NCBI RefSeq assembly: GCF_029210485.1
Contig: NZ_JARGET010000013.1
Span: forward strand, 1-64,000
Length of the DNA: 64,000 bases
Direction of reading: 5' to 3'
From: Hoeflea sp. YIM 152468
GTDB lineage: Bacteria > Pseudomonadota > Alphaproteobacteria > Rhizobiales > Rhizobiaceae
Part shown: in pieces, positions 1-64,000 of the stretch
Layout of the letters: every line of letters starts with the position of its first letter
Position numbering within the stretch: the first letter of the stretch is position 1
Notes under the pieces: generated by a model
What the model saw: only the letters and a program-made list of their open reading frames with translations
Told to the model about the DNA's origin: nothing
Databases searched by the model: none
Program-made: the position numbers and the translations under genes

Positions 1-342
1 CTCGTTGTGTGAGCGGTTTATAGGTCCCACCCACACAAAGAGTCAACAGACAAAATTCGAAAAGATGACATTATTCCAAATTATTTCGCACTGCACACTC
101 ATTCGGTGACCGTTTTATGACATCGTATATATAAAGTGGAGTTTTCGGCGCTTTTCCGCCATACCTCCGCCCGATTTCTCGTTAGAAGCTTGGGCAACAG
201 GGTCAGTTGCAGCCCTGCCCCTTGCTGCGGCCTTGAGCGGGCGGCGATCCGGCCGCTGATTTGACACCTGGCTCACCGCAAGGCACATCTGCTTGCTGAC
301 GCTCGGCAATGCATCGGCGATAGCCACACACCCGGAGGGAAA
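1..342. other. Gene-free stretch before the M23 peptidase
   Basis: I see no credible gene here; the long minus-strand frame entering from the peptidase gene is only its shadow. The stretch holds a candidate promoter near 107-135 and, at the extreme left, a 7-bp inverted repeat (TTGTGTG at 5-11, CACACAA at 32-38) of unknown meaning. The peptidase start has a strong GGAGGGA ribosome binding site just upstream of 343, so the untranslated leader would be about 200 nt if the promoter is right. Confidence 0.6.
107..135 (+). promoter_or_regulatory. Candidate sigma-70 promoter for the M23 peptidase
   Basis: GTGACC at 107-112 and TATAAA at 130-135 are separated by 17 bp. The -35 matches the alphaproteobacterial TTGAC element only partly, while the -10 is good. 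It is the only reasonable promoter I see in the 342 bases before the gene. Confidence 0.35.
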
Positions 343-2289
343 ATGCCAAACGATGAGTTTCTTGCGCGGCAGATGGGCGATCAACCGCCGCTGCTGGCCG
401 GGGGCCGCAAGCCGCCCGACAAACGCGAGATTTCGTTGCGTTGGCTGTCGGGAACCTTCATGACCGGCATCACCTCGAGCCTTTTGATGGGGGTGGCACT
501 GTTCGGCGCCATGGAAGGCCGCGAGCAGCTGGCGATTCCCGCCGAAGCCCTGGCAGCCACCGATCTTGATGGCGGTGGCGCGGGAGCCGTCGAGAAGGGC
601 GCTCGGCTGGTTCAGTCGATCGTCACCGCCAAGCCGGCCGACCGCAGCATCATGGAGGTCTCCACCATGGTCCGCGACGGCGACCGGGATGTGGTCCGGC
701 GCCAGCCGTTCGCCCATGTCAAGATCGCGCTGGCAGCCATTCATCCCAACGCCACCGCCAAGCCGTATCCACGCTTTGATCCTCTGACCATTTTTTCGGC
801 CGGTGAAGCCGAAGTCGGCTCCAGCGTTCGCACCGGCGTGATCTACGGTGCCGATGTCGATTCCGAGATCAGTCTGCGCTCGGTTGATTTCCCGCTCGAG
901 GCGCCAGGCCACCCCTTTGCCGCATCGATGACGCTCGACGAGGCCGAGGAAACGGTCAGAGCCAATGGCTCGGTGCTCACCGACGGAACAGTGCAGTTCG
1001 CCTCGCTCAACTATGTCGACCCGCGCCGGTTCGGTTCAAATCGCATCGAGCTCGATTTCAGCGCCAGTCTCAATGCGCGGGTCATAGCCGAAAATGTGTC
1101 GGTCGCGTCCTATTCACCGCTGACGCCCGCGCTCGTTGAATATGTTGATGACATCGTCCCGGTGCGCAAGGCTGCGCCGCTGGCTGATATTCTCGATGGC
1201 GCGGGCTATTCGCCAGACCAGTACCAGGCGCCTCTGGCGGCGCTGACAGGTCAGATCAAGACCGACCGGATACCCGCACAGTCGGTGATTCGCGTCGGCG
1301 TCGAGCAAACCGGCGAGCGAGCCCGAATCATTCGCATGAGCGTTTACCAGCACCCCCGGCACCTGATCACCGTGGCGCTGTCGGATCACAATGGCTTCGT
1401 CATCGGCAATGAGCCGCCGCCCACCCCCGCGGTGCGTTCAGCCTTCGACGACACCTCAATCCCGGTTGCCACGGCTCGCGACCTGCCCAATATCTATGAC
1501 GGCATCTATCGCGCCGCCCTCGCCTACGACATGTCGGCCGAGATGGTCGGACAGATCATCAAGATGCTCGCCAGCAATGTCGACTTCCAGTCCCAGTTGC
1601 GCCCCTCCGACAGCCTCGAGGCCTTTTTCTCTGTTGCCGACGAAAGCGGCGCTGCGACCGATGCCTCCGAATTGCTGTTCGTCAATGCCAAATTCGGCGG
1701 CAACACCATCCGGCTCTACCGGTTTCAGCACCCCGAAGACAATTCCATCGACTATTATGACGAGGAAGGCCGCAGTGCCCGGCAATTCCTGCTGCGCAAT
1801 CCAGTGCCCAACGGCAAGTTCCGCTCCGGCTTTGGTATGCGCCGCCACCCGATCTTGAAATATTCGAGAATGCACACCGGAGTCGATTGGTCGGCGCCGC
1901 GCGGCACGCCGATCATCGCCTCGGGCAATGGCGTTGTCGAGAAGGCGGGCTGGAGCGGCGGCTATGGCCGTCAGACCATCATCCGCCATGCCAATGGCTA
2001 CAAATCAAGCTATTCACACCAGAACTCCATCGCCAAGGGCGTTGTCGCCGGAGCCCGTGTGCGCCAGGGACAGGTCATCGGCGCGGTTGGCTCGACCGGG
2101 CTTTCGACCGGGCCGCATCTTCATTACGAACTGATTGTCAACGGCAACAAGGTTGATCCGATGCGCATCCGCTTGCCCGACGGCAAGTCGCTCAAGGACG
2201 AGACCTATGATATGTTCGCCCGCGAGCGCGACCGCATCAATGCGCTGCTGGGCATTGAAATGGTCAACAAGGAAATAGCCAGTCGTTGA
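343..2289 (+). CDS. M23 family zinc metallopeptidase (cell-wall endopeptidase)
   Basis: A 648-residue membrane-anchored peptidase of the LytM/M23 family, which cuts peptide cross-bridges in peptidoglycan. A single hydrophobic segment at about residues 38-58 follows a polar N-terminus, so the bulk of the protein should lie in the periplasm. The C-terminal M23 domain (about 490-610) shows the zinc ligands H511 and D515 in HTGVDW and H594 in HLHYE, plus YSH and the GSTGLSTGPHLH signature, so it looks catalytically intact. The long middle part (60-480) has no motif I recognise. ATG at 343 is chosen for the GGAGGGA ribosome binding site. The gene converges on clpB, as it does in related rhizobia. 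Its exact substrate cannot be read from sequence. Confidence 0.9.
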   Translation: MPNDEFLARQMGDQPPLLAGGRKPPDKREISLRWLSGTFMTGITSSLLMGVALFGAMEGREQLAIPAEALAATDLDGGGAGAVEKGARLVQSIVTAKPADRSIMEVSTMVRDGDRDVVRRQPFAHVKIALAAIHPNATAKPYPRFDPLTIFSAGEAEVGSSVRTGVIYGADVDSEISLRSVDFPLEAPGHPFAASMTLDEAEETVRANGSVLTDGTVQFASLNYVDPRRFGSNRIELDFSASLNARVIAENVSVASYSPLTPALVEYVDDIVPVRKAAPLADILDGAGYSPDQYQAPLAALTGQIKTDRIPAQSVIRVGVEQTGERARIIRMSVYQHPRHLITVALSDHNGFVIGNEPPPTPAVRSAFDDTSIPVATARDLPNIYDGIYRAALAYDMSAEMVGQIIKMLASNVDFQSQLRPSDSLEAFFSVADESGAATDASELLFVNAKFGGNTIRLYRFQHPEDNSIDYYDEEGRSARQFLLRNPVPNGKFRSGFGMRRHPILKYSRMHTGVDWSAPRGTPIIASGNGVVEKAGWSGGYGRQTIIRHANGYKSSYSHQNSIAKGVVAGARVRQGQVIGAVGSTGLSTGPHLHYELIVNGNKVDPMRIRLPDGKSLKDETYDMFARERDRINALLGIEMVNKEIASR

Positions 2290-2402
2290 AGCTGACGGCA
2301 AAAGGCTGATCCGAAGCCCCGCCTTCCCCATCCACTCTGCTGCATGACGCGCTCAAATGCGGGCCTATTGACGAGAACGGACAGGCATCTTTTCACAGAG
2401 AC

Positions 2403-2438
2403 ACAGCGCCGCGCATCCGATCGGAGGCGCGGCGCTGT
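2403..2438. terminator. Hairpin between the convergent M23 peptidase and clpB genes
   Basis: A perfect 12-bp GC-rich stem (2403-2414 with 2427-2438) encloses 12 bases that contain the small palindrome CCGATCGG. It lies between two convergent stop codons, 9 bp beyond the clpB stop. Neither side has a clear U-tract, so efficient intrinsic termination is uncertain. Confidence 0.55.
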
Positions 2439-2446
2439 CAAGACGT

Positions 2447-5074
2447 TCAGGCTGCTTCGCCCTGGGCTGCACCGGCCTTTTCGCCCGCAGGCTCCGAGAC
2501 CGTGAACACCAGCCTGTCGGAGCCTGCCGCGGCTCGCACATGGCTGCCCTCGCCAACCTCGCCAAGCAGGATCTTCTCGGCCAACGGATCCTGCACATAT
2601 TTCTGCACAACCCGCTTGAGCGGCCGTGCACCATAGGCCGGATCATAGCCCTTTTCGGCAAGCCAGGCCCGTGCCCCCTCATCAAGCGTGATATCGATCT
2701 TGCGATCGACCAGCAGCCTGCCCAGGCGAGAGAGCTGGATATCGACGATGGCGCCCATTTCCGACCGCCGCAAGCGGTGGAACAGGATGATTTCGTCGAT
2801 CCGGTTGAGGAATTCCGGCCGGAACGATGATCTGACAACATTCATGACATCATCACGCGCCGCATCGGCGTCCTGCTCGTCAGTCAGCGCTGCCAGATAT
2901 TCAGACCCCAGATTGGAGGTCATGACGATCAGGGTGTTGCGGAAATCCACCGTGCGACCCTGCCCGTCCGTCAGCCGGCCATCATCAAGCACCTGCAGCA
3001 GAACGTTGAAGACATCCGGATGCGCCTTTTCGATTTCGTCGAACAGGATCACCTGGTAGGGCCTGCGCCGCACCGCTTCCGTCAGTGCGCCGCCTTCATC
3101 ATAGCCGACATAGCCCGGAGGCGCCCCGATCAGCCGCGAAACCGAATGTTTTTCCATGTATTCGGACATGTCCATCCGAATCAGCGCAGTCTCGTCGTCA
3201 AACAGGAACTCGGCCAAAGCCTTGGTCAGTTCCGTCTTGCCGACCCCGGTGGGGCCGAGGAAGATGAAAGAGCCCATCGGTCGGTTGGGGTCCTGCAGGC
3301 CGGCACGGGCACGGCGCACCGCTTTGGAGACCGCCTGGACCGCTTCGCCCTGGCCAACCACACGCTTGCCGATCTCGTCTTCCATCCTGAGAAGCTTGTC
3401 ACGTTCGCCCTCCAGCATCCGGTCCACCGGAATCCCGGTCCAGCGCGACACGATGTGAGCAATGTGATCAGGGGTCACGGTTTCCTCGACCATGGCGGCA
3501 TCATCTGCCTCGCCATGAGCTTCAGCTTCTTCAAGCTGCCGCTCCAGCGCCGGAATTTCGGCATAGGCAAGCTCACCCGCCCGCTGATACTCGCCGTTGC
3601 GCTGGGCAATGGCCAGATCATTCCGCGCCGCTTCGAGCTTGAGTTTTATATCGGCCGCCAACCCCAGCTTCTGCTTTTCGGACTGCCAGCGCGCCGTCAG
3701 CACCCCGGATTTCTCCTCGATGTCGGACAGTTCCTTGTCGAGGCGTTCAAGCCGGTCTTTCGAGGCTTGATCGGACTCCTTCTTGAGGGCCTCGCGTTCG
3801 ATCTTGAGCTGCATGATACGGCGGTCAAGTTCATCGAGCTCTTCGGGCTTGGAATCGACCTGCATTCTCAACCGCGCAGCCGATTCATCCACCAGATCGA
3901 TGGCCTTGTCCGGCAAGAACCGGTCCGTGATGTAGCGGTTGGAGAGCACCGCCGCTGACACAAGCGCAGAATCACTGATTCGCACCTTGTGATGCTGCTC
4001 ATATTTCTCCTTGAGCCCGCGCAGAATCGAGACCGAGTCCTCGACGGTGGGTTCTTCCACCATCACCGGCTGGAACCGCCGAGCCAGGGCTGCGTCCTTT
4101 TCCACGTGCTTGCGGTACTCATCCAGCGTGGTCGCCCCAACACAATGCAACTCCCCCCGCGCCAGGGCAGGTTTGAGCAGATTGGAGGCATCCATCGCTC
4201 CATCAGCCTTGCCGGCGCCAACCAGCGTGTGCATCTCGTCGATGAACAGGATGATCTCGCCATTGTTTGCCTGGATTTCCGACAGCAAGGCCTTGAGCCG
4301 CTCTTCGAATTCACCGCGATATTTCGCGCCTGCGATCAGCGCCCCCATGTCCAGCGACATGAGTTGCTTGTCCTTGAGCGATTCGGGCACATCGCCATCG
4401 ACAATCCTGAGGGCCAGGCCTTCGGCGATCGCTGTTTTGCCGACTCCGGGCTCGCCGATCAGAACCGGATTGTTCTTGGTCCGGCGCGACAGCACCTGAA
4501 TGGTGCGGCGAATCTCGTCATCCCGGCCAATCACCGGATCAAGCTTGCCCTCACGCGCAGCCTCGGTCAGGTCTCGCGTGTACTTTTTCAAGGCGTCAAA
4601 ACCCTGCTCGGCCCCGGCGCTGTCTGCGGTGCGGCCCTTGCGGATATCGTTGATGGTCTGGTTCAGAGCCTGGGCGGTCAAACCGGCATTCTTGAGGATT
4701 TTCGAGGTCTCAGCCGACGATTCGACCACCAGCGCCAACAGCAGCCTTTCGACCGTGACAAAGCTGTCACCAGCCTTCTTGGCAGCGTCCTCGGCGGTCT
4801 GGAAAACTTTCGCAACCGGCTGGGAGAGATACAGCTGGCCGCTGCCGCCCGAGACTTTGGGCAGCTTGGCAAGGGCCGCCTCATTGGCCAGCCGCACATC
4901 ACCAGGCCGCCCGCCAGCGCGTTCGATCAGCGACGACGCCATGCCCTGATCGTCATCCATCAACACCTTGAGCAGATGTTCAGGCATGAATTGCTGGTGG
5001 CCTTCGGCCAGAGCCTGCGATTGGGCCGACTGGATGAATCCGCGAACGCGTTCCGAGTATTTTTCAATATTCAT
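2447..5074 (-). CDS. clpB: ATP-dependent chaperone ClpB (disaggregase)
   Basis: An 875-residue Hsp100 protein that, with DnaK, pulls polypeptides out of aggregates in the cytoplasm; E. coli ClpB has 857 residues. It has the N-terminal Clp repeat domain (about 1-145), a first AAA+ module with Walker A GEPGVGKT at 207-214 and Walker B LFIDEMH, a long charged coiled-coil middle domain (about 410-530) typical of ClpB rather than ClpA, and a second AAA+ module with GPTGVGKTE, Walker B FDEIEKAH and a C-terminal D2-small domain. The frame is open upstream of 5074, but [10 protein letters not shown] is the conserved N-terminus and is preceded by AGGAGA. Transcribed alone; a heat-shock-like promoter sits about 95 bp upstream. 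Confidence 0.98.
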
Positions 5075-5167
5075 TGTCTTCTCCTTTTCCTGCCCCGCCC
5101 TTTTTTTGGCGCGGAGCAGCGGGTCCGGATGGGCTCCTGATTGCAGCAAGCCCGATTGATAGATCAG

Positions 5168-5196
5168 ATATGGGTATTCACAGTTGCGTGAAAAAG
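5168..5196 (-). promoter_or_regulatory. Candidate heat-shock (RpoH-type) promoter of clpB
   Basis: Reading the minus strand, CTTTTT (5196-5191) and CCATAT (5173-5168) are spaced by 17 bp. The -10 matches the alphaproteobacterial RpoH element CCATAT; the -35 keeps only part of CTTGAA. It lies between the terminator of the upstream gene and clpB, where a clpB promoter is expected. Confidence 0.4.
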
Positions 5197-5213
5197 ACCT
5201 CTCCGGGCAATAA

Positions 5214-5243
5214 AAAACCCCGGCTGTGAACAACCGGGGTTTT
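5214..5243 (-). terminator. Rho-independent terminator of the DUF4167 gene
   Basis: On the minus strand the 10-bp stem AAAACCCCGG/CCGGGGTTTT with a 10-base loop is followed by a TTTTTTA tract. It begins 22 bases after the DUF4167 stop codon and separates that gene from the clpB promoter. Confidence 0.85.
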
Positions 5244-5265
5244 GCAAACAATCTGAAGCTTCAGT

Positions 5266-5994
5266 TTATTCGGCGGCTGCCGGTTCAACTGCAACCGGGC
5301 CGTCCTCCGCCGGGCCTGCAGCATCCGAGCCATCTTCAGCACGAACCCGCTTCGGGCGTCCGCGGCGGCGCGGGGCTGGGCGCGCAGCGGCCTCTGATTC
5401 GGGTGTTTCCTGCTGAATTGCCACCTCGGCCGGAAGCCCCTCGATCACCGGCTGCGGCGCATCGGCGTCGTAGGCTGGTTTCGGCTGTGGTTCCGGTCGC
5501 GGTTTGCGTTCCGGCCGGACACCACGTTCCGGGCGTTCGTTGCGCTCACCGCGGTCCTGGCGCGGCTGCCGTTCGGCGCGGGCTTGCTGCTCGTTCCGCT
5601 GACTGCGCTGATCCTGCGTGTTGCGATCAGTGTCACCATCGGAATCGCGGTCTTCATCGTCCTGGTCCTGCGATTCGCGACCTTGCGGCTGGGTATCATC
5701 CCGTTGCAGGCGCTCTTGCATCTGTGCCTGCGCCGTCAGGATGATCCGATTGTAATGCTCTGCATGCTGCAAATAGTTTTCAGCCATGACACGGTCGCCC
5801 GAACTTTGCGCATCGCGCGCAAGGTTCATGTATTTCTCCGCCACATGCTGGGCCGTTCCACGAATTTTCACGTCCGGACCGGAGCTGTCATAAGAACGCG
5901 ATAGCGGGTTCTGGCCCTTGCGGTTGCCCCCGCCACCATTCGTGTTGCTTCCGCTGCGACCGCGGCCGCGCTTGTTTTGCTGTCCTGGCCTCAT
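5266..5994 (-). CDS. DUF4167 domain-containing protein, basic and low-complexity
   Basis: A 242-residue protein of unknown function with the DUF4167 domain at its N-terminus (about 1-90), including a Gly/Arg/Asn-rich start (MRPGQQNKRGRGRSGS) and a helical stretch around AENYLQHAEHYNRI. The rest is a run of Arg, Glu, Pro, Gln and Asp, probably disordered. Near the C-terminus the sequence RRRGRPKRVR resembles an AT-hook, which with the RG-rich N-terminus suggests nucleic-acid binding; that is inference. AGGTGA lies about 8 bases before the ATG. It is a single gene with its own terminator, placed beside prmC-prfA as in other Rhizobiales. Confidence 0.85.
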   Translation of the reverse strand: MRPGQQNKRGRGRSGSNTNGGGGNRKGQNPLSRSYDSSGPDVKIRGTAQHVAEKYMNLARDAQSSGDRVMAENYLQHAEHYNRIILTAQAQMQERLQRDDTQPQGRESQDQDDEDRDSDGDTDRNTQDQRSQRNEQQARAERQPRQDRGERNERPERGVRPERKPRPEPQPKPAYDADAPQPVIEGLPAEVAIQQETPESEAAARPAPRRRGRPKRVRAEDGSDAAGPAEDGPVAVEPAAAE

Positions 5995-6145
5995 TCGATA
6001 GTCACCTGATTGTGTTCCTGAAAAATATGTTGGGCGCTTTGGCCGGAGATTTGGCTCGCAAGTTGCGCCGCGACCAAGGATCGTCCACCGATCCCGTCAC
6101 AGTTATGGGTTCAAATGCAGATACCCGCGCCAGAGGCTGTCCTGT

Positions 6146-6171
6146 GAACCAACCGCCAAATTGGCGGGTTC
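6146..6171. repeat. Inverted repeat between prmC and the DUF4167 gene
   Basis: CCGCCAA (6153-6159) and TTGGCGG (6161-6167) are perfect arms around one A. An outer GAAC/GTTC pair (6146-6149, 6168-6171) is offset by a 3-base bulge. It lies in the 287-bp gap between two minus-strand genes, about 110 bp past the prmC stop. There is no T-tract, so it could be a processed hairpin, a weak terminator or an operator for the DUF4167 gene. Confidence 0.6.
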
Positions 6172-6281
6172 CTGGAGCCGAGCCACATCGGATCGAATCT
6201 GTTTCAAGACTTGCTATCCGGCGCTGCCTTGGAAACTAGCCATGTTTGTCTGCAATTCCAAGCCTTTTCTTGAAATTGGCA

Positions 6282-7193
6282 CTAAAAGTCCTGCACGGTC
6301 GGCCTCTGACCGGTCGCCATTTCGAACAAGAGAACGCGTTCACGCCCGCCCAAATCGGCAAATATCCCTGTGGTCTCGAAGCCGGCACCTGCAAAGATGC
6401 CGGATACCAGAGCGTTCTGTCCGATCCCGATCTCCAGCGCCACATGCCCACCCTGCTCCAGCCGGTCTGCGGCTTGAGCGGCAATCGCCCGGTAGGCGTC
6501 TCCTCCGTCAGACCCGCCATCGAGCGCGATTGCTGGATCATGCTCGGTCACCTCCCGCGCCAACAAAGCCAGATCGGCGGTTGGAATGTAGGGCGGGTTC
6601 GAGACGATCAGGTCGAACCGGGCTTCAACATCTGAAAGCCAGTTCCCGACCACCGCGTGGTAGCGTTCGCAGAGATCGTTGCGTCTGGCATTCTCGAGCG
6701 CCGTCTCCACCGCCTCAGCGGAAATATCTATCCCAAGACATCGGGCTTGCGGACATTCTGCAATCAGAGCAAGACCGATGGCGCCAGTCCCAATGCCGAG
6801 ATCCACGATGGAACATGATCCCTTTGCCGCAGCCACCTGACGCACCAGCGGCAGAACTGCATCGACCAGCGTTTCGGTGTCGGGACGCGGCTCAAGCGTG
6901 GCTTGCGACAGGCCGAGCCTGAGGCCGTAAAATTCCCGCTCTCCGAGGATGCGGTGTACCGGCATCCCGTCAAGCCGCCGCCCGGCCGCGTCCACCAGAC
7001 GGGCCCGCACATCATCGTCCAGCACAATGTCACCACCGGTGATCAATTGATGCGGTTCAAGCCCAGCCACACCAGCAGCGAGCAAGCGGGCATCAAGATC
7101 TGCGGTTTCAATACGCGCGGCCCGAAACGCGAGGCGAAGACCGAGCCAGGCTTCGCCTATGGTACGCGCTCCCGACAGGTCAGGCTTGTTCAT
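6282..7193 (-). CDS. prmC: Peptide chain release factor N5-glutamine methyltransferase
   Basis: A 303-residue SAM-dependent methyltransferase (PrmC/HemK) that methylates the glutamine of the GGQ motif in release factors. An N-terminal helical domain (about 1-95) precedes a Rossmann-like domain with the SAM loop [13 protein letters not shown] (131-143) and the diagnostic NPPY at 199-202. The ATG at 7193 overlaps the end of prfA by 14 bp, which suggests translational coupling; a TTG nine bases upstream is the alternative start. It is the last gene of ptsP-prfA-prmC, so enzyme and substrate are made from one transcript. Confidence 0.95.
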
Positions 7194-8265
7194 GACCGCC
7201 AAGCATTGCCAATTGCCCTGCCTGATGATCGGAAATCAGCGCATCAACGATCTCGTCGATTTCGCCCATCATCATCCGGTCCAGCTTGTACAGCGTCAGG
7301 TTGATGCGGTGATCGGTGACCCGGCCCTGCGGGTAATTGTAGGTGCGGATGCGCTCCGAACGGTCACCGGATCCAACCTGGCTGCGCCGCGATTGCGACC
7401 GCTCGTCATCGGCGCGTTGCCGTTCCAGGTCGTAGAGCCGCGCCCGCAGCACCTGCATGGCGCGCGCGCGGTTCTGGTGCTGCGATTTTTCAGAAGAGGT
7501 AACCACCAGCCCGGTCGGCAGGTGGGTGATGCGCACCGCCGAATCGGTGGTGTTGACGTGCTGGCCACCGGCACCCGATGCCCGCATCGTGTCGATCCGG
7601 ATATCCTCGGGGCGGACTTCTATGTCGATGTCCTGGGCTTCGGGCAACACTGCCACGGTCGCAGCCGATGTGTGAATACGTCCGCCCGATTCAGTTTCGG
7701 GAACCCGCTGAACCCGGTGCACCCCGGATTCGAATTTCAGCCTGGCAAACACCCCCTTGCCCGAGACGGTGGCGATAATTTCCTTGTAGCCTCCGGCTTC
7801 ACCCTCGTTTGCCGAGAGCACTTCCACCCGCCAGCCCCGCGACGAGGCATAGCGCTCGTACATCCTGAACAGGTCTCCGGCAAACAACGCCGCCTCGGAA
7901 CCTCCCGTCCCGGCGCGGATTTCAACAATGGAGCTGCGCTCGTCGGCGGCATCCTTGGGCAACAGCATGATCTCGATCTGCTGTTCGATCTCTTCGATAC
8001 GATCCTTGAGTGTCCGCAGTTCTTCCTCGGCCATGTCGCGCATTTCGCGGTCGGTCGAACGATCGGCCAACATTGCCACCAGATCGTCGCGCTCGGCTTC
8101 GATCTTGGTGAGTTGGCGAACCTCGCCAACCAACGGCTGCAATTCCGAGTATTCGGACGCTAGCTTGACATAGGTCTCCGCATCGGGGCCGGCGGACATG
8201 CGCGCCTCAACCTCGCCGAAACGGCGCTCGAGTTCACGGATTTTCTGGGTCGGCAGTCGCGCCAT
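7180..8265 (-). CDS. prfA: Peptide chain release factor 1
   Basis: A 361-residue class I release factor that reads UAA and UAG and triggers hydrolysis of peptidyl-tRNA on the ribosome. The peptide-anticodon tripeptide is PET at 189-191 (PxT, typical of RF1 rather than RF2), and the catalytic GGQ is at 233-235 in SGAGGQHVN. Length matches the family. AGGAA precedes the ATG. The stop of ptsP lies 8 bp upstream and prmC, which methylates this protein, overlaps its 3' end. Confidence 0.98.
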
Positions 8266-8273
8266 TGTCGTTC

Positions 8274-10535
8274 CTAAAGGCTCACGCCATTGGCGTCGGC
8301 AAAGTCCATCAGGAATTCGCGGACGGTTTTTTCGCTTCGCGTCTCGGCAATAACCGGCAGAAGCGCTTGTTCAAGCTTGCCCAGATCCAGCGACAACAGC
8401 ATTGACTTCACCGGTCCAATCGCTGCAGGCGACATCGATATGTTCTTGAAGCCAAGCCCGAGCAACGCCATCGCCGAGAGCGGTTTGCCGGCGATTTCAC
8501 CGCACAAGGTCAACGGTGTGCCGGTCTTGTTGGCCGCCACCACAATCTGGCGCAGCACCCGCAAGAACGGCCGTCCGAGCGTATCAAACCGTTCCGCCAC
8601 GCGCGAATTGCCCCTGTCGACCGCCATGACGAACTGGAACAGGTCATTGGACCCGACCGAGACGAAATCCACTTCTTGCATCAGCTCGTCCAGCTGCCAA
8701 AGCAGGCTCGGCACCTCCAGCATGGCACCAAACTGCACGCTGCGTGGCAACTCATAGCCAAAGCGGGAGAGGTGCTGCACTTCCTTGGCGAGCAGCTCCC
8801 GCGCCAGCCTGAGTTCGTTGACTTCGGTGACCATGGGCAGCATCAGCTTGAGCTCGGCTCCGGCCGCCGCTTTCAACAAGGCTCTGAGCTGCGTGCGCAG
8901 CAACCCTGGCCGGTCCAGTGATAACCGGATAGCGCGCCATCCCAGCGCAGGATTTTCTTCTTCCGCAGAGCGGAAATAGGGCACCACCTTGTCACCGCCG
9001 ATATCCAGCGTCCGAAAGGTCACCGGCTTGCCATCGGCTTGCCGCAGCACGTTGCGGTACAGCGTCTCCTGCTCGTCGACTTTTGGCATGGTTGACGCGA
9101 TCATGAATTGCAATTCCGTCCGGAACAGGCCAATGCCGCCTGCCCCCGATTCACTGAGTTGCGGCAGGTCGACCAGCAAGCCGGCGTTCATCTGCAGCGT
9201 GATGAACTGCCCGTCCCGGGTGCGCGATTCGACCGTCCGCAATGCACGGAATTGTTCCTGCCGTTTGGCGCGGAACCGGACCTTGTTGGCATAGGCGTCC
9301 TCAACGTCGGACATTGGCCGAAGATGCACGACGCCGTCCTCGCCATCGACAATGATCGGATCACGGTTTTCGGCAAGCGAGGCAATGCCGATCACCTGAC
9401 CAACGACTGGGATTCCCATCGCCCTCGCCACGATCACCACATGGCTGGTCACAGCCCCGTCTTCCAGCACCAGGCCGCGAATCGCATCGCGCGGATAGTC
9501 CAGCAATTCCGCAGCGCCCATGGCGCGGGCCACGATGATCGCATCCTGCGGCAGATCGGAGCCGCCAGGCACAAATCCGGTCAACTGCCGCAGCAGCCGA
9601 TTGGCAAGATCGTCAAAATCATGCAGCCGCTCACGCAGATAGGGATCGGTCATATGGATCATGCGCGCGCGCGTATCGCTCTGCACCTTTTCCACCGCCG
9701 CCTCACAGGTCAGACCGTTGCGGATTGCTTCTTCAAGTTTCCGCACCCAGCCACGATCATGCGCAAACATGCGGTAGGCCTCGAGCACGGCCCGGTGCTC
9801 GCCTTCCATGGATACGTCGCGCCGCGAAAGCATGGTGTCGATAGACACCCTGAGCGAACTCAACGCCTCTTCGAGCCGCTTGAGTTCGGCATCCATATCG
9901 TCATTGAGAAGATCGGTAACAACGATCCGGGGTTCGTGGAGGATGACATGGCCGAGACCGATGCCATCGCCGTACGCGTCACCGTCAATCGTCACCGACC
10001 GGCTCAGATCAAGTTCAAGACCCGCCCGGGTAATCTTTTTGAGTTCGCCTGTGGCGATCATCTCGGCCAGAACCATTGACGTGGTCTCGAGCGCCTCGAC
10101 TTCGTCCTCGCGGTATTTTCGGTGCGCCTTGTTCTGCACGACCAGAACCCCGAGCGAACGCCCCGCACGCAACACCGGAACACCGAGAAAGGAACTGTAA
10201 ACCTCTTCGCCTGTTTCCGGCAGATAGGTAAAGGCGGGATGCGCCTGGGCGTCGGACAGGTTGAGTGAACGGGCGCTTGCGGCAATGGTGCCGACCAGCC
10301 CCTGACCCATTTTCAGTTGAGCCTGGTGCACAGCGTCCTTGTTCAGTCCTTCCGTGGCGAAAAGCTCCAGAGCGCCGTCGGCGCGCAGCACGTAAAACGA
10401 ACACACTTCGGCAACCATATTGGCCGCGATCTGGCGGACGACCTGGTCAAGGCGCTCCTGCGGCTCAAGGGGCTCCGCCATCAATTCGCGCAGCCGCCTG
10501 AGAAGAACGCGCGGACCTGCGGATAGGTCTCTCAT
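8274..10535 (-). CDS. ptsP: Phosphoenolpyruvate-protein phosphotransferase of the nitrogen PTS
   Basis: A 753-residue enzyme I(Ntr) that takes phosphate from PEP and passes it to NPr and then to EIIA(Ntr), a regulatory chain linking nitrogen and carbon status. It has an N-terminal GAF domain (about 15-160), absent from sugar-PTS enzyme I, then the HPr-binding and phosphohistidine domains with the active-site His365 in [14 protein letters not shown], and a C-terminal PEP-binding TIM barrel with FRTELQFM and SVGSNDL motifs. E. coli PtsP is 748 residues. It heads the ptsP-prfA-prmC transcription unit. The start is supported by GGGAGA about 11 bases upstream. Confidence 0.97.
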
Positions 10536-10629
10536 CGCGCTTCATTCTCCCAATTCGTGTGCCCCGGTCGGGAAAGCTCCCGGCTGATTAACAGCGTTCG
10601 GCTATTGCCCGCAAGCCAAGTTCCGATGG

Positions 10630-11904
10630 CTAACTCTTATCCAGACCGTAGACGGAATGCAAAGTCCGCACCGCCAATTCGGCATAAGCGCCGTCAATCA
10701 GGATCGAAATCTTGATTTCCGAGGTTGTTATAGCTTTGATGTTAATCGACTTTTCCGCAAGCGCCTTGAAAGCGGTCGCAGCCACGCCAGCATGGCTGCG
10801 CATGCCGATGCCGATGACCGACACCTTTGCAAGACCTGATTCGCTCTGCACCACGTCATAGCCGACCACCTGCTTCTGGCCTTCGAGCACGGCAAGCGCC
10901 TTCTCGGCATCGCTGGTGGGCACGGTGAAGGTCATATCTGTACGCGAACCGTCTTCGGAAATGTTCTGCACGATCATGTCGACATTGATGTAGGCGTCAG
11001 CCAGGGGTCCGAAGATCGCGGCCGAAACGCCCGGCCGGTCGGCAAGTCGTCTCAGGGAAATCTGTGCCTCATCCTTGGCGTAGGCAATGCCGGTAACGAC
11101 TTCCTGTTCCACGATTTCTTCCTCGTCGCAAATAAGAGTTCCAGGCGGATCGATCAGATCCCCCATTCCAGGCGCATCCGGATCGACGAAGCTGGAGCGG
11201 ACAAAGGTTCGCACCTTGTGCACCATCGCCAGTTCGACCGAGCGCACTTGTAGCACTTTGGCGCCGAGGGAGGCCATTTCAAGCATTTCCTCGAACGCGA
11301 TTTTTTTCATCCGCCGCGCCTTCGGCTCGATCCGCGGGTCGGTGGTATAGACCCCATCGACATCGGTGTAGATGTCGCAGCGGTCGGCCTTGACCGCAGC
11401 AGCGATCGCCACTGCGCTGGTGTCCGACCCGCCACGCCCCAGCGTCGCCAGCCGGTTGTCCGGGCTGATGCCCTGGAACCCGGCGACAACCGCCACCTGA
11501 CCCATCTCGAACCGGCGGATCAGCTCGGACCCGTCAATTTCGAGGATTCGTGCGGCCGCGTGGGCATTGTCGGTCTTCACCGGAATCTGCCAGCCTTGCC
11601 ACGACCGCGCATCCACGCCCATGGATTGCAGCGCGATTGCCAGCAATCCGCTGGTCACCTGTTCGCCGGAAGCCACAATCGCATCGTATTCGCGAGCATC
11701 ATAAAGCGGCGCGCTGGCCCCGGCGACCATCGGCATCGCCTGCACCCAGCCGACCAGTTCGTTGGTCTTGCCGGCCATGGCCGACACCACCACGGCGACC
11801 TGGTGTCCTGCATCGACTTCACGCTTGACGTGCCGGGCCACGTTGCGAATCCGGTCGAGGTCGGCGACCGAGCTGCCACCAAATTTCATAACTATGCGGG
11901 CCAT
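10630..11904 (-). CDS. lysC: Aspartate kinase
   Basis: A 424-residue enzyme that phosphorylates aspartate, the first step towards lysine (and diaminopimelate for the cell wall), threonine and methionine. The kinase domain begins with MARIVMKFGGSS and contains GRGGSDTSAVAI; two ACT domains fill the C-terminal 160 residues, the usual site of allosteric feedback by lysine and threonine. The frame stays open to 11940 with a TTG-type start, but the conserved ARIVMKFGGSSV N-terminus fixes the ATG at 11904; its ribosome binding site is weak. Transcribed divergently from ubiG across about 190 bp; ptsP follows after 94 bp on the same strand. Confidence 0.97.
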   Translation of the reverse strand: MARIVMKFGGSSVADLDRIRNVARHVKREVDAGHQVAVVVSAMAGKTNELVGWVQAMPMVAGASAPLYDAREYDAIVASGEQVTSGLLAIALQSMGVDARSWQGWQIPVKTDNAHAAARILEIDGSELIRRFEMGQVAVVAGFQGISPDNRLATLGRGGSDTSAVAIAAAVKADRCDIYTDVDGVYTTDPRIEPKARRMKKIAFEEMLEMASLGAKVLQVRSVELAMVHKVRTFVRSSFVDPDAPGMGDLIDPPGTLICDEEEIVEQEVVTGIAYAKDEAQISLRRLADRPGVSAAIFGPLADAYINVDMIVQNISEDGSRTDMTFTVPTSDAEKALAVLEGQKQVVGYDVVQSESGLAKVSVIGIGMRSHAGVAATAFKALAEKSINIKAITTSEIKISILIDGAYAELAVRTLHSVYGLDKS

Positions 11905-12096
11905 GCTGCTATATCCGCTAACAAACCCGTTCCCGGGCAAGAAAAACCGCCCCGGATTGCGGAACGGAACGTGGCGATCTCATAACCACAAATCTGGCCG
12001 TGCGCAACCGGAACGCTGATACGACATCGGTTACCCTTGACAAGAACCGCCTGACGCCCGAGGTGATTGGGCAGCAGACAACGCGGGGAGAGACCG

Positions 12097-12849
12097 ATGA
12101 AGCAAGCCGCTCCGACAACCATCGATCAGGCCGAAGTCGATCGCTTCTCGGCAATGGCTGCCGAGTGGTGGGATCCGCAGGGTAAATTCCGCCCGCTGCA
12201 CAAGTTCAATCCTGTGCGCCTGACCTACATCCGCAATCATGTAGCTGCCCATTTCGACCGCGATCCGAAGAGCGACAAGCCACTGTCTGGCCTGAGAATA
12301 CTCGACATCGGTTGCGGCGGTGGGCTTCTGTGCGAACCGATGGCCCGCATGGGTGCCGACGTACTGGGTGCCGATGCATCGCGCACCAATGTCGAGGTTG
12401 CCGCAATCCATGCCGAACAAAGCGGTGTCTCTGTCACCTATGAAGCCGTGACATCGGAAGAGCTGGCAGCTCGCGGCGAGCGCTTTGATGTGGTGCTCAA
12501 TATGGAAGTGGTCGAGCATGTCGCCGACGTCGATCTGTTCCTTGGCTCTTGTGCCGAGATGGTCAAACCGGGCGGGCTGATGTTCGTGGCCACGATCAAC
12601 CGGACCCTGAAAGCCAGGGCACTGGCGATCATCGGCGCAGAATATATCCTGCGCTGGCTGCCGCGGGGCACTCATCAATACGAGAAACTGGTTCGTCCCG
12701 AAGAAATCGAAGCGCCACTGGCGGCTTCCGGCATGAATGTCATCGACCGGACCGGCGTTTTCTACAACCCGCTTCAGGATCAGTGGAGCATGTCTCGAGA
12801 TATGGATGTCAATTACATGATGTTGATGGAGCGGCCACAAAAAGCCTGA
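12097..12849 (+). CDS. ubiG: Ubiquinone biosynthesis O-methyltransferase
   Basis: A 250-residue SAM-dependent methyltransferase carrying out the two O-methylations of the ubiquinone ring. The N-terminal block with [19 protein letters not shown] is characteristic of UbiG, followed by the SAM-binding [17 protein letters not shown] and the post-I acidic loop. E. coli UbiG has 242 residues. ATG at 12097 is preceded by GGGGAGAG; a TTG 30 bases upstream is in frame but unlikely. It is a single gene divergent from lysC and convergent with the DUF1178 gene. Confidence 0.96.
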
Positions 12850-12950
12850 TCAGCCCCGCTGCCTGACATTCAGACGGGAATGCTCTTGAGCTGCGCCAGC
12901 AAATCGCGTTGACCCGCAACATGGCCAGACTGAAGCCGCGCCCGCCCATG

Positions 12951-13376
12951 TCAGCTCAGATCATCCGGCAACTCCGGCAAGGGGGCGATGTCGATGCCGT
13001 CCTCGACCAGCGACCTTGCGTCTTCCTTCGTAGCCTGGCCGAAAATTCCCCGAGCCTCGGCTTCGCCATGATGGATCTTGCGGGCTTCATCGGCGAACCG
13101 CGGGCCGACATCTTCCGAGTTCTGCTTGATGGCCTGAACCATGTGTCTGAGCTTGCGCATCATTTCGCGCTGTTCCGGGGCCATGGCCAAAGGCTGCACC
13201 TGCTTGTCGCCTGCCGCCGACACGGCCGGCGCCATCAGCGACTTGCCGACTTGCCGTGACCCGCAGACCGGGCATTCGACCAATCCGCGCTGGCTTTGGC
13301 TGTCAAAATCCTTGCCCGAGGAAAACCAGGCCTCGAACTGATGATCTTTGTCGCAATGCAACGAGAAGCGGATCAC
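12951..13376 (-). CDS. DUF1178 family zinc-ribbon-like protein
   Basis: A 141-residue protein of the DUF1178 family. It opens with MIRFSLHCDKDHQFEAWF and has a CPVCGS pair around residue 36-41; with the upstream Cys8 these could hold a metal, but that is inference. The second half is charged and helical. The ATGA overlap with the upstream carbon-nitrogen hydrolase gene indicates coupled translation. It is the last gene of comF-grxC-nitrilase-DUF1178. No biochemical role is known to me. Confidence 0.88.
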   Translation of the reverse strand: MIRFSLHCDKDHQFEAWFSSGKDFDSQSQRGLVECPVCGSRQVGKSLMAPAVSAAGDKQVQPLAMAPEQREMMRKLRHMVQAIKQNSEDVGPRFADEARKIHHGEAEARGIFGQATKEDARSLVEDGIDIAPLPELPDDLS

Positions 13377-14233
13377 GCCACCTGGTCTCCCTTGTTTGTC
13401 TGTGCTCCCGTTTCCACCCGGTAGGCCCGAGCGTTTTTCAGATTGGGGATTTTCGCCCTGGCTGCTTTTACCTCATCAAGCGTCAGATCGGCGACAATGA
13501 CACCGGGCTCATCGCCCTCGGCTTCAGCCATCACCCGTCCCCAAGGGTCGACGATCAGCGAATGGCCGTATGTCTCGCGTCCATCTTCATGCACACCGCC
13601 CTGCGCCGCCGAAATCATGAAGGCGCCATTTTCGATTGCCCGGGCGCGCTGCAGCACATGCCAGTGCGCTTCGCCGGTTTGCCGGGTAAAGGCTGCAGGG
13701 GCGGTCAGGATCTCCGCGCCGGCCAGCGCCAGCTCGCGAAACAGATGGGGGAACCGGATGTCGTAGCAAATGCCCATTCCAAGCCGAGCGACGTCAAGAT
13801 CAACCGTTTGAGCGACGTCGCCAGGTCGGTAGGCCGAACTCTCCCGCCAGCTCTCGCCGTTGTCGAGATCAACGTCAAACATATGAATCTTGTCATAGCG
13901 CGCGAGAGCCGCACCGCTCGGATCAAACACAACGCCACGGTTGGCGGCCATCTCATTCCCGGCATCGACAGCCGTCGAGCCGATATGCAAATAGAGGCCG
14001 AGCTCCGCCGCCAGTCTCGCCGCCGCTTGCAGGACCGGATCGTCCAATTCGGCTTTGAGAATGCTGCGCAAGCTCGCCCGATCTTTTTGCAGCGAACCTG
14101 TCATTTCCGGCGTCTGCACATAGCGCGCCCCGCACGACGCAGCCTCGCGAACGAGTCTCTCCATCACGGCAATGTTCGCCTCGGGGGAAATGCCCGAGCG
14201 CATCTGAACAGCGGCGACGACGAGTTTGCGCAT
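13373..14233 (-). CDS. Carbon-nitrogen hydrolase (Nit/omega-amidase-like)
   Basis: A 286-residue nitrilase-superfamily amidase. The catalytic triad is intact: Glu43 in QTPEMTG, Lys115 in YDKIHMFD and Cys156 in GICYDIRFPHL. The KIHMFDVD and CYDIRFPHLFREL signatures match the Nit1-like branch, which hydrolyses deaminated glutathione; that substrate is inferred from the subfamily only. It sits 3 bp downstream of grxC and overlaps the next gene by 4 bp. Placement beside glutaredoxin fits a glutathione-repair role but does not prove it. Confidence 0.9.
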   Translation of the reverse strand: MRKLVVAAVQMRSGISPEANIAVMERLVREAASCGARYVQTPEMTGSLQKDRASLRSILKAELDDPVLQAAARLAAELGLYLHIGSTAVDAGNEMAANRGVVFDPSGAALARYDKIHMFDVDLDNGESWRESSAYRPGDVAQTVDLDVARLGMGICYDIRFPHLFRELALAGAEILTAPAAFTRQTGEAHWHVLQRARAIENGAFMISAAQGGVHEDGRETYGHSLIVDPWGRVMAEAEGDEPGVIVADLTLDEVKAARAKIPNLKNARAYRVETGAQTNKGDQVA

Positions 14234-14236
14234 AAT

Positions 14237-14497
14237 TCAGGCCTCCGCCAGCATCGGGTCCAGCTTGCCGGCGCGATCCAGAGCATGCAATTCATCGCAT
14301 CCGCCAACATGCATATTCCCAATAAAAATCTGCGGGAATGTTGCCCGGCCATTGGCCTTGCCAATCATCTCCTGCCGCAAGTCCGGAGAAAATGTGGCAT
14401 CAAATTCGGTGTAGGCAACGCCCTTGCCGTCCAGAAGACGTTTCGCTGCGGTGCAAAATCCGCAAAACTGCCGGGTGTATAGAGTTACGTCTGCCAT
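14237..14497 (-). CDS. grxC: Glutaredoxin 3
   Basis: An 86-residue glutaredoxin that uses glutathione to reduce disulfides and mixed disulfides in the cytoplasm. The active site is Cys12-Gly-Phe-Cys15, not the classical CPYC; the cis-proline loop FPQIFIG and the GGCDEL glutathione-contact motif are present. GGAGA lies shortly before the ATG. Part of the comF-grxC-nitrilase-DUF1178 set, 35 bp after comF. The CG[FY]C variant is, as far as I recall, common in rhizobia. Confidence 0.95.
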   Translation of the reverse strand: MADVTLYTRQFCGFCTAAKRLLDGKGVAYTEFDATFSPDLRQEMIGKANGRATFPQIFIGNMHVGGCDELHALDRAGKLDPMLAEA

Positions 14498-14532
14498 TCA
14501 GGTCTCCAGATCTGTTGCCGCCTGTGCGCCTG

Positions 14533-15324
14533 TCAAGCATATAGGGTTGCCTCGCCCCGGCTTGCAACCCTGGCAAAGGTCAACACGTTGACCTGCGCAG
14601 CACCGGCCCGAAGCAAGGACCGCGTCGCCGCCTCGACGGTTGCCCCCGTGGTCAGCACGTCATCGATCAGCAGAACTTTCAGCCCGAGAAACCGCTGCGC
14701 CTGCCCGGGAACGGTCAGGAAAGCGCCGCGGACATTCTCCTGTCTGGCCCGCAATCCAAGGCCGACCTGCTGCTGTGTGGCCCGGATCCGCCGCAACACG
14801 CCGGGCAGAAACCGTTTTCCGGAAATGCCTGCGAGCTTCCGGGCCAGTTCCGCCGACTGGTTGTAGCGCCGCGACAACAGCCGGCCCCGATGCAGCGGAA
14901 CTGCGATGATGACGTCACTGTCGCCAATCACCTCATAACCCGCACGCGCCATCCAGCCGGCCATCATCCGCGCCAGATCGGCGCGGTCGGAATATTTCAG
15001 CCCATGAACCATTTTGCGCGCCACGCCATCATGAAAGACAGCCGCCCGCGCACGCGAATAGGCCGGTGGTGTCGCTATCGCCTGGGGTGAAACCAGCCCC
15101 TCTCCCCGGTCATGGTCAAAAGGCAGCCCTGTGACCTCGCAATACGGCCGCTCGATGAAGCGCACGGTCCGCCAGCACTCGGCACAAAGGGCAGACGGAG
15201 TACCGGTCATGGATCCACACCCCGAACAGACCGGCGGATACACCAGCCGCGCAAGGCTCGCTCCGGCATGCCGACAGGCTGACACCAGCCTGTCGCCGGC
15301 TATGAAGGAAACCGGCAGGTCCAT
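14533..15324 (-). CDS. ComF family phosphoribosyltransferase-like protein
   Basis: A 263-residue member of the ComF family. An N-terminal four-cysteine zinc-finger-like region (CSGCGSM and CAECW, about 34-51) precedes a PRTase fold whose PRPP loop reads VLLIDDVLTTGATVEAA near the C-terminus. ComF proteins assist DNA uptake or processing in competent species; in rhizobia the role is unknown. First gene of the minus-strand set that continues with grxC; divergent from the methyltransferase gene. Confidence 0.92.
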   Translation of the reverse strand: MDLPVSFIAGDRLVSACRHAGASLARLVYPPVCSGCGSMTGTPSALCAECWRTVRFIERPYCEVTGLPFDHDRGEGLVSPQAIATPPAYSRARAAVFHDGVARKMVHGLKYSDRADLARMMAGWMARAGYEVIGDSDVIIAVPLHRGRLLSRRYNQSAELARKLAGISGKRFLPGVLRRIRATQQQVGLGLRARQENVRGAFLTVPGQAQRFLGLKVLLIDDVLTTGATVEAATRSLLRAGAAQVNVLTFARVASRGEATLYA

Positions 15325-15420
15325 CGGTTGACTTTAGCGCCGTTCCAGCCAACAAGCGAGCCGAAGCCGCATTGGCGTCGTGCGTCGTGGCCGAAACCGC
15401 AAATCAATGGGCATCGGAAC

Positions 15421-16305
15421 ATGGACCGTCTCTTTGATCATACCCTCCTGCGCCAGCGCCGCGCGCGAGCGCTGGCCAGCATCGCGCCAGGATCAGATTT
15501 TCTTGTTCGCCGGGTAGCCGAGGAAATGGCCGAGCGATTGTCCGTCGTCGAACGACGTTTCGACCATCCGGTCCAGGTTCATGGCGGCCTGCCGCTCACC
15601 GCACAAATGCTGCATGCCACCGGAAAGACGGCCCGTTTCACCTATGTCGACGCGTGCGCTGTGCCGGGCATCGATGTCGGCGATCTGACGCTGTCCGACC
15701 CCGATCACGTGCCGGTCGATGCCGGCAGCGCCGACCTGATCATCTCGCCCCTGGCGTTGCACCTGACCAACGACACGCCAGGCGTGCTGGTGCAGCTGCG
15801 CCGGGCGTTGATGCCCGACGGTTTGATGCTTGCCGCCACCCCCGGCGCCGGCACTTTGGGAGAATTGCGCGAATCGCTGCTCGCGGCGGAAAGCGAACTG
15901 ACCGGCGGCGCCAACGCCAGGATTCATCCATTTGCCGATATCCGCGATTATGGCGCGCTGTTGCAGCGTGCGGGCTTCGCGCTGCCGGTCACCGATATCG
16001 ATGATATCGTGGTCCGGTATCCTGACATGTTCGCCTTGCTGAAAGATCTGCGCGCCATGGGTGCAACGTCAGTGCTGACCGGCAGAAGCCGGAAACCGGT
16101 AAGCAGAGCGCTGTTCTTGCGGGCAGCACAGATCTATGCGGAACGGTTTTCAGATCCCGACGGGCGTATTCGCGCCAGCTTTCCGGTCGTTCACCTGTCC
16201 GGCTGGGCACCGCATGAAAGCCAGCAAAAGCCGCTCAGACCGGGTTCCGCAAAACTGCGCCTTGCTGATGCGTTGAAAACACCGGAACAGAAACTGCCAC
16301 GCTGA
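15421..16305 (+). CDS. SAM-dependent methyltransferase, BioC/NDUFAF5-like
   Basis: A 294-residue methyltransferase of the COG4106/BioC-like group found across Alphaproteobacteria. It begins with MDRLFDHTLLRQRRARALA and carries the DLIISPLALHLTNDTPG and RRALMPDGLMLAATPG segments typical of the group. The classical glycine-rich SAM loop is poorly kept. The mitochondrial homologue NDUFAF5 modifies a complex I subunit; whether this one does is not shown. The frame extends to 15328, but the ATG at 15421 gives the conserved N-terminus. Single gene, convergent with the pilin gene. Confidence 0.85.
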   Translation: MDRLFDHTLLRQRRARALASIAPGSDFLVRRVAEEMAERLSVVERRFDHPVQVHGGLPLTAQMLHATGKTARFTYVDACAVPGIDVGDLTLSDPDHVPVDAGSADLIISPLALHLTNDTPGVLVQLRRALMPDGLMLAATPGAGTLGELRESLLAAESELTGGANARIHPFADIRDYGALLQRAGFALPVTDIDDIVVRYPDMFALLKDLRAMGATSVLTGRSRKPVSRALFLRAAQIYAERFSDPDGRIRASFPVVHLSGWAPHESQQKPLRPGSAKLRLADALKTPEQKLPR

Positions 16306-16322
16306 AGATCCCGGTCCTGTCG

Positions 16323-16496
16323 CTACTGAGAATTCCTCAGATGACCGGCTGCGCCATCCAGCGTGGAATTGATGGTTTCGCCCAGCGTGGTCGCCGCCGC
16401 GATCAGCGCAATTGCGATCATCGCGGAAATCAGTCCGTATTCGACCGCAGTTACTCCGGAGGTATCTTGCACAAATCTGCGGAACAAGAGTTTCAT
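16323..16496 (-). CDS. Flp/Fap-type IVb pilin
   Basis: A 57-residue prepilin. After a short basic leader (MKLLFRRFVQDTSG) comes the Flp signature VTAVEYGLISAMIAIAL, with expected cleavage by the TadV-type prepilin peptidase before V, Glu5 of the mature pilin, and the hydrophobic helix that drives assembly. An in-frame ATG nine bases upstream would add three residues. It is the downstream gene of a two-gene unit with the small membrane protein at 16542-16865. No tad/cpa assembly genes are in the window, so the pilin is an orphan here and depends on machinery elsewhere. Confidence 0.93.
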   Translation of the reverse strand: MKLLFRRFVQDTSGVTAVEYGLISAMIAIALIAAATTLGETINSTLDGAAGHLRNSQ

Positions 16497-16541
16497 GTCG
16501 CACATTCCGATTCAGGTTACGGGGCTCTCACTCAGGGCTAG

Positions 16542-16865
16542 TCAGCAATCTCCGGTATTGCGGCCATCGTTTCGTATGATGCACAGTGCGCCCGGATCGT
16601 CCTGCAGAATGGATTTGCGAACCGTGTAGGATTTGGTCTTCAGATCCTGCGGAATTGATCCGGTGGTTATGGAATCGAACTGGTCCGGAGCCCAGGCCAC
16701 GCGAGCCGTCGGTGCCCGGTCGGCAAGCATCGGCGTCAAAATGCTGGCAAGCGCAACGGTCGCAGTTCCGAACAGCAGTGCTGCGCGAATTGCGCCAAAT
16801 CGTTTCGGCTGACCTTCCACCCTGCTTCTGTCCATCACAGTCATCCAAAAGTCACCGTTGGTCAT
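16542..16865 (-). CDS. Small conserved membrane protein linked to the Flp pilin
   Basis: A 107-residue protein with one membrane segment (about 26-45, IRAALLFGTATVALASILTP) and a periplasmic tail ending YTVRKSILQ...GALCIIRNDGRNTGDC. I recall similar proteins beside rhizobial pilin genes, but know no function. A GGAGG site just before the ATG supports the start. It lies 45 bp upstream of the pilin on the same strand and below a CtrA-like site, so the two probably share a transcript. The late cysteines and the repeated charged tail suggest a structured C-terminal knob; that is inference. Confidence 0.75.
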   Translation of the reverse strand: MTNGDFWMTVMDRSRVEGQPKRFGAIRAALLFGTATVALASILTPMLADRAPTARVAWAPDQFDSITTGSIPQDLKTKSYTVRKSILQDDPGALCIIRNDGRNTGDC

Positions 16866-16925
16866 TACGCCTCCACCGAGAACCCGTGCTGGTCCTCCAT
16901 TTCAGCCAATGTTGCGCCAAGTGAA

Positions 16926-16941
16926 TTGAAGTTTCATTAAC
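16926..16941. promoter_or_regulatory. CtrA-like binding site upstream of the pilin unit
   Basis: The plus strand reads TTGA-N7-TTAAC, one mismatch from the CtrA consensus TTAA-N7-TTAAC. It lies 61 bp before the start of the small membrane protein gene. Pilin genes are established CtrA targets in Caulobacter, which makes the position sensible; binding is inferred. Confidence 0.5.
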
Positions 16942-16986
16942 GCTAATGCCAAATTGGCCCAGCCAGCCACACAGGGCGCGGAAACC

Positions 16987-17394
16987 TCACAGGAGATCGA
17001 TGAGATAGGGGATCAGCGGTTCGTCGGCGGGAGGCATCGGATAGGTGCGCAGATCCCGCGGACGAACCCATTTCAACGCCTGTCCCTCCAGCCCGCGGGC
17101 GCTTCCTTCAAACCGGCGGCACACGAAGAGCGGCATCAGCAGATGAAACTCGTCATAGCTATGGCTGGCAAATGTCAGCGGAGCCAGGCAGGCTTGCTTC
17201 GTGGTGATACCGATTTCTTCGGCAAGTTCGCGGATCAACGCAGCCTCGGGTGTCTCGCCTGGCTCCACCTTGCCACCTGGAAACTCCCAAAGACCAGCAA
17301 GTTTCTTGCCCTTGGGCCGCTGCGTCAAAAGCACCCGTCCGTCGGCATCAACCAGGGCACAGGCCACGACCAGCAGAACTTTCTGTGCGCTCAT
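16987..17394 (-). CDS. mutT: 8-oxo-dGTP diphosphatase, MutT family
   Basis: A 135-residue Nudix hydrolase that removes oxidised dGTP from the nucleotide pool. The Nudix box is complete: GGKVEPGETPEAALIRELAE followed by EIGI. It begins MSAQKVLLVVACALVDADGRVLL, the usual MutT N-terminus, and ends near the expected 130 residues. The frame runs on to 17622, but that part lies inside the upstream GNAT gene. The ATG sits 4 bp after the GNAT stop, so it is the tail of the PPIase-argJ-GNAT-mutT operon. Confidence 0.95.
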   Translation of the reverse strand: MSAQKVLLVVACALVDADGRVLLTQRPKGKKLAGLWEFPGGKVEPGETPEAALIRELAEEIGITTKQACLAPLTFASHSYDEFHLLMPLFVCRRFEGSARGLEGQALKWVRPRDLRTYPMPPADEPLIPYLIDLL

Positions 17395-17398
17395 GGGA

Positions 17399-18157
17399 TC
17401 AAAACCCCGGTTTCTGGCGGTAGGCGTAGCGGTAGACTTCGCCAAATCCCAGCCCCTGGTAGAGGGCAACGGCGGCCGTGTTTTCACTTTCGACCTGCAG
17501 CCAGGCCGTCTCGGCGCCGCGATGGCGCGCCCATCGGAGCGCAGCAGTGACCACCTCGCGCCCATGGCCAGAGCGGCGCATGTCCGATCGCGTCGCCAGT
17601 TCGAACAGCCCGGCCAAATCATTGTCGTGGACGCACAGTGCTGTGGACACCGGACCGGCGTCTTCCCGTTCGATGACGAACAGGCCGCTGGGCGGCTGTA
17701 TCGCGCTCAACACTTCGGTCAGGCCAGGTTTTAGCGATTGAGCGCGGCCATGAACGGACAGAGAAGCATCGACATAGCGGCCGACATCACGCAACGGCAG
17801 ATGATCCAGCCCGCGATTGATGTTGAGGCTGTCGATTGCACCCGTCATCACGATCGTTTCACCGAAGCGACGCCAGCCAAGTGCGTCAAGGTAGGATTCA
17901 AGCGGGGGCGGGGCCAGCGGCGATTGCCGGAATACCAATGGCCGATCATAGGATCCGAACCGGCGCTGGGCCCGCTCGACACGGGCTTCAATGTCGTTGT
18001 GATCGGACGGATCAAGCGGATTGACCGAATTGAGCCGCTTGGACGGATGCCCGGCGGTCAGGCGGATCTGCCAGCTGCCATCATACTGAATCGACGCGGC
18101 CGGCCAGGCCCGAAATCCGACGGCTTCAAGTCTTCTGACAATAGCTAGATTTGGCAA
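17399..18157 (-). CDS. GNAT family N-acetyltransferase
   Basis: A 252-residue protein with the GNAT acetyl-CoA-binding motif in its C-terminal half (LATRSDMRRSGHGREVVTAAL; then TAWLQVESENTAAVALYQGLGF). The N-terminal half is divergent. The start is a TTG at 18157 with AGGCCGC upstream, the only plausible start before the conserved part. It lies between argJ and mutT in the operon, an arrangement shared with other Rhizobiales. Substrate unknown; the argJ neighbour does not by itself imply a role in arginine synthesis. Confidence 0.85.
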   Translation of the reverse strand: MPNLAIVRRLEAVGFRAWPAASIQYDGSWQIRLTAGHPSKRLNSVNPLDPSDHNDIEARVERAQRRFGSYDRPLVFRQSPLAPPPLESYLDALGWRRFGETIVMTGAIDSLNINRGLDHLPLRDVGRYVDASLSVHGRAQSLKPGLTEVLSAIQPPSGLFVIEREDAGPVSTALCVHDNDLAGLFELATRSDMRRSGHGREVVTAALRWARHRGAETAWLQVESENTAAVALYQGLGFGEVYRYAYRQKPGF

Positions 18158-18192
18158 GATGCGGCCTGTATCCAGTTAATCCGGCCCACCGC

Positions 18193-19434
18193 TCAACTGC
18201 GGTAGTCACCATTTATCTCTACATAGGCCTTTGTCAGGTCGCAGGTGAAAACCCTTGCCTTGCCACGGCCAATTCCAAGATCAACCTTGATGGCAATCTC
18301 GTCGTGTTGCATCACGTCAGAGGCCGCAGCCTCACTGTAGGCGGGATCGCGCTCGCCGTTGACAGCCACGCGCACGTCGCCAAACCAGATCGCCAGCTTG
18401 TCGCGTTCGGCCTTTTCGCCCGCCTTGCCGACCGCCATCACGATCCGGCCCCAGTTTGCATCCTCGCCGGCAATGGCTGTCTTGACCAGCGGCGAGTTGG
18501 CTATCGACCGGGCAATCCGCCCGGCTGCCTTTGCCGAGGCCGCACCGGTCACCGTGATTTCGACCTGTTTGCGTGCGCCTTCGCCATCGCGAACGATCTG
18601 GATTGCCAGGTCTTCCATAAGATCGGCCAGGGCTTTCGAAAACCCGCGCGCGCGCGGGTCGCCGGCGGATGAAACCAGGCCGGCGCCACGACCGGCGGCA
18701 GCGCCGGTGGCAAACACCATCAGGGTGTCTGAGGTCGACATATCGCTGTCGACGGTGACCGCATTGAAAGTCGATCCGACATGGCGGGCAAGCATCGCCT
18801 GCAGAGCAGGCGCTTCGATCGCTGCGTCGGTGACGATGAACGACAGCATCGTTGCCATGTCCGGTGCGATCATGCCGGCGCCCTTGGCCATGCCGTTGAG
18901 CGTGACCGTAATGCCGTCAATCTGCGCCGATCGTGTCGCAACCTTGGGATAGGTGTCCGTGGTCATGATCGCGCGAGCCGCATCGATCCAGTGGTCACCG
19001 GTTGCCGAAACAGCCATTGTGTCGAGAACGCCGGAGAACTTGCGCGCGTCCAGCGGTTCGCCGATAACTCCGGTTGAAGCGAGGAACACTTCGCTCTCAG
19101 CGCACCCGACCGCCGCCGCGGCCGCCGCGGCCGTCATCGCTGTGGCGGCGTTGCCCTTCTGGCCGGTAAACGCATTGGCGTTTCCGGAGTTGACCACCAG
19201 TGCCCGCGCCCGGCCGCGACCAAGATTGGCCCGGCAGAAATCAACCGGAGCGGACGGGCATTTCGAGGTGGTGAACACGCCTGCAACTGCCGCCGGCTTG
19301 TCAAACACCATCATCATCACATCCGTCCGGTCCTTGTACTTGATCCCGGCAGCCGCCGTCTGAAGGCGTACCCCTTCAATGGGCGGCAATTCGGCATAGG
19401 ACTTCGGAGCCAGGGGAGACGTGTCGGCAGACAT
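18193..19434 (-). CDS. argJ: Bifunctional ornithine acetyltransferase / N-acetylglutamate synthase
   Basis: A 413-residue enzyme of the acetyl cycle of arginine synthesis, moving acetyl from N-acetylornithine to glutamate. The precursor cuts itself before the nucleophilic Thr195 in [14 protein letters not shown], giving alpha and beta chains. It also has the [11 protein letters not shown] and [13 protein letters not shown] blocks. AAGGA precedes the ATG. Follows the PPIase gene by 39 bp and is followed by GNAT after 35 bp. Whether it also uses acetyl-CoA (bifunctional form) cannot be read here, but no argA is nearby. Confidence 0.97.
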
Positions 19435-19473
19435 TGTGCGATCCTTGGTTGAGCGGCTTAGGCGGGCAGACTG

Positions 19474-20331
19474 TTACTGTTGCTGTTGCTGGCTCAGAGT
19501 CTCGTAAGATGTCTTGAGATCGGGATCGAGAACTTCGATCTCGGTCTCGGCCCGTGCTGCGCGAATGAGGTCGCCATAGCGTTCACGCATGACCAGTTGC
19601 CGGACCTGATCGGCGACGGCTTCAAATTCCGGAGGCGCGGTCTGGCGGCGCTCTTCAACCTTGATGACGTGCCAGCCGAACTGGGTTTTCACCGGCTCTC
19701 TGGCATAGTCTCCCGTTTCAAGGGTGAACGCCACGGCTTCGAATTCCGGCACCATGCGGCCTTTGGTGAAAAAGCCGAGTTCGCCGCCTTGCGCCGCGCT
19801 CGGCCCCGTGGATTTTTCCTTGGCAAGCTCGGCAAAATCCTTGCCGCCATCAAGCTCGGCAATGACCGCTCTGGCTTCTTCCTCGGTTTTCAGAAGAATG
19901 TGGCGGGCATTGATTTCCTCTTCAGGCGGCGTTGCGGCGATTTCCTTGTCATAGCGCGCCTTGATATCGGCGTCACTGACCGGGTCGACAACGGTTGCCC
20001 TGAACAGGGCGTTGTGCAGGGCGCGGTCACGCTGGAATGTCATCAGTTTCTTGAATTCGTCGGTCTGGTCAAGTTTTTCAGCTTCAGCCTTGCGGGCAAG
20101 TGTCTTGATATCGATGACTGCGGCCAGCGCCGCAACCCGGCGCTGTTCGGCCGGCATTTGGGCAAACTGCGGGTCAAGATCACTTTCCGCCAATGTCAAC
20201 TCGGATGCATGGATCTCGACACCAGCGACCGTTGCCACCACCGGATCGGCCTCATCAGCGGCATGGCCATGAAGCGGCAGAAAGGTAGCGGAAGTCAGGA
20301 GAGCTGCGGCTGCAAGCTGTGATAGGCGCAT
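19474..20331 (-). CDS. Periplasmic peptidylprolyl isomerase, parvulin type
   Basis: A 285-residue SurA/PrsA-like folding factor. A signal peptide (MRLSQLAAAALLTSATFLPL, then a HGHA cleavage region) is followed by an N-terminal helical chaperone part and a parvulin domain (about 135-230) with ARHILLKTEEEARA, GGELGFFTKGRMVPEFE and FGWHVIKVEE motifs. The start at 20331 is preferred over the in-frame ATG at 20346 because AAAGGT lies 7-8 bases upstream. It ends in a glutamine run. It heads the operon with argJ, GNAT and mutT and is divergent from secA, which fits a shared theme of export. Confidence 0.9.
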   Translation of the reverse strand: MRLSQLAAAALLTSATFLPLHGHAADEADPVVATVAGVEIHASELTLAESDLDPQFAQMPAEQRRVAALAAVIDIKTLARKAEAEKLDQTDEFKKLMTFQRDRALHNALFRATVVDPVSDADIKARYDKEIAATPPEEEINARHILLKTEEEARAVIAELDGGKDFAELAKEKSTGPSAAQGGELGFFTKGRMVPEFEAVAFTLETGDYAREPVKTQFGWHVIKVEERRQTAPPEFEAVADQVRQLVMRERYGDLIRAARAETEIEVLDPDLKTSYETLSQQQQQ

Positions 20332-20419
20332 GGATAGACCTTTCATTGTGACACTTTTTCAGCACGACCAGCCATGTGGTCGTCGAATCCGGCCATCTTA
20401 AGACGGTTATTCGCCGCCG

Positions 20420-20447
20420 TTGACATCGTTCGAACCCCCTCTTATCT
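20420..20447 (+). promoter_or_regulatory. Candidate secA promoter
   Basis: TTGACA (20420-20425), 16 bp, then TTATCT (20442-20447), close to the alphaproteobacterial CTTGAC/CTATAT pair. The leader to secA would be about 130 nt and contains a small CCGTC/GACGG hairpin at 20457-20472. Confidence 0.5.
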
Positions 20448-20586
20448 GTCAGCCAACCGTCCGTCCAGACGGCTTTCCTGGGTTGAAGGCCATCGCCACG
20501 GCGTTTTTTTAACTGCCCTTCCGGTCGCAGGCCAGCGCCGGTTTCAAATCCTGCAGCCCGTGCAGCTTCAAGAAAGGACCATTGAA

Positions 20587-23304
20587 ATGGTCAAGTTCGG
20601 CGCTATCGCCCGCAAAATTTTCGGCTCATCCAATGAACGCCGTGTCCGGGCATACAATCCGCAGGTTGAAGCCATCAATGCTCTCGAGCCCGAACTCATC
20701 GCACTCAGCGATGCCGAACTGGCGGCACGCACGGTGCAATTCCGGGAGCAGGTCGCAGCCGGAACCAAGATTGATGATTTGCTTGTGCCGGCTTTTGCAA
20801 CCGTTCGCGAGGCGGCACGGCGCGCCATCGGGCTGCGCCCCTTCGATGTTCAGCTGATCGGCGGCATGATTCTCAATGAGAATTCCATCGCTGAAATGAA
20901 GACCGGTGAGGGCAAGACGCTTGTCGCCACCCTGCCGGTCTACCTCAACGCCCTTTCCGGCCAGGGTGTCCACGTCGTCACCGTCAATGATTACCTTGCA
21001 CGCCGTGACGCCGAATGGATGGCCAAGATCTACGACTTCCTCGGCATGACGACAGGCATCATCGGGCATGGCATGGACGACAACGAACGCCGTGACGCCT
21101 ATGCCTGCGACATCACCTACGCCACCAACAACGAACTCGGCTTCGACTATCTCCGCGACAACATGAAGTATGACCGGGCGCAGATGGTGCAGCGCGGACA
21201 CAATTACGCGATTGTTGACGAGGTTGACTCCATTCTGGTCGACGAGGCCCGCACCCCGCTGATCATCTCCGGCCCGCTGGATGACCGCTCGGACCTCTAC
21301 AACAGCATCGATGCGCTGATCCAGAAGCTCGAACCCGACGATTACGAAATCGACGAGAAGCAGCGCTCCGCCACCTTCACCGAAGGCGGCACCGAGAAGC
21401 TCGAAGCCATGCTCGCCGAAGCCGACATGCTGAAAGGTGAATCGCTTTACGACGTCGAAAACGTCGCTGTCGTGCACCACATCAACAATGCGCTGAAGGC
21501 GCACCGGCTGTTCACCCGCGACAAGGATTACATCGTCAAGGATGACGAGATTGTCATCATCGACGAATTCACCGGTCGCATGATGCCTGGTCGCCGGTAC
21601 TCCGAGGGCCAGCATCAGGCACTTGAGGCAAAGGAAGGCGTCAAGATCCAGCCGGAAAACCAGACACTGGCCTCGATCACCTTCCAGAATTATTTCCGCA
21701 TGTATTCCAAGCTTGGCGGCATGACCGGCACGGCCTCGACCGAGGCCGAGGAGTTCGGAAGCATCTACGGACTCGATGTGGTTGAAGTGCCGACCAACGT
21801 CCCCATTGCCCGTCTTGATGAGGACGATGAGGTTTACCGCACGGTTGAAGAAAAATACCAGGCGATCATCGACGATATCAAGCTCTCGCGTGCCAAGAAA
21901 CAGCCGGTACTGGTGGGCACCACGTCCATCGACAAGTCCGAAATCCTGGCCGATTTGCTGCGCAAGGCAGGCGTGGAGGATTTCAAGGTTCTCAACGCCC
22001 GCTATCACGAGCAGGAAGCTTACATCGTCTCCCAGGCCGGCGTTCCCGGTGCTGTGACCATCGCCACCAACATGGCCGGTCGCGGCACCGACATCCAGCT
22101 TGGTGGCAATGCCGATATGCGCGTTGCCCAGGAGTTGGGTGACATGCCCAAGGGACCGGAGCGGGACGAGAAAGAAAAAATCATCCGCGCCGAAATTCAG
22201 ACACTCAAGGACGAAGCGCTGGCCGCCGGTGGTCTTTATGTGCTGGCCACCGAGCGGCACGAAAGCCGCCGGATCGACAACCAGCTGCGCGGCCGCTCGG
22301 GCCGTCAGGGCGATCCGGGCCGCTCTAAGTTCTTCCTGTCGCTGCAGGATGATCTGATGCGCATTTTCGGCTCCGAACGTATGGACAGCATGCTCAAGAC
22401 CCTGGGTCTCAAGGATGGCGAGCCGATCATCCATCCATGGATCAACAAGGCCCTTGAACGGGCGCAGAAGAAGGTCGAGGCCCGCAACTTCGACATTCGC
22501 AAGAACCTGCTCAAGTTCGATGATGTGATGAACGATCAGCGCAAGGTGGTGTTTGAGCAGCGCAAGGAACTGATGGATTCCGAATCCATCTCGGATATTA
22601 TCGTGGACATGCGCCACGAAGTCATTGACGGCTTGGTCAAGCTCCACATTCCCGAGCGCGCTTATGCCGAACAATGGAATGTCGACGAGCTCAAGAAAGG
22701 CGTCCAGGCCTATCTCAACCTCGATCTTCCGATCGATGAGTGGGCCGCGGAAGAAGGTATCGCCGAAGACGACATCCACACGCGCATTGTTGAGGCTGCC
22801 GACAATCTTGCCAGGGAACGGGCGGAACGCTTCGGGCCTGAAGTTATGACATATGTCGAAAAATCTGTTGTTCTCCAGACACTTGACCATCTGTGGCGGG
22901 AGCATCTGGTTAATCTTGACCATCTCCGCTCGGTGGTCGGCTTCCGCGGTTACGCGCAGCGTGACCCGTTGCAGGAGTACAAATCCGAAGCCTTTGAACT
23001 GTTTCAGGCGCTGCTCGCCAATCTGCGGCAGGCAGTGATGGCGCAATTGATGCGGGTCGAAGTTGTCCGCGAAGCCGCCACGGCACCGGAGCCCGAACTG
23101 CCTCAAGACATGGAAGGCCACCACATCAATGCCAGCACGGGCGACGATGAGTTCGACCGGCCCGACGTTCAGCTCGCAGCCGGAGTGGTGGCGCCGCAAG
23201 ACCGCAATCCCGAAGATGAATCAACCTGGGGCAAGGTTGGCCGGAACGAGGCCTGCCCCTGCGGATCGGGCAAAAAATACAAGCACTGCCACGGCGCCTA
23301 CTGA
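20587..23304 (+). CDS. secA: Preprotein translocase ATPase SecA
   Basis: A 905-residue motor that drives unfolded preproteins through SecYEG. The first nucleotide-binding fold has Walker A KTGEGKT at 105-111, DEVD and the preprotein cross-linking domain; the second fold carries the [13 protein letters not shown] and [16 protein letters not shown] blocks. The C-terminus ends with the zinc/SecB-binding motif Cys890, Cys892, Cys901, His902 ([13 protein letters not shown]). The frame is open to 20374, but [14 protein letters not shown] is the conserved start, with AGAAAGGA upstream. Divergent from the parvulin gene; ends at a strong terminator. Confidence 0.99.
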
Positions 23305-23326
23305 TCGCCGCAGGCCAGAGAGCCAG

Positions 23327-23360
23327 GCCGGGATCCTCGATCGAAGATCCCGGCTTTTTT
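23327..23360 (+). terminator. Rho-independent terminator of secA
   Basis: A 9-bp stem GCCGGGATC/GATCCCGGC (23327-23335, 23346-23354) followed by six T residues, 22 bases beyond the secA stop. Confidence 0.92.
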
Positions 23361-23575
23361 GTGCGCTGATGCCGGCCTTGACTGACCAACCCTGACCACT
23401 CCGAAACCTCCTGTTTCAGCTCCCCTGCCGGTCAAAGCCACACCGAGGCGGCGCAGCCACATCCGCCCGTCTCGAATGCAGACTACGCCACTCAAATGAT
23501 GAGACATTCGGTCAAACCGTTTCTTAACGTCGCCATGACATTGTGGCGTTGAAACAACCGGATTGAAGCTTGACC

Positions 23576-24997
23576 ATGACGTTGATCGACACCGCTGGCA
23601 GACTGTTGCCGCCGCGCTATGCTGCGCGGCTTGCGCCGGTGCTCGAACGCCTGGCCACTCTCGCCGCGGCAACCGATGAAACCAGCGTGGCCCAGCGCAT
23701 GGCCATGATCGCGTTTTCCATCCGTATCGTCAGTGCCGCGATTGCCTTTGTCTCACAGATCATCCTGGCGCGGCTGATGGGCGAATTCGAGTATGGTGTA
23801 TTCGTTTTTGTCTGGGTGATCGCCATCATTCTGGGTAATCTCTCCTGCCTGGGTTTTCACACCGCTGTCATTCGCTTTCTGCCGCAATACCGCTCTGCCG
23901 GCGCGGAGGAAGCGATCATGGGGCTCGCCGCCACGGCCCGGATATTCGCCATGGTGTCGGCGACGCTGATTGCGGCAACCGCGATCGCCGCGCTCTATAT
24001 GCTGGGCGACAAGGTCGAATCCCATTATGTTCAGCCGCTTTTCGTCGGCGCCTTCATCCTTCCAATGATTGCTCTGGGCGACGTGCTGGACGGAACCGCA
24101 AGGGCCAATAGCTGGCCGGTTCATGCTCTCAGCCCCACCTACATCGCCCGTCCGCTGCTCATCCTGGTCTTCGTCGCCGGCGCCATCTGGCTGGGACGCA
24201 TGGCCGACGCCAACACGGCAATCGTCGCAGCTCTGGCTGCGGCCTATGTGACGACGATCACCCAGTTTATTGTCGTCACCAGCCGGCTTCGCAAACGCTT
24301 TCCGGCGCGCGGCGTCGAGGTTCACTTCAGAACCTGGTTGATGGTTGCCCTTCCGATCTTTCTGATTGAAGGCTTCTATTTCATGCTCACCAACGCCGAT
24401 GTCATCATCGTCGGGCTTTACCTTCCGCCGGAAAAGGTTGCCGTCTATTTCGCCGCAGCCAAGACCATGGCGCTGGTTCATTTTGTCTATTTCGCCGTCA
24501 AGGCTGCCGCCGCGCAGCGCTTCTCGGCCCTGATCTCCGGCGCCGATCGCAACGCTCTGGCGGTTTTTGCGCGGCAAACCGTACGATGGACCTTCTGGCC
24601 GTCGCTGCTGGTCGGCGCGCTGGTGATCACGGCGGGACCGTTCTTGCTGTCGCTTTTCGGGCCCGCCTTCCAGGAAGGTCACCTCATCATGGTCGTCCTG
24701 TTCGCGGGCATTATCGCCAAGGCGATGATTGGTCCGGGCGAAGTGCTGCTGACCATGGCAGGCGAGCTCAGGATCTGTGCCATGATCTACGCCATGGCGC
24801 TCGCCGCGAATCTCGGTCTCAATGTCGTGCTGATTCCGGTCTGGGGCTTGCTCGGCGCAGCCACGGCAACAGCAACCGCAATGGCCATCGAGGCAGGCTT
24901 GCTGCATCTGGTCATCCGCCGACGGCTCGGCATTGTCATGTTCATCGCGGCCCGGCCCGTGCCGGAGCGTGTCCTACCTGCTGCGGAGGCCCGATAG
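23576..24997 (+). CDS. Lipopolysaccharide/oligosaccharide flippase-like membrane protein
   Basis: A 473-residue polytopic protein of the MATE/Wzx-like polysaccharide-export superfamily, with about 12-14 hydrophobic segments and the LARLMGEFEYGVFVFVW region typical of these carriers. Members move lipid-linked saccharides or other lipids across the inner membrane. The ATG at 23576 is used; an in-frame TTG lies 6 bases earlier and the ribosome binding site is weak. It is followed after 3 bp by a CelD/FemAB-like acyltransferase, so the two probably work together on a surface polymer. No glycosyltransferase genes are nearby, so the substrate is unknown. Confidence 0.85.
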   Translation: MTLIDTAGRLLPPRYAARLAPVLERLATLAAATDETSVAQRMAMIAFSIRIVSAAIAFVSQIILARLMGEFEYGVFVFVWVIAIILGNLSCLGFHTAVIRFLPQYRSAGAEEAIMGLAATARIFAMVSATLIAATAIAALYMLGDKVESHYVQPLFVGAFILPMIALGDVLDGTARANSWPVHALSPTYIARPLLILVFVAGAIWLGRMADANTAIVAALAAAYVTTITQFIVVTSRLRKRFPARGVEVHFRTWLMVALPIFLIEGFYFMLTNADVIIVGLYLPPEKVAVYFAAAKTMALVHFVYFAVKAAAAQRFSALISGADRNALAVFARQTVRWTFWPSLLVGALVITAGPFLLSLFGPAFQEGHLIMVVLFAGIIAKAMIGPGEVLLTMAGELRICAMIYAMALAANLGLNVVLIPVWGLLGAATATATAMAIEAGLLHLVIRRRLGIVMFIAARPVPERVLPAAEAR

Positions 24998-25000
24998 CCG

Positions 25001-26278
25001 ATGGCTTCCAGCCCTATCGTTCCTGAAGAGGTTGCCAGTCAGGCCAACACCCTGATTGGCGAGTTTGCCGATGTGCAGACCGGCCGGCCGCTCCCCGAGC
25101 GCGATATTGCTGTCGGCCGGCCGGGCCGGCATCTGGCAATTTATCCGGCCCGCGCCGGTTACGAATTGCGCGATGAGCTCGATTTTCTGACCCACAGGGC
25201 ACTCGAGCCGAACGTTTTCTTTTCGGCCCGTTTCCTGGCGCCGGCCATGCCGCGGCTGGAAGATCGGGTAATCCGGCTCATGCTGATGCGGGATGAAACC
25301 GAGACTCATTCGCGCATGCGGATGCTGCTGCCCTACTCGGTAGAAAAGCCGGGCTTCTCCGTCGGCGCCTCGATCATTCGTGTCTGGGCCAACCCCTTCG
25401 GCCCGTTGGGCACGCCGCTGCTCGACCGTGAGGACGCAGCTGAAACGCTCGACAACATGCTCGAAGCGCTGGGACGGCCCGAATCCGGACTTCCGGGCAT
25501 ACTGGTGCTTCCCGACATGCGGCTGAATGGTCCGGTGGCGGCCCTGCTTCGTGCGGTTGCGGCAAGCCGCAACCTTTCCGTCGCCGTCACCGACGAGGCG
25601 CAACGCCCGTTTCTCGAAAGCACCCTGGACGCTGACCAATATCTGGCCAAATCTGTCTCCAGCAAACATCGCCACGAGATGGGCCGGCAATGGCGACGAT
25701 TGTCCGAACATGGCGAGTTGAGCTATCTGGTCGCTCGTCAGCCCGAGGAAATCCGCTACCATCTTGAGGAATTCCTGACGCTCGAGGATTCCGGCTGGAA
25801 GGGGCGCCGCAAGTCAGCCATGGTCGCCGATCGCTATCGCGCTGCTTTCGCCCGTGAAGCCGTCAACAGTCTGGCTGAAACCGACAGTGTTCGAATTCAT
25901 AGCCTGGCGCTTGACGGTGAGGCGATTGCGTCGATGATCGTCTTTGTCTCGGCTGGCGAGGCGTGGACGTGGAAAACCGCTTACAACGAGAACTGGGCCC
26001 GATATTCCCCCGGCAAACTTCTGGTCGACAGGCTGACCGAGTGGCACCTTGATGACTTCAACATTAGCCGCACCGATTCCTGTGCGGTGCCTGATCATCC
26101 GGTCATGAGCCGCATGTGGACCGAACGTGAAAGCATGGGCACCCTGGTCATCGGGCTTGATCCCAAACTCGACCGTGACGTGCGTCAGGTGGCAACCCAG
26201 TTGCACATCTACCGCAACACGCGCAACGTCGCCCGGCTGCTGCGCGAGAAGATCCGCGGCATGGCCAAACGGACCTGA
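25001..26278 (+). CDS. CelD/BcsL-type GNAT acetyltransferase
   Basis: A 425-residue protein whose C-terminal half has the FemAB-like GNAT fold: LEDSGWKGRRKSAM near 265-280, then AWTWKTAYNENWARYSPGKL, the hallmark of the CelD/BcsL family, and SRTDSCAVPDHPVM. Relatives acylate or otherwise modify cellulose and other surface polysaccharides. GGAGG lies upstream of the ATG, and only 3 bp separate it from the flippase gene, pointing to one transcript. Acceptor and donor are not determinable. Convergent with the acyl-CoA synthetase gene. Confidence 0.82.
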   Translation: MASSPIVPEEVASQANTLIGEFADVQTGRPLPERDIAVGRPGRHLAIYPARAGYELRDELDFLTHRALEPNVFFSARFLAPAMPRLEDRVIRLMLMRDETETHSRMRMLLPYSVEKPGFSVGASIIRVWANPFGPLGTPLLDREDAAETLDNMLEALGRPESGLPGILVLPDMRLNGPVAALLRAVAASRNLSVAVTDEAQRPFLESTLDADQYLAKSVSSKHRHEMGRQWRRLSEHGELSYLVARQPEEIRYHLEEFLTLEDSGWKGRRKSAMVADRYRAAFAREAVNSLAETDSVRIHSLALDGEAIASMIVFVSAGEAWTWKTAYNENWARYSPGKLLVDRLTEWHLDDFNISRTDSCAVPDHPVMSRMWTERESMGTLVIGLDPKLDRDVRQVATQLHIYRNTRNVARLLREKIRGMAKRT

Positions 26279-26333
26279 ACCTGTTCCTCCTGCTCACACC
26301 GCGCATTGTGACCGGCATCGGGCGCCGCAGATC

Positions 26334-27992
26334 TCAAGTATCTGGTCCGCCGGCTCTCGATTCCGCGATCGCCTGATCTCGCAAAATTCGCCGGATCACC
26401 TTGCCCGTGGTGGTCAGCGGCAGGCTATCGACAAATTCGATCTCTCGGGGATATTCATGCGCCGACAATCGCGTTTTGACCCATTCGCGGACGGATTCTG
26501 TCAACTCCGCGCCCGGCTCGATTGCGGGGGCCAGCACGATGTAGGCTTTGACAATCTGGGTGCGCAACGGATCAGGTTTCCCCACCACCGCTGCAAGCGC
26601 CACCGCCGGATGCCCGGTCAGGCAATCCTCGATTTCCCCAGGCCCGATCCTGTATCCCGACGACGTGATGACATCGTCATCCCGTCCGAAAAACGAAAAA
26701 TACCCTTGCGCGTCGCGCACGCCTTGATCACCGGTGGCCAACCAGTCGCCGATGAACTTGGCCTTTGTCGCAGCCTCGTTTTGCCAGTAGCCCAGGAACA
26801 TCACCGGATCCGGCCGCTTCACCGCAATCTGGCCTGCCACCCCGTCCGCCACGACTGTTCCCTGCTCGTCGATCACCGCCACCTGATGTCCGGGCACGGG
26901 CTTGCCGATAGCGCCGCCAAGGCTGACGCCGAGTTCAGCGCAGGATGAAAGCACCAGATTGCATTCGGTCTGGCCGTAGAACTCGTTGATGGTAAGACCG
27001 AGAACCTCTTTCGCCCAATCATAGGTCTCGCGCCCCAGCGCCTCGCCGCCCGATCCCATCGTGCGCAGGTTGAGACGATGACGTGACAGGGGATCACAAA
27101 CCGTGCGCATGATCCTCAGCGCCGTGGGTGGAATGAAGGCATTGCGGACCTTCATCTCCGCCATGATCCGGTAGGCCAGCTCCGGATCGAATTTTTGCGC
27201 CCGAGACGACACCACCGGCACACCCAGCAGCAGTCCAGGCAGCAGAACATTGAGCAGACCGCCCGCCCAGGCCCAGTCCGCCGGCGTCCAGAGCTTGTCG
27301 CCGGGCTGCGGCAGGAATTCATGATGAGCCTGAACTCCGGGAATGTGCCCGATCAGCACCCTGTGCCCATGCAGCGCACCCTTGGGCGGCCCGGTGGTGC
27401 CGGAGGTGAAAATCATCAATGCCGGGTCATCGGCGCGGGTTTCAATCGCGACCGCGTCATCGGCGTGCCCCTGCTCCAATCCGTCGAAGCTGACAGTCCC
27501 GGCCATGCCGTCGTCTTCGCCGGCAACAACAATAGTCTGAAGCTCAGGCAAACGCTGCCGGACGCCGGCAACCGTGTGGTATCCACCCGGCGTTGTCACC
27601 AATACCTTGGTGCCGGAAGCGGCTAATCTGTGCACGACCGCTTCGGCCCCGAACAGCAGCGCCAGAGGCACCGCGATGGCGCCAAGCTTGTAGATTGCAA
27701 CATGCGCGATTGCGGTCTCGAATCCCTGCGGCAGCATCAGCGCCACCCGATCCCCCGGCGCCACGCCGAGCGACCTGAGCCCACGGGCAAACCGGTTGGA
27801 CCGGCGCGCCAGGCTGCCATAGGTCAACCTGTCGGGCTCCCCCTCGGGATTGAAATGCTCGAGACAGACCCTGTCGGGTTCACGCGCCGCCCAGGCATCC
27901 GACACCGCGCTGCCAATGTTGAAGAAGGCCGGAACATTCCATTCGAAGCGTGCGGCAATGTCTTCGAGAGTTTCACCCCTGGGCAGCAACAT
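26334..27992 (-). CDS. AMP-forming acyl-CoA synthetase
   Basis: A 552-residue ANL-superfamily ligase that activates a carboxylate with ATP and joins it to CoA. Core motifs are present: P-loop-like FTSGTTGPPKG, NEFYGQTE, the GDWLATGDQG aspartate, the hinge GRDDDVITSSGYRIGPGEIE and the C-terminal catalytic lysine in TTTGKVIRR. The frame stays open through the tRNA-Leu gene, so the true start must be internal: ATG 27992 has AAGGAC 9-10 bases upstream; ATG 28046 is an alternative with no good site. The chain-length preference cannot be read; acetate/medium-chain acids are possible. Confidence 0.88.
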   Translation of the reverse strand: MLLPRGETLEDIAARFEWNVPAFFNIGSAVSDAWAAREPDRVCLEHFNPEGEPDRLTYGSLARRSNRFARGLRSLGVAPGDRVALMLPQGFETAIAHVAIYKLGAIAVPLALLFGAEAVVHRLAASGTKVLVTTPGGYHTVAGVRQRLPELQTIVVAGEDDGMAGTVSFDGLEQGHADDAVAIETRADDPALMIFTSGTTGPPKGALHGHRVLIGHIPGVQAHHEFLPQPGDKLWTPADWAWAGGLLNVLLPGLLLGVPVVSSRAQKFDPELAYRIMAEMKVRNAFIPPTALRIMRTVCDPLSRHRLNLRTMGSGGEALGRETYDWAKEVLGLTINEFYGQTECNLVLSSCAELGVSLGGAIGKPVPGHQVAVIDEQGTVVADGVAGQIAVKRPDPVMFLGYWQNEAATKAKFIGDWLATGDQGVRDAQGYFSFFGRDDDVITSSGYRIGPGEIEDCLTGHPAVALAAVVGKPDPLRTQIVKAYIVLAPAIEPGAELTESVREWVKTRLSAHEYPREIEFVDSLPLTTTGKVIRRILRDQAIAESRAGGPDT

Positions 27993-28251
27993 GGCAGGAA
28001 GTCCTTGCAAAAGCACATCGATTACCGGCACTGCTCTGCTTTCCATGCGAACAGGCAAGTCAGAACAGGTCAAAGTTCTATCAGGCACAAACGCCGGAAT
28101 GAAGAGGGTGGAAAACGACGAGAACAGTTTTGCCGAATTCTGAGCTTCAAGCACAAATCTGTTGAATTCAGCGCCAGCCCGAACTTTGCAACGATGCATC
28201 GAAAATCTTGGCGATCGACTTCGACGAGGCGGTCGGCATGCGCGTAAAAAG

Positions 28252-28336
28252 TGGTGCCCCCTTCCGGACTCGAACCGGAACTCCTTGCAGAACCGCATTT
28301 TGAGTGCGGCGCGTCTACCAATTCCGCCAAAGGGGC
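28252..28336 (-). tRNA. tRNA-Leu (anticodon CAA)
   Basis: A complete 85-nt type II tRNA read on the minus strand: acceptor GCCCCTT pairs with AAGGGGG, with a D arm, anticodon stem CCGCA/TGCGG and loop CTCAAAA giving anticodon CAA (reads UUG), a long variable arm, and a T arm TTCCGGTTCGAGTCCGGAA. CCA is encoded at 28252-28254. A promoter lies just upstream. Confidence 0.97.
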
Positions 28337-28353
28337 AAACCACTGTGTCCAGT

Positions 28354-28382
28354 CCAATATTATCAGCAGGCGCCCTGGTCAA
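28354..28382 (-). promoter_or_regulatory. Promoter of tRNA-Leu
   Basis: On the minus strand TTGACC (28382-28377) and TATTGG (28359-28354) are 17 bp apart; AATATT overlaps as an alternative -10. It ends 17 bp before the tRNA 5' end, as expected for a tRNA promoter. Confidence 0.65.
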
Positions 28383-28499
28383 GCCGATAGATCAAATAGA
28401 CCGCAATCTGTTCGCCAGCGCTGAAATGCGGTTTTGTTAAGCTCCCGGTCTGATGATGATGGAATGGGCGTAACTGCTCTGCTAAGGATCGGCGACTCA

Positions 28500-29198
28500 A
28501 TGAGCAACAGGGGCACCCTGGCCATGACCGCATTTGAAGGATCGGCGACGCCACATGGCGCGCTTGCTAAGATCGAGGCCATCCTGAAGCCGCATCTGCA
28601 GCCCAACAGCCCGGCTGCGGATGACAGTGCAATGCCTGACCGCAATACGACCATCAGCCTCGGAGCGCTGAGCGATCTGATGCAGGAACGCGCTTTCGGG
28701 CTTTTGCTGCTGGTGCTGGCATTGCCCTGCTGCCTGCCCTTCATATATGTCCTGCCGCAGCTGGTGGCGCTTCCGATGGTGGTTCTTGCGGCACAGATGG
28801 CTACAGGCCGCCGCGCGCCATGGCTGCCGGAAACCTTACGCAAGCGCCAATTGCCGGTGGTCGGCTTGCTCGATGTGGTGGCGCGCGCCCGGCGCTATGG
28901 CGGCTGGCTGGAGCGGTTTGCCCATCCACGGTTTCCAGGCTTCACCGGTGACCGCGCAGCCCAAATCATCGGCGCCCTGCTGATCGTACCATGTCTCTCC
29001 ATCCTCGTACCGCTGCCGCTCACCAACACCGTCCCCGGCATTGGTGTTGCCCTGGCGGCCATCGGCCTTATCGAACGCGATGCGCTGTTTGTCATTCTCG
29101 GCCTCGCCGTTGCCCTCATCTGGGTTGCCATCCTCGTCGTCGGCGGACCGGCACTGATCTATTTTCTGATCAGTTTTCTGCTCAACAAGGGGGCATAG
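28500..29198 (+). CDS. ExoD family membrane protein
   Basis: A 232-residue protein of the ExoD family, first described in rhizobia as needed for exopolysaccharide production and alkali tolerance. A polar N-terminus with ISLGALSDLMQERAFGLLLL is followed by four or five hydrophobic segments, including LPCCLPFIYVLPQLVALP. ATG at 28500 has AAGGA about 12 bases upstream; upstream ATG/TTG codons in frame are less likely. Stands alone between tRNA-Leu and dsbB. Confidence 0.88.
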   Translation: MSNRGTLAMTAFEGSATPHGALAKIEAILKPHLQPNSPAADDSAMPDRNTTISLGALSDLMQERAFGLLLLVLALPCCLPFIYVLPQLVALPMVVLAAQMATGRRAPWLPETLRKRQLPVVGLLDVVARARRYGGWLERFAHPRFPGFTGDRAAQIIGALLIVPCLSILVPLPLTNTVPGIGVALAAIGLIERDALFVILGLAVALIWVAILVVGGPALIYFLISFLLNKGA

Positions 29199-29295
29199 GC
29201 CTGATGCCAGGCCATGCAAACAGCGCTGGCGCGCGCGCACACCATTGATTTGACACCAAGCGGGCGTAATCCGTCATGCGATCAAAAACTGGAAC

Positions 29296-29811
29296 ATGAC
29301 AATGCAAACCGCCAATGCACACCCCAACCGCAGTCTCACAGCGCTGTTCCTGGCCGTAGCGATGGCCGTGGTCGTCGGATCGGCACTCGCCTTCGAACAT
29401 ATCGGCGGCTACATCCCCTGCGCGCTCTGCCTCGAGCAGCGCACCCCCTATTACATTGGCGCGCCCCTGATGCTCGTCGCTGCGCTGCTCTCCCGCGCTT
29501 CGGCGCCGTCCTCGGCCGTGCGGGTGCTTCTGGCCATTGGCGGATTGCTCATGCTCTATGGGCTTGCGCTCGGGGTCTATCACTCCGGTGTCGAGTGGCA
29601 CTGGTGGGACGGCCCGGCTTCCTGTGCCACTGCGGCTGATGCGGTGACAAAGGATGCCGGCTCACTGCTTGGCGATCTCAGCTCGAAAAAACCGCCATCC
29701 TGTGATGCGGCCGCCCTGCGGGTGCTGGGATTGTCCTTTGCTGGCTGGAACGTCCTGGTCAGTGCCGTTCTGGCTGCCATCGCCTTCCGCAGTGCAAAAG
29801 CCAAGGATTAG
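29296..29811 (+). CDS. dsbB: Disulfide bond formation protein B-like
   Basis: A 171-residue inner-membrane quinone reductase-like protein with four membrane segments. The first periplasmic loop has Cys42-Ala-Leu-Cys45 in GYIPCALCLEQRTPYY; a second cysteine pair lies in the second loop (SCATAADAV and PSCDAAALR), as in DsbB, which reoxidises DsbA with ubiquinone. No DsbA is in the window. ATG 29296 is used; an in-frame ATG at 29302 is also possible. Convergent with the HNH gene. Confidence 0.88.
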   Translation: MTMQTANAHPNRSLTALFLAVAMAVVVGSALAFEHIGGYIPCALCLEQRTPYYIGAPLMLVAALLSRASAPSSAVRVLLAIGGLLMLYGLALGVYHSGVEWHWWDGPASCATAADAVTKDAGSLLGDLSSKKPPSCDAAALRVLGLSFAGWNVLVSAVLAAIAFRSAKAKD

Positions 29812-29821
29812 GCCCCAGCGC

Positions 29822-30379
29822 TCACGGCTGCAGCTCAACGTCCCAATAGAGAAAGTCCATCCAGCTTTCATGCAGGAAGTTCGGTGGAAACATGCGGCCG
29901 TTCTTATGCAAGTCCTGCACGCTTGGCCGGTAGGGCTTTTGCTGCGGAATCATCCCTGCCTGCTTGGGCATTATCCCGCCCTTTCTCAGATTGCAGGGTG
30001 AACAGGCTGCGACGACGTTTTCCCAAGTGGTTTGCCCACCACAGCAGCGCGGGATCACATGGTCGAATGTCAACTCGTTCGGCGAACCGCAATACTGACA
30101 TTCGAAGCGGTCTCTCAGGAAGACGTTGAACCGTGTGAACGCCGGAAAACGGGACGGCTTGATATAGGTCTTGAGACAGACAACGCTCGGCAACCGCATC
30201 GAAAAGCTCGGCGACGAAACCGCGTTGTCATACTCAGCGACAATCTGGACACGGTCGAGAAACACGGCCTTGACAGCATCCTGCCAGGACCATAGCGACA
30301 AAGGGTAATAACTCAGCGGCCTGTAGTCAGCGTTCAGAACGAGCGCCGGCAGCGACTGCGGGGACACAAAGATCGTCAA
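29822..30379 (-). CDS. HNH endonuclease family protein
   Basis: A 185-residue protein with an HNH nuclease motif: FECQYCGS, LTFDHVIPRCCGG, ENVVAACSPCNLRKG, giving the two CxxC zinc knuckles and the HNH core (about 108-150). The conserved N-terminal LPALVLNADYRPLSYYPLSLWSW identifies the widespread chromosomal family rather than a homing or restriction enzyme. Start is TTG at 30379 with a strong GGGAGGG site. Function unknown; not near any mobile element. Confidence 0.88.
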   Translation of the reverse strand: MTIFVSPQSLPALVLNADYRPLSYYPLSLWSWQDAVKAVFLDRVQIVAEYDNAVSSPSFSMRLPSVVCLKTYIKPSRFPAFTRFNVFLRDRFECQYCGSPNELTFDHVIPRCCGGQTTWENVVAACSPCNLRKGGIMPKQAGMIPQQKPYRPSVQDLHKNGRMFPPNFLHESWMDFLYWDVELQP

Positions 30380-30478
30380 GCGACCCTCCCGGGCGATACT
30401 TCATCTGCACGGAGTATAATAAGCTGGATATATCGGGCTTGTGAAGCATTTACGTGACAAACCATTTTTTTCCTCGCA

Positions 30479-31126
30479 TCACCCGTCCAGCGGTGTTGCA
30501 TCGCGCTTCATCACCGTCGCGTAATAGGCCCACAACAGCCGCGCCGCCACGCCACGCCAGGGACTCCAAGGTTCGGCAAGAGACGACAGCAATCGCGGAT
30601 TCGGCCGGGCTTCCAGGCCAAGGATATCGGCTGCGGCATTTTGCAACGCCACATCGCCTGCTGGAAAAACATCCGGATGCCCGGCACAAAACAGCAAATA
30701 GACCTCCGCCGTCCAGGGCCCGACCCCTTTGATCGCCACCATCTTGCTCAGTGCCTCCCGCCCGTCGAGACGGCAGAGGCCATCGAGGTCAAGCTCACCG
30801 TCAAGCACGCCGCAAGCGACCCGGCACAGCGTCTCCGCCTTGGCCCGGGACAGGCCGGCTTGGCGCAGCGCCTCCGGGCTGAGCGCCAGGATCGCCGCCG
30901 GGGAAATTTCGCCGGCCGCCCATTCCAGTTTGCGCTGTAACGCAGCCGCACTGGCTTTCGACACCATCTGCGACAGAATGATCTCGGCAAACGCGGCATA
31001 GCCGGGCGGTCTGCGCCGCAATGGAACCGGACCGCTAAGCTCGATTGCGCGGGCCAGCCGCGCATCGCACTGCGCCAGCCCGGCAAGCCCGGCGGCAATA
31101 TCCTCGGTGCTGTCAATCCGGCGCAT
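30479..31126 (-). CDS. DNA-3-methyladenine glycosylase (AlkA/HhH-GPD type)
   Basis: A 215-residue base-excision glycosylase. It has ILSQMVSKASA, the helix-hairpin-helix IKGVGPWTAEVYLLF and the catalytic aspartate in FPAGDVALQ. The size and the lack of the AlkA N-terminal domain point to the short form that removes alkylated purines. The open frame extends to 31474, overlapping gluQRS, but MRRIDSTEDIAAGLAGL fits the family. Divergent from gluQRS by 78 bp. Confidence 0.92.
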   Translation of the reverse strand: MRRIDSTEDIAAGLAGLAQCDARLARAIELSGPVPLRRRPPGYAAFAEIILSQMVSKASAAALQRKLEWAAGEISPAAILALSPEALRQAGLSRAKAETLCRVACGVLDGELDLDGLCRLDGREALSKMVAIKGVGPWTAEVYLLFCAGHPDVFPAGDVALQNAAADILGLEARPNPRLLSSLAEPWSPWRGVAARLLWAYYATVMKRDATPLDG

Positions 31127-31204
31127 GGTCTGCCTTCTGCCGATTGGTTCGGCCCACGCAACCGACACCGGTGACGCGGCCTGCAAAAAATGACATGAAA
31201 TACC

Positions 31205-32125
31205 ATGCTGAACGACAACGCCACAGCCAAACCATCTCTTGCCCCGCCGGTCGTGCGCTTTGCCCCCAGCCCGAACGGCTTGCTTCATCTCGGTCATGCC
31301 CGATCCGCCGTGCTCAACACCCGTTTCGCCCGCAGCCGCGGCGGTAGCTTTCTGCTGCGCGTCGAAGATATCGACACCACCCGTGCGCGGCCCGAATTCG
31401 AAGCGGCCATCTTTGAGGATCTGGCCTGGCTTGGGCTGGAATGGCCGACACCGGTGCGCCGCCAATCCGAGCATCTTGCCGACTACGAGGCGGCACTGAC
31501 CGAGCTGCGCAAGCTTGGTCTGCTCTATCCTGCGTTTCTCAGCCGCGCCGAGGCCGCTGATCGGGTGCGCGCCATCGATGCCTCCGGAGGTTCATGGCCG
31601 CGCGATCCCGACGGCGTGCCGCATTACCCCGGTGACGACCGCGCATTGTCGGATCGTCAACGCACAGAGAGGATAGATGCTGGTGAACCTCACGCCTGGC
31701 GGCTGGATATGCAAGCGGCCGTGCAAAACCTGGATGGCGCCCTGCACTGGGATGAACATGGTGCCGGACCGAACGGTGAAACGGGCACACTTGCCGCCAA
31801 TCCTGCAATGTGGGGCGATGTCAAACTGGCGCGGCGCGATATCCCCGCCAGCTACCACCTCGCCGTCAGCGTGGATGATGCCCTTCAGCAGGTCACCGAT
31901 GTGATTCGCGGCGAAGATCTGTTCGCCTCCACGTCCGTTCACCGCCTGTTGCAGCACTTGCTTGGGCTGCCATCGCCGCGCTACCACCATCATAGCCTGG
32001 TGTGCGGTTCCGACGGGTGCAAGCTCTCCAAACGTGATGGCGCCACCTCCTTGGCTTCGCTGCGGCAACAAGGCGCCACCTCTGACGACATCCTCGCCTT
32101 GGCCGGGCTGGCGCAATCAGCCTGA
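31205..32125 (+). CDS. gluQ: Glutamyl-Q tRNA(Asp) synthetase
   Basis: A 306-residue truncated glutamyl-tRNA synthetase that attaches glutamate to queuosine at position 34 of tRNA(Asp). It keeps the class I catalytic core: RFAPSPNGLLHLGHA (HIGH-type) and KLSKRDGATSL (KMSKS-type), and lacks the C-terminal anticodon-binding domain. A VUT-family queuosine-precursor transporter lies elsewhere in the window (60410-61036), a loose functional echo. The ribosome binding site is weak. Confidence 0.94.
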   Translation: MLNDNATAKPSLAPPVVRFAPSPNGLLHLGHARSAVLNTRFARSRGGSFLLRVEDIDTTRARPEFEAAIFEDLAWLGLEWPTPVRRQSEHLADYEAALTELRKLGLLYPAFLSRAEAADRVRAIDASGGSWPRDPDGVPHYPGDDRALSDRQRTERIDAGEPHAWRLDMQAAVQNLDGALHWDEHGAGPNGETGTLAANPAMWGDVKLARRDIPASYHLAVSVDDALQQVTDVIRGEDLFASTSVHRLLQHLLGLPSPRYHHHSLVCGSDGCKLSKRDGATSLASLRQQGATSDDILALAGLAQSA

Positions 32126-32144
32126 TCGCCGCCGGTTCATGACA

Positions 32145-33023
32145 TCACGTATCATGCGTTGCCTGGCTCTTCAGCTCGGATGCCCGGCTCCGCATTTCGG
32201 CCCGCACCCGCGCCTTGATAATGGCGGCATTGATCTCGGCGCCGAGAATGAAGATCGCTGCAATGATGTAGAGAAACACCAGGGCCACCATGATCGAGGC
32301 CAGTCCCGCATAGGTCGAAACATATGTGGCGAATTCCTTCAGGTAGCGGGCGAATGCCAGCGCTCCGGCAATCCACGCAATCAACGTCACGCAAATACCG
32401 GGCATGACATCGATGAGCCTGCGTTTGCCTGCCGGCAGCCACAGATGCGAGAGCACAAGGCCCACCACCAGCACCGACACGGCGACAAGAATACGCCAGT
32501 TATCGACGGCCGAGATCAGGGTCTCCATCCAGGGGGCAAATTGTCGTGCCAGCTTCAGCACCAGTGGCGCCAGCACAAGCAGAAAGCTGATGGCCATGAT
32601 CACCATCACCGCGATGACCACGAAGCCGAGACTCTGCGCCCTTGTCACGTACCAGGGGCGGGTTTCGGTCACCCGGTAAGCACGGTTGAGTGAAACCCTG
32701 AGCGCCTCGACGCCGTTGGCGGAAAAGAATGCCGCCGCCAGCACCGAGATCGTCAGCAGGCCGCCGCGCTCGATGGTCAGCACGTTGATTACCTCCCGCG
32801 CGATCGGCTTGGCGATCGATTCGGGCCAGGTATCGAAAATCAGGTGCGATGCTGTGTCCGCATAGGCGTGGGCGCCGAGAAAGCTCGCCAACGATGTGCC
32901 GAATATCATGAACGGGAACAGCGCCATAAGGATCGACAGGGCCACGTGACTGGCCATCGCCCAACCATCATCATTGTTGAAATGGGTAACTGCATCGAGG
33001 ATGACCGCGTATGTTCGTCGCAA
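32145..33023 (-). CDS. YihY/BrkB family inner-membrane protein
   Basis: A 292-residue polytopic protein with six predicted membrane segments and the family's DDGWAMASHVALSILMALFPF start and NVSLNRAYRV-like region (RVSLNRAYRVTETRPW). Formerly annotated as ribonuclease BN; that activity belongs to another gene and should not be inferred. Start is TTG at 33023 with GGGAGCACGCA upstream. Function unknown; the C-terminus is short and charged. Convergent with gluQRS. Confidence 0.88.
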   Translation of the reverse strand: MRRTYAVILDAVTHFNNDDGWAMASHVALSILMALFPFMIFGTSLASFLGAHAYADTASHLIFDTWPESIAKPIAREVINVLTIERGGLLTISVLAAAFFSANGVEALRVSLNRAYRVTETRPWYVTRAQSLGFVVIAVMVIMAISFLLVLAPLVLKLARQFAPWMETLISAVDNWRILVAVSVLVVGLVLSHLWLPAGKRRLIDVMPGICVTLIAWIAGALAFARYLKEFATYVSTYAGLASIMVALVFLYIIAAIFILGAEINAAIIKARVRAEMRSRASELKSQATHDT

Positions 33024-33124
33024 TGCGTGCTCCCTGCCTGACTGACTTTAAAACGAATACCGGCATTGTCAGCCAAGGGTGATTATGGGATTTGAAACGC
33101 CGCAGGAACAGGGGTTGGTCATAA

Positions 33125-33967
33125 ATGAACGGTGATAACCAAAGAAAATCGATTCTGGTGACGGGCTGCTCCAGCGGCATTGGCGCCTATTGCGCCCGCG
33201 CGCTCAAGGCCGAAGGCTGGCAGGTCATAGCCTCGGCCCGCACAGCCGAAGATATTGCCCGTCTTCACGCCGACGGTCTTGAGGCCTTTCACCTCGATTA
33301 TGCAGATCCTGCCAGCATCGCCGAGTTTTTTGCGCTCGCCATGGACGCCACCGGCGGGCGTTGCGACGCGCTGTTCAACAATGGCGGCTACGGCCAGGTC
33401 GGTGCGGTCGAGGATCTCGACACCGATGTCCTGAGGGCGCAGTTCGAAGCCAATTTTTTCGGCTGGCACGACCTCACCCGACGGGTCATCCCGGTAATGC
33501 GGACCCGTGGCCATGGCCGCATTGTGCAATGTTCTTCCATTCTCGGCCTGGTTCCCATGCGCTTTCGCGGCGCCTACAACGCCTCCAAACATGCGATCGA
33601 GGGGCTTTCGGTGACGCTGGCGATGGAACTCGAAGACACCGACATTCACGTCAGCCTCATCGAACCCGGCGCGATCGTCAGCCGGTTCAGAGCCAATGCC
33701 CTGAAGCATTTTCATCGTGAAATAGACATTGAGGGTTCCGTGCACCGCCAGGTTTATCAGGCCCAGCTCCGCCGGCTTGAAAAACAGGAGCAGTCAGACA
33801 GCGGCAAATTGGGACCGGACGCTGTCCACAAGGTCCTGCGTCACGCGCTGACGGCTGATCGTCCGCGCTTTCACTATGCCGTAACACGTGAGGCGAAACT
33901 GGGCGTCATGGCCCGCCGGATGCTGCCGGCAAGTCTGTTGTACCCATGGCTCGCCAAGAAAAATTGA
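33125..33967 (+). CDS. Short-chain dehydrogenase/reductase
   Basis: A 280-residue NAD(P)-dependent SDR of the classical type. Cofactor loop TGCSSGIGAYCA, the NNGGYG structural motif (in place of NNAG), Ser in SSILGLV and catalytic YNASK are all in place. Substrate unknown; the family covers many alcohols, ketones and steroids. Single gene, divergent from YihY; the downstream HIG1 gene starts 76 bp later. Confidence 0.9.
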   Translation: MNGDNQRKSILVTGCSSGIGAYCARALKAEGWQVIASARTAEDIARLHADGLEAFHLDYADPASIAEFFALAMDATGGRCDALFNNGGYGQVGAVEDLDTDVLRAQFEANFFGWHDLTRRVIPVMRTRGHGRIVQCSSILGLVPMRFRGAYNASKHAIEGLSVTLAMELEDTDIHVSLIEPGAIVSRFRANALKHFHREIDIEGSVHRQVYQAQLRRLEKQEQSDSGKLGPDAVHKVLRHALTADRPRFHYAVTREAKLGVMARRMLPASLLYPWLAKKN

Positions 33968-34043
33968 GTTGCTGACAAGCGTTGGAATTGCCGGCAAGAC
34001 GCCCTATGTTCCCACCGGAACCCCGCCACGAGGAAACCGCCTG

Positions 34044-34241
34044 ATGTCGTCCGTAACCTATGTGCTGTCCATTGTCGTCATGCTGGCTGTTGCGGTCGTT
34101 CTGGTGCGCGGCCTCGTCAACATGGCGCGCGGCGGCAACAGTAATCTTTCCAACAAACTGATGCAGGCCCGCGTGTTGCTGCAATTTGTCGCCGTGATAC
34201 TGATCGTTGCGACCCTGTGGCTTACCGGGGGCGGGCGCTGA
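34044..34241 (+). CDS. HIG1-domain small twin-transmembrane protein
   Basis: A 65-residue protein with two hydrophobic segments (about 5-25 and 44-62) separated by the basic loop GLVNMARGGNSNLSNKLMQARV, which resembles the HIG1 domain of respiratory-chain accessory proteins. ATG at 34044 follows AGGAAACCG. It precedes the adenosyltransferase gene by 55 bp. A role in cytochrome oxidase assembly or supercomplexes is inferred from distant mitochondrial relatives only. Confidence 0.78.
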   Translation: MSSVTYVLSIVVMLAVAVVLVRGLVNMARGGNSNLSNKLMQARVLLQFVAVILIVATLWLTGGGR

Positions 34242-34296
34242 CCTGACAGCGCTTTGCCGCCGAAGCTCCCTCAACCCGTCCCGGAAGGTCTGCCTC

Positions 34297-34875
34297 ATGG
34301 TTAAACTCAACAAGATCTACACCAAAACCGGTGATGACGGCACGACTGGCCTGGTGGCGGGCGAGCGGCGGCCGAAATATGATTTGCGGATCGAGGCCTA
34401 TGGCACGGTCGACGAAGCCAATGCCGTGATCGGCCTGGTGCGGCTTCACACGGCCTCCATGCCCGACCTCGATGCCATGCTGATGCGGATCCAGAATGAT
34501 TGCTTCGACCTTGGCGCCGATCTTGCCACGCCCGACACCGGCAAGACGCCCAAATACGAGCCCTTGCGAATTGTCGACTCGCAAGTCGAGCGGATCGAAA
34601 GCGATATCGATCATCTCAATGCCGATCTCGAACCATTGCGATCCTTCATCCTGCCCGGCGGCACTCCGGCTGCGGCGCATCTGCACCTCGCCCGCACCCT
34701 GGTGCGCCGGGCTGAACGGCTGATGGTTGAACTCGCTGCGCAGGACACTGAAACAGTCAATCCCGCAGCGATCCGGTTCGCCAACCGACTATCCGACTTC
34801 TTTTTTGTCGCCGCGCGCTGGGTCAATGATCACGGCCGCGCGGATGTGCTTTGGGTTCCGGGCAAAAACCGGTAG
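34297..34875 (+). CDS. Cob(I)yrinic acid a,c-diamide adenosyltransferase, PduO type
   Basis: A 192-residue adenosyltransferase that transfers adenosyl from ATP to cob(I)alamin. The ATP-binding KIYTKTGDDGTTGLVAG and the C-terminal RFANRLSDFFFVAARW helix match PduO/ATR enzymes. GGAAGG lies before the ATG at 34297. The enzyme suits the cobalamin theme with cobT at the window's right end, though the two are far apart. Confidence 0.94.
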   Translation: MVKLNKIYTKTGDDGTTGLVAGERRPKYDLRIEAYGTVDEANAVIGLVRLHTASMPDLDAMLMRIQNDCFDLGADLATPDTGKTPKYEPLRIVDSQVERIESDIDHLNADLEPLRSFILPGGTPAAAHLHLARTLVRRAERLMVELAAQDTETVNPAAIRFANRLSDFFFVAARWVNDHGRADVLWVPGKNR

Positions 34876-34926
34876 TCTGCGACGGAGTGACTTGATAGCC
34901 CCACAGGCCAAACGGAATCCCGCGCC

Positions 34927-35709
34927 ATGTTCATTCCCCTCTATGATTCCAACAATCTCAAGCACATCAAGCTGCAATGGGTGACGTGGTCATTGATTGT
35001 GATCAATGTGCTTGTTTGGGGAGTAACCGGGTTTGCGGGCGATGACAGCGAGTTCACCAATGCCGCTTTCCTGAGCCTGGGCTACATCCCTTCGGTGGTC
35101 AATGACATCGCCGACCTGCCGGCCTCGCTCGTTCTCGTGCCCGAGGATGCGACCTACATCACCTACAGTTTCCTGCATGGAAACCTGCTCCATCTCGGCT
35201 CAAACATGCTGTTTTTGTGGGTGTTCGGCGACAATGTCGAAGATGCGATGGGGCATATCAAGTTTCTCATCTTCTATTTGCTGTGCGCCGCCGCCGGGGC
35301 TTACATGCACGGGCTGCTTCTTCCCGACTCCGATGGCCCGCTGATTGGCGCCTCAGGTGCGGTTGCCGGTGTCATTGCTGCCTATCTGATGCTGCATCCC
35401 AGGGTCAGGGTCTGGGTACTGGTGCTCGGCCGTATCCCGCTGCCCTTGCCGGCTTACATTCCGCTATTGTTCTGGGTCGGCACCCAATTCGTTATGGTCG
35501 TCACCGATTTTGGCGGGGACGTCTCCTGGGGGGCCCATATTGGCGGCATGATCGTCGGGGCGGTTCTGGTCCTTGTGTTGCGCCGATCCGGAGTACCCCT
35601 GTTCGACCGGACCATCGAGAGCCCCAAGGCAGTCATCCGCAAGACAACGCCACCGGCGCAATCCGCGCCGGCCTCGTCACGAGCGCAGACAACGAAGTGG
35701 GGACGCTAG
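34927..35709 (+). CDS. Rhomboid family intramembrane serine protease
   Basis: A 260-residue membrane protease with six hydrophobic segments. The catalytic dyad is Ser143 in GASGAVAG and His204 in WGAHIGG; HGNLLHLGSNMLFLWVFG precedes it, with the oxyanion-region His84/Asn85-type residues. Its substrate is unknown. It follows the adenosyltransferase gene by 51 bp; etfB starts 234 bp later with a different leader. Confidence 0.92.
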   Translation: MFIPLYDSNNLKHIKLQWVTWSLIVINVLVWGVTGFAGDDSEFTNAAFLSLGYIPSVVNDIADLPASLVLVPEDATYITYSFLHGNLLHLGSNMLFLWVFGDNVEDAMGHIKFLIFYLLCAAAGAYMHGLLLPDSDGPLIGASGAVAGVIAAYLMLHPRVRVWVLVLGRIPLPLPAYIPLLFWVGTQFVMVVTDFGGDVSWGAHIGGMIVGAVLVLVLRRSGVPLFDRTIESPKAVIRKTTPPAQSAPASSRAQTTKWGR

Positions 35710-35943
35710 CGCAACGGCGGCAAATTGATGCGAACCTGAGCATTTTTTTCTGCGCAATCGGGATTCTCCGGTGTTGTTACGATTGAATTTGGACAGAATT
35801 CGCGTATCCATGTCGCCAATCGGCTATCCGGGCGGCGTCGTCGCAGGCAAAATCCGGATCAATGGTCTGCTGCCGGGGCTGTCCGGCCTGAACAAAACAC
35901 CGCCGAACAAAATGAGGCCTAGCAAAGTGAGGAAGACAAACCG

Positions 35944-36693
35944 ATGAAAATTCTGGTGCCGGTGAAGCGGGTTGTTGACTACAACGTCAAGATCCGAGTG
36001 AAATCCGATGGCAGTGGCGTAGACCTCGCCAATGTAAAGATGTCGATGAATCCGTTTGACGAGATCGCCATCGAGGAAGCGCTGCGGCTCAGGGAAGCCG
36101 GTAAGGCGACCGAAGTCATTGCGGTTTCAATCGGGCCGGCCAAGGCCGAAGAAACCCTGCGCACCGCACTTGCCATGGGCGCCGACCGGGCAATTCTGGT
36201 CGTGGCCGACACCTTGGTCGAGCCATTGGCGGTGGCCAAGATCCTCAAGGGCATCGTCGGCGAAGAAAGCCCGGACCTGGTGATCCTGGGCAAGCAGGCA
36301 ATCGATGACGACGCCAACCAGACCGGCCAGATGCTCTCGGCGCTCCTGGGCTGGAGCCAGGCCACATTCGCCTCCAAGGTCGAGATCGGCGACGGTTCCG
36401 CTGACGTCACCCGCGAGGTCGATGGCGGGTTGCAGACCATTTCGGTCAAGCTGCCGGCGATTGTGACCACCGATTTGCGCCTCAACGAGCCGCGTTATGC
36501 CTCGCTCCCCAACATCATGAAGGCGAAGAAGAAGCCGCTCGACAAGAAAACCGCTGACGATTACGGCGTCGACCTTTCGCCGCGGCTTGAAGTCATAAAG
36601 ACCGAGGAACCAGGTGGCCGCAAGGCCGGCGTCAAGGTGGCTTCCGTGGCCGAACTGGTTGACAAGCTCAAGAACGAAGCAGGCGTGCTGTAA
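35944..36693 (+). CDS. etfB: Electron transfer flavoprotein, beta subunit
   Basis: A 249-residue AMP-binding beta subunit that, with EtfA, passes electrons from acyl-CoA and other dehydrogenases to ETF-ubiquinone oxidoreductase. It starts [19 protein letters not shown] and has [20 protein letters not shown], the ETF-beta signature. GAGGAAG lies before the ATG. etfA follows after 23 bp. The 234-bp region upstream has no clear promoter; two GAACAAAA copies occur at 35890 and 35905. Confidence 0.97.
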
Positions 36694-36716
36694 GCGCGGG
36701 AAAGGAAGATCATACC

Positions 36717-37646
36717 ATGGCCATTCTCATCATAGCCGAACACGACCACGCTTCACTGTCCGAGCAGACCGCCAAGGCGGTCACCGCAGCATCCCAGATA
36801 GGTGGCGACATCCACATCCTGGTTGCCGGCCAGGACGCCAAACCTGCAGCCAATGCAGCCGCCAAGCTTGACGGTGTCTCCAAGGTGCTGCTGGCCGAGG
36901 GCGGGGAATACGCCAACCGGTTGGCAGAGCCACTGGCGGCTCTGGCTGTCTCCCTTGCCGGCGATTACGACACGCTGATGGCGCCTGCCACCACGTCGGG
37001 CAAGAACGTCATGCCGCGCGTTGCAGCACTTCTTGATGTCATGCAGATTTCCGACATCATCGAGGTGATGTCGGCGGACACGTTCAAGCGCCCGATCTAT
37101 GCCGGCAACGCGCTGCAGACGGTCAAGTCGACGGACGCCAAGCGGGTCATCACCGTGCGCACCGCCAGCTTCTCCGCTGCCGGCGAAGGAGGTTCAGCAT
37201 CGGTTGAGAGCGTTGACGCAGCCGGTGATCCCGGGCTGTCATCCTTTGTCAAGGATGCGATCGCCGAAAGCGACCGCCCGGAACTGACGTCGGCCAAGAT
37301 CATCATCTCCGGTGGCCGCGCGCTTGGATCTTCGGAGAAGTTCCAGAGCGTGATTCTGCCTGTGGCCGACAAGCTGGGCGCCGCCGTCGGCGCATCCCGC
37401 GCAGCCGTCGACGCTGGCTTCGCCCCCAATGACTGGCAAGTCGGTCAGACCGGCAAGGTCGTGGCTCCCGATCTTTATATTGCCTGCGGCATATCGGGCG
37501 CGATCCAGCATCTGGCCGGGATGAAGGATTCCAAGGTCATCGTCGCCATAAACAAGGACGAGGAAGCTCCGATTTTCCAGGTCGCTGATTACGGTCTGGT
37601 CGCTGATTTGTTCGAAGCTCTGCCGGAGCTCGAAAAGGCGCTCTGA
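36717..37646 (+). CDS. etfA: Electron transfer flavoprotein, alpha subunit
   Basis: A 309-residue FAD-binding alpha subunit. The C-terminal domain shows [10 protein letters not shown], the [20 protein letters not shown] block and [20 protein letters not shown]. Partner of EtfB; the pair is translated together (AAAGGAAG site). It is followed by a terminator-like hairpin and, 128 bp on, a 3-hydroxybutyryl-CoA dehydrogenase, so fatty-acid or branched-chain oxidation is the likely setting. Confidence 0.97.
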
Positions 37647-37670
37647 TCGAAGAAAATCATCGACAAGATC

Positions 37671-37704
37671 AATGGCCGGGCTGGACGTCTCCATCCCGGC
37701 CATT
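37671..37704 (+). terminator. Hairpin after etfA
   Basis: A perfect 10-bp stem AATGGCCGGG/CCCGGCCATT (37671-37680, 37695-37704) with a 14-base loop begins 24 bases after the etfA stop. Only TTTA follows, so termination may be partial. Confidence 0.6.
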
Positions 37705-37774
37705 TAGGTTCCTAGCCCGGACGCAAATGGTTCTGCGCTTCCGGCAGCATCCTAACATCAGTCAGGCGGAACAA

Positions 37775-38656
37775 ATGGGCAATCAGATCAAGAGTGTCGG
37801 CATTATCGGCGCGGGCCAGATGGGCAGCGGGATCGCCCATGTTTGCGCCATGGCAGGTTATGATGTGCACGTGCACGACACTTCCGCAGATACGCTTCAG
37901 GACATGCTCGCCACCATCAGCGGCAATCTTGCCCGGCAGGTCTCGTCCGGAAAGACGACAGAGGCCGACCGCGAAGCCACCCTCGCCAGAATCCGCCTCG
38001 CACCCGACATTGCAGATCTCGCGGCGATGGATCTCGTCATAGAGGCCGCCACCGAGGATGAAACGGTCAAGCGCAAGATCTACCAGCAGCTCTGCCCAGT
38101 GCTCAATCCCGAGGCGATCCTCGCCACCAACACGTCGTCCCTGTCGATCACCCGCCTTGCCTCGGCAACCGACCGGCCGGAACGCTTCATCGGCATCCAT
38201 TTCATGAACCCGGTGCCGGTGATGAAACTGGTCGAACTGGTGCGCGGCATCGCCACCGAAGAAACCACCTTCAAATCCGCACGCGGCTTCATAGATACGC
38301 TCGACAAGACCATTACCGTCGCGGAGGATTTTCCTGCCTTCATCGTCAACCGCATCCTGCTGCCGATGATCAACGAGGCGATCTATACGCTCTATGAGGG
38401 CGTCGGATCCGTGGAAGCCATAGACACCGCCATGAAGCTCGGCGCCAATCATCCGATGGGCCCACTGCAGCTGGCCGATTTTATCGGGCTCGACACCTGT
38501 CTGTCGATCATGCAGGTCCTCCACGACGGGCTGTCAGATTCGAAGTACCGGCCCTGCCCACTGCTGGTGAAGTACGTGGAAGCCGGCTGGCTCGGACGCA
38601 AGTCTGGTCGCGGATTTTATGATTACCGCGGCGACACGCCGGTCCCCACCCGGTAA
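37775..38656 (+). CDS. 3-hydroxybutyryl-CoA dehydrogenase
   Basis: A 293-residue NAD-dependent dehydrogenase interconverting 3-hydroxyacyl-CoA and acetoacetyl-CoA, with the Rossmann loop GIIGAGQMGSGIAH, the ATNTSSLSIT and FIGIHFMNPVPVMKLVE blocks and the C-terminal dimerisation domain. Residue order and size match Hbd/PaaH. The frame opens at 37727, but MGNQIKSVGIIGAG at 37775 fits. A DUF4442 gene follows after 8 bp. Confidence 0.93.
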   Translation: MGNQIKSVGIIGAGQMGSGIAHVCAMAGYDVHVHDTSADTLQDMLATISGNLARQVSSGKTTEADREATLARIRLAPDIADLAAMDLVIEAATEDETVKRKIYQQLCPVLNPEAILATNTSSLSITRLASATDRPERFIGIHFMNPVPVMKLVELVRGIATEETTFKSARGFIDTLDKTITVAEDFPAFIVNRILLPMINEAIYTLYEGVGSVEAIDTAMKLGANHPMGPLQLADFIGLDTCLSIMQVLHDGLSDSKYRPCPLLVKYVEAGWLGRKSGRGFYDYRGDTPVPTR

Positions 38657-38664
38657 GAACTCAG

Positions 38665-39135
38665 ATGAAAGCCAAAGCCCTCCGCCGCGGGATGAACCTG
38701 TGGCCACCTTTGCTGTGCGCCGGCATCCGGGTCCGCCATATCAGCGATGATTTCCGCGCCGTCGATGTCGATCTGCGTGAACGATTCTACAACAAGAACT
38801 ATGTCGGCTGCCATTTCGGGGGCTCGTTGTTTGCCATGACTGACCCGTTCTGGATGTTGATGGTGATGCGCAATCTCGACCGCAGCTACACGGTCTGGGA
38901 CAAATCTGCCGCAATTGAGTTCCTCCGCCCCGGACGCGGCACGGTGTCTGCGAGTTTCCGGCTTACTGACGCCATGCTCGACGAAATTCGCGCCAACACC
39001 GTCGAAGACGGCGCCAGGTATCTCCGGACGTTCCCGGTTGATATCGTCAACACCGATGGTGATCCCGTCGCCCGCATCACCAAGACCCTGCATATCAGGC
39101 GAAAGCCCGATATGCGAAACCGGATCGGCGGCTGA
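38665..39135 (+). CDS. DUF4442 hotdog-fold protein
   Basis: A 156-residue protein of the DUF4442 family, which has a thioesterase-like hotdog fold. Visible features are NKNYVGCHFGGSLFAMTDPFWMLM and FLRPGRGTVSASFRL. It lies 8 bp after the hydroxybutyryl-CoA dehydrogenase gene, so an acyl-CoA thioesterase role is reasonable but inferred. The classical catalytic Asp/Glu of hotdog thioesterases cannot be assigned with confidence. Confidence 0.85.
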   Translation: MKAKALRRGMNLWPPLLCAGIRVRHISDDFRAVDVDLRERFYNKNYVGCHFGGSLFAMTDPFWMLMVMRNLDRSYTVWDKSAAIEFLRPGRGTVSASFRLTDAMLDEIRANTVEDGARYLRTFPVDIVNTDGDPVARITKTLHIRRKPDMRNRIGG

Positions 39136-39202
39136 AAAGCGAAACCCGCCGGGGGCCGCTACTGACCGGCCGAGATCCGGTCAGGCCATTTACATAAAAC
39201 AT

Positions 39203-39231
39203 ATTGAATATACAATCTATAAATGCTATAT
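39203..39231 (+). promoter_or_regulatory. Promoter with overlapping palindrome before the DUF2892 gene
   Basis: TTGAAT (39204-39209), 16 bp, CTATAT (39226-39231): the -10 is the exact alphaproteobacterial consensus. The -35 lies inside a near-palindrome ATTGAATATACAAT (39203-39216; only one pair of positions mismatched). The A+T content of this stretch stands out. A repressor binding the palindrome would block the -35. Confidence 0.6.
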
Positions 39232-39302
39232 GTCAGTCCAAGTGAAACCTCCGGAGGTCCGGCGGCGCGGGCTGGGCCCGAGATACAGCAAAGGATTTGG
39301 AT

Positions 39303-39506
39303 ATGGCACTCGATCGCACAATTCTGGCGTTCGCAGGAGTTATGGTTCTGCTCTCTGTGGCGCTTGGTTATTTCGTATCGCCCTACTGGCATCTGCTGAC
39401 GGTTTTCGTCAGCCTGAACATGATTCAGTCTTCCTTCACGGGGTTTTGCCCCGCGGCCATGCTCTTCAAGAAGTTCGGTGTGAAACCGGGCTGTGCCTTC
39501 GACTGA
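39303..39506 (+). CDS. DUF2892 family small membrane protein
   Basis: A 67-residue protein with two hydrophobic segments (about 7-25 and 30-48) and the motif TGFCPAAMLFKKFGVKPGC, which matches the DUF2892 family, related to the membrane part of the E. coli YgaP rhodanese. The two cysteines in FCPAA and PGC are conserved in the family and may handle sulfur; that is inference. AAAGGA precedes the ATG; a TTG 6 bases upstream is less likely. It has its own promoter and ends at a hairpin. Confidence 0.85.
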   Translation: MALDRTILAFAGVMVLLSVALGYFVSPYWHLLTVFVSLNMIQSSFTGFCPAAMLFKKFGVKPGCAFD

Positions 39507-39530
39507 ATCCTGGAAAATCAATGCGGATTT

Positions 39531-39563
39531 GGGCGCGGCCGCGGGACATTCCGAGCCGCGCCC
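39531..39563. terminator. Hairpin between DUF2892 and tlpA genes
   Basis: A 9-bp stem GGGCGCGGC/GCCGCGCCC (39531-39539, 39555-39563) lies between the convergent stops of the DUF2892 and TlpA-like genes. Neither side has a good T-run. Confidence 0.5.
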
Positions 39564-39572
39564 CATCTGATC

Positions 39573-40247
39573 TCAGCCTGCCTTGAGGGCGGCTACGAGC
39601 GCCTTGGCATCGTCGCTGGCCCATTCCGCCGGTCCATTCATGGCCCCGAGCAGGCAGCCGTCCTTGCCTATTATCAGCGTGACCGGCAGCCCAAAAGCCA
39701 GACTTTCCTTCTTCAGCGTGTTGAAAACGCCCATGCTGGCATCCCGGTAAAGACCCAGATTGGCAACCCCGATCTCGTCTAGAAATGCTTTCGGCTTGGC
39801 GGCATCGCCCGTGTCGATGTTGATCGCCAGCACCTTGAAGGCATCATCGCCCAGTTCCGTCTGCAGCTCCGACAAGGCCGGCATTTCAGCTCGGCACGGC
39901 GCGCACCATGTGGCCCAGAGATTGACCAGAAGGGCCTGTCCGGCAAAATCGGCAATGCGGCTTTCGTCCCCCTCCTCGGAGACAAAATTCATGTCGGGCA
40001 GCACAACCGGCGCCTCACGTATCGCCATGGCAGCCACCTCGCCTTTTGCCAGCGGTTTGAGCCTGGCGAGAATTTCCGGATCGGCCGTGCATTCGGCTTG
40101 TGCGGTGGAAGCGACACTTTCAGTCAGCGGCGCATTGCCAGAGGGCAATGCTTTCAAGTATATCCCGGCTGCCCCCACCACGACGCCCAGGGCAATTGCG
40201 ATTGCGACGAGGGCAACGATGGACAGGCGATTAGGCGATTGGCTCAT
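39573..40247 (-). CDS. TlpA-like thiol-disulfide oxidoreductase
   Basis: A 224-residue membrane-anchored thioredoxin. One N-terminal segment (about 8-32) anchors it with the domain in the periplasm; the active site is Cys115-Ala-Pro-Cys118 in [15 protein letters not shown]. TlpA/CycY proteins keep apocytochrome c or CcoX cysteines reduced. The ATG at 40247 has TTGGAG upstream; an in-frame codon at 40259 is an alternative. Only 21 bp separate it from the divergent argH, so their promoters must overlap or lie within each other's genes. Confidence 0.9.
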
Positions 40248-40268
40248 GACAAACTCCAAGGCAGGCTC

Positions 40269-41669
40269 ATGTCGATAGATAAGGACAAACAGGCGTCAAA
40301 CCAGATGTGGGGTGGCCGATTTGCGTCCGGGCCGGATGCCATCATGGAGGAAATCAACGCCAGTATCGATTTCGACCGCAAGCTCTATGCCCAGGACATT
40401 CGCGGATCCCTCGCACATGCGGCGATGCTTGCCAAGACTGGCATAATTTCGAGCGACGATTGCGACAAGATCACTCACGGACTGCACACGATTCTGTCAG
40501 AAATCGAAGACGGCAGGTTTGTTTTCTCGCGCCAGCTTGAAGACATTCACATGAATATCGAATCGCGGCTGGCTGAACTGATCGGACCAACTGCCGGACG
40601 GCTGCACACCGCCCGCTCCCGCAATGACCAGGTGGCGCTGGATTTCCGCCTCTGGGTCAAGGAAGAGCTCGGCCGCACCGAAGCAGCCCTCACGCGGCTG
40701 ATTTCAGCGTTTCTCGACAAGGCAGAGCTGCACGCCGACACGGTCATGCCGGGCTTCACCCATCTGCAATCGGCGCAGCCCGTCACCTTCGGCCACCACT
40801 GCATGGCCTATGTCGAGATGTTCGGCCGCGACCGCCAACGGGTACGCCATGCCATCGAGCACATGGATGAAAGCCCGATCGGCGCCGCAGCTCTTGCCGG
40901 CACCGGCTTTCCGATCGATCGGGACATGACCGCGAAGGCGCTCGGCTTCCGCGAACCCACCCGCAACTCGATCGACACGGTGTCCGATCGCGATTTCGCG
41001 CTTGAATTCCTGTCGCTCGCCGCAATCTGCGCGGTTCACCTCTCACGCCTGGCCGAGGAAATCGTCATCTGGTCGACGCCGCAATTCGGTTTTGTCAGGC
41101 TCTCGGACGCCTTCTCCACCGGCTCCTCGATCATGCCGCAGAAGAAAAACCCCGATGCGGCGGAACTGGTTCGCGCCAAGACCGGCCGCATCAACGGGTC
41201 GCTGGTAGCACTTCTGACCATCATGAAGGGACTGCCGCTGGCCTATTCCAAGGACATGCAGGAAGACAAGGAACAGGTCTTTGACGCAGCCGAGAGCCTG
41301 GAATTGTCGATTGCGGCAATGACCGGCATGATCAGCGACATGGAAATCCGCGCCGATCAGATGCGCCAGGCCGCCGGATCGGGCTATTCCACCGCTACCG
41401 ATCTTGCCGATTGGCTGGTGCGCGAGGCCGGACTGCCGTTCCGCGACGCCCACCACGCCACCGGACATGCCGTCGCCATGGCGGAGGAAAAGGGCTGCGA
41501 ACTGGCAGAGTTGTCGTTGCAACAGCTGCAGGCCATCAACCCGGCAATCACCGAGGGAATCTTCGATGTATTGACCGTCGAGGCCTCCGTCGCCAGCCGC
41601 CAGAGCTTTGGCGGAACCGCCCCGTCACAGGTCCGCAAGCAGGTTGCCTGGTGGCGGGCGCGGATCTAG
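40269..41669 (+). CDS. argH: Argininosuccinate lyase
   Basis: A 466-residue enzyme of the last arginine step, splitting argininosuccinate to arginine and fumarate. The fumarase-superfamily signature [12 protein letters not shown] is present, together with the [12 protein letters not shown] block. The frame is open upstream, but [18 protein letters not shown] is the conserved N-terminus and gives the usual length. Divergent from the tlpA-like gene; the lptM-lysA set follows. Confidence 0.97.
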
Positions 41670-41741
41670 CAGCCGGCTTCAAGGCTTGAGGCAACCGACA
41701 AAGCGGGTGCACATCGTGCCGAAAAATTGTATGTAGGTCCC

Positions 41742-41755
41742 GCGTTTGCAAACGC
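41742..41755. repeat. Perfect 14-bp palindrome before lptM
   Basis: GCGTTTGCAAACGC, a perfect dyad, centred 30 bp upstream of the lptM ATG. No T-run follows, and argH ended 72 bp earlier. The position fits an operator or a structured leader rather than a terminator; either is inference. Confidence 0.7.
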
Positions 41756-41777
41756 AGGTTATTTTGAGGAAGAGCGA

Positions 41778-41969
41778 ATGACGACCGGCCCGTGGATCAA
41801 AACGATATGCGCAATGGCTCTGCTGGGCGTGGTCCTGACAGGATGCGGCCGCAAGGGTCCGCTGGAACGCCCGGGCGTGACACCGATGCCGGCAGCGCCA
41901 GGCGCCGAAGAGCCGAATGAGCCGGTGGCCCCGGAACGGCGGTTCATCCTCGATGGTCTTCTCGAATAG
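41778..41969 (+). CDS. lptM: LptM-like small lipoprotein
   Basis: A 63-residue lipoprotein. A signal peptide ending in the lipobox LTGC (acylated Cys23) is followed at once by GRKGPLERPG, the hallmark of LptM (YifL), which helps the LptDE translocon mature in E. coli. The rest is Pro/Glu-rich and probably disordered. It sits 9 bp before lysA, the standard lptM-lysA arrangement of proteobacteria. Confidence 0.9.
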   Translation: MTTGPWIKTICAMALLGVVLTGCGRKGPLERPGVTPMPAAPGAEEPNEPVAPERRFILDGLLE

Positions 41970-41978
41970 GCGCACCCA

Positions 41979-43247
41979 ATGAACCATTTTGACTATCGTG
42001 ATGGCGTTCTTCACGCCGAGGGCGTCAGCCTGCCTCAAATTGCCGCCGAAGTCGGCACCCCGTTCTATTGTTATTCGACCGCCACGCTGAGCCGGCACTA
42101 CAAGGTCTTTGCCGACGCGTTCGCCGACATCGATTCGATGGTCTGTTACGCCATGAAGGCCAATTCCAATCAGGCGGTGCTCAAGACGTTGGCGCAACTG
42201 GGATCAGGCGTCGATGTCGTCTCCGAAGGCGAGTTGCTGCGCGCGCTTGCGGCCGGCATTCCAGCCTCGCGGATCGTGTTCTCCGGCGTGGGCAAGACCG
42301 CACGCGAGATGGACGCCGCCCTGGCAGCCGAGATCTACTGTTTCAACGTCGAATCCGAACCCGAGCTCGAGCTGCTCAACGCCCGGGCGCTTGCCATGGG
42401 CAAGGTTGCGCCCGTGTCCTTTCGCATCAACCCCGATGTCGACGCCAAGACCCACGCCAAGATTTCAACCGGCAAGAAGGAAGACAAGTTCGGCATTTCC
42501 TGGCAACGCGCACCGGCAGTGTACCGCCATGCGGCAAGCCTTCCGGGCGTCCGCGTCACCGGTATCGACATGCACATCGGCAGCCAGATCACCGATCTCA
42601 AGCCCTTTGATGATGCACTCAAGCTGATGGTCGAACTGATCGGCCAACTGCGCGCCGAAGGTCACATCATCGAGCATTTCGATATCGGCGGCGGCCTCGG
42701 CGTGCCCTATCGCGACGACAATGCAACACCTCCCGGTCCCGACGCCTATGCCGCAATGGTCAAGGGGCACCTTCGCGATCTCGGCTGCAAGGTCATTCTC
42801 GAACCCGGCCGCCTGATCGTTGCCAATGCCGGGGTTCTGGTTTCCGAAGTCATCTACATCAAGGATGGCGGCGACAAGACCTTCGTCATCGTTGACGCCG
42901 CCATGAACGATCTGATCCGGCCGACACTGTATGAAGCCTGGCACGAAATCCGGCCGGTGAAACTGTCCGCTGCCAGCGCACCGCGAATCCGCGCCGATAT
43001 TGTCGGTCCGGTCTGCGAGAGCGGCGATTATCTCGCCAAGGACCGCGAGATGTCGGCGCTCAAGGCGGCAGACCTGATCGCTGTGGCCACCACCGGAGCC
43101 TATGGCGCCGTGCAGGCAGGCACCTACAATTCCAGGCTGCTGATACCCGAAGTGCTGGTGCATGGCGATCAGTTCCACGTCGTCCGGCCGCGTCCGTCCT
43201 ATGATGACCTGATTGGCATGGACTCGCTGCCTGCCTGGCTCGACTGA
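41979..43247 (+). CDS. lysA: Diaminopimelate decarboxylase
   Basis: A 422-residue PLP enzyme making lysine from meso-diaminopimelate. The PLP lysine is Lys60 in CYAMKANSN; DIGGGLGVPY, the conserved EPGR (EPGRLIVANAG) and the catalytic CESGDY near the C-terminus are all present. Follows lptM by 9 bp. Together with lysC at 10.6-11.9 kb it places the first and last steps of lysine synthesis in the window. Confidence 0.97.
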   Translation: MNHFDYRDGVLHAEGVSLPQIAAEVGTPFYCYSTATLSRHYKVFADAFADIDSMVCYAMKANSNQAVLKTLAQLGSGVDVVSEGELLRALAAGIPASRIVFSGVGKTAREMDAALAAEIYCFNVESEPELELLNARALAMGKVAPVSFRINPDVDAKTHAKISTGKKEDKFGISWQRAPAVYRHAASLPGVRVTGIDMHIGSQITDLKPFDDALKLMVELIGQLRAEGHIIEHFDIGGGLGVPYRDDNATPPGPDAYAAMVKGHLRDLGCKVILEPGRLIVANAGVLVSEVIYIKDGGDKTFVIVDAAMNDLIRPTLYEAWHEIRPVKLSAASAPRIRADIVGPVCESGDYLAKDREMSALKAADLIAVATTGAYGAVQAGTYNSRLLIPEVLVHGDQFHVVRPRPSYDDLIGMDSLPAWLD

Positions 43248-43264
43248 ACATCCGCACCACGCTT

Positions 43265-43293
43265 GCCGGCCCCTGATTGTGTGTCAGGCCGGC
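43265..43293 (+). terminator. Weak hairpin after lysA
   Basis: Arms GCCGGC(CC)CTGA and TCAGGCCGGC pair with a two-base bulge. No T-run follows, so it may attenuate rather than stop transcription into the next gene. Confidence 0.35.
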
Positions 43294-43378
43294 GCAAAAC
43301 GGTTTCACTTTTCCGTCACAGGCCTCGCCTTGGCCGCAAAGACTGCTATCTTGGTTTCTGGCGCTGAAGGAAAACAAG

Positions 43379-45961
43379 ATGGCAGGTAATCCCGACGGCA
43401 AGACACCGATGGCTTCCGACCCGGCTCCCGATGGTCGGGGCGATGCCGCACGTCGCGCCGTCACGTCTGGCCGCTTGCGGATGCGGGTCAATCTGTCGCT
43501 CGGACGCCTCCTGACACTGGCGGCTCCATTGCTGGGTGTGCTGGCACTCTATTTCAGCCTTTCCTGGTTCGGCGTCTTTCGGAGTGTTCCGGATTGGCTG
43601 CGCCTGGTGCTGCTTGGTCTGTTCGGCCTTGGCTTGCTGGCGTCGCTCTGGCCGCTCACCCGTTTCCGTTCGCCCACACGCGCCGAGATCGTGACCAGGC
43701 TCGAAACAGACAATCATATTGCCAACCAGGCCATTGCCACGCAGGACGACACGCTGGAGGCAAGCGACCCCTTCGCCCGCGCTCTGTGGAACGAACACCG
43801 CCGCCGTATGGCCGGGAAGATCGGAACGCTGCAAACCGGACTTCCGCGCTCAACCCTGCCCCGGCGTGATCCTTGGGGCATCCGCGTCGCCATCGCCCTG
43901 CTGCTGTTTGTAGCCTTTGGCTATTCTTTCTCCGGCAATGCCGGCAGGCCCGGCGATGCCTTCGTCAGCCATGCCGGCAGTCAATTGCCCGATATCCGCA
44001 TCGACGCCTGGATCACCCCGCCACCCTATGTCCGCCAGGCCCCGGTTTTCCTCACCGGTGCCGACCGGACCCCAGGCGAAGCTGTTGACGCCATCGAAGG
44101 CAGCGAGATCACCGTTCGCGTCGGCGGCAGCGCAACGCAAGCCGACGTGAAATGGGGGCCCGACACGCCATCACTTGTAGCGATCGACCCAACCGATGTC
44201 GCAGCCATTGGCGATGCAGCACCTTCCGGGGCCACAACCTGGACATTCAAGCCCGGAACGGACGGCGAACTGAACATCACAGCCGGAAGCTCGGAAGCGG
44301 TGTTCGCCATTCGCCTGATCGCCGACGAGCCGCCTTTGGCGGCCTTTGTCGAATCGCCACGGCGCGCTGTCAATGGTGCTTTGGAGCTGGATTACACGCT
44401 CTCCGATGATCACGGCATTGCCAAAGCCGAGGCTGAAATTGTCCCCGCTGCCGACCCGGCGCCCAATGCCCGGCCGCTCTACGATCCTCCGAAATACCGG
44501 CTCAGCCTGCCGCGGCGTTCCGCCCAGGACAATCGGGCCGTCGCCAGTCATGACCTGACCGAGCATCCGTTGGCAGGTCAGAAAGTCCGCATCACGCTGG
44601 TGGCCACCGATGGGGCCGGCCAACAAGGCCGCAGCGAAACGCTGGAGACGGTGCTTCCCGGGCGGAGATTTTCTGAACCCCTGGCCGCAGCGGTGGTCGA
44701 GCAGCGCGGTGTGCTGGCGCTGGACGCCAATAATCTCAATCGGGTTTTCGATCTTCACGCCGCGCTGACGGTCGCGCCCGAAGAGACCATTCCCAATCTC
44801 ACCCACTATCTGTTGTTGCAGTCGGTCAGGGCCAGGCTTGAATACACCCATTCCGACGAGGATCTGCGCGCCGCCATCGACTACATGTGGGGCGTCGCGC
44901 TGCAACTTGAGGACGGCAACCTGTCGCTGGCCGAGCGGCGCTTGCGCGATGCGCAGAACGCGCTTGCCGAAGCCCTTGAAAATGGCGCCTCCGACGAACA
45001 GATCAGCCAGTTGATGGATGATCTGCGCGAAGCCATGCAGGACTATATGCGGGAACTGGCGCGGCAGAATCCGAACAGCGGCAACCAGCAGTCCATGCCG
45101 GACAACATGCTGCGCCAGCGTGATCTCGACAACATGCTGGACCAGATCGAGACCCTGGCCCGGTCGGGCGCGCGGGATCAGGCCCAGCAGATGTTGCAGG
45201 AACTGCAGCGCATGATGAACAATCTTCAGGCCGGCAGGCAGCAGCGCCAGCAGCAGCAGGGCGGCCCGATGCGCCAGCAGATGGACAAGCTTGGCGAATT
45301 GATGCGGCAGCAGCAGCAACTCATGGATGAGACCATGCGTGCCGACCGCGAACGCCAGAGCCAGTCGGGCGAAGGCCGCGACCGTCAGCAACAGGGAGAG
45401 CAGCAACCCGGTCAAGGTCAGGATCAGGGACAACAGGGGCAGGGAGATCAATCACTTGAGGACATGCTTGGCGCCCTCGGCCGCAGTCAGCAACAGCTTC
45501 GCGATGCGCTCGGCCAGTTGCAGAGCGACCTTGAGGACCTCGGCATCCAGCCCTCACCCGGGTTTGGCGAGGCCGGAGAAGCCATGGGTGATGCGGCGGG
45601 AAGCCTCCAGCAGGGTGAGACAGGTCAGGCGCTCAGTGAGCAGGGCCGTGCGCTGCAGGCCTTGCGCCAGGGCGCCGAAGACATGATGAACCAGATGATG
45701 CAGGCCATGGGTGACCAACAGGGCGAAGCTGAAGGCCAGGGGCCCGACCGCACTGGCAATCGCTCCGCTGATGATCGTGACCCGCTGGGCCGGCCACGCT
45801 CCACCCGCGGGCCGGATTTCGGCAGCCGGGTCAAGGTTCCCGACGAGATCGACATACAGCGTGCGCGCGAAATACTCGACGCCATCCGCAAGCGCCTTGG
45901 CGATCAATTGTCCCCGGATGTGGAAAAACGCTATCTGGAACGCTTGCTCGACCTGAAATAA
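43379..45961 (+). CDS. TIGR02302 family membrane protein with Gln-rich tail
   Basis: An 860-residue protein of the alphaproteobacterial TIGR02302 family. Three hydrophobic segments lie in the N-terminal 190 residues (about 45-65, 72-92, 168-185); a periplasmic beta-rich middle follows (190-440), and the C-terminal third is helical with long runs of Gln, Met and Gly (about 590-800), the low-complexity region that defines the family. The frame opens at 43277, but MAGNPDGKTPM at 43379 is preferred. Function unknown; a cell-envelope role is inferred from topology. Convergent with cpdR. Confidence 0.88.
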   Translation: MAGNPDGKTPMASDPAPDGRGDAARRAVTSGRLRMRVNLSLGRLLTLAAPLLGVLALYFSLSWFGVFRSVPDWLRLVLLGLFGLGLLASLWPLTRFRSPTRAEIVTRLETDNHIANQAIATQDDTLEASDPFARALWNEHRRRMAGKIGTLQTGLPRSTLPRRDPWGIRVAIALLLFVAFGYSFSGNAGRPGDAFVSHAGSQLPDIRIDAWITPPPYVRQAPVFLTGADRTPGEAVDAIEGSEITVRVGGSATQADVKWGPDTPSLVAIDPTDVAAIGDAAPSGATTWTFKPGTDGELNITAGSSEAVFAIRLIADEPPLAAFVESPRRAVNGALELDYTLSDDHGIAKAEAEIVPAADPAPNARPLYDPPKYRLSLPRRSAQDNRAVASHDLTEHPLAGQKVRITLVATDGAGQQGRSETLETVLPGRRFSEPLAAAVVEQRGVLALDANNLNRVFDLHAALTVAPEETIPNLTHYLLLQSVRARLEYTHSDEDLRAAIDYMWGVALQLEDGNLSLAERRLRDAQNALAEALENGASDEQISQLMDDLREAMQDYMRELARQNPNSGNQQSMPDNMLRQRDLDNMLDQIETLARSGARDQAQQMLQELQRMMNNLQAGRQQRQQQQGGPMRQQMDKLGELMRQQQQLMDETMRADRERQSQSGEGRDRQQQGEQQPGQGQDQGQQGQGDQSLEDMLGALGRSQQQLRDALGQLQSDLEDLGIQPSPGFGEAGEAMGDAAGSLQQGETGQALSEQGRALQALRQGAEDMMNQMMQAMGDQQGEAEGQGPDRTGNRSADDRDPLGRPRSTRGPDFGSRVKVPDEIDIQRAREILDAIRKRLGDQLSPDVEKRYLERLLDLK

Positions 45962-45990
45962 GGCTTCGAACCCTGGATCAGGCGGTGCGA

Positions 45991-46359
45991 TCAGGCCGCG
46001 CGCGCCACCAGAGCGTCGGCAACAGCCTGGCGGATCTGCGGCAGGGTGAACGGCTTTGGCACCACATCGACAACAATCTGCATCAGCGGTTCGGCCCGTT
46101 CGCGTTGCTCGGCATAGCCTGTCATCAGCAGGATGGGCATGGCAGGCGTCAGGTCGGCCGACGCTGTCGCGAGTGCGATGCCATCCATAACCGGCATTCG
46201 GATATCGGAAAGCAGCAGATCAAAGGATTCGGCCTGCAAACGCTCCAGCGCCTCGGCGCCGTCGCCAGTCTCGACGGTTTCATGTCCATCCATATTCAGC
46301 GCACGAGCAACAAAACGGCGCAGTGAATCTTCGTCTTCGGCAATCAGGATTTTCGCCAT
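45991..46359 (-). CDS. cpdR: Single-domain response regulator CpdR
   Basis: A 122-residue receiver domain with no output domain. Phospho-acceptor Asp52 sits in LLSDIRMPVMDG, with the acidic pocket EDED at 8-11 and Lys in VVPKPFTL. The sequence MAKILIAEDEDSLRRFVARALNMDG matches CpdR, which when unphosphorylated directs ClpXP to degrade CtrA and other cell-cycle proteins; in rhizobia it is needed for normal division and symbiosis. GAGGGAGTG lies before the ATG. Two CtrA-like sites occur in this window. Confidence 0.92.
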   Translation of the reverse strand: MAKILIAEDEDSLRRFVARALNMDGHETVETGDGAEALERLQAESFDLLLSDIRMPVMDGIALATASADLTPAMPILLMTGYAEQRERAEPLMQIVVDVVPKPFTLPQIRQAVADALVARAA

Positions 46360-46555
46360 TGTTCACTCCCTCACACTCGGCCGCTTTTGCGTTCTCGGTG
46401 GAAAGCGAGCCTCTGTGCAGACTTCGAATATTGCAGCAGCTGCTTCCTACATGGGACGCACAGCTGCGCAGTCAATGCAGTTCGGTGTAAGGTGTAAACC
46501 TTGCCGTGGAATGAACATCGTCCAACTTCACCGCAGCATCAAGCCGATATCCCGG

Positions 46556-47098
46556 TCAGGCGTCGCCCTTGACCACACCGACAAACGGCAATTCCCGGAA
46601 CGCATAGGCCACGTCCATGCCATAGCCGACGACGAAATAGTCAGGACATTCAAATCCGACATAATTCGCGTCGAGTGTGCCCTCACGACGGGAGTGTTTG
46701 TCCAGAAGCACCGCAATCTCGACATCCTTGGCGCCGCGCTCATACATCAGATCACGGGCAAATCTCAGTGTCCGGCCAGATTCGAGAATATCGTCGATCA
46801 GCAACACGTCGCGGCCGCGCACATCGCTGTCGATATCCTTGATGATCTTGACGCCCTGGCTCGTGGTGCCCCGGCCATAGCTCGACAGGGTGATGAATTC
46901 GACCTCCGGTGCGAGCCCCGCATCATGCAGGGCACGGATCAGATCGGCGGCAAAAATGAACGACCCCTTGAGGATGGAAATCACCAGAAGATCGGTCTTC
47001 GGATTGTTGGCGATTTCCGTTGCCATGGCGCGATTGCGGGCTGCAATCACGTCCGGCGTGAAAAGGGGCTCGATGATTTTTCCGCGCACAACCGGCAT
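46556..47098 (-). CDS. hpt: Hypoxanthine phosphoribosyltransferase
   Basis: A 180-residue salvage enzyme that joins hypoxanthine or guanine to PRPP. The PRPP loop VLLIDDILESGRTLR and the flexible-loop SSYGRGTTSQG region are intact; Lys/Asp residues for purine recognition are in the C-terminus (YVGFECPDYFVVGYGMD). GGAGAG precedes the ATG. Single gene; cpdR lies 196 bp downstream on the same strand. Confidence 0.95.
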   Translation of the reverse strand: MPVVRGKIIEPLFTPDVIAARNRAMATEIANNPKTDLLVISILKGSFIFAADLIRALHDAGLAPEVEFITLSSYGRGTTSQGVKIIKDIDSDVRGRDVLLIDDILESGRTLRFARDLMYERGAKDVEIAVLLDKHSRREGTLDANYVGFECPDYFVVGYGMDVAYAFRELPFVGVVKGDA

Positions 47099-47199
47099 TC
47101 ACGCTCTCCAGGAGGTTCGGTCAAGAGTTTCCGACCACTCCTAGTGCCCTTCGCCGTCAAATGAAAGCCATTTGATCCTGGCCTGTCGGCTCGAAGTGT

Positions 47200-47847
47200 C
47201 TAATTCCCGGCCGGGCGGATCATCAGGATCGATCCGGCCCGCTCGATTCGCGCCGGGCGGGGCGCGGCAGTTGTAAAGCCTTCCTGTACAGCCTCGGTCG
47301 GTCTTGCCGCAATCGAGGCTGTCACCATCGGGTCCGGCACCAGCGCCGCTCGGTCGGTGACCGCAACCGTCGCTGCGGCAGACAGGCTTGCGGGTGATAC
47401 CTGCGGGCTGGCCCGGGGCGGCGACACCGATGCAGCGCCGCCCGCCATCCAGACTGCGGCTGCCGTCACCGCGAACACTGCAAGGGTCAAGGCTGGCAGC
47501 GACACAGACGATCGGGACCTTCCGGCTACACCGGCGGCTGCATCACCACCGAAAACGCCGAGCCGTTCAGTGCGCGAGGCCTGGCGCAAACCATAATCCA
47601 ATCCGGCAAAATCCCGAGGAACAGGTCCGGAGCCATCGATTTGGATGATTCGCGATTTGTAAACGCCGCTCGTCCCGGCAACGCGCGGCTTCCTCGAAAA
47701 CACATCCCGGGGCCCGCTAACGGATTCGAAGCAGGCATCCTCCACATCCCGGACACGGGTTGCGCGCGGCTTGCGTCCGCGACCGGGCAGCAAAAGATCG
47801 TCATGACCCGGCACGATCGTGTGTGTCGCACGATTTGAAACGCCCAT
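47200..47847 (-). CDS. Unrecognised single-pass membrane protein
   Basis: A 215-residue protein I do not recognise. Residues 1-110 are polar and basic (LLLPGRGRKPRATRVRD; an IQIDGSGPVPRDFAGLDYGL stretch); 115-137 is a membrane segment (SLPALTLAVFAVTAAAVWM); the Ala/Ser/Pro-rich tail ends IERAGSILMIRPAGN. The topology is that of an N-in protein with a short periplasmic tail. Start ATG 47847 follows AAGGGGTGG; the frame is open to 48057, but that part covers the CtrA site and ftsE start. Divergent from ftsEX, so a link to division or envelope is possible but unsupported. Confidence 0.6.
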   Translation of the reverse strand: MGVSNRATHTIVPGHDDLLLPGRGRKPRATRVRDVEDACFESVSGPRDVFSRKPRVAGTSGVYKSRIIQIDGSGPVPRDFAGLDYGLRQASRTERLGVFGGDAAAGVAGRSRSSVSLPALTLAVFAVTAAAVWMAGGAASVSPPRASPQVSPASLSAAATVAVTDRAALVPDPMVTASIAARPTEAVQEGFTTAAPRPARIERAGSILMIRPAGN

Positions 47848-47969
47848 CAGCCACCCCTTTTCCACCTCTGCCACGCATGAGGCATTGAAACATCCGTTAC
47901 CGATCCGTAAATGCAAATGGTTAACGCTTGGCGAACAGGGCGCTTCGGCCAGCCGGTTTGGCAAATATC

Positions 47970-47985
47970 TTAACTCCGCATTAAC
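47970..47985. promoter_or_regulatory. Consensus CtrA binding site between ftsE and the divergent gene
   Basis: The plus strand reads TTAA-N7-TTAAC (TTAA at 47970-47973 and 47981-47984, C at 47985), an exact match to the full CtrA consensus. It lies 63 bp before the ftsE start and 122 bp before the divergent gene. A lone GTTAAC sits 45 bp to the left (47920-47925). CtrA control of division genes is established in Caulobacter and Sinorhizobium; binding here is inferred. Confidence 0.65.
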
Positions 47986-48048
47986 CATACCCGGCGACTG
48001 TGCAGCCCGATCGCTGCGCAGAATGACCTCCGGGACAGGAATTGACCG

Positions 48049-48708
48049 TTGATCCATTTCGAAAATGTCGGTTTACGCTACGGAATGGGGCCTGAGGTCC
48101 TGCGTGACCTGACATTCGACATTCCCAAGAGATCCTTCCAGTTCCTCACGGGTCCGTCAGGCGCGGGCAAGACCACGCTCATGCGGCTGCTGTTCATGTC
48201 GCTCAAACCGACCCGCGGCCTGATTCGCATGTTCGATCGCGACATCTCCGTCATTCCCGGCGAGGATTTGCCGCTCTTGCGGCGGCGGATCGGCATTGTA
48301 TTCCAGGATTTCCGGCTTCTCGACCACATGACGACGTATGAAAACGTGGCCCTGCCACTGCGGGTACGCGGCAAGGACGAATCGACTTACCGCTCGGATG
48401 TCATCGAATTGCTCAAATGGGTCGGACTGGGAGAGCGCATCAACGTGCTGCCGCCGGTCTTGTCCGGCGGTGAGAAACAGCGTGTCGCCATCGCTCGAGC
48501 CCTGATCGACCAGCCCGAAATACTGCTCGCCGACGAACCGACCGGCAATGTCGACCCGCCGATGGCGCAGCGGCTGCTCAACCTGTTTACCGAACTCAAC
48601 CGGCTTGGAACTGCAGTGGTCATTGCCACCCATGATCTGAGCTTGATGGACCGGGTCAACGCACGCAGGATGATCCTTACCGACGGACGGCTCGACATCT
48701 ATGACTGA
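48049..48708 (+). CDS. ftsE: Cell division ATP-binding protein FtsE
   Basis: A 219-residue ABC ATPase of the FtsEX complex, which controls peptidoglycan hydrolases at the septum. Walker A GPSGAGKT (35-42), signature LSGGEKQRVAIARAL and Walker B ILLADEPTGNVD are intact. The start is TTG at 48049, giving the conserved MIHFENVGLRYG, with AGGAA about 8 bases upstream. Overlaps ftsX by 8 bp. A consensus CtrA site lies 63 bp upstream. Confidence 0.95.
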   Translation: MIHFENVGLRYGMGPEVLRDLTFDIPKRSFQFLTGPSGAGKTTLMRLLFMSLKPTRGLIRMFDRDISVIPGEDLPLLRRRIGIVFQDFRLLDHMTTYENVALPLRVRGKDESTYRSDVIELLKWVGLGERINVLPPVLSGGEKQRVAIARALIDQPEILLADEPTGNVDPPMAQRLLNLFTELNRLGTAVVIATHDLSLMDRVNARRMILTDGRLDIYD

Positions 48709-49693
48709 TCCGGCCGCCAGCACCAGCGACAGCCAGAAAAGAGAGCGCTTGATCACTCTGCGCCCGATGGCGCCGATCGTGCCGCCGGTCAATGTTTCGG
48801 GCCACGCACTGATGGTGGTGATCTCTATCATGTCGTTTTTGTGCGCCATGACACTCGGTGCGGTAACCATGGTGCAGGAGAAGGCCGAGGCGTGGCAGGG
48901 CGATATCTCCCGCGAGATCACCATCCAGATCAAACCTGACGACGGTCTCGACATGGAGGCGGCGCTGAGCGAAGTCAGAACCATCGCGCTGTCCTTTCCC
49001 GGCACCCTCTCAGCACAGATCGTTGATCGCGCCGCCACCGCCAGACTGCTCGAACCATGGCTCGGAGAAGGTTTTGACATCGATGAGCTTCCCGTACCGC
49101 GTCTGGTCATCGTCACGATTGATGAATCTGCGCCGCCGGATTTTGCTGCCATTCGTCAGACTCTCGCCGATGCAGTCCCGTCAGCCTCGCTCGACGATCA
49201 TCGCGCCTGGGCCAGCCGCTTGATTTCCATGGCCCGGATCACGGTGCTCATCGGAGTGGGAATTCTGGCCTTGATGTTCGCGACCACCATGCTGACCGTG
49301 GTGTTTGCAACCCGCGGAGCCATGGACGGCAATCGCCATATTGTCGAAGTTCTGCATTTTGTCGGCGCAGAGACGCGTTTTATCGCGTCCGAGTTTCAGA
49401 AACGGTTCTTGTTGATTGGGCTCAAGGGCGCAGCTTTTGGAGGTGGTGTCGCTGCTCTTGGTTTCTTGCTGCTTGGTGCATGGCAATCCAGCACCATGGC
49501 GACGGCTCTCAATGACCAGGCGACGGCTCTGTTCGGGCGCTTCACCTTGAGCAGCGCCGGCTATGTCGGCATTGTTGGCATCATCATCCTGATATCGGCG
49601 ATGACGGCGGTCACCACGCGCCTGACTGTCACGCGCACCATCCGTGAGATCGATCGCCAGCGCGCCGACCCGTCTTTGGCAGAAATCAGTTGA
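48701..49693 (+). CDS. ftsX: Cell division protein FtsX
   Basis: A 330-residue permease-like partner of FtsE with four membrane segments: one near residues 35-58, and three in the C-terminal half (about 183-203, 243-265, 288-310), with a periplasmic loop between the first two that contacts hydrolase activators. The EALxxV-type sequence is divergent, as usual in rhizobia. Its ATG overlaps the ftsE end by 8 bp. Few conserved residues are expected in FtsX, so the call rests on topology and linkage. Confidence 0.93.
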   Translation: MTDPAASTSDSQKRERLITLRPMAPIVPPVNVSGHALMVVISIMSFLCAMTLGAVTMVQEKAEAWQGDISREITIQIKPDDGLDMEAALSEVRTIALSFPGTLSAQIVDRAATARLLEPWLGEGFDIDELPVPRLVIVTIDESAPPDFAAIRQTLADAVPSASLDDHRAWASRLISMARITVLIGVGILALMFATTMLTVVFATRGAMDGNRHIVEVLHFVGAETRFIASEFQKRFLLIGLKGAAFGGGVAALGFLLLGAWQSSTMATALNDQATALFGRFTLSSAGYVGIVGIIILISAMTAVTTRLTVTRTIREIDRQRADPSLAEIS

Positions 49694-49756
49694 CTTGCCC
49701 GGATTTAGCCGCAAATCCGACTGGTCCTTGCCGGAATCTCGGGGTAGTCATAAAGC

Positions 49757-50488
49757 ATGAGTGTGGAAACAGCACTGCCTGAACCGGCGACACAAGCGGC
49801 CGCCAAGACCGATGCGATGGATCGCCTTCGGCGGGTGGGTCATCATGGGCTGCGCATTGTCACGATCACGGCCATCGCCGGCATTACCTTGGTGATAATG
49901 GGTTTCTTCCGTTTCACCGACACGATTGCCGAGTTGAAACCCGCAGGCGCTCCGGCGCAGGTCGATGCAATTGTTGCCCTGACCGGTGGCTATCAAAGGA
50001 TCGATCAGGCCTTGGCCTTGCTCGAACAGGGCGTCGGTCAAAGATTGCTGATTTCCGGCGTCAACCCGTCAACCACGGGCGCTGCCCTGCGCCGCGCCAC
50101 CGGCACCAAGCCGGCGACGTTCGACTGCTGCGTCGACATTGGTTACGAGGCGCTTGATACCATTGGCAACGCCAACGAGACCGCTGGCTGGATCCGCCAG
50201 CGTGGCTACAGCCGGATTCTCGTGGTCACCAACAATTATCACATGCCGCGCAGCCTGTTGGAGCTCTCCCAGGCAAGCCCTGACGTCACCTTCCTGGCCT
50301 ATCCCGTCACCCACGCCGACCTGAAGACAGACACCTGGATCACGGACCCAGTGGCCTTGCGCACGCTGTTCGTGGAGTATGCGAAATATTCCATCGCGCG
50401 GCTGCGCAATTGGAGCGGAGCCAGGACCTCAAGCGGATTGCGGGCCGATTCGGGTGACAAGCTGCCCGTGGCAGCCAGCTTGCAGTGA
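49757..50488 (+). CDS. YdcF family (DUF218) protein
   Basis: A 243-residue protein with an N-terminal membrane segment (about 32-55) and a DUF218 domain (VDAIVALTGGYQRIDQAL near 73-90; LLISGVNPSTT; NANETAGWIRQRGYSRILVVTNNYHMPRS). Relatives such as E. coli YdcF and SanA affect envelope integrity; the domain may bind a nucleotide. Follows ftsX by 63 bp on the same strand, so could belong to the ftsEX transcript. Confidence 0.88.
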   Translation: MSVETALPEPATQAAAKTDAMDRLRRVGHHGLRIVTITAIAGITLVIMGFFRFTDTIAELKPAGAPAQVDAIVALTGGYQRIDQALALLEQGVGQRLLISGVNPSTTGAALRRATGTKPATFDCCVDIGYEALDTIGNANETAGWIRQRGYSRILVVTNNYHMPRSLLELSQASPDVTFLAYPVTHADLKTDTWITDPVALRTLFVEYAKYSIARLRNWSGARTSSGLRADSGDKLPVAASLQ

Positions 50489-50591
50489 TTTTCCCGGCTG
50501 GCAGGTTTTCGACTGACCGCTGATGGTGTAACCCGGACCGAAGCTTCGGCCAGACATGCTGCCCGAGCCACACGCTAATTCGGGTTCGTCC

Positions 50592-51386
50592 ATGATCGTC
50601 TTCAGGTCCATCCTCTTCAACATCGCATTCTACATAAATCTCGTGGGGCGCATGATCGTGTTCTCGCCCTATTATTTCCTGGCCGATCGCAAGGCAGCCT
50701 GGAGCGTGCCGAAGAACTGGGTGCGAGCCAATCACTGGCTCCAGGCCAAGATTGTCGGAACCACGTTTGAAATCGAAGGCCTCGAGAACATCCCCGAGGG
50801 CGGCTACATCTTCGCCCCAAAGCACCAGTCGTTCTGGGATGCCTATGCTCTTCTGCCCTGGCTCGACGATCCGTTCTACATTCTCAAGCGGGAATTAAGC
50901 TGGATCCCGCTTTTCGGGCAATATATTCTCAAGATGAGGATGATCCCGGTCAATCGCGGCGCCCGCGGCAAGGTAATGGCCGAAGTCCTGGAACGGACAA
51001 AGCACGAAATCGAAGCGGGACGCCAACTCATCATCTATCCCGAAGGCACCCGCCGCCCTGCTGGCGCGCCCCCCGATTACAAATACGGCATCGCCCGGCT
51101 GTACCGCGATCTCCAGGTCCCGGTCGTTCCGGTGGTGATGCATCCCGGTCTGTTCTGGCCCAGGCGCAAATTTCTGCGCTACCCAGGTCACTTCAAGGTT
51201 CAGATCCTTCCGCCGATACAGCCCGGCATGCACCCCGACGCCTTCATGGACAAACTGGTCGATGTCATGGAAACGGCAAGCGACGCGTTGCTGATTGAAA
51301 CCGTCAGGGCCAATCCGCAGATCCCGTTGCGCGAGGATGCCCGCCGCAGGCTTGCCGAACTCGGCGCGCTGCCGTCAGGGACTTGA
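50592..51386 (+). CDS. 1-acyl-sn-glycerol-3-phosphate acyltransferase-like protein
   Basis: A 264-residue PlsC-family acyltransferase placing a second acyl chain on lysophosphatidate. The HX4D catalytic motif is His78-Asp83 (APKHQSFWDAYA) and the phosphate-binding PEGTRR is at 150-155. One N-terminal membrane segment anchors it. ATG 50592 is chosen over 50556; no strong ribosome binding site is visible for either. Its stop overlaps the 3' end of the convergent gamma-glutamylcyclotransferase gene by 12 bp. Confidence 0.92.
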   Translation: MIVFRSILFNIAFYINLVGRMIVFSPYYFLADRKAAWSVPKNWVRANHWLQAKIVGTTFEIEGLENIPEGGYIFAPKHQSFWDAYALLPWLDDPFYILKRELSWIPLFGQYILKMRMIPVNRGARGKVMAEVLERTKHEIEAGRQLIIYPEGTRRPAGAPPDYKYGIARLYRDLQVPVVPVVMHPGLFWPRRKFLRYPGHFKVQILPPIQPGMHPDAFMDKLVDVMETASDALLIETVRANPQIPLREDARRRLAELGALPSGT

Positions 51387-51938
51387 AACAGGCCGGTCAA
51401 TCCGCTCGCCCAATCTGAGCCGTGCGGCAATGGATTCGAGGTGTTCGTCGCGAAGACCCAGCGTTCTGAGATGAGCGGCGGTGTTGATCACATACTCCTC
51501 GTTCGGTCCCGACTGTCCGACGGCGCCGGACACCCGTGCCAAGGCATCATCGACCGAAAGTGCGCCCGCATACTGCTGATGCGAACGGTCAACCACATAG
51601 GTCACTGCCCGCACGTCCTCGCCACTGTCGAGCCGCACCTTGCGCGTGGTTTCCAGATAGACATGGGTCGCCAGTTCCCGTTGGCGCAGATAGCCGATCA
51701 CCGCATCCCGCAGGTCCTGACGCACCCGAAACGCAACCCCATGACAGGAGCCGCCGCGGTCGAGCCCCAGCACCAGCCCCGGCCGATCAGGTGTACCGCG
51801 ATGGACAAAAGACCGCACACATAACGCCCGGTGATAACCGAACAGCCGCGCCTGCCGTGTCTCCTCGTGGTCAAAGCCCGGACGCCACATCAGCGATCCG
51901 TAGCCAAACACCCAAAATTCGTCCATATCCCAGTCCAT
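51375..51938 (-). CDS. Gamma-glutamylcyclotransferase, ChaC-like
   Basis: A 187-residue protein of the ChaC family, which cleaves gamma-glutamyl groups from glutathione to 5-oxoproline. WVFGYGSLMWRPGF and RSFVHRGTPDRPGLVLGL define it; the catalytic Glu would be in the middle of the protein. Three in-frame starts (51965 GTG, 51938 ATG, 51926 ATG) are possible; none has a clear site, and DEFWVFGYGSL is the first conserved block. Convergent overlap of 12 bp with the plsC-like gene. Confidence 0.88.
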   Translation of the reverse strand: MDWDMDEFWVFGYGSLMWRPGFDHEETRQARLFGYHRALCVRSFVHRGTPDRPGLVLGLDRGGSCHGVAFRVRQDLRDAVIGYLRQRELATHVYLETTRKVRLDSGEDVRAVTYVVDRSHQQYAGALSVDDALARVSGAVGQSGPNEEYVINTAAHLRTLGLRDEHLESIAARLRLGERIDRPVSSP

Positions 51939-52024
51939 TGTGTTCGGCGCAAACCGCTGTGACACATTTTGTTACGCATAACCGTCGTCCCGCCTCTTAT
52001 GGCAGGGCGCGCAGGGAGAACGCA

Positions 52025-53023
52025 ATGCAATCACCCGTTCGAGCCAGCAGCTCGTCGTCGCGAAAATTCGTTTGGCTCGGCACGGCTATTGTCGCGGGCT
52101 GTTTGCTGTGGACGCTCGGATGGTTTCTGTTTGCAGCCCAGATCGAGGACCGGCTGCCCGAAAGCCTCGCCCGCATCACCGGACCAAACGCCAGCGCTGA
52201 CTGCACCGCCGCCGATGTGCGCGGCTATCCATTTCGGTTCGGCCTGTTTTGCGATACCCTGTCCTACACCAACGTCTCTGATGGCGTGAGCGCCAGCGCC
52301 GGTGCGCTTCGGTCCGCCGCGCAATTCTACCGTCCGGGCCATGCCGTCGCCGAAATCGACGGCCCGCTGGCGATTGTCTCGCCAAACCTCACCTTGCGGG
52401 CGGACTGGCAATCGCTGCAATCCAGTATTCGCTCGCTCGCCGACGGACTGGATCGCGGGTCGATCGATAGCCGCAATGTCAGTTTCAACATCGATGGAGA
52501 GGGTCTCGGCCAGCGGCTGGCCCTGCAACTCGACCGGGTCACCGCACATGCCCGCCGCAATGGTACCGATCTCGATATAGCCACCTATGGCGAAAATCTG
52601 CGCAACAATGCCGTGCCCGGATTGACCGCCAAATCCGTCACGCTGGAAGCGACACTTTCCGGCCAGGCCGGCTTGCTGCAGGTGCCCTACACCGCACCGC
52701 AGGGCGCGTTTGAGGCGGTGTTGCACAGCCTGGCCGTCGCCCTTGACGACAGCGCGTCCCTGTCCGTGTCCGGCCCGGTGCAGATTGACGACGCCGGGCA
52801 GATCTCAGGCGATCTTGAAGTGACGGTCCGCAATCAACAGCGTTTCATGGATCTGATGGCAAATTTCGATCCCGATGCAGCAAGGCTGCTTGGCCAGATC
52901 GCCCCGCTGATTTCCACGCTGGATATTCAGCCCGACAATGAGGGGGTAACGCTGCCCTTGACGATCAGAAGCAACAAGATTTCCCTTGGCATTTTCCCGC
53001 TCGGAAGAATTCCGGCTTTCTGA
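52025..53023 (+). CDS. DUF2125 domain-containing protein
   Basis: A 332-residue protein with a signal-anchor segment (about 13-35) followed by a DUF2125 beta-rich domain that fills the rest, including the DCTAADVRGYPFRFGLFCDTL region with its two cysteines. The family is confined to Alphaproteobacteria and has no assigned function known to me. Periplasmic location is expected. The frame extends to 51536 but that overlaps the divergent gene. Convergent with tyrC, stops 3 bp apart. Confidence 0.88.
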   Translation: MQSPVRASSSSSRKFVWLGTAIVAGCLLWTLGWFLFAAQIEDRLPESLARITGPNASADCTAADVRGYPFRFGLFCDTLSYTNVSDGVSASAGALRSAAQFYRPGHAVAEIDGPLAIVSPNLTLRADWQSLQSSIRSLADGLDRGSIDSRNVSFNIDGEGLGQRLALQLDRVTAHARRNGTDLDIATYGENLRNNAVPGLTAKSVTLEATLSGQAGLLQVPYTAPQGAFEAVLHSLAVALDDSASLSVSGPVQIDDAGQISGDLEVTVRNQQRFMDLMANFDPDAARLLGQIAPLISTLDIQPDNEGVTLPLTIRSNKISLGIFPLGRIPAF

Positions 53024-53026
53024 GCC

Positions 53027-53971
53027 TTATTCGGCGGCGCCGGGTGTGTCCGGCTTGGCAGTGTTGCGACCGAAATTGGGGGCCTCGGTGTCCTGTCCTG
53101 CCTCGACAATGGAGCGGCGCACGCCCCGGGTGCGGGTGAACAGCTCGAACAGCTTGTCGCCATCACCCCAGCGGATCGCCCGCTGCAGCGACGACAGGTC
53201 CTCGGAAAACCGCGCCAGCATTTCCAGGATCGCATCCTTGTTGTGCAGGCAGACATCACGCCACATCACCGGATCGGATGCCGCAAGGCGGGTAAAGTCG
53301 CGAAAACCCGACGCAGAATATTTGATCACCTCGGACTGGGTCACGGCTTCGAGATCATCGGCGGTGCCGACAATATTGTAGGCGATGATGTGCGGCAGGT
53401 GCGAGACGATTGCCAGAACCAGATCATGATGGTCGGGGTCCATCTGCTCGACTGTCGAACCGCAGGCTTCCCAGAAGCCGGTGAGCCTGGTGACAGCCTC
53501 TGCATCCGTGCCAGCGGGCGGTGTCAGGATGCACCAGCGACCTTCGAACAATTCGGCAAATCCCGCTGTCGGGCCGCTCTGCTCGGTGCCGGCAATCGGA
53601 TGTCCGGGGATAAAGTGGGCATGCGAAGGGATGTGCGGTTGCATCTGCCGCACAACCGACGCCTTGGTCGAGCCGACATCGGTAACAATGGCGCCCGGCT
53701 TCAGATACGGTCCGATATCGCGGGCCACAGCCTCCGATGCGCCGACCGGCACCGAGACAATCACCAGATCCGCATTTGCGACGGCTTCAATATTGGAGCT
53801 CGAATAGCTGTCGCCCAGATCAAGTTCCCGCGCTGTGTTCAGCGTCGGTTCACTTCGCGTGGCAATACAGATTTGCCCAGCCAGCCCCTTGGCGCGGATC
53901 ACCCGCGCCAGCGACGAGCCAATGAGGCCTATGCCGATCAGGGCGACAGTTTCGAACATCGGTTTGGTCAT
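53027..53971 (-). CDS. tyrC: Cyclohexadienyl (prephenate/arogenate) dehydrogenase
   Basis: A 314-residue NAD(P)-dependent enzyme of tyrosine synthesis. GIGLIGSSLARVI is the Rossmann loop; GSTKASVVRQMQPHI and HPIAGTEQSGP carry the catalytic histidine region of the TyrA family. No chorismate mutase domain is fused. It lies 5 bp after hisC on the same strand, in the family's usual arrangement of a His/aromatic aminotransferase next to arogenate dehydrogenase; whether prephenate or arogenate is preferred is not readable. Confidence 0.93.
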   Translation of the reverse strand: MTKPMFETVALIGIGLIGSSLARVIRAKGLAGQICIATRSEPTLNTARELDLGDSYSSSNIEAVANADLVIVSVPVGASEAVARDIGPYLKPGAIVTDVGSTKASVVRQMQPHIPSHAHFIPGHPIAGTEQSGPTAGFAELFEGRWCILTPPAGTDAEAVTRLTGFWEACGSTVEQMDPDHHDLVLAIVSHLPHIIAYNIVGTADDLEAVTQSEVIKYSASGFRDFTRLAASDPVMWRDVCLHNKDAILEMLARFSEDLSSLQRAIRWGDGDKLFELFTRTRGVRRSIVEAGQDTEAPNFGRNTAKPDTPGAAE

Positions 53972-53976
53972 CAGGA

Positions 53977-55074
53977 TCAGGCCATAAAGCTTTCCAGCGC
54001 GTCGAGGACGCCGAGATTGGCCTCCTCGTCGCCGATTGTCAGTCTGAGCGCATCCGGCAGGCCGTACCCTGCCACGCGGCGCAGCACGAAGCCTCGCGAG
54101 CCCAGATAGGCGTCGGCGTCGGCAGCCGTCTTGCCCGGCGTTGTGGGAAAGTGAATCAGCACAAAGTTTCCGACCGACGGCGTTACCGACAGTCCCATCG
54201 CCTCGACCGCTTCGCTGATCCGGCCCAGCCAGACGTCATTGTGCTCGATGGCACGATCAACATGGGCCCTGTCGGCAATCGCTGCAACGCCGGCCGCAAT
54301 CGCCAGAGCGTTGACATTAAACGGACCGCGCACCCGGTTGCAGGCGTCGATGATGGCTTCATGCGCGTACATCCAGCCGATCCTGAGCCCGGCTAGACCG
54401 TGTATTTTCGAGAATGTCCGGGTCATCACCACATTGGGATTGCCCGAAACCAGCTCGATACCCGCTTCATAGTCGTTGCGGCGGACATATTCCGCATAGG
54501 CCGCGTCCAGCACCAGGATAACGTGCCCCGGCAGGCCTGCATGCAAACGCCGGACCTCATTCACCGGAAGGTAGGTGCCGGTCGGATTGTTGGGGTTGGC
54601 CAGGAACACCAGCTTTGTTTTCTCGGTCACGGCCGCAAGGATCGCGTCCACATCGGCGGTCAGCTCCACGTCGGGAACAGCAACAGGGGTTGCCCCGGCG
54701 GCCATGATCTGGATTTTGTAGACAAGAAACCCGTGCTCGGTGAACAGGCCTTCGTCGCCCGGACCGAGATAGGTGTGGCACAGAAGACCCAGCAATTCGT
54801 CCGAGCCATTGCCACACAGGATGTTGCCGGGATTGAGGCCATAGGTCTTGGCAATAGCCTCGCGCAACTCGTGCGAAGCCCCATCCGGATACAGAGCCAG
54901 ATCAATCTTTTTGGCGGCAAGCGCCTCGGCGACCTTCGGGCTTGGGCCGAAGGGCGATTCATTCGAGGACAGCTTGTAGACCTTGGCCACACCTTCAACG
55001 GTTTCACGCCCCGGCACATAGGCCGCGATGTCCATGACGCCCGGCTTCGGGCGGGGCATTTCTTTGCTGCTCAT
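53977..55074 (-). CDS. hisC: Histidinol-phosphate (aromatic) aminotransferase
   Basis: A 365-residue class II PLP aminotransferase. The Schiff-base lysine is Lys223 in [22 protein letters not shown] is at 161-167. The enzyme converts imidazole-acetol-phosphate to histidinol-phosphate; the tyrC neighbour suggests it also serves aromatic amino acids, as in several bacteria. The frame extends to 55590, but [12 protein letters not shown] with AAGGAACC upstream gives the usual length. Middle gene of the methyltransferase-hisC-tyrC set. Confidence 0.95.
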
Positions 55075-55187
55075 CGGAAGGTTCCTTGCAATCCAAAAAC
55101 CAAGGTAGATGCGCGGAAATACCCTCTCAAACCGGTCTTGTCGAGAGCCACTGACCGGCGATAGCGCTAAATGAACCCCGCCAGGCT

Positions 55188-55943
55188 TCAGTCCCGAACC
55201 TTGGTGCGGCGATGCGATGTCCGGCTGGTCTGTGGCGACAGCACCGGCACGAACACGCGCCGCGACGCGCGCGCCGCCACTGGCAGGCCCTGATAGAGCC
55301 GCTTTTGCGCCTCGACAATGATCACGCCGGAAAACACCGGCCACATCTTCCGGCCCAGCTCTTCGAGCAACCGACCCATGCGCAGCATCAAGGCCCGTTC
55401 GGACGGCGGAAAAAGCAGCGCCTCTGCAAAGGCGCCGGGGGTGAAGTTGCTCTCGCGCAGGATCGACACCAGCTGGCCGCGCGAATAGGGACGGCCAGCG
55501 CCAAACGGCGTGTGTTCGAACCGGGCCCAGACACCGCGCCGGTTGGGTGCAACGATCACCAGCCGCCCCCCGGGCGCCAGCACCCGCCACAGCTCCTTCA
55601 ACGTCTCGCGGGGATTTTCCGCAAACTCGAGCGAGTGCACCATCAGCACCCGGTCGATCGAGGCGTCCGGCAACGGCAATTCCTCGTCAAACACCAGGGC
55701 CGTGGCCGACGGTCCGCCAGCGGGCCAGTTCACCGCGCCCTGACCTGCCGGCATGAAGGCGAAGGCCCGCTCTGCATCGGGACGAAACCGGTCCAGATAC
55801 GGTGCCGCATACCCCAGCCCCATCAACCGTTCGCCAGGCAAGTTCGCCCAGATGGACGATAGCGCCATGGTCACCGATTGCTCGGCAACCGCCCCCAGGC
55901 GGGAGTGATAAAACTGTCTCAAATCGACGATATCGGTATGCAT
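55188..55943 (-). CDS. SAM-dependent methyltransferase
   Basis: A 251-residue class I methyltransferase: [11 protein letters not shown] in the SAM-binding position, [15 protein letters not shown] and [25 protein letters not shown]. It has a basic C-terminus. ATG at 55943 gives [17 protein letters not shown], the conserved start; a TTG 18 bases upstream is less likely. hisC follows after 113 bp on the same strand. Substrate unknown; divergent from gloB by 200 bp. Confidence 0.85.
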
Positions 55944-56143
55944 GACGACGGACCCGGGCAATCAACGCTTGTGAAAAAGACCTTACACCTGCGGTGCAAG
56001 CCGAACACCAGCTAAAACGCACATTATGGCAAAGATGTCCCGATTGCAGATCCCCGCAGCGTCTTGCCTCCATCCAAGGTGACGCGGCCCATCCCGCAAG
56101 TTATGCTGGCCGAATTGATTCATCTGTTTGCCGGAGAAAGCCC

Positions 56144-56914
56144 ATGACCAGCCTCATGATCGAACAATTCACCTGCAGACAGGACAATTTCGGCGTCATC
56201 CTGCACGATCCGCTGACCGGCGAAACCGCCAGCATCGATGCGCCGGACGGAACACTCATCGCTGCCGAACTCAGACAACGCAACTGGCGGCTCACATCCC
56301 TTCTGATCACGCATCATCATGCCGACCATGTCGAAGGCATCGCCGCCCTGACCCAGGCCTATGCGCCAGAGGTGTTTGGACCCGCTGCAGAGGCAGGCAA
56401 GATTCAGGGACTGACCAGCACCGTCGGTCAGGACGACTCCTTCGAATTTGCCGGCAGAACGGTAAAGGTGATCTCGACGCCAGGTCATACCGCAGGACAT
56501 ATCTGTTACTATATCCCCGATGAGGAATTGCTGTTTGCCGGCGACACGCTGTTCGCGCTTGGCTGCGGCCGGCTGTTCGAAGGCTCGCCGCAGGACATGC
56601 TCGGTTCCCTGCAACGCCTTGCCCAACTGCCGGATGAGACACGGATCTATTGCGGGCATGAATACACCCAGTCGAACGGCCGCTTCGCTCTAACCGTCGA
56701 TCCGGACAATGACGAACTCGTCAAGCGCATGGAGGAGATCAATGACCTGCGCTCAGAACGGCTGCCGACCTTGCCGACGACAATCGGGTTTGAAAAACGG
56801 ACAAACCCCTTCATGCGCGCCGCTGATCCTTCGATCCGCAAGCATCTCGGCATGGAAAATGCCAGTGACCTCGAGGTTTTTGCCGAATTGCGCCGGCGCA
56901 AGGACAGTTTCTGA
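56144..56914 (+). CDS. gloB: Hydroxyacylglutathione hydrolase (glyoxalase II)
   Basis: A 256-residue metallo-beta-lactamase-fold enzyme that hydrolyses S-lactoylglutathione, finishing methylglyoxal detoxification. The metal motif THHHADH is at 56-62 (His57, His59, Asp61, His62); TPGHTAGHI and CGHEYT supply further ligands, and the C-terminal HAGH domain (TNPFMRA) is present. GGAGAAAG lies before the ATG. The DUF985 gene starts 2 bp after its stop. Confidence 0.96.
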   Translation: MTSLMIEQFTCRQDNFGVILHDPLTGETASIDAPDGTLIAAELRQRNWRLTSLLITHHHADHVEGIAALTQAYAPEVFGPAAEAGKIQGLTSTVGQDDSFEFAGRTVKVISTPGHTAGHICYYIPDEELLFAGDTLFALGCGRLFEGSPQDMLGSLQRLAQLPDETRIYCGHEYTQSNGRFALTVDPDNDELVKRMEEINDLRSERLPTLPTTIGFEKRTNPFMRAADPSIRKHLGMENASDLEVFAELRRRKDSF

Positions 56915-56916
56915 CC

Positions 56917-57387
56917 ATGAACGCCAGCCTGTCCGCCCGCGAAATCATTGCCACCCTTGGCATGGAGCAACATCCCGAAGGTGGATGGTATCGTGAAACC
57001 TTCCGCGACCCGGTTGGCGGACCACGCGGCCACTCCACGGCGATCTATTATCTGCTCGAAGGTGGTGATTGTTCGCACTGGCACCGCGTCACCGACGCCG
57101 CAGAGGTCTGGCACTGGTATGGTGGCGGTCCTTTGGCGCTGACCCTCTCGGCGGACGGCTGCAACGCCGAGGCTCACCGCCTGGGCATGAACCTTGCCGC
57201 CGGCGAGCGGCCGCAGATCGTTGTCCCGGCCAATTGCTGGCAATCAGCCGCCTCGCTCGGCGCCTGGACACTCGTCGGCTGCACCGTGGCACCTGGGTTC
57301 GAATTCTCCAGCTTTGAAATGGCGCCGCCCGACTGGCGTCCTTCGCCCTTCAAGGGCGCGCCGCTCAAGCCAGAAGGCCAAGCGTAA
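56917..57387 (+). CDS. Cupin (DUF985) domain protein
   Basis: A 156-residue cupin of the DUF985 family: MEQHPEGGWYRETFRDP, then STAIYYLLEGGDCSHWHRVTDAAEVWHWYGG with the HxH metal-ligand-like histidines, and VPANCWQSAASLGAWTLVGCTVAPGFEF. It follows gloB by 2 bp, so the two are coupled. Activity unknown. Its last 23 bp overlap the 3' end of the convergent lysoplasmalogenase gene. Confidence 0.9.
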   Translation: MNASLSAREIIATLGMEQHPEGGWYRETFRDPVGGPRGHSTAIYYLLEGGDCSHWHRVTDAAEVWHWYGGGPLALTLSADGCNAEAHRLGMNLAAGERPQIVVPANCWQSAASLGAWTLVGCTVAPGFEFSSFEMAPPDWRPSPFKGAPLKPEGQA

Positions 57388-58012
57388 TCAGCAACTGCCC
57401 GGCATAATAGAGCAGCCAAACCGCTGGCCCCGAAATCCGCCGCAGCGGGCTGGTGCCTGCCATGAGGAACTTTTCAGAGCCTAAGATCGCGTCAGACGCC
57501 ATGAACAGGGCGACGCCGGACAGCACCATCCCGCCCAGCGTGACACCGCCCAGCCCCATGCCGGCGATTGCCAGCACATAGGCAGCCACCGGCAGCGCAA
57601 GCGGGCCGGCCCTGCGCACCATCAGGCTGCCCATTGCGATGGCAAACACCACCACCGCCATGAGGCCCGGCAGCGCTGCGGCGGTCATGCCTGGCCCGGA
57701 TGAAAAGAACAACACCGCGTAGGCGATGTGGGCCGCGAGAAAACTGCCCAGCCCGCCCAGAAATGCGCCATCCCCCTCATGGGCCAGGAAAGCATCACCA
57801 AGCGCCGACAAAGCCAGGGCCAGCACCAGCAGCATCGGACCGCCTGCCTGCAGCGCCAGACCTGCCAGCGCGCCCACAGCCACCGTCTTGGCAATTGTCC
57901 GGATCAAGGACGTCGACCGGTTGAGCAGCAACAGATAAATTCCGAAGCCCAGCACCGAAATTGCCGAAAGCGCGGCTGCTGCCGGATCAAGAGTATCGAG
58001 GAACCCGGTCAT
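57365..58012 (-). CDS. Lysoplasmalogenase-like membrane protein (YhhN/TMEM86)
   Basis: A 215-residue polytopic protein with seven or eight hydrophobic segments. LALSALGDAFLAHEGDGAFLGGLGSFLAAHIAY and ASDAILGSEKFL carry the conserved Asp residues of the YhhN/TMEM86 family; vertebrate TMEM86B cleaves lysoplasmalogen. The bacterial substrate is unproven. Its ATG overlaps the EamA stop in ATGA, so both are read from one message. Confidence 0.85.
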   Translation of the reverse strand: MTGFLDTLDPAAAALSAISVLGFGIYLLLLNRSTSLIRTIAKTVAVGALAGLALQAGGPMLLVLALALSALGDAFLAHEGDGAFLGGLGSFLAAHIAYAVLFFSSGPGMTAAALPGLMAVVVFAIAMGSLMVRRAGPLALPVAAYVLAIAGMGLGGVTLGGMVLSGVALFMASDAILGSEKFLMAGTSPLRRISGPAVWLLYYAGQLLITLGLLA

Positions 58013-58875
58013 ACTGATTTTCTCCGCTTGAGCAGATCCTTGGCCGCCAGAAAGGCCCCGCCGGTGATCAGCAAACAGGCCATGGCAATGCCGATGCTGG
58101 CCTTGCCATGACCGAACAGGATCAGGATCAGCGTCGACAGCAGCGGCGCGGCATAACTCGCCACCCCCAACACCTGAATATTGCCTTTCTTGACGCCCAA
58201 ATCCCAGGCGTAAAACGCCAGACCGACTGGTCCAAGACCAAGGCCAATGACCGCCAGCCATTGAACCGTCGTTTCGGGCCACACCGTGGTTTCCAGAAAG
58301 GCATGGCAAAGCGCCGACAATAGCGCCGAGATCACACAAAACCCGGCAATCACATCGGTCGATGTCGCACCGAAGCGCCGCGAAATCAGCGAATAGCCCG
58401 ACCAGGTCAAGGCGCACAGGCCGGCAGCGCCGTAGCCGAGCAGATTGCCGCCGCCAAATCCGCCTTCTGCCCCGCGCATCAGAATCAGGGCTGTCCCTGC
58501 CAGTCCCATCAAGGCCCCGGTCACGTGATGCCAGCCCAGCCGCTCTCCCGGCAGCAGCGCCGATCCGACGACGATGAGCAGCGGCCAAAGATAGGCGATC
58601 AGTCCGGCTTCCACGGCAGGCGCATTCCTCAGCGCCGTGAAGTAGAGAAAATGATAGCCGAACAGGCCAAACAGCCCCAGAGCCCAGACTTTGGCCGGTT
58701 GCCGGAAGGCGTGAAAACGGGTCGGGTCGCGCAGCATCGCCGTCAGACCGATCAGGGCGCCGATCATGAAACAGATTGCCGAGAGCTGAAACGGCGGCAT
58801 GGTGCCGGACGCCGCTGTCAGCAACGCCAGCGCCGACCACATGACAACGGCGGAAAAGCCGATCAGCGTTGGCAT
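58009..58875 (-). CDS. EamA (DMT) family transporter, YddG-like
   Basis: A 288-residue drug/metabolite transporter with ten hydrophobic segments arranged as two EamA repeats (about 1-130 and 145-285). The sequence pattern MPTLIGFSAVVMWSALALL and FLYFTALRNAPAVEAGLIAYLWP resembles the YddG branch that exports aromatic amino acids; the substrate is not certain. ATG 58875 is preferred to a TTG at 58884. First gene of a two-gene unit with the lysoplasmalogenase-like gene. Confidence 0.87.
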   Translation of the reverse strand: MPTLIGFSAVVMWSALALLTAASGTMPPFQLSAICFMIGALIGLTAMLRDPTRFHAFRQPAKVWALGLFGLFGYHFLYFTALRNAPAVEAGLIAYLWPLLIVVGSALLPGERLGWHHVTGALMGLAGTALILMRGAEGGFGGGNLLGYGAAGLCALTWSGYSLISRRFGATSTDVIAGFCVISALLSALCHAFLETTVWPETTVQWLAVIGLGLGPVGLAFYAWDLGVKKGNIQVLGVASYAAPLLSTLILILFGHGKASIGIAMACLLITGGAFLAAKDLLKRRKSV

Positions 58876-58961
58876 GTTTCCCAAGTCTCGCCCCCAATTT
58901 TCCGCCCGTCACGATCGGCAGGACCATCCAATCCGATCCGATCCCTCAACGGAGTCAGGGT

Positions 58962-59747
58962 TTAGCCGTCAAACCGGGTTGCAGCAATGATAACCTGACC
59001 GATCTTCGTCGGCACCTTGGCATAGACCGGTGCATAGAATCCGCCGCGCTCATGGTGGGCGAACCAGATTTCCATGGTCCTGAGTTCTCGCAGATACTCG
59101 ATTCCGGAAGAGCCCTTGCGGTAGCCCGCTTTCGGATCGAAACGGACCGCACAGACAATCGCATCCCCGACAAAGCCCCTGTTCCGATAAGGCCTTACGC
59201 CTTTTTGTGTCAGATGCAGGGTGACACGGGATTGCCCGTCGAAAATCGGCAGGCTGCGCGGGCACACCTTGGAGCCTGCAGGCAACACCAGGGCGGACAA
59301 CGGATCCAGCACCGCCCGCATGTCGTCCGCCGACAACGGCACCCAGTCCTCCGACGTCTCGCGGCGTTTCGGCAGATTGATCACGGATTTCACATTGCCG
59401 CCGTGAAAGATGATCTCGGTCCGGTAGGTTTTTGTGCCGCTCGCATAATTGACCAGGAATTTCGACGCCAGCATTCGCTCTTCCGTCATTGTCCCCGAGA
59501 CGCTGGTTGTTCCGCGGATCTTCGACACGATATCGGAAAGTACTGTGGTACGAACGTCCCCCGATATCGTGTAGGACTTGCCGTCGATCACGGTGCGAAA
59601 CCTTGCAGAAGCAACAGGCAGACCCAGCAGCGACACGGAATAGGTGGACTTGATCTGCACCGGCTCGGCCCGCGCCGATGCAACTGCTCCAGGCGCCAGC
59701 ATCGCCGCCATCATCAAGACCACACGAACGGAAACATGACGGCGCAT
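58962..59747 (-). CDS. DUF3108 domain-containing exported protein
   Basis: A 261-residue protein with a signal peptide (MRRHVSVRVVLMMAAMLAPG, cut near SARAEP) and a beta-rich DUF3108 domain, with STYSVSLLGLPVASARFRTVIDG and DPLSALVLP segments that mark the family. Function unknown; a periplasmic or outer-membrane role is likely. GAGGGAT precedes the ATG at 59747. Divergent from rpmB across 277 bp. Confidence 0.87.
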   Translation of the reverse strand: MRRHVSVRVVLMMAAMLAPGAVASARAEPVQIKSTYSVSLLGLPVASARFRTVIDGKSYTISGDVRTTVLSDIVSKIRGTTSVSGTMTEERMLASKFLVNYASGTKTYRTEIIFHGGNVKSVINLPKRRETSEDWVPLSADDMRAVLDPLSALVLPAGSKVCPRSLPIFDGQSRVTLHLTQKGVRPYRNRGFVGDAIVCAVRFDPKAGYRKGSSGIEYLRELRTMEIWFAHHERGGFYAPVYAKVPTKIGQVIIAATRFDG

Positions 59748-59905
59748 TCTATCCCTCTGACAATCCCGTCCGCTGGGCATCTGCCCACGGCCCTGTCGCA
59801 CACGAAGCTCAGGAGACAATGCGACAATTCGATGCCCACAGCGATAAAAATCGGCTATGATCGGCCTCGAAGACCACATAAGCGCGTTTCAATGCCTGAC
59901 TCGGC

Positions 59906-59934
59906 TTGACGCGGCTGGCTGGTCTGATTATAGA
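59906..59934 (+). promoter_or_regulatory. Near-consensus promoter of rpmB
   Basis: TTGACG (59906-59911), 17 bp, TATAGA (59929-59934), preceded by C to give CTTGAC: one of the best sigma-70 promoters in the window, as expected for a ribosomal protein gene. The leader would be about 85 nt. Confidence 0.8.
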
Positions 59935-59967
59935 CACGCGACTTCCGATAAAGGCCTCCGGTCCTTT

Positions 59968-59994
59968 GGGTGAGCCTTCTATATGGCTCGGCCC
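59968..59994 (+). promoter_or_regulatory. Hairpin in the rpmB leader
   Basis: GAGCC (59972-59976) pairs with GGCTC (59985-59989) around TTCTATAT; a T-G wobble and GGG/CCC extend it to 59968-59994 with one bulged G. It lies about 30 nt before the rpmB ATG, a good place for feedback by the protein, but no such leader is known to me for L28. Confidence 0.4.
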
Positions 59995-60024
59995 GTCCGC
60001 TGGCGAAGAGATAATAGGTGCAAA

Positions 60025-60321
60025 ATGTCACGCAGCTGTGAATTGACCGGTAGGGCTGTACAGTCCGGAAACAATGTCAGCCATGCCAACAACCGGACCC
60101 GTCGCCGGTTTCTGCCGAACCTGTGCAATGTAACGCTGATTTCCGATGCTCTCGGCCAGCGGTACCGTCTGCGCATTACAGCCTACGCTCTGCGCACGGT
60201 TGAACATCGCGGCGGCCTCGACGCATTCCTGGTCAAGGCCAAGGACGCTGACCTGTCGATGCGCGCGCGTCTGCTCAAGCGGCAGATTGCAAAGAAGATC
60301 GAAGAACAAGCTGTAGCCTGA
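60025..60321 (+). CDS. rpmB: 50S ribosomal protein L28
   Basis: A 98-residue ribosomal protein. [33 protein letters not shown] is the L28 N-terminus; the C-terminal [15 protein letters not shown] matches the longer alphaproteobacterial form. The zinc-binding CxxC is not present (C-minus type). AGGTG precedes the ATG at 60025. Monocistronic with its own promoter and terminator. Confidence 0.98.
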
Positions 60322-60348
60322 ATTAGGCCGACGCTCCTTAGTTATGAT

Positions 60349-60378
60349 GGCGGGCCTTGGCGCCCGCCTTCGTCTTTT
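60349..60378 (+). terminator. Rho-independent terminator of rpmB
   Basis: A 7-bp stem GGCGGGC/GCCCGCC (60349-60355, 60362-60368) with a 6-base loop, followed by TTCGTCTTTT, 27 bp after the rpmB stop. Confidence 0.8.
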
Positions 60379-60409
60379 GCTGCTGGTGGCATCAACCCAG
60401 GATAAAAAA

Positions 60410-61036
60410 ATGCGAGTGCTCCCCTCCGTATTGCCGTTCATGGCTGTTATGGCCGCTGTCGTTGTGGCGTCAAACTACCTGGTCCAGTTCCCGGTGGTGT
60501 ATGTCCTCGGCTCGCTCAATCTGGCTGATCTGCTGACCTGGGGTGCGTTCACCTATCCGGTGGCGTTTCTGGTCACCGATCTCGCCAACCGACGTTTCGG
60601 TGCCGGCACTGCCCGTCAGGTGGTGTTTTGCGGCTTCGTGGTGGCCGTGATCCTGTCGATCTGGCTTGCCACACCACGTATCGCGGTGGCCTCCGGCTCG
60701 GCGTTTCTGGTAGCGCAGCTTCTCGATGTCTCGGTATTCGACCGTCTGCGCGACCGGGTCTGGTGGTTGCCGCCGCTGGTCTCCACGCTGATTGGCTCCA
60801 GCCTGGACACCATGATTTTTTTCGGCCTTGCATTTTCCGATGCCGCCGGTGTCATCGGCCCCGGAGATGCCTTTGCCAGCGAGTGGGCGCCCTTGTTCGG
60901 TCTGTTTGCCACCGAAGCACCGCGTTGGCTCTCCTGGGCGCTGGGCGACCTCGCGGTCAAGATGATCGTCGGGTTGTCGATGTTGCTGCCCTACGGCGTG
61001 CTGTTGCCGGTTCTCGCCCCCCGCCACCGCGCCTGA
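60410..61036 (+). CDS. VUT family queuosine precursor transporter
   Basis: A 208-residue membrane protein with six hydrophobic segments and the family core NLADLLTWGAFTYPVAFLVTDLANRRFG. VUT/YhhQ-type proteins take up queuosine precursors such as preQ0 or preQ1. GluQRS at 31.2 kb uses queuosine in tRNA(Asp), which agrees with a queuosine economy. ATG 60410 has AGGATAAAA just before it; upstream frame codons overlap the rpmB terminator. Confidence 0.88.
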   Translation: MRVLPSVLPFMAVMAAVVVASNYLVQFPVVYVLGSLNLADLLTWGAFTYPVAFLVTDLANRRFGAGTARQVVFCGFVVAVILSIWLATPRIAVASGSAFLVAQLLDVSVFDRLRDRVWWLPPLVSTLIGSSLDTMIFFGLAFSDAAGVIGPGDAFASEWAPLFGLFATEAPRWLSWALGDLAVKMIVGLSMLLPYGVLLPVLAPRHRA

Positions 61037-61057
61037 GCTTTCAAGACGTGGTGCGGC

Positions 61058-62065
61058 TTACTCACCATCGCCGATATATCGGAATTCCAGAATAAGGTTG
61101 CGCTGCAGGATCGAGTGATTGTCGTCCGACACCAGGGTCACAAACACCTGGCCGGCGGCATCCGTGCTCACATCCAGACCTTCCATATTGTCGATCTGAT
61201 TCCCGAAACCGGCTTCCAGCAAAATCGGCCCATCCACCAGATTTCCCGGCCCCAGCCGGCTGCCATCGATCTTGCGGATCCGCATGCCGATACCTTCGGC
61301 GATCGAAAACCGGCGTTCGAGCAGCAACAGGTCGCCATTGGGCAGAAAGTCACCGTCTGTGATGTCGTAGGGCGCATGCCGCTTGACAAAGAAGACACCC
61401 TTGGATGGCCCGGTGAGCACAGCGGCATAGATATCGCCGTTGGCATTGAGGCTCCTCTCGGAGACGACAACCACATCTCCCGCCAGCGGCGAGGTCCCGG
61501 GCGCAACCATGATCGCCTCCAGGCCACGGTTGTTGCGCAGTTCCTCAAGCGGAATCAACACAGGCAGCGAGCCGGTGGGCGTGGAGCTGCCCGGCGCCGC
61601 GGCGGGATAGATGTCGACCCGGCTGCGCCGCTCGAAGCTGACCAGCACCTCATCGCCGCGCAGAGCCAGACCTTCGGCGTCAAACTTCCATTTCAACTCC
61701 GAGCCGCTGCCCTCGGCATCAAGAATCGGCGAGACGGTAAAGTCGCTGACGCCGGTCAGGATTCCACCGTCATCGCGTTGCAGACGGCCGGCATACCAGT
61801 AACCGGTATCCATGACGCCAAGAAAGCCTGACCGGTCGTTGGCAAGCCTGATGGCTGACATGGCGCCAAGCCTGGAGCTCGAGGAACTCAGCTCGAGCCC
61901 GCCGGTAAACTCGAACGCGCCAAAGCGTGTCTGGTCAGATCCAACCTTGAAATTGGAAATCAGCCGAGATCTGATGTCGATGGGATCCGTGTCGGCATAG
62001 ACCGAAGGAACGCTCGATGCGGCAAGCACGGCAAAAGCACACGCAGTCAGCGAAAGCCGCGCCAT
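61058..62065 (-). CDS. Esterase-like activity of phytase family protein
   Basis: A 335-residue exported protein: a signal peptide (MARLSLTACAFAVLAASS, cut near VYADTD) and a beta-propeller-like domain containing EFTGGLELSSSSSRLGAMSAI, FDAEGLALRGDEVLVSFERRSR and LLLERRFSIAEGIGMRIRKID. The name comes from the family; the true reaction is unknown. A GTG at 62083 overlaps the cobT stop (GTGA) and would couple translation; ATG 62065 is used here. Downstream gene of cobT on the minus strand. Confidence 0.85.
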   Translation of the reverse strand: MARLSLTACAFAVLAASSVPSVYADTDPIDIRSRLISNFKVGSDQTRFGAFEFTGGLELSSSSSRLGAMSAIRLANDRSGFLGVMDTGYWYAGRLQRDDGGILTGVSDFTVSPILDAEGSGSELKWKFDAEGLALRGDEVLVSFERRSRVDIYPAAAPGSSTPTGSLPVLIPLEELRNNRGLEAIMVAPGTSPLAGDVVVVSERSLNANGDIYAAVLTGPSKGVFFVKRHAPYDITDGDFLPNGDLLLLERRFSIAEGIGMRIRKIDGSRLGPGNLVDGPILLEAGFGNQIDNMEGLDVSTDAAGQVFVTLVSDDNHSILQRNLILEFRYIGDGE

Positions 62066-62079
62066 GCGCCCCGATCTGC

Positions 62080-63978
62080 TCACGCCCGCTTGCGTCCGCG
62101 GCGGGATTGCGGCTCGCTGCTTTCATCGGCAAACAGGCCGGCCAATTGCTCGGTCATGGCACCGGCCAGCTCTTCCGCATCGACGATCGTCACCGCGCGG
62201 CGATAATAACGGGTGACATCATGGCCAATACCGATTGCCAGCAGTTCCACGGGCGACCGGGTTTCGATTTCCTCAATCACCGCGCGCAGATGCCGCTCAA
62301 GATAATTGCCCGGATTGACCGACAGGGTGGAATCGTCCACCGGCGCGCCATCGGAAATCATCATCAGGATGCGGCGCTGCTCAGGCCGCCTCAAAAGCCG
62401 CGAATGGGCCCAGATCAGCGCTTCTCCGTCGATGTTTTCCTTGAGCAGGCCTTCGCGCATCATCAGGCCGAGATTGCGCCTGGCACGGCGCCACGGCGCG
62501 TCGGCTGACTTGTAGATGATATGGCGCAGGTCATTGAGCCGGCCCGGCGTTGCCGGCTTGCCGCCGGTCAGCCATTTTTCACGGCTCTGGCCGCCCTTCC
62601 ATGCCTTGGTGGTGAAGCCCAGCAGTTCGACCTTGACCCCGCAACGCTCCAGCGTGCGCGCCAGAATGTCGGCGCAGGTTGCCGCCACCGTGATCGGCCG
62701 GCCACGCATTGAGCCGGAATTGTCGATCAGCAGCGTCACCACGGTATCGCGGAAACTGGTGTCGCGCTCCATCTTGAACGACAGCGGCTGCATCGGATCA
62801 ATGATCATCCGCGTCAGCCGTGCGCTATCGAGATAGCCCTCCTCGAGATCGAAGTCCCAGGCCCGGCTCTGCTGTGCCATCAGCCGCCGTTGCAGCCGGT
62901 TGGCCAGTCGCCCGACCACGCCCTGCAAATGCGCCAGTTGCTTGTCGAGAAACGCACGCAGCCGATCGAGTTCGGCTTCATCGCACAGTTCTTCCGCGGC
63001 GATTTCCTCATCGAACTCGGTGGTGAAAACCTTGTAATCGATCTTCTCGTTGAGATCGCCGAACGGATCGCTGGACTTGCGTGTCTCCCCTGGCGTGTCG
63101 GCGTCGTCATCGCTGTCGTCGATGGTGTCGTCATCACCGGCTTCCGCGCCGTCCATCTCACCGGCGTCCATCTGCTCGTCGGAGGTTTCGCTTTCCTCGG
63201 CCGGTGCGGCATCGGAGCCAGCCTCTTCCTGGGAGGTCTGCTCGTTGTCTTCCTGGCTTTGCGGCTGGTCGTCGTCGGAAACCTCGTCCTGATCGTCCTG
63301 ATCGTCGTCGTCACCGTAATCTTCAGCCATCTCCATGGCCGAGAGCATTTCGCGCACGACGCGGGCAAAGGCCTGCTGGTCCTCAACCGACCCCGCCAAC
63401 GTATCAAGAACGCCGCCGGCCTTGCTGTCGATGAAATCGCGCCACAGCTCGACCACCTGCCCCGCCGATTGCGGCGGCTTGCGGCCGGTGAGCTTCTCCC
63501 GCACCATCAGCGCCACGGCTTCTTCCAGCGGCGCATCCTCGCGGCTGACGATTCCCTGATAATTGGCCTTGTGATACTTGTCTTCGAGCATCGAGCTGAG
63601 GTTGTCGCCGACGCCTGTCATCCGCAATGCGCCGATAGCCTCGACCCGCGCCTGCTCGACCGCATCATAGACCGCACGTGCATCAACGCCCTCAGGCGCC
63701 ATGCGGAAATGAACCGCATCGTCGTGGCAGGCTTTGCGCAGCGCCATCGAATCTCCAAGCCCGCGCGTGATGGCAAAATCGTTGCGCGTCGGGCGTTTCG
63801 GCAGGTCCGGCAAACGCGCCCGGTCACCGGAAATTCCCGGCCGGTCATTTCCGAAAACCACGTCCAGTTCGTGGTCACCGGCAATGGCCCGAATGCAACC
63901 GGTCAGCGCCCGCCGGAATGGCTCGGCGTCGACGATTCCGCTAGCTTTGGGTCGGGTGTTGTCGCCGCGTCCTGCCAT
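62080..63978 (-). CDS. cobT: Aerobic cobaltochelatase subunit CobT
   Basis: A complete 632-residue CobT, which with CobS (AAA+) and CobN inserts cobalt into hydrogenobyrinic acid a,c-diamide in the aerobic cobalamin route; Pseudomonas denitrificans CobT is about 630 residues. An N-terminal helical domain (to about 215) is followed by a very acidic linker of Asp/Glu/Gln (about 215-320), then a C-terminal von Willebrand A domain with the MIDAS motif DNSGSMRG and [10 protein letters not shown]. Its start lies 23 bp from the window edge; cobS would be expected just beyond. Ends in the basic SRRGRKRA. Confidence 0.97.
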
Positions 63979-64000
63979 GGCTTTATCCGTCAGGCAGTTG

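Follow-up and report, generated by a model that had tools for sequence, protein, structure and literature searches.

CtrA is a cell-cycle switch of bacteria, and a putative role for it at ftsE is likely but not new, having been published before and disputed for one species. In B. abortus, CtrA binds the ftsE promoter (Bellefontaine et al. 2002, as cited in PMC2877005 and PMC3616915). A CtrA motif is predicted upstream of ftsE in S. meliloti, where it was compared with the mapped transcription start site (PMC3616915), and upstream of Atu3606 in A. tumefaciens, where the site was called allowing up to two mismatches and ftsE is up (log2 1.63) in a pdhS2 mutant (PMC7003649). The dispute concerns S. 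meliloti, for which Pini et al. (2015) conclude that expression of the Fts complex lies outside CtrA control and propose Min instead (PMC4433202). The B. abortus promoter shares gene, regulator and order with the Hoeflea locus described here, although binding was demonstrated there and is predicted from the sequence here. With S. meliloti and A. tumefaciens the likeness is the predicted motif upstream of ftsE; the passages dealing with these two sites mention neither an inverted partner box nor a divergent gene (PMC3616915, PMC7003649). CtrA control of ftsE alone is known ground, and what the Hoeflea locus adds is the partner gene.

For that partner gene the described counterpart is ZitP of Caulobacter crescentus, which reportedly binds PopZ, regulates cytokinesis and is needed for full CtrA activity (PMC5182063, PMC5182065). 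Its reported zinc- and PopZ-binding residues are C5, C8, C28, C31, R24 and W35 (PMC5182065), and its gene is reportedly under GcrA/CcrM (PMC5182063, PMC5182065). Rhizobiales were stated in 2016 to encode no ZitP orthologs, and unknown mechanisms of PopZ control were said to be required (PMC5182065). Two points are new in the present analysis, namely the pairing of two boxes at a constant offset and the identification of ftsE's divergent neighbor.

The window is the whole stretch of DNA analyzed, 64,000 nucleotides from Hoeflea sp. YIM 152468; its relevant features are collected in Table 1.

Table 1. Features around the divergent ftsE region of the window (positions are those of the window).
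Feature	Coordinates	Strand	Description
Single-domain response regulator	45991..46359	-	CpdR-like paralogue; under the CpdR cut-off
hpt	46556..47098	-	Hypoxanthine phosphoribosyltransferase; TIGR01203, 163.1 bits (cut-off 150)
Divergent gene	47200..47847	-	215-aa bitopic membrane protein; putative positional zitP-type remnant
Divergent intergenic region	47848..48048	.	201 bp, G+C 0.557, no GANTC
Box E1	47917..47924	-	Inverted TTAACCAT half-box
Box E2	47970..47988	+	TTAACTCCGCATTAACCAT; exact TTAA-N7-TTAAC (47970-47985) plus 8-mer TTAACCAT (47981-47988)
ftsE	48049..48708	+	TTG start; TIGR02673, 288.7 bits (cut-off 264.85, passed)
ftsX	48701..49693	+	Divergent sequence; TIGR00439, 51.1 bits (below cut-off 255)

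The window's FtsE is 97% identical to the FtsE of a Hoeflea sp. record. FtsX is recognized yet falls far under its NCBIfam cut-off, though it lies beside a clear FtsE. On the divergent side the open reading frame extends as far as an ATG at 48057, and the region is intergenic only if the later start at 47847 is used; this start is backed by relatives, whose proteins begin near there. With the starts ATG 47847 and TTG 48049, the 201-bp divergent region of the first-pass annotation is correct. A scan for sigma-70 promoters and terminators returned no site in the intergenic region and none above chance.

The same annotation had placed an exact CtrA site in this region, and both the letters and the coordinates check out: TTAACTCCGCATTAAC matches TTAA-N7-TTAAC with zero mismatches. 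It is the single exact match in the 64-kb window, against 0.01 expected. The opposite strand of E2 forms a one-mismatch box as well, and the ftsE start codon lies 63 bp downstream of the end of E2. A search with the combined pattern TTAACCAT-N7-TTAAC gave 0 matches. From its sequence and its conservation, E2 is quite probably a true CtrA box of this divergent promoter region, functional and, we infer, bound by CtrA.

Conservation was followed in two sets of genomes, 18 from the genus Hoeflea, the window included, in which the box was sought no more than 300 bp from ftsE, and 125 others from the order, out of 154 with an ftsE match. The first-pass annotation had proposed that a real site would be kept in close relatives, and it is: 16 of the 18 genus genomes have the exact box and 18/18 have one within a single mismatch, the 16 staying exact although the letters of their spacers vary. 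One-mismatch counts are not spacer-specific in Hoeflea (18/18 for spacer 9, 10 for spacer 8 and 14 for spacer 10), and therefore only the exact count is informative there. Across the order the exact box occurs in 41/125 genomes and a box with at most one mismatch in 74/125, which leaves 84 without an exact box and 51 without even a one-mismatch box. Spacers of 2-6 and 8-12 gave exact matches in 0-7 of the 125 and one-mismatch matches in 5-20, and a reversed-letter control gave 0-3. The second commonest spacing after N7 is N2, TTAA-N2-TTAAC being exact upstream of ftsE in 7/125. Outside the order there is no enrichment of N7, with 1/78 exact and 7/78 one-mismatch boxes against 2-11 at other spacers; among the genomes sampled, a box at ftsE thus characterizes the order and not the class. 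In 80 named Rhizobiaceae loci an exact full box on either strand is found in 31 and is lacking in 49, while a plus-strand box within one mismatch is found in 45. The annotation also asked whether the box keeps the same distance from ftsE. A fixed distance is rejected, as E2 lies anywhere between 47 and 197 bp from ftsE (sd 35).

What does stay fixed is the distance between E2 and a second element. Box E1 carries the same 8-mer in inverted orientation, 53 bp from E2 in the window, and points at the divergent gene. It is preceded by TTCG-N7, and together they read as a box whose first half is degenerate (47920-47935, two mismatches); the consensus across loci is TTTN-N7-TTAACCAT. On the plus strand E1 reads ATGGTTAA, the reverse complement of TTAACCAT, and among the 8-mers of the 300 bp before ftsE this one is the most frequent, with E1 exact in 65/80 Rhizobiaceae loci. 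In the 25 loci with exact copies of both boxes on one strand, E1 and E2 are offset by 51-54 bp with a standard deviation of 0.7, while the distance from E2 to ftsE varies as above. In the 40 loci that have E1 and no exact E2, a box with at most two mismatches is found 24 times at offset 52, 7 times at 53, 4 times at 51 and once at 42, and never at the remaining offsets from 20 to 89. The idea of one site shared by both genes is accordingly kept in part: the full box is present, but the layout is two-part, with the inverted half-box 53 bp away.

It is conceivable, though on balance doubtful, that the box serves ftsE only and that E1 belongs to the divergent gene's own promoter, perhaps as a core hexamer. 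The first half of E1 is not clean (TTCG or TTTN instead of TTAA), E1 remains exact in the 40 loci whose E2 is inexact, and the E1 block sits in a longer conserved stretch reaching the GTTTCAATGCC block, all of which would suit such an element. An ordinary promoter element would not account as readily for the 8-mer of E1 being identical to the extension of E2 in the window, for a conserved core that holds the N7 spacing to a TTT half, or for an offset to E2 that is kept at 51-54 bp.

A GANTC sequence (CcrM-type) lies 28 nt past E1 in 37/77 loci, as in a GcrA-type promoter; the window has none. GANTC is not enriched in any of the three samples, with 83 seen against 98 expected in the 80 named loci, 4 against 18.5 in Hoeflea and 114 against 139.9 in the order. 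With no GANTC in the window's region and no enrichment, a CcrM/GcrA site was set aside.

If E1 and E2 are both CtrA sites, the full box E2, adjoining the ftsE promoter, would be occupied by phosphorylated CtrA, and the inverted half-box E1 would provide a further CtrA contact for the divergent gene. The separation of about 52 bp corresponds to five helical turns; the two boxes would then lie on the same face of the DNA, so that joint occupancy is possible. ftsEX and the putatively zitP-derived gene would share one cell-cycle signal. For ftsE we lean towards activation by CtrA rather than repression, because E2 lies where a -35 element would be.

It is unlikely that E2 is a relic or of minor effect, such that CtrA may bind it while ftsEX is not materially regulated and Min sets division. 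This is what the study of S. meliloti by Pini et al. (2015) would lead one to expect, and in the same species rcdA, cpdR1 and pleC are CtrA-bound with no significant change in expression (PMC4433202). A relic would hardly stay exact in nearly all genomes of the genus while the letters of its spacer drift, and in A. tumefaciens ftsE does respond in the pdhS2 mutant (PMC7003649). A regulatory E2 remains the preferred reading.

The divergent gene had been listed as unrecognized. This holds in that its protein has no Pfam or NCBIfam match, but the gene occupies the slot of a ZitP-type gene. In 20 of the 29 order loci with long flanks, that slot is filled by a CxxC...CxxC protein. Thirteen such proteins, chosen for the motif, match Zn_ribbon_4 (13/13) and DUF3426 (9/13), and their profile matches PDB 2nb9 at 1.2e-12, an entry identified as the Caulobacter ZitP zinc ribbon from its sequence and from PMC5182063 and PMC5182065. 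All six zinc- and PopZ-binding residues of ZitP are invariant in the alignment of the 13. A strict zinc-ribbon pattern is found on the divergent strand in 90/125 order genomes and in 50/75 from other alphaproteobacterial orders, and on the other strand in 0 of both sets; these slot genes may be zitP orthologues or may correspond to a sister MJ0042 gene. ZitP-architecture genes hold the slot in most sampled order genomes outside Rhizobiaceae. Provided that the slot genes are orthologues of Caulobacter zitP, these counts suggest that the published absence of ZitP is true of the zinc ribbon in Rhizobiaceae and not of the order. The divergent frames of L152 (179 aa) and L155 (158 aa), from a family other than that of the window, keep a DUF3426-like region and have no zinc ribbon, possibly through an independent loss of the ribbon.

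Within Rhizobiaceae the slot between ftsE and hpt contains an open frame in 78/80 loci (L041 is truncated by the end of its contig, and for L094 the frame call is uncertain), and hpt, the next gene on the divergent side, is found in 79/80. Two loci, one from Martelella and one from Rhizobium (L103 and L116), have no divergent gene; there hpt is the immediate divergent neighbor of ftsE, and both boxes are missing. The strict zinc-ribbon pattern occurs in 0/80 of the Rhizobiaceae loci, and a looser pattern in any frame in 6. The window's protein has one membrane helix, with a hydropathy peak of 1.97 over 19 residues, and a single cysteine. Like Caulobacter ZitP it is a bitopic membrane protein; in contrast to ZitP it lacks the zinc ribbon (two CxxC, W35 and the basic patch), which is the PopZ-binding part of ZitP, the periplasmic DUF3426 is undetectable in it by Pfam or profile match, and its gene has predicted CtrA boxes where zitP is described under GcrA/CcrM. 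The whole genome gave no match to Zn_ribbon_4, TIGR02098 or DUF3426, all three of which were positive in a Caulobacter control, and it encodes a PopZ-family protein (DUF2497). The otherwise fast-changing divergent protein carries a C-terminal RIERAGSILMIR (protein 47203-47847) that is invariant in 11 aligned Hoeflea/Pseudohoeflea-type proteins and is encoded upstream of ftsE in 16/17 genus relatives and 12/80 named loci. SMc00651, a predicted CtrA target of S. meliloti, was dropped as a candidate for the divergent gene because ctrA is SMc00654 and the ctrA of the window's genome lies on another contig.

Profile comparisons connect the gene to zitP in two steps. For the Rhizobium/Ensifer type, the match to the ZitP-type profile spans 96 columns in the DUF3426 region (97.5%, E 4.9e-12), and 5 of its 11 members give weak DUF3426 matches, with 1.9e-4 as the best E value and the first member below the cut-off. 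The Hoeflea type in turn matches the Rhizobium type over 53 N-terminal columns (94.8%, E 4.9e-8). The window gene may therefore be described as a positional zitP remnant, partly supported by its sequence, and not as a ZitP. That it is instead unrelated, an independent membrane-protein gene having taken the slot in Rhizobiaceae or in Hoeflea, is rather improbable. Such an origin would fit the absence of any direct match between the Hoeflea-type and ZitP-type profiles (probability 6.3%), the lack of Pfam and NCBIfam matches and a Hoeflea C-terminus that is quite different. It would leave as coincidence the same slot, strand, topology and hpt neighbor, along with the chain of profiles that leads from the Hoeflea type through the Rhizobium type to the ZitP type.

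Descent from zitP can be fitted into a tentative history, possible and close to evenly balanced, in which an old divergent zitP-ftsE pair of Alphaproteobacteria, linking polarity and division, gained CtrA boxes in Hyphomicrobiales and its divergent protein then lost the PopZ-binding ribbon in Rhizobiaceae with the paired boxes kept. The Hoeflea protein would additionally have lost its recognizable periplasmic domain. Rhizobiaceae elongate from a single pole, and their PopZ is unipolar. If this history is true, the divergent gene would be a ZitP put to a new use and might be the missing link from PopZ-type polarity to division in this family. The ZitP-architecture genes of the order and the ribbon-less version in Rhizobiaceae make the question of PopZ control directly testable.

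That E2 is a chance match is scarcely credible and is refuted by its conservation with spacer specificity: the intergenic region is A+T-richer and 1/100 shuffles of the window has an exact box, but only 3/5000 dinucleotide shuffles of the 201-bp region contain one on either strand. The extended form, TTAA-N7-TTAACCAT, appeared in 0/5000 of these shuffles. The whole genome has 34 strand matches to the CtrA box (about 25 places), against 13 for a reversed-letter control. Crude gene calls put 20 of the 23 inspected places (of 25) between genes; the window's own box was called intragenic because of the long divergent open frame. ctrA itself is present on another contig (G000:C4:153553-154158), at 86% identity to a Caulobacter CtrA query sequence.

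Ten genes flanking other boxes, picked by eye and run against Pfam, comprise a flagellin, an OmpR-type response regulator with two boxes, TadE, FtsK, BTLCP, two outer-membrane barrels, a PAS protein, YkuD and FeeM. The flagellin and pilin genes of S. meliloti are direct CtrA targets (PMC4433202). The OmpR-type regulator is Rem-like by our reading; in S. meliloti the rem promoter has a CtrA motif, yet rem was reported as neither bound nor changed (PMC4433202).

The first-pass annotation had also placed CpdR, which controls the breakdown of CtrA, 1.6 kb from the box. The window's regulator resembles CpdR in being a single receiver domain, but scores 103-104 bits on the CpdR model NF046022 against a cut-off of 180. 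That cut-off is passed by a gene on another contig (G000:C4:34260-34613, 198 bits), and the neighbor was rejected as the CpdR equivalog. It is a paralogue, and the proposed link of the cluster to CtrA breakdown falls with it. A CpdR-like gene lies near hpt in 74/80 Rhizobiaceae loci. In L149, L151 and L156, which belong to another family, a relative is the gene immediately upstream of ftsE, in opposite orientation.
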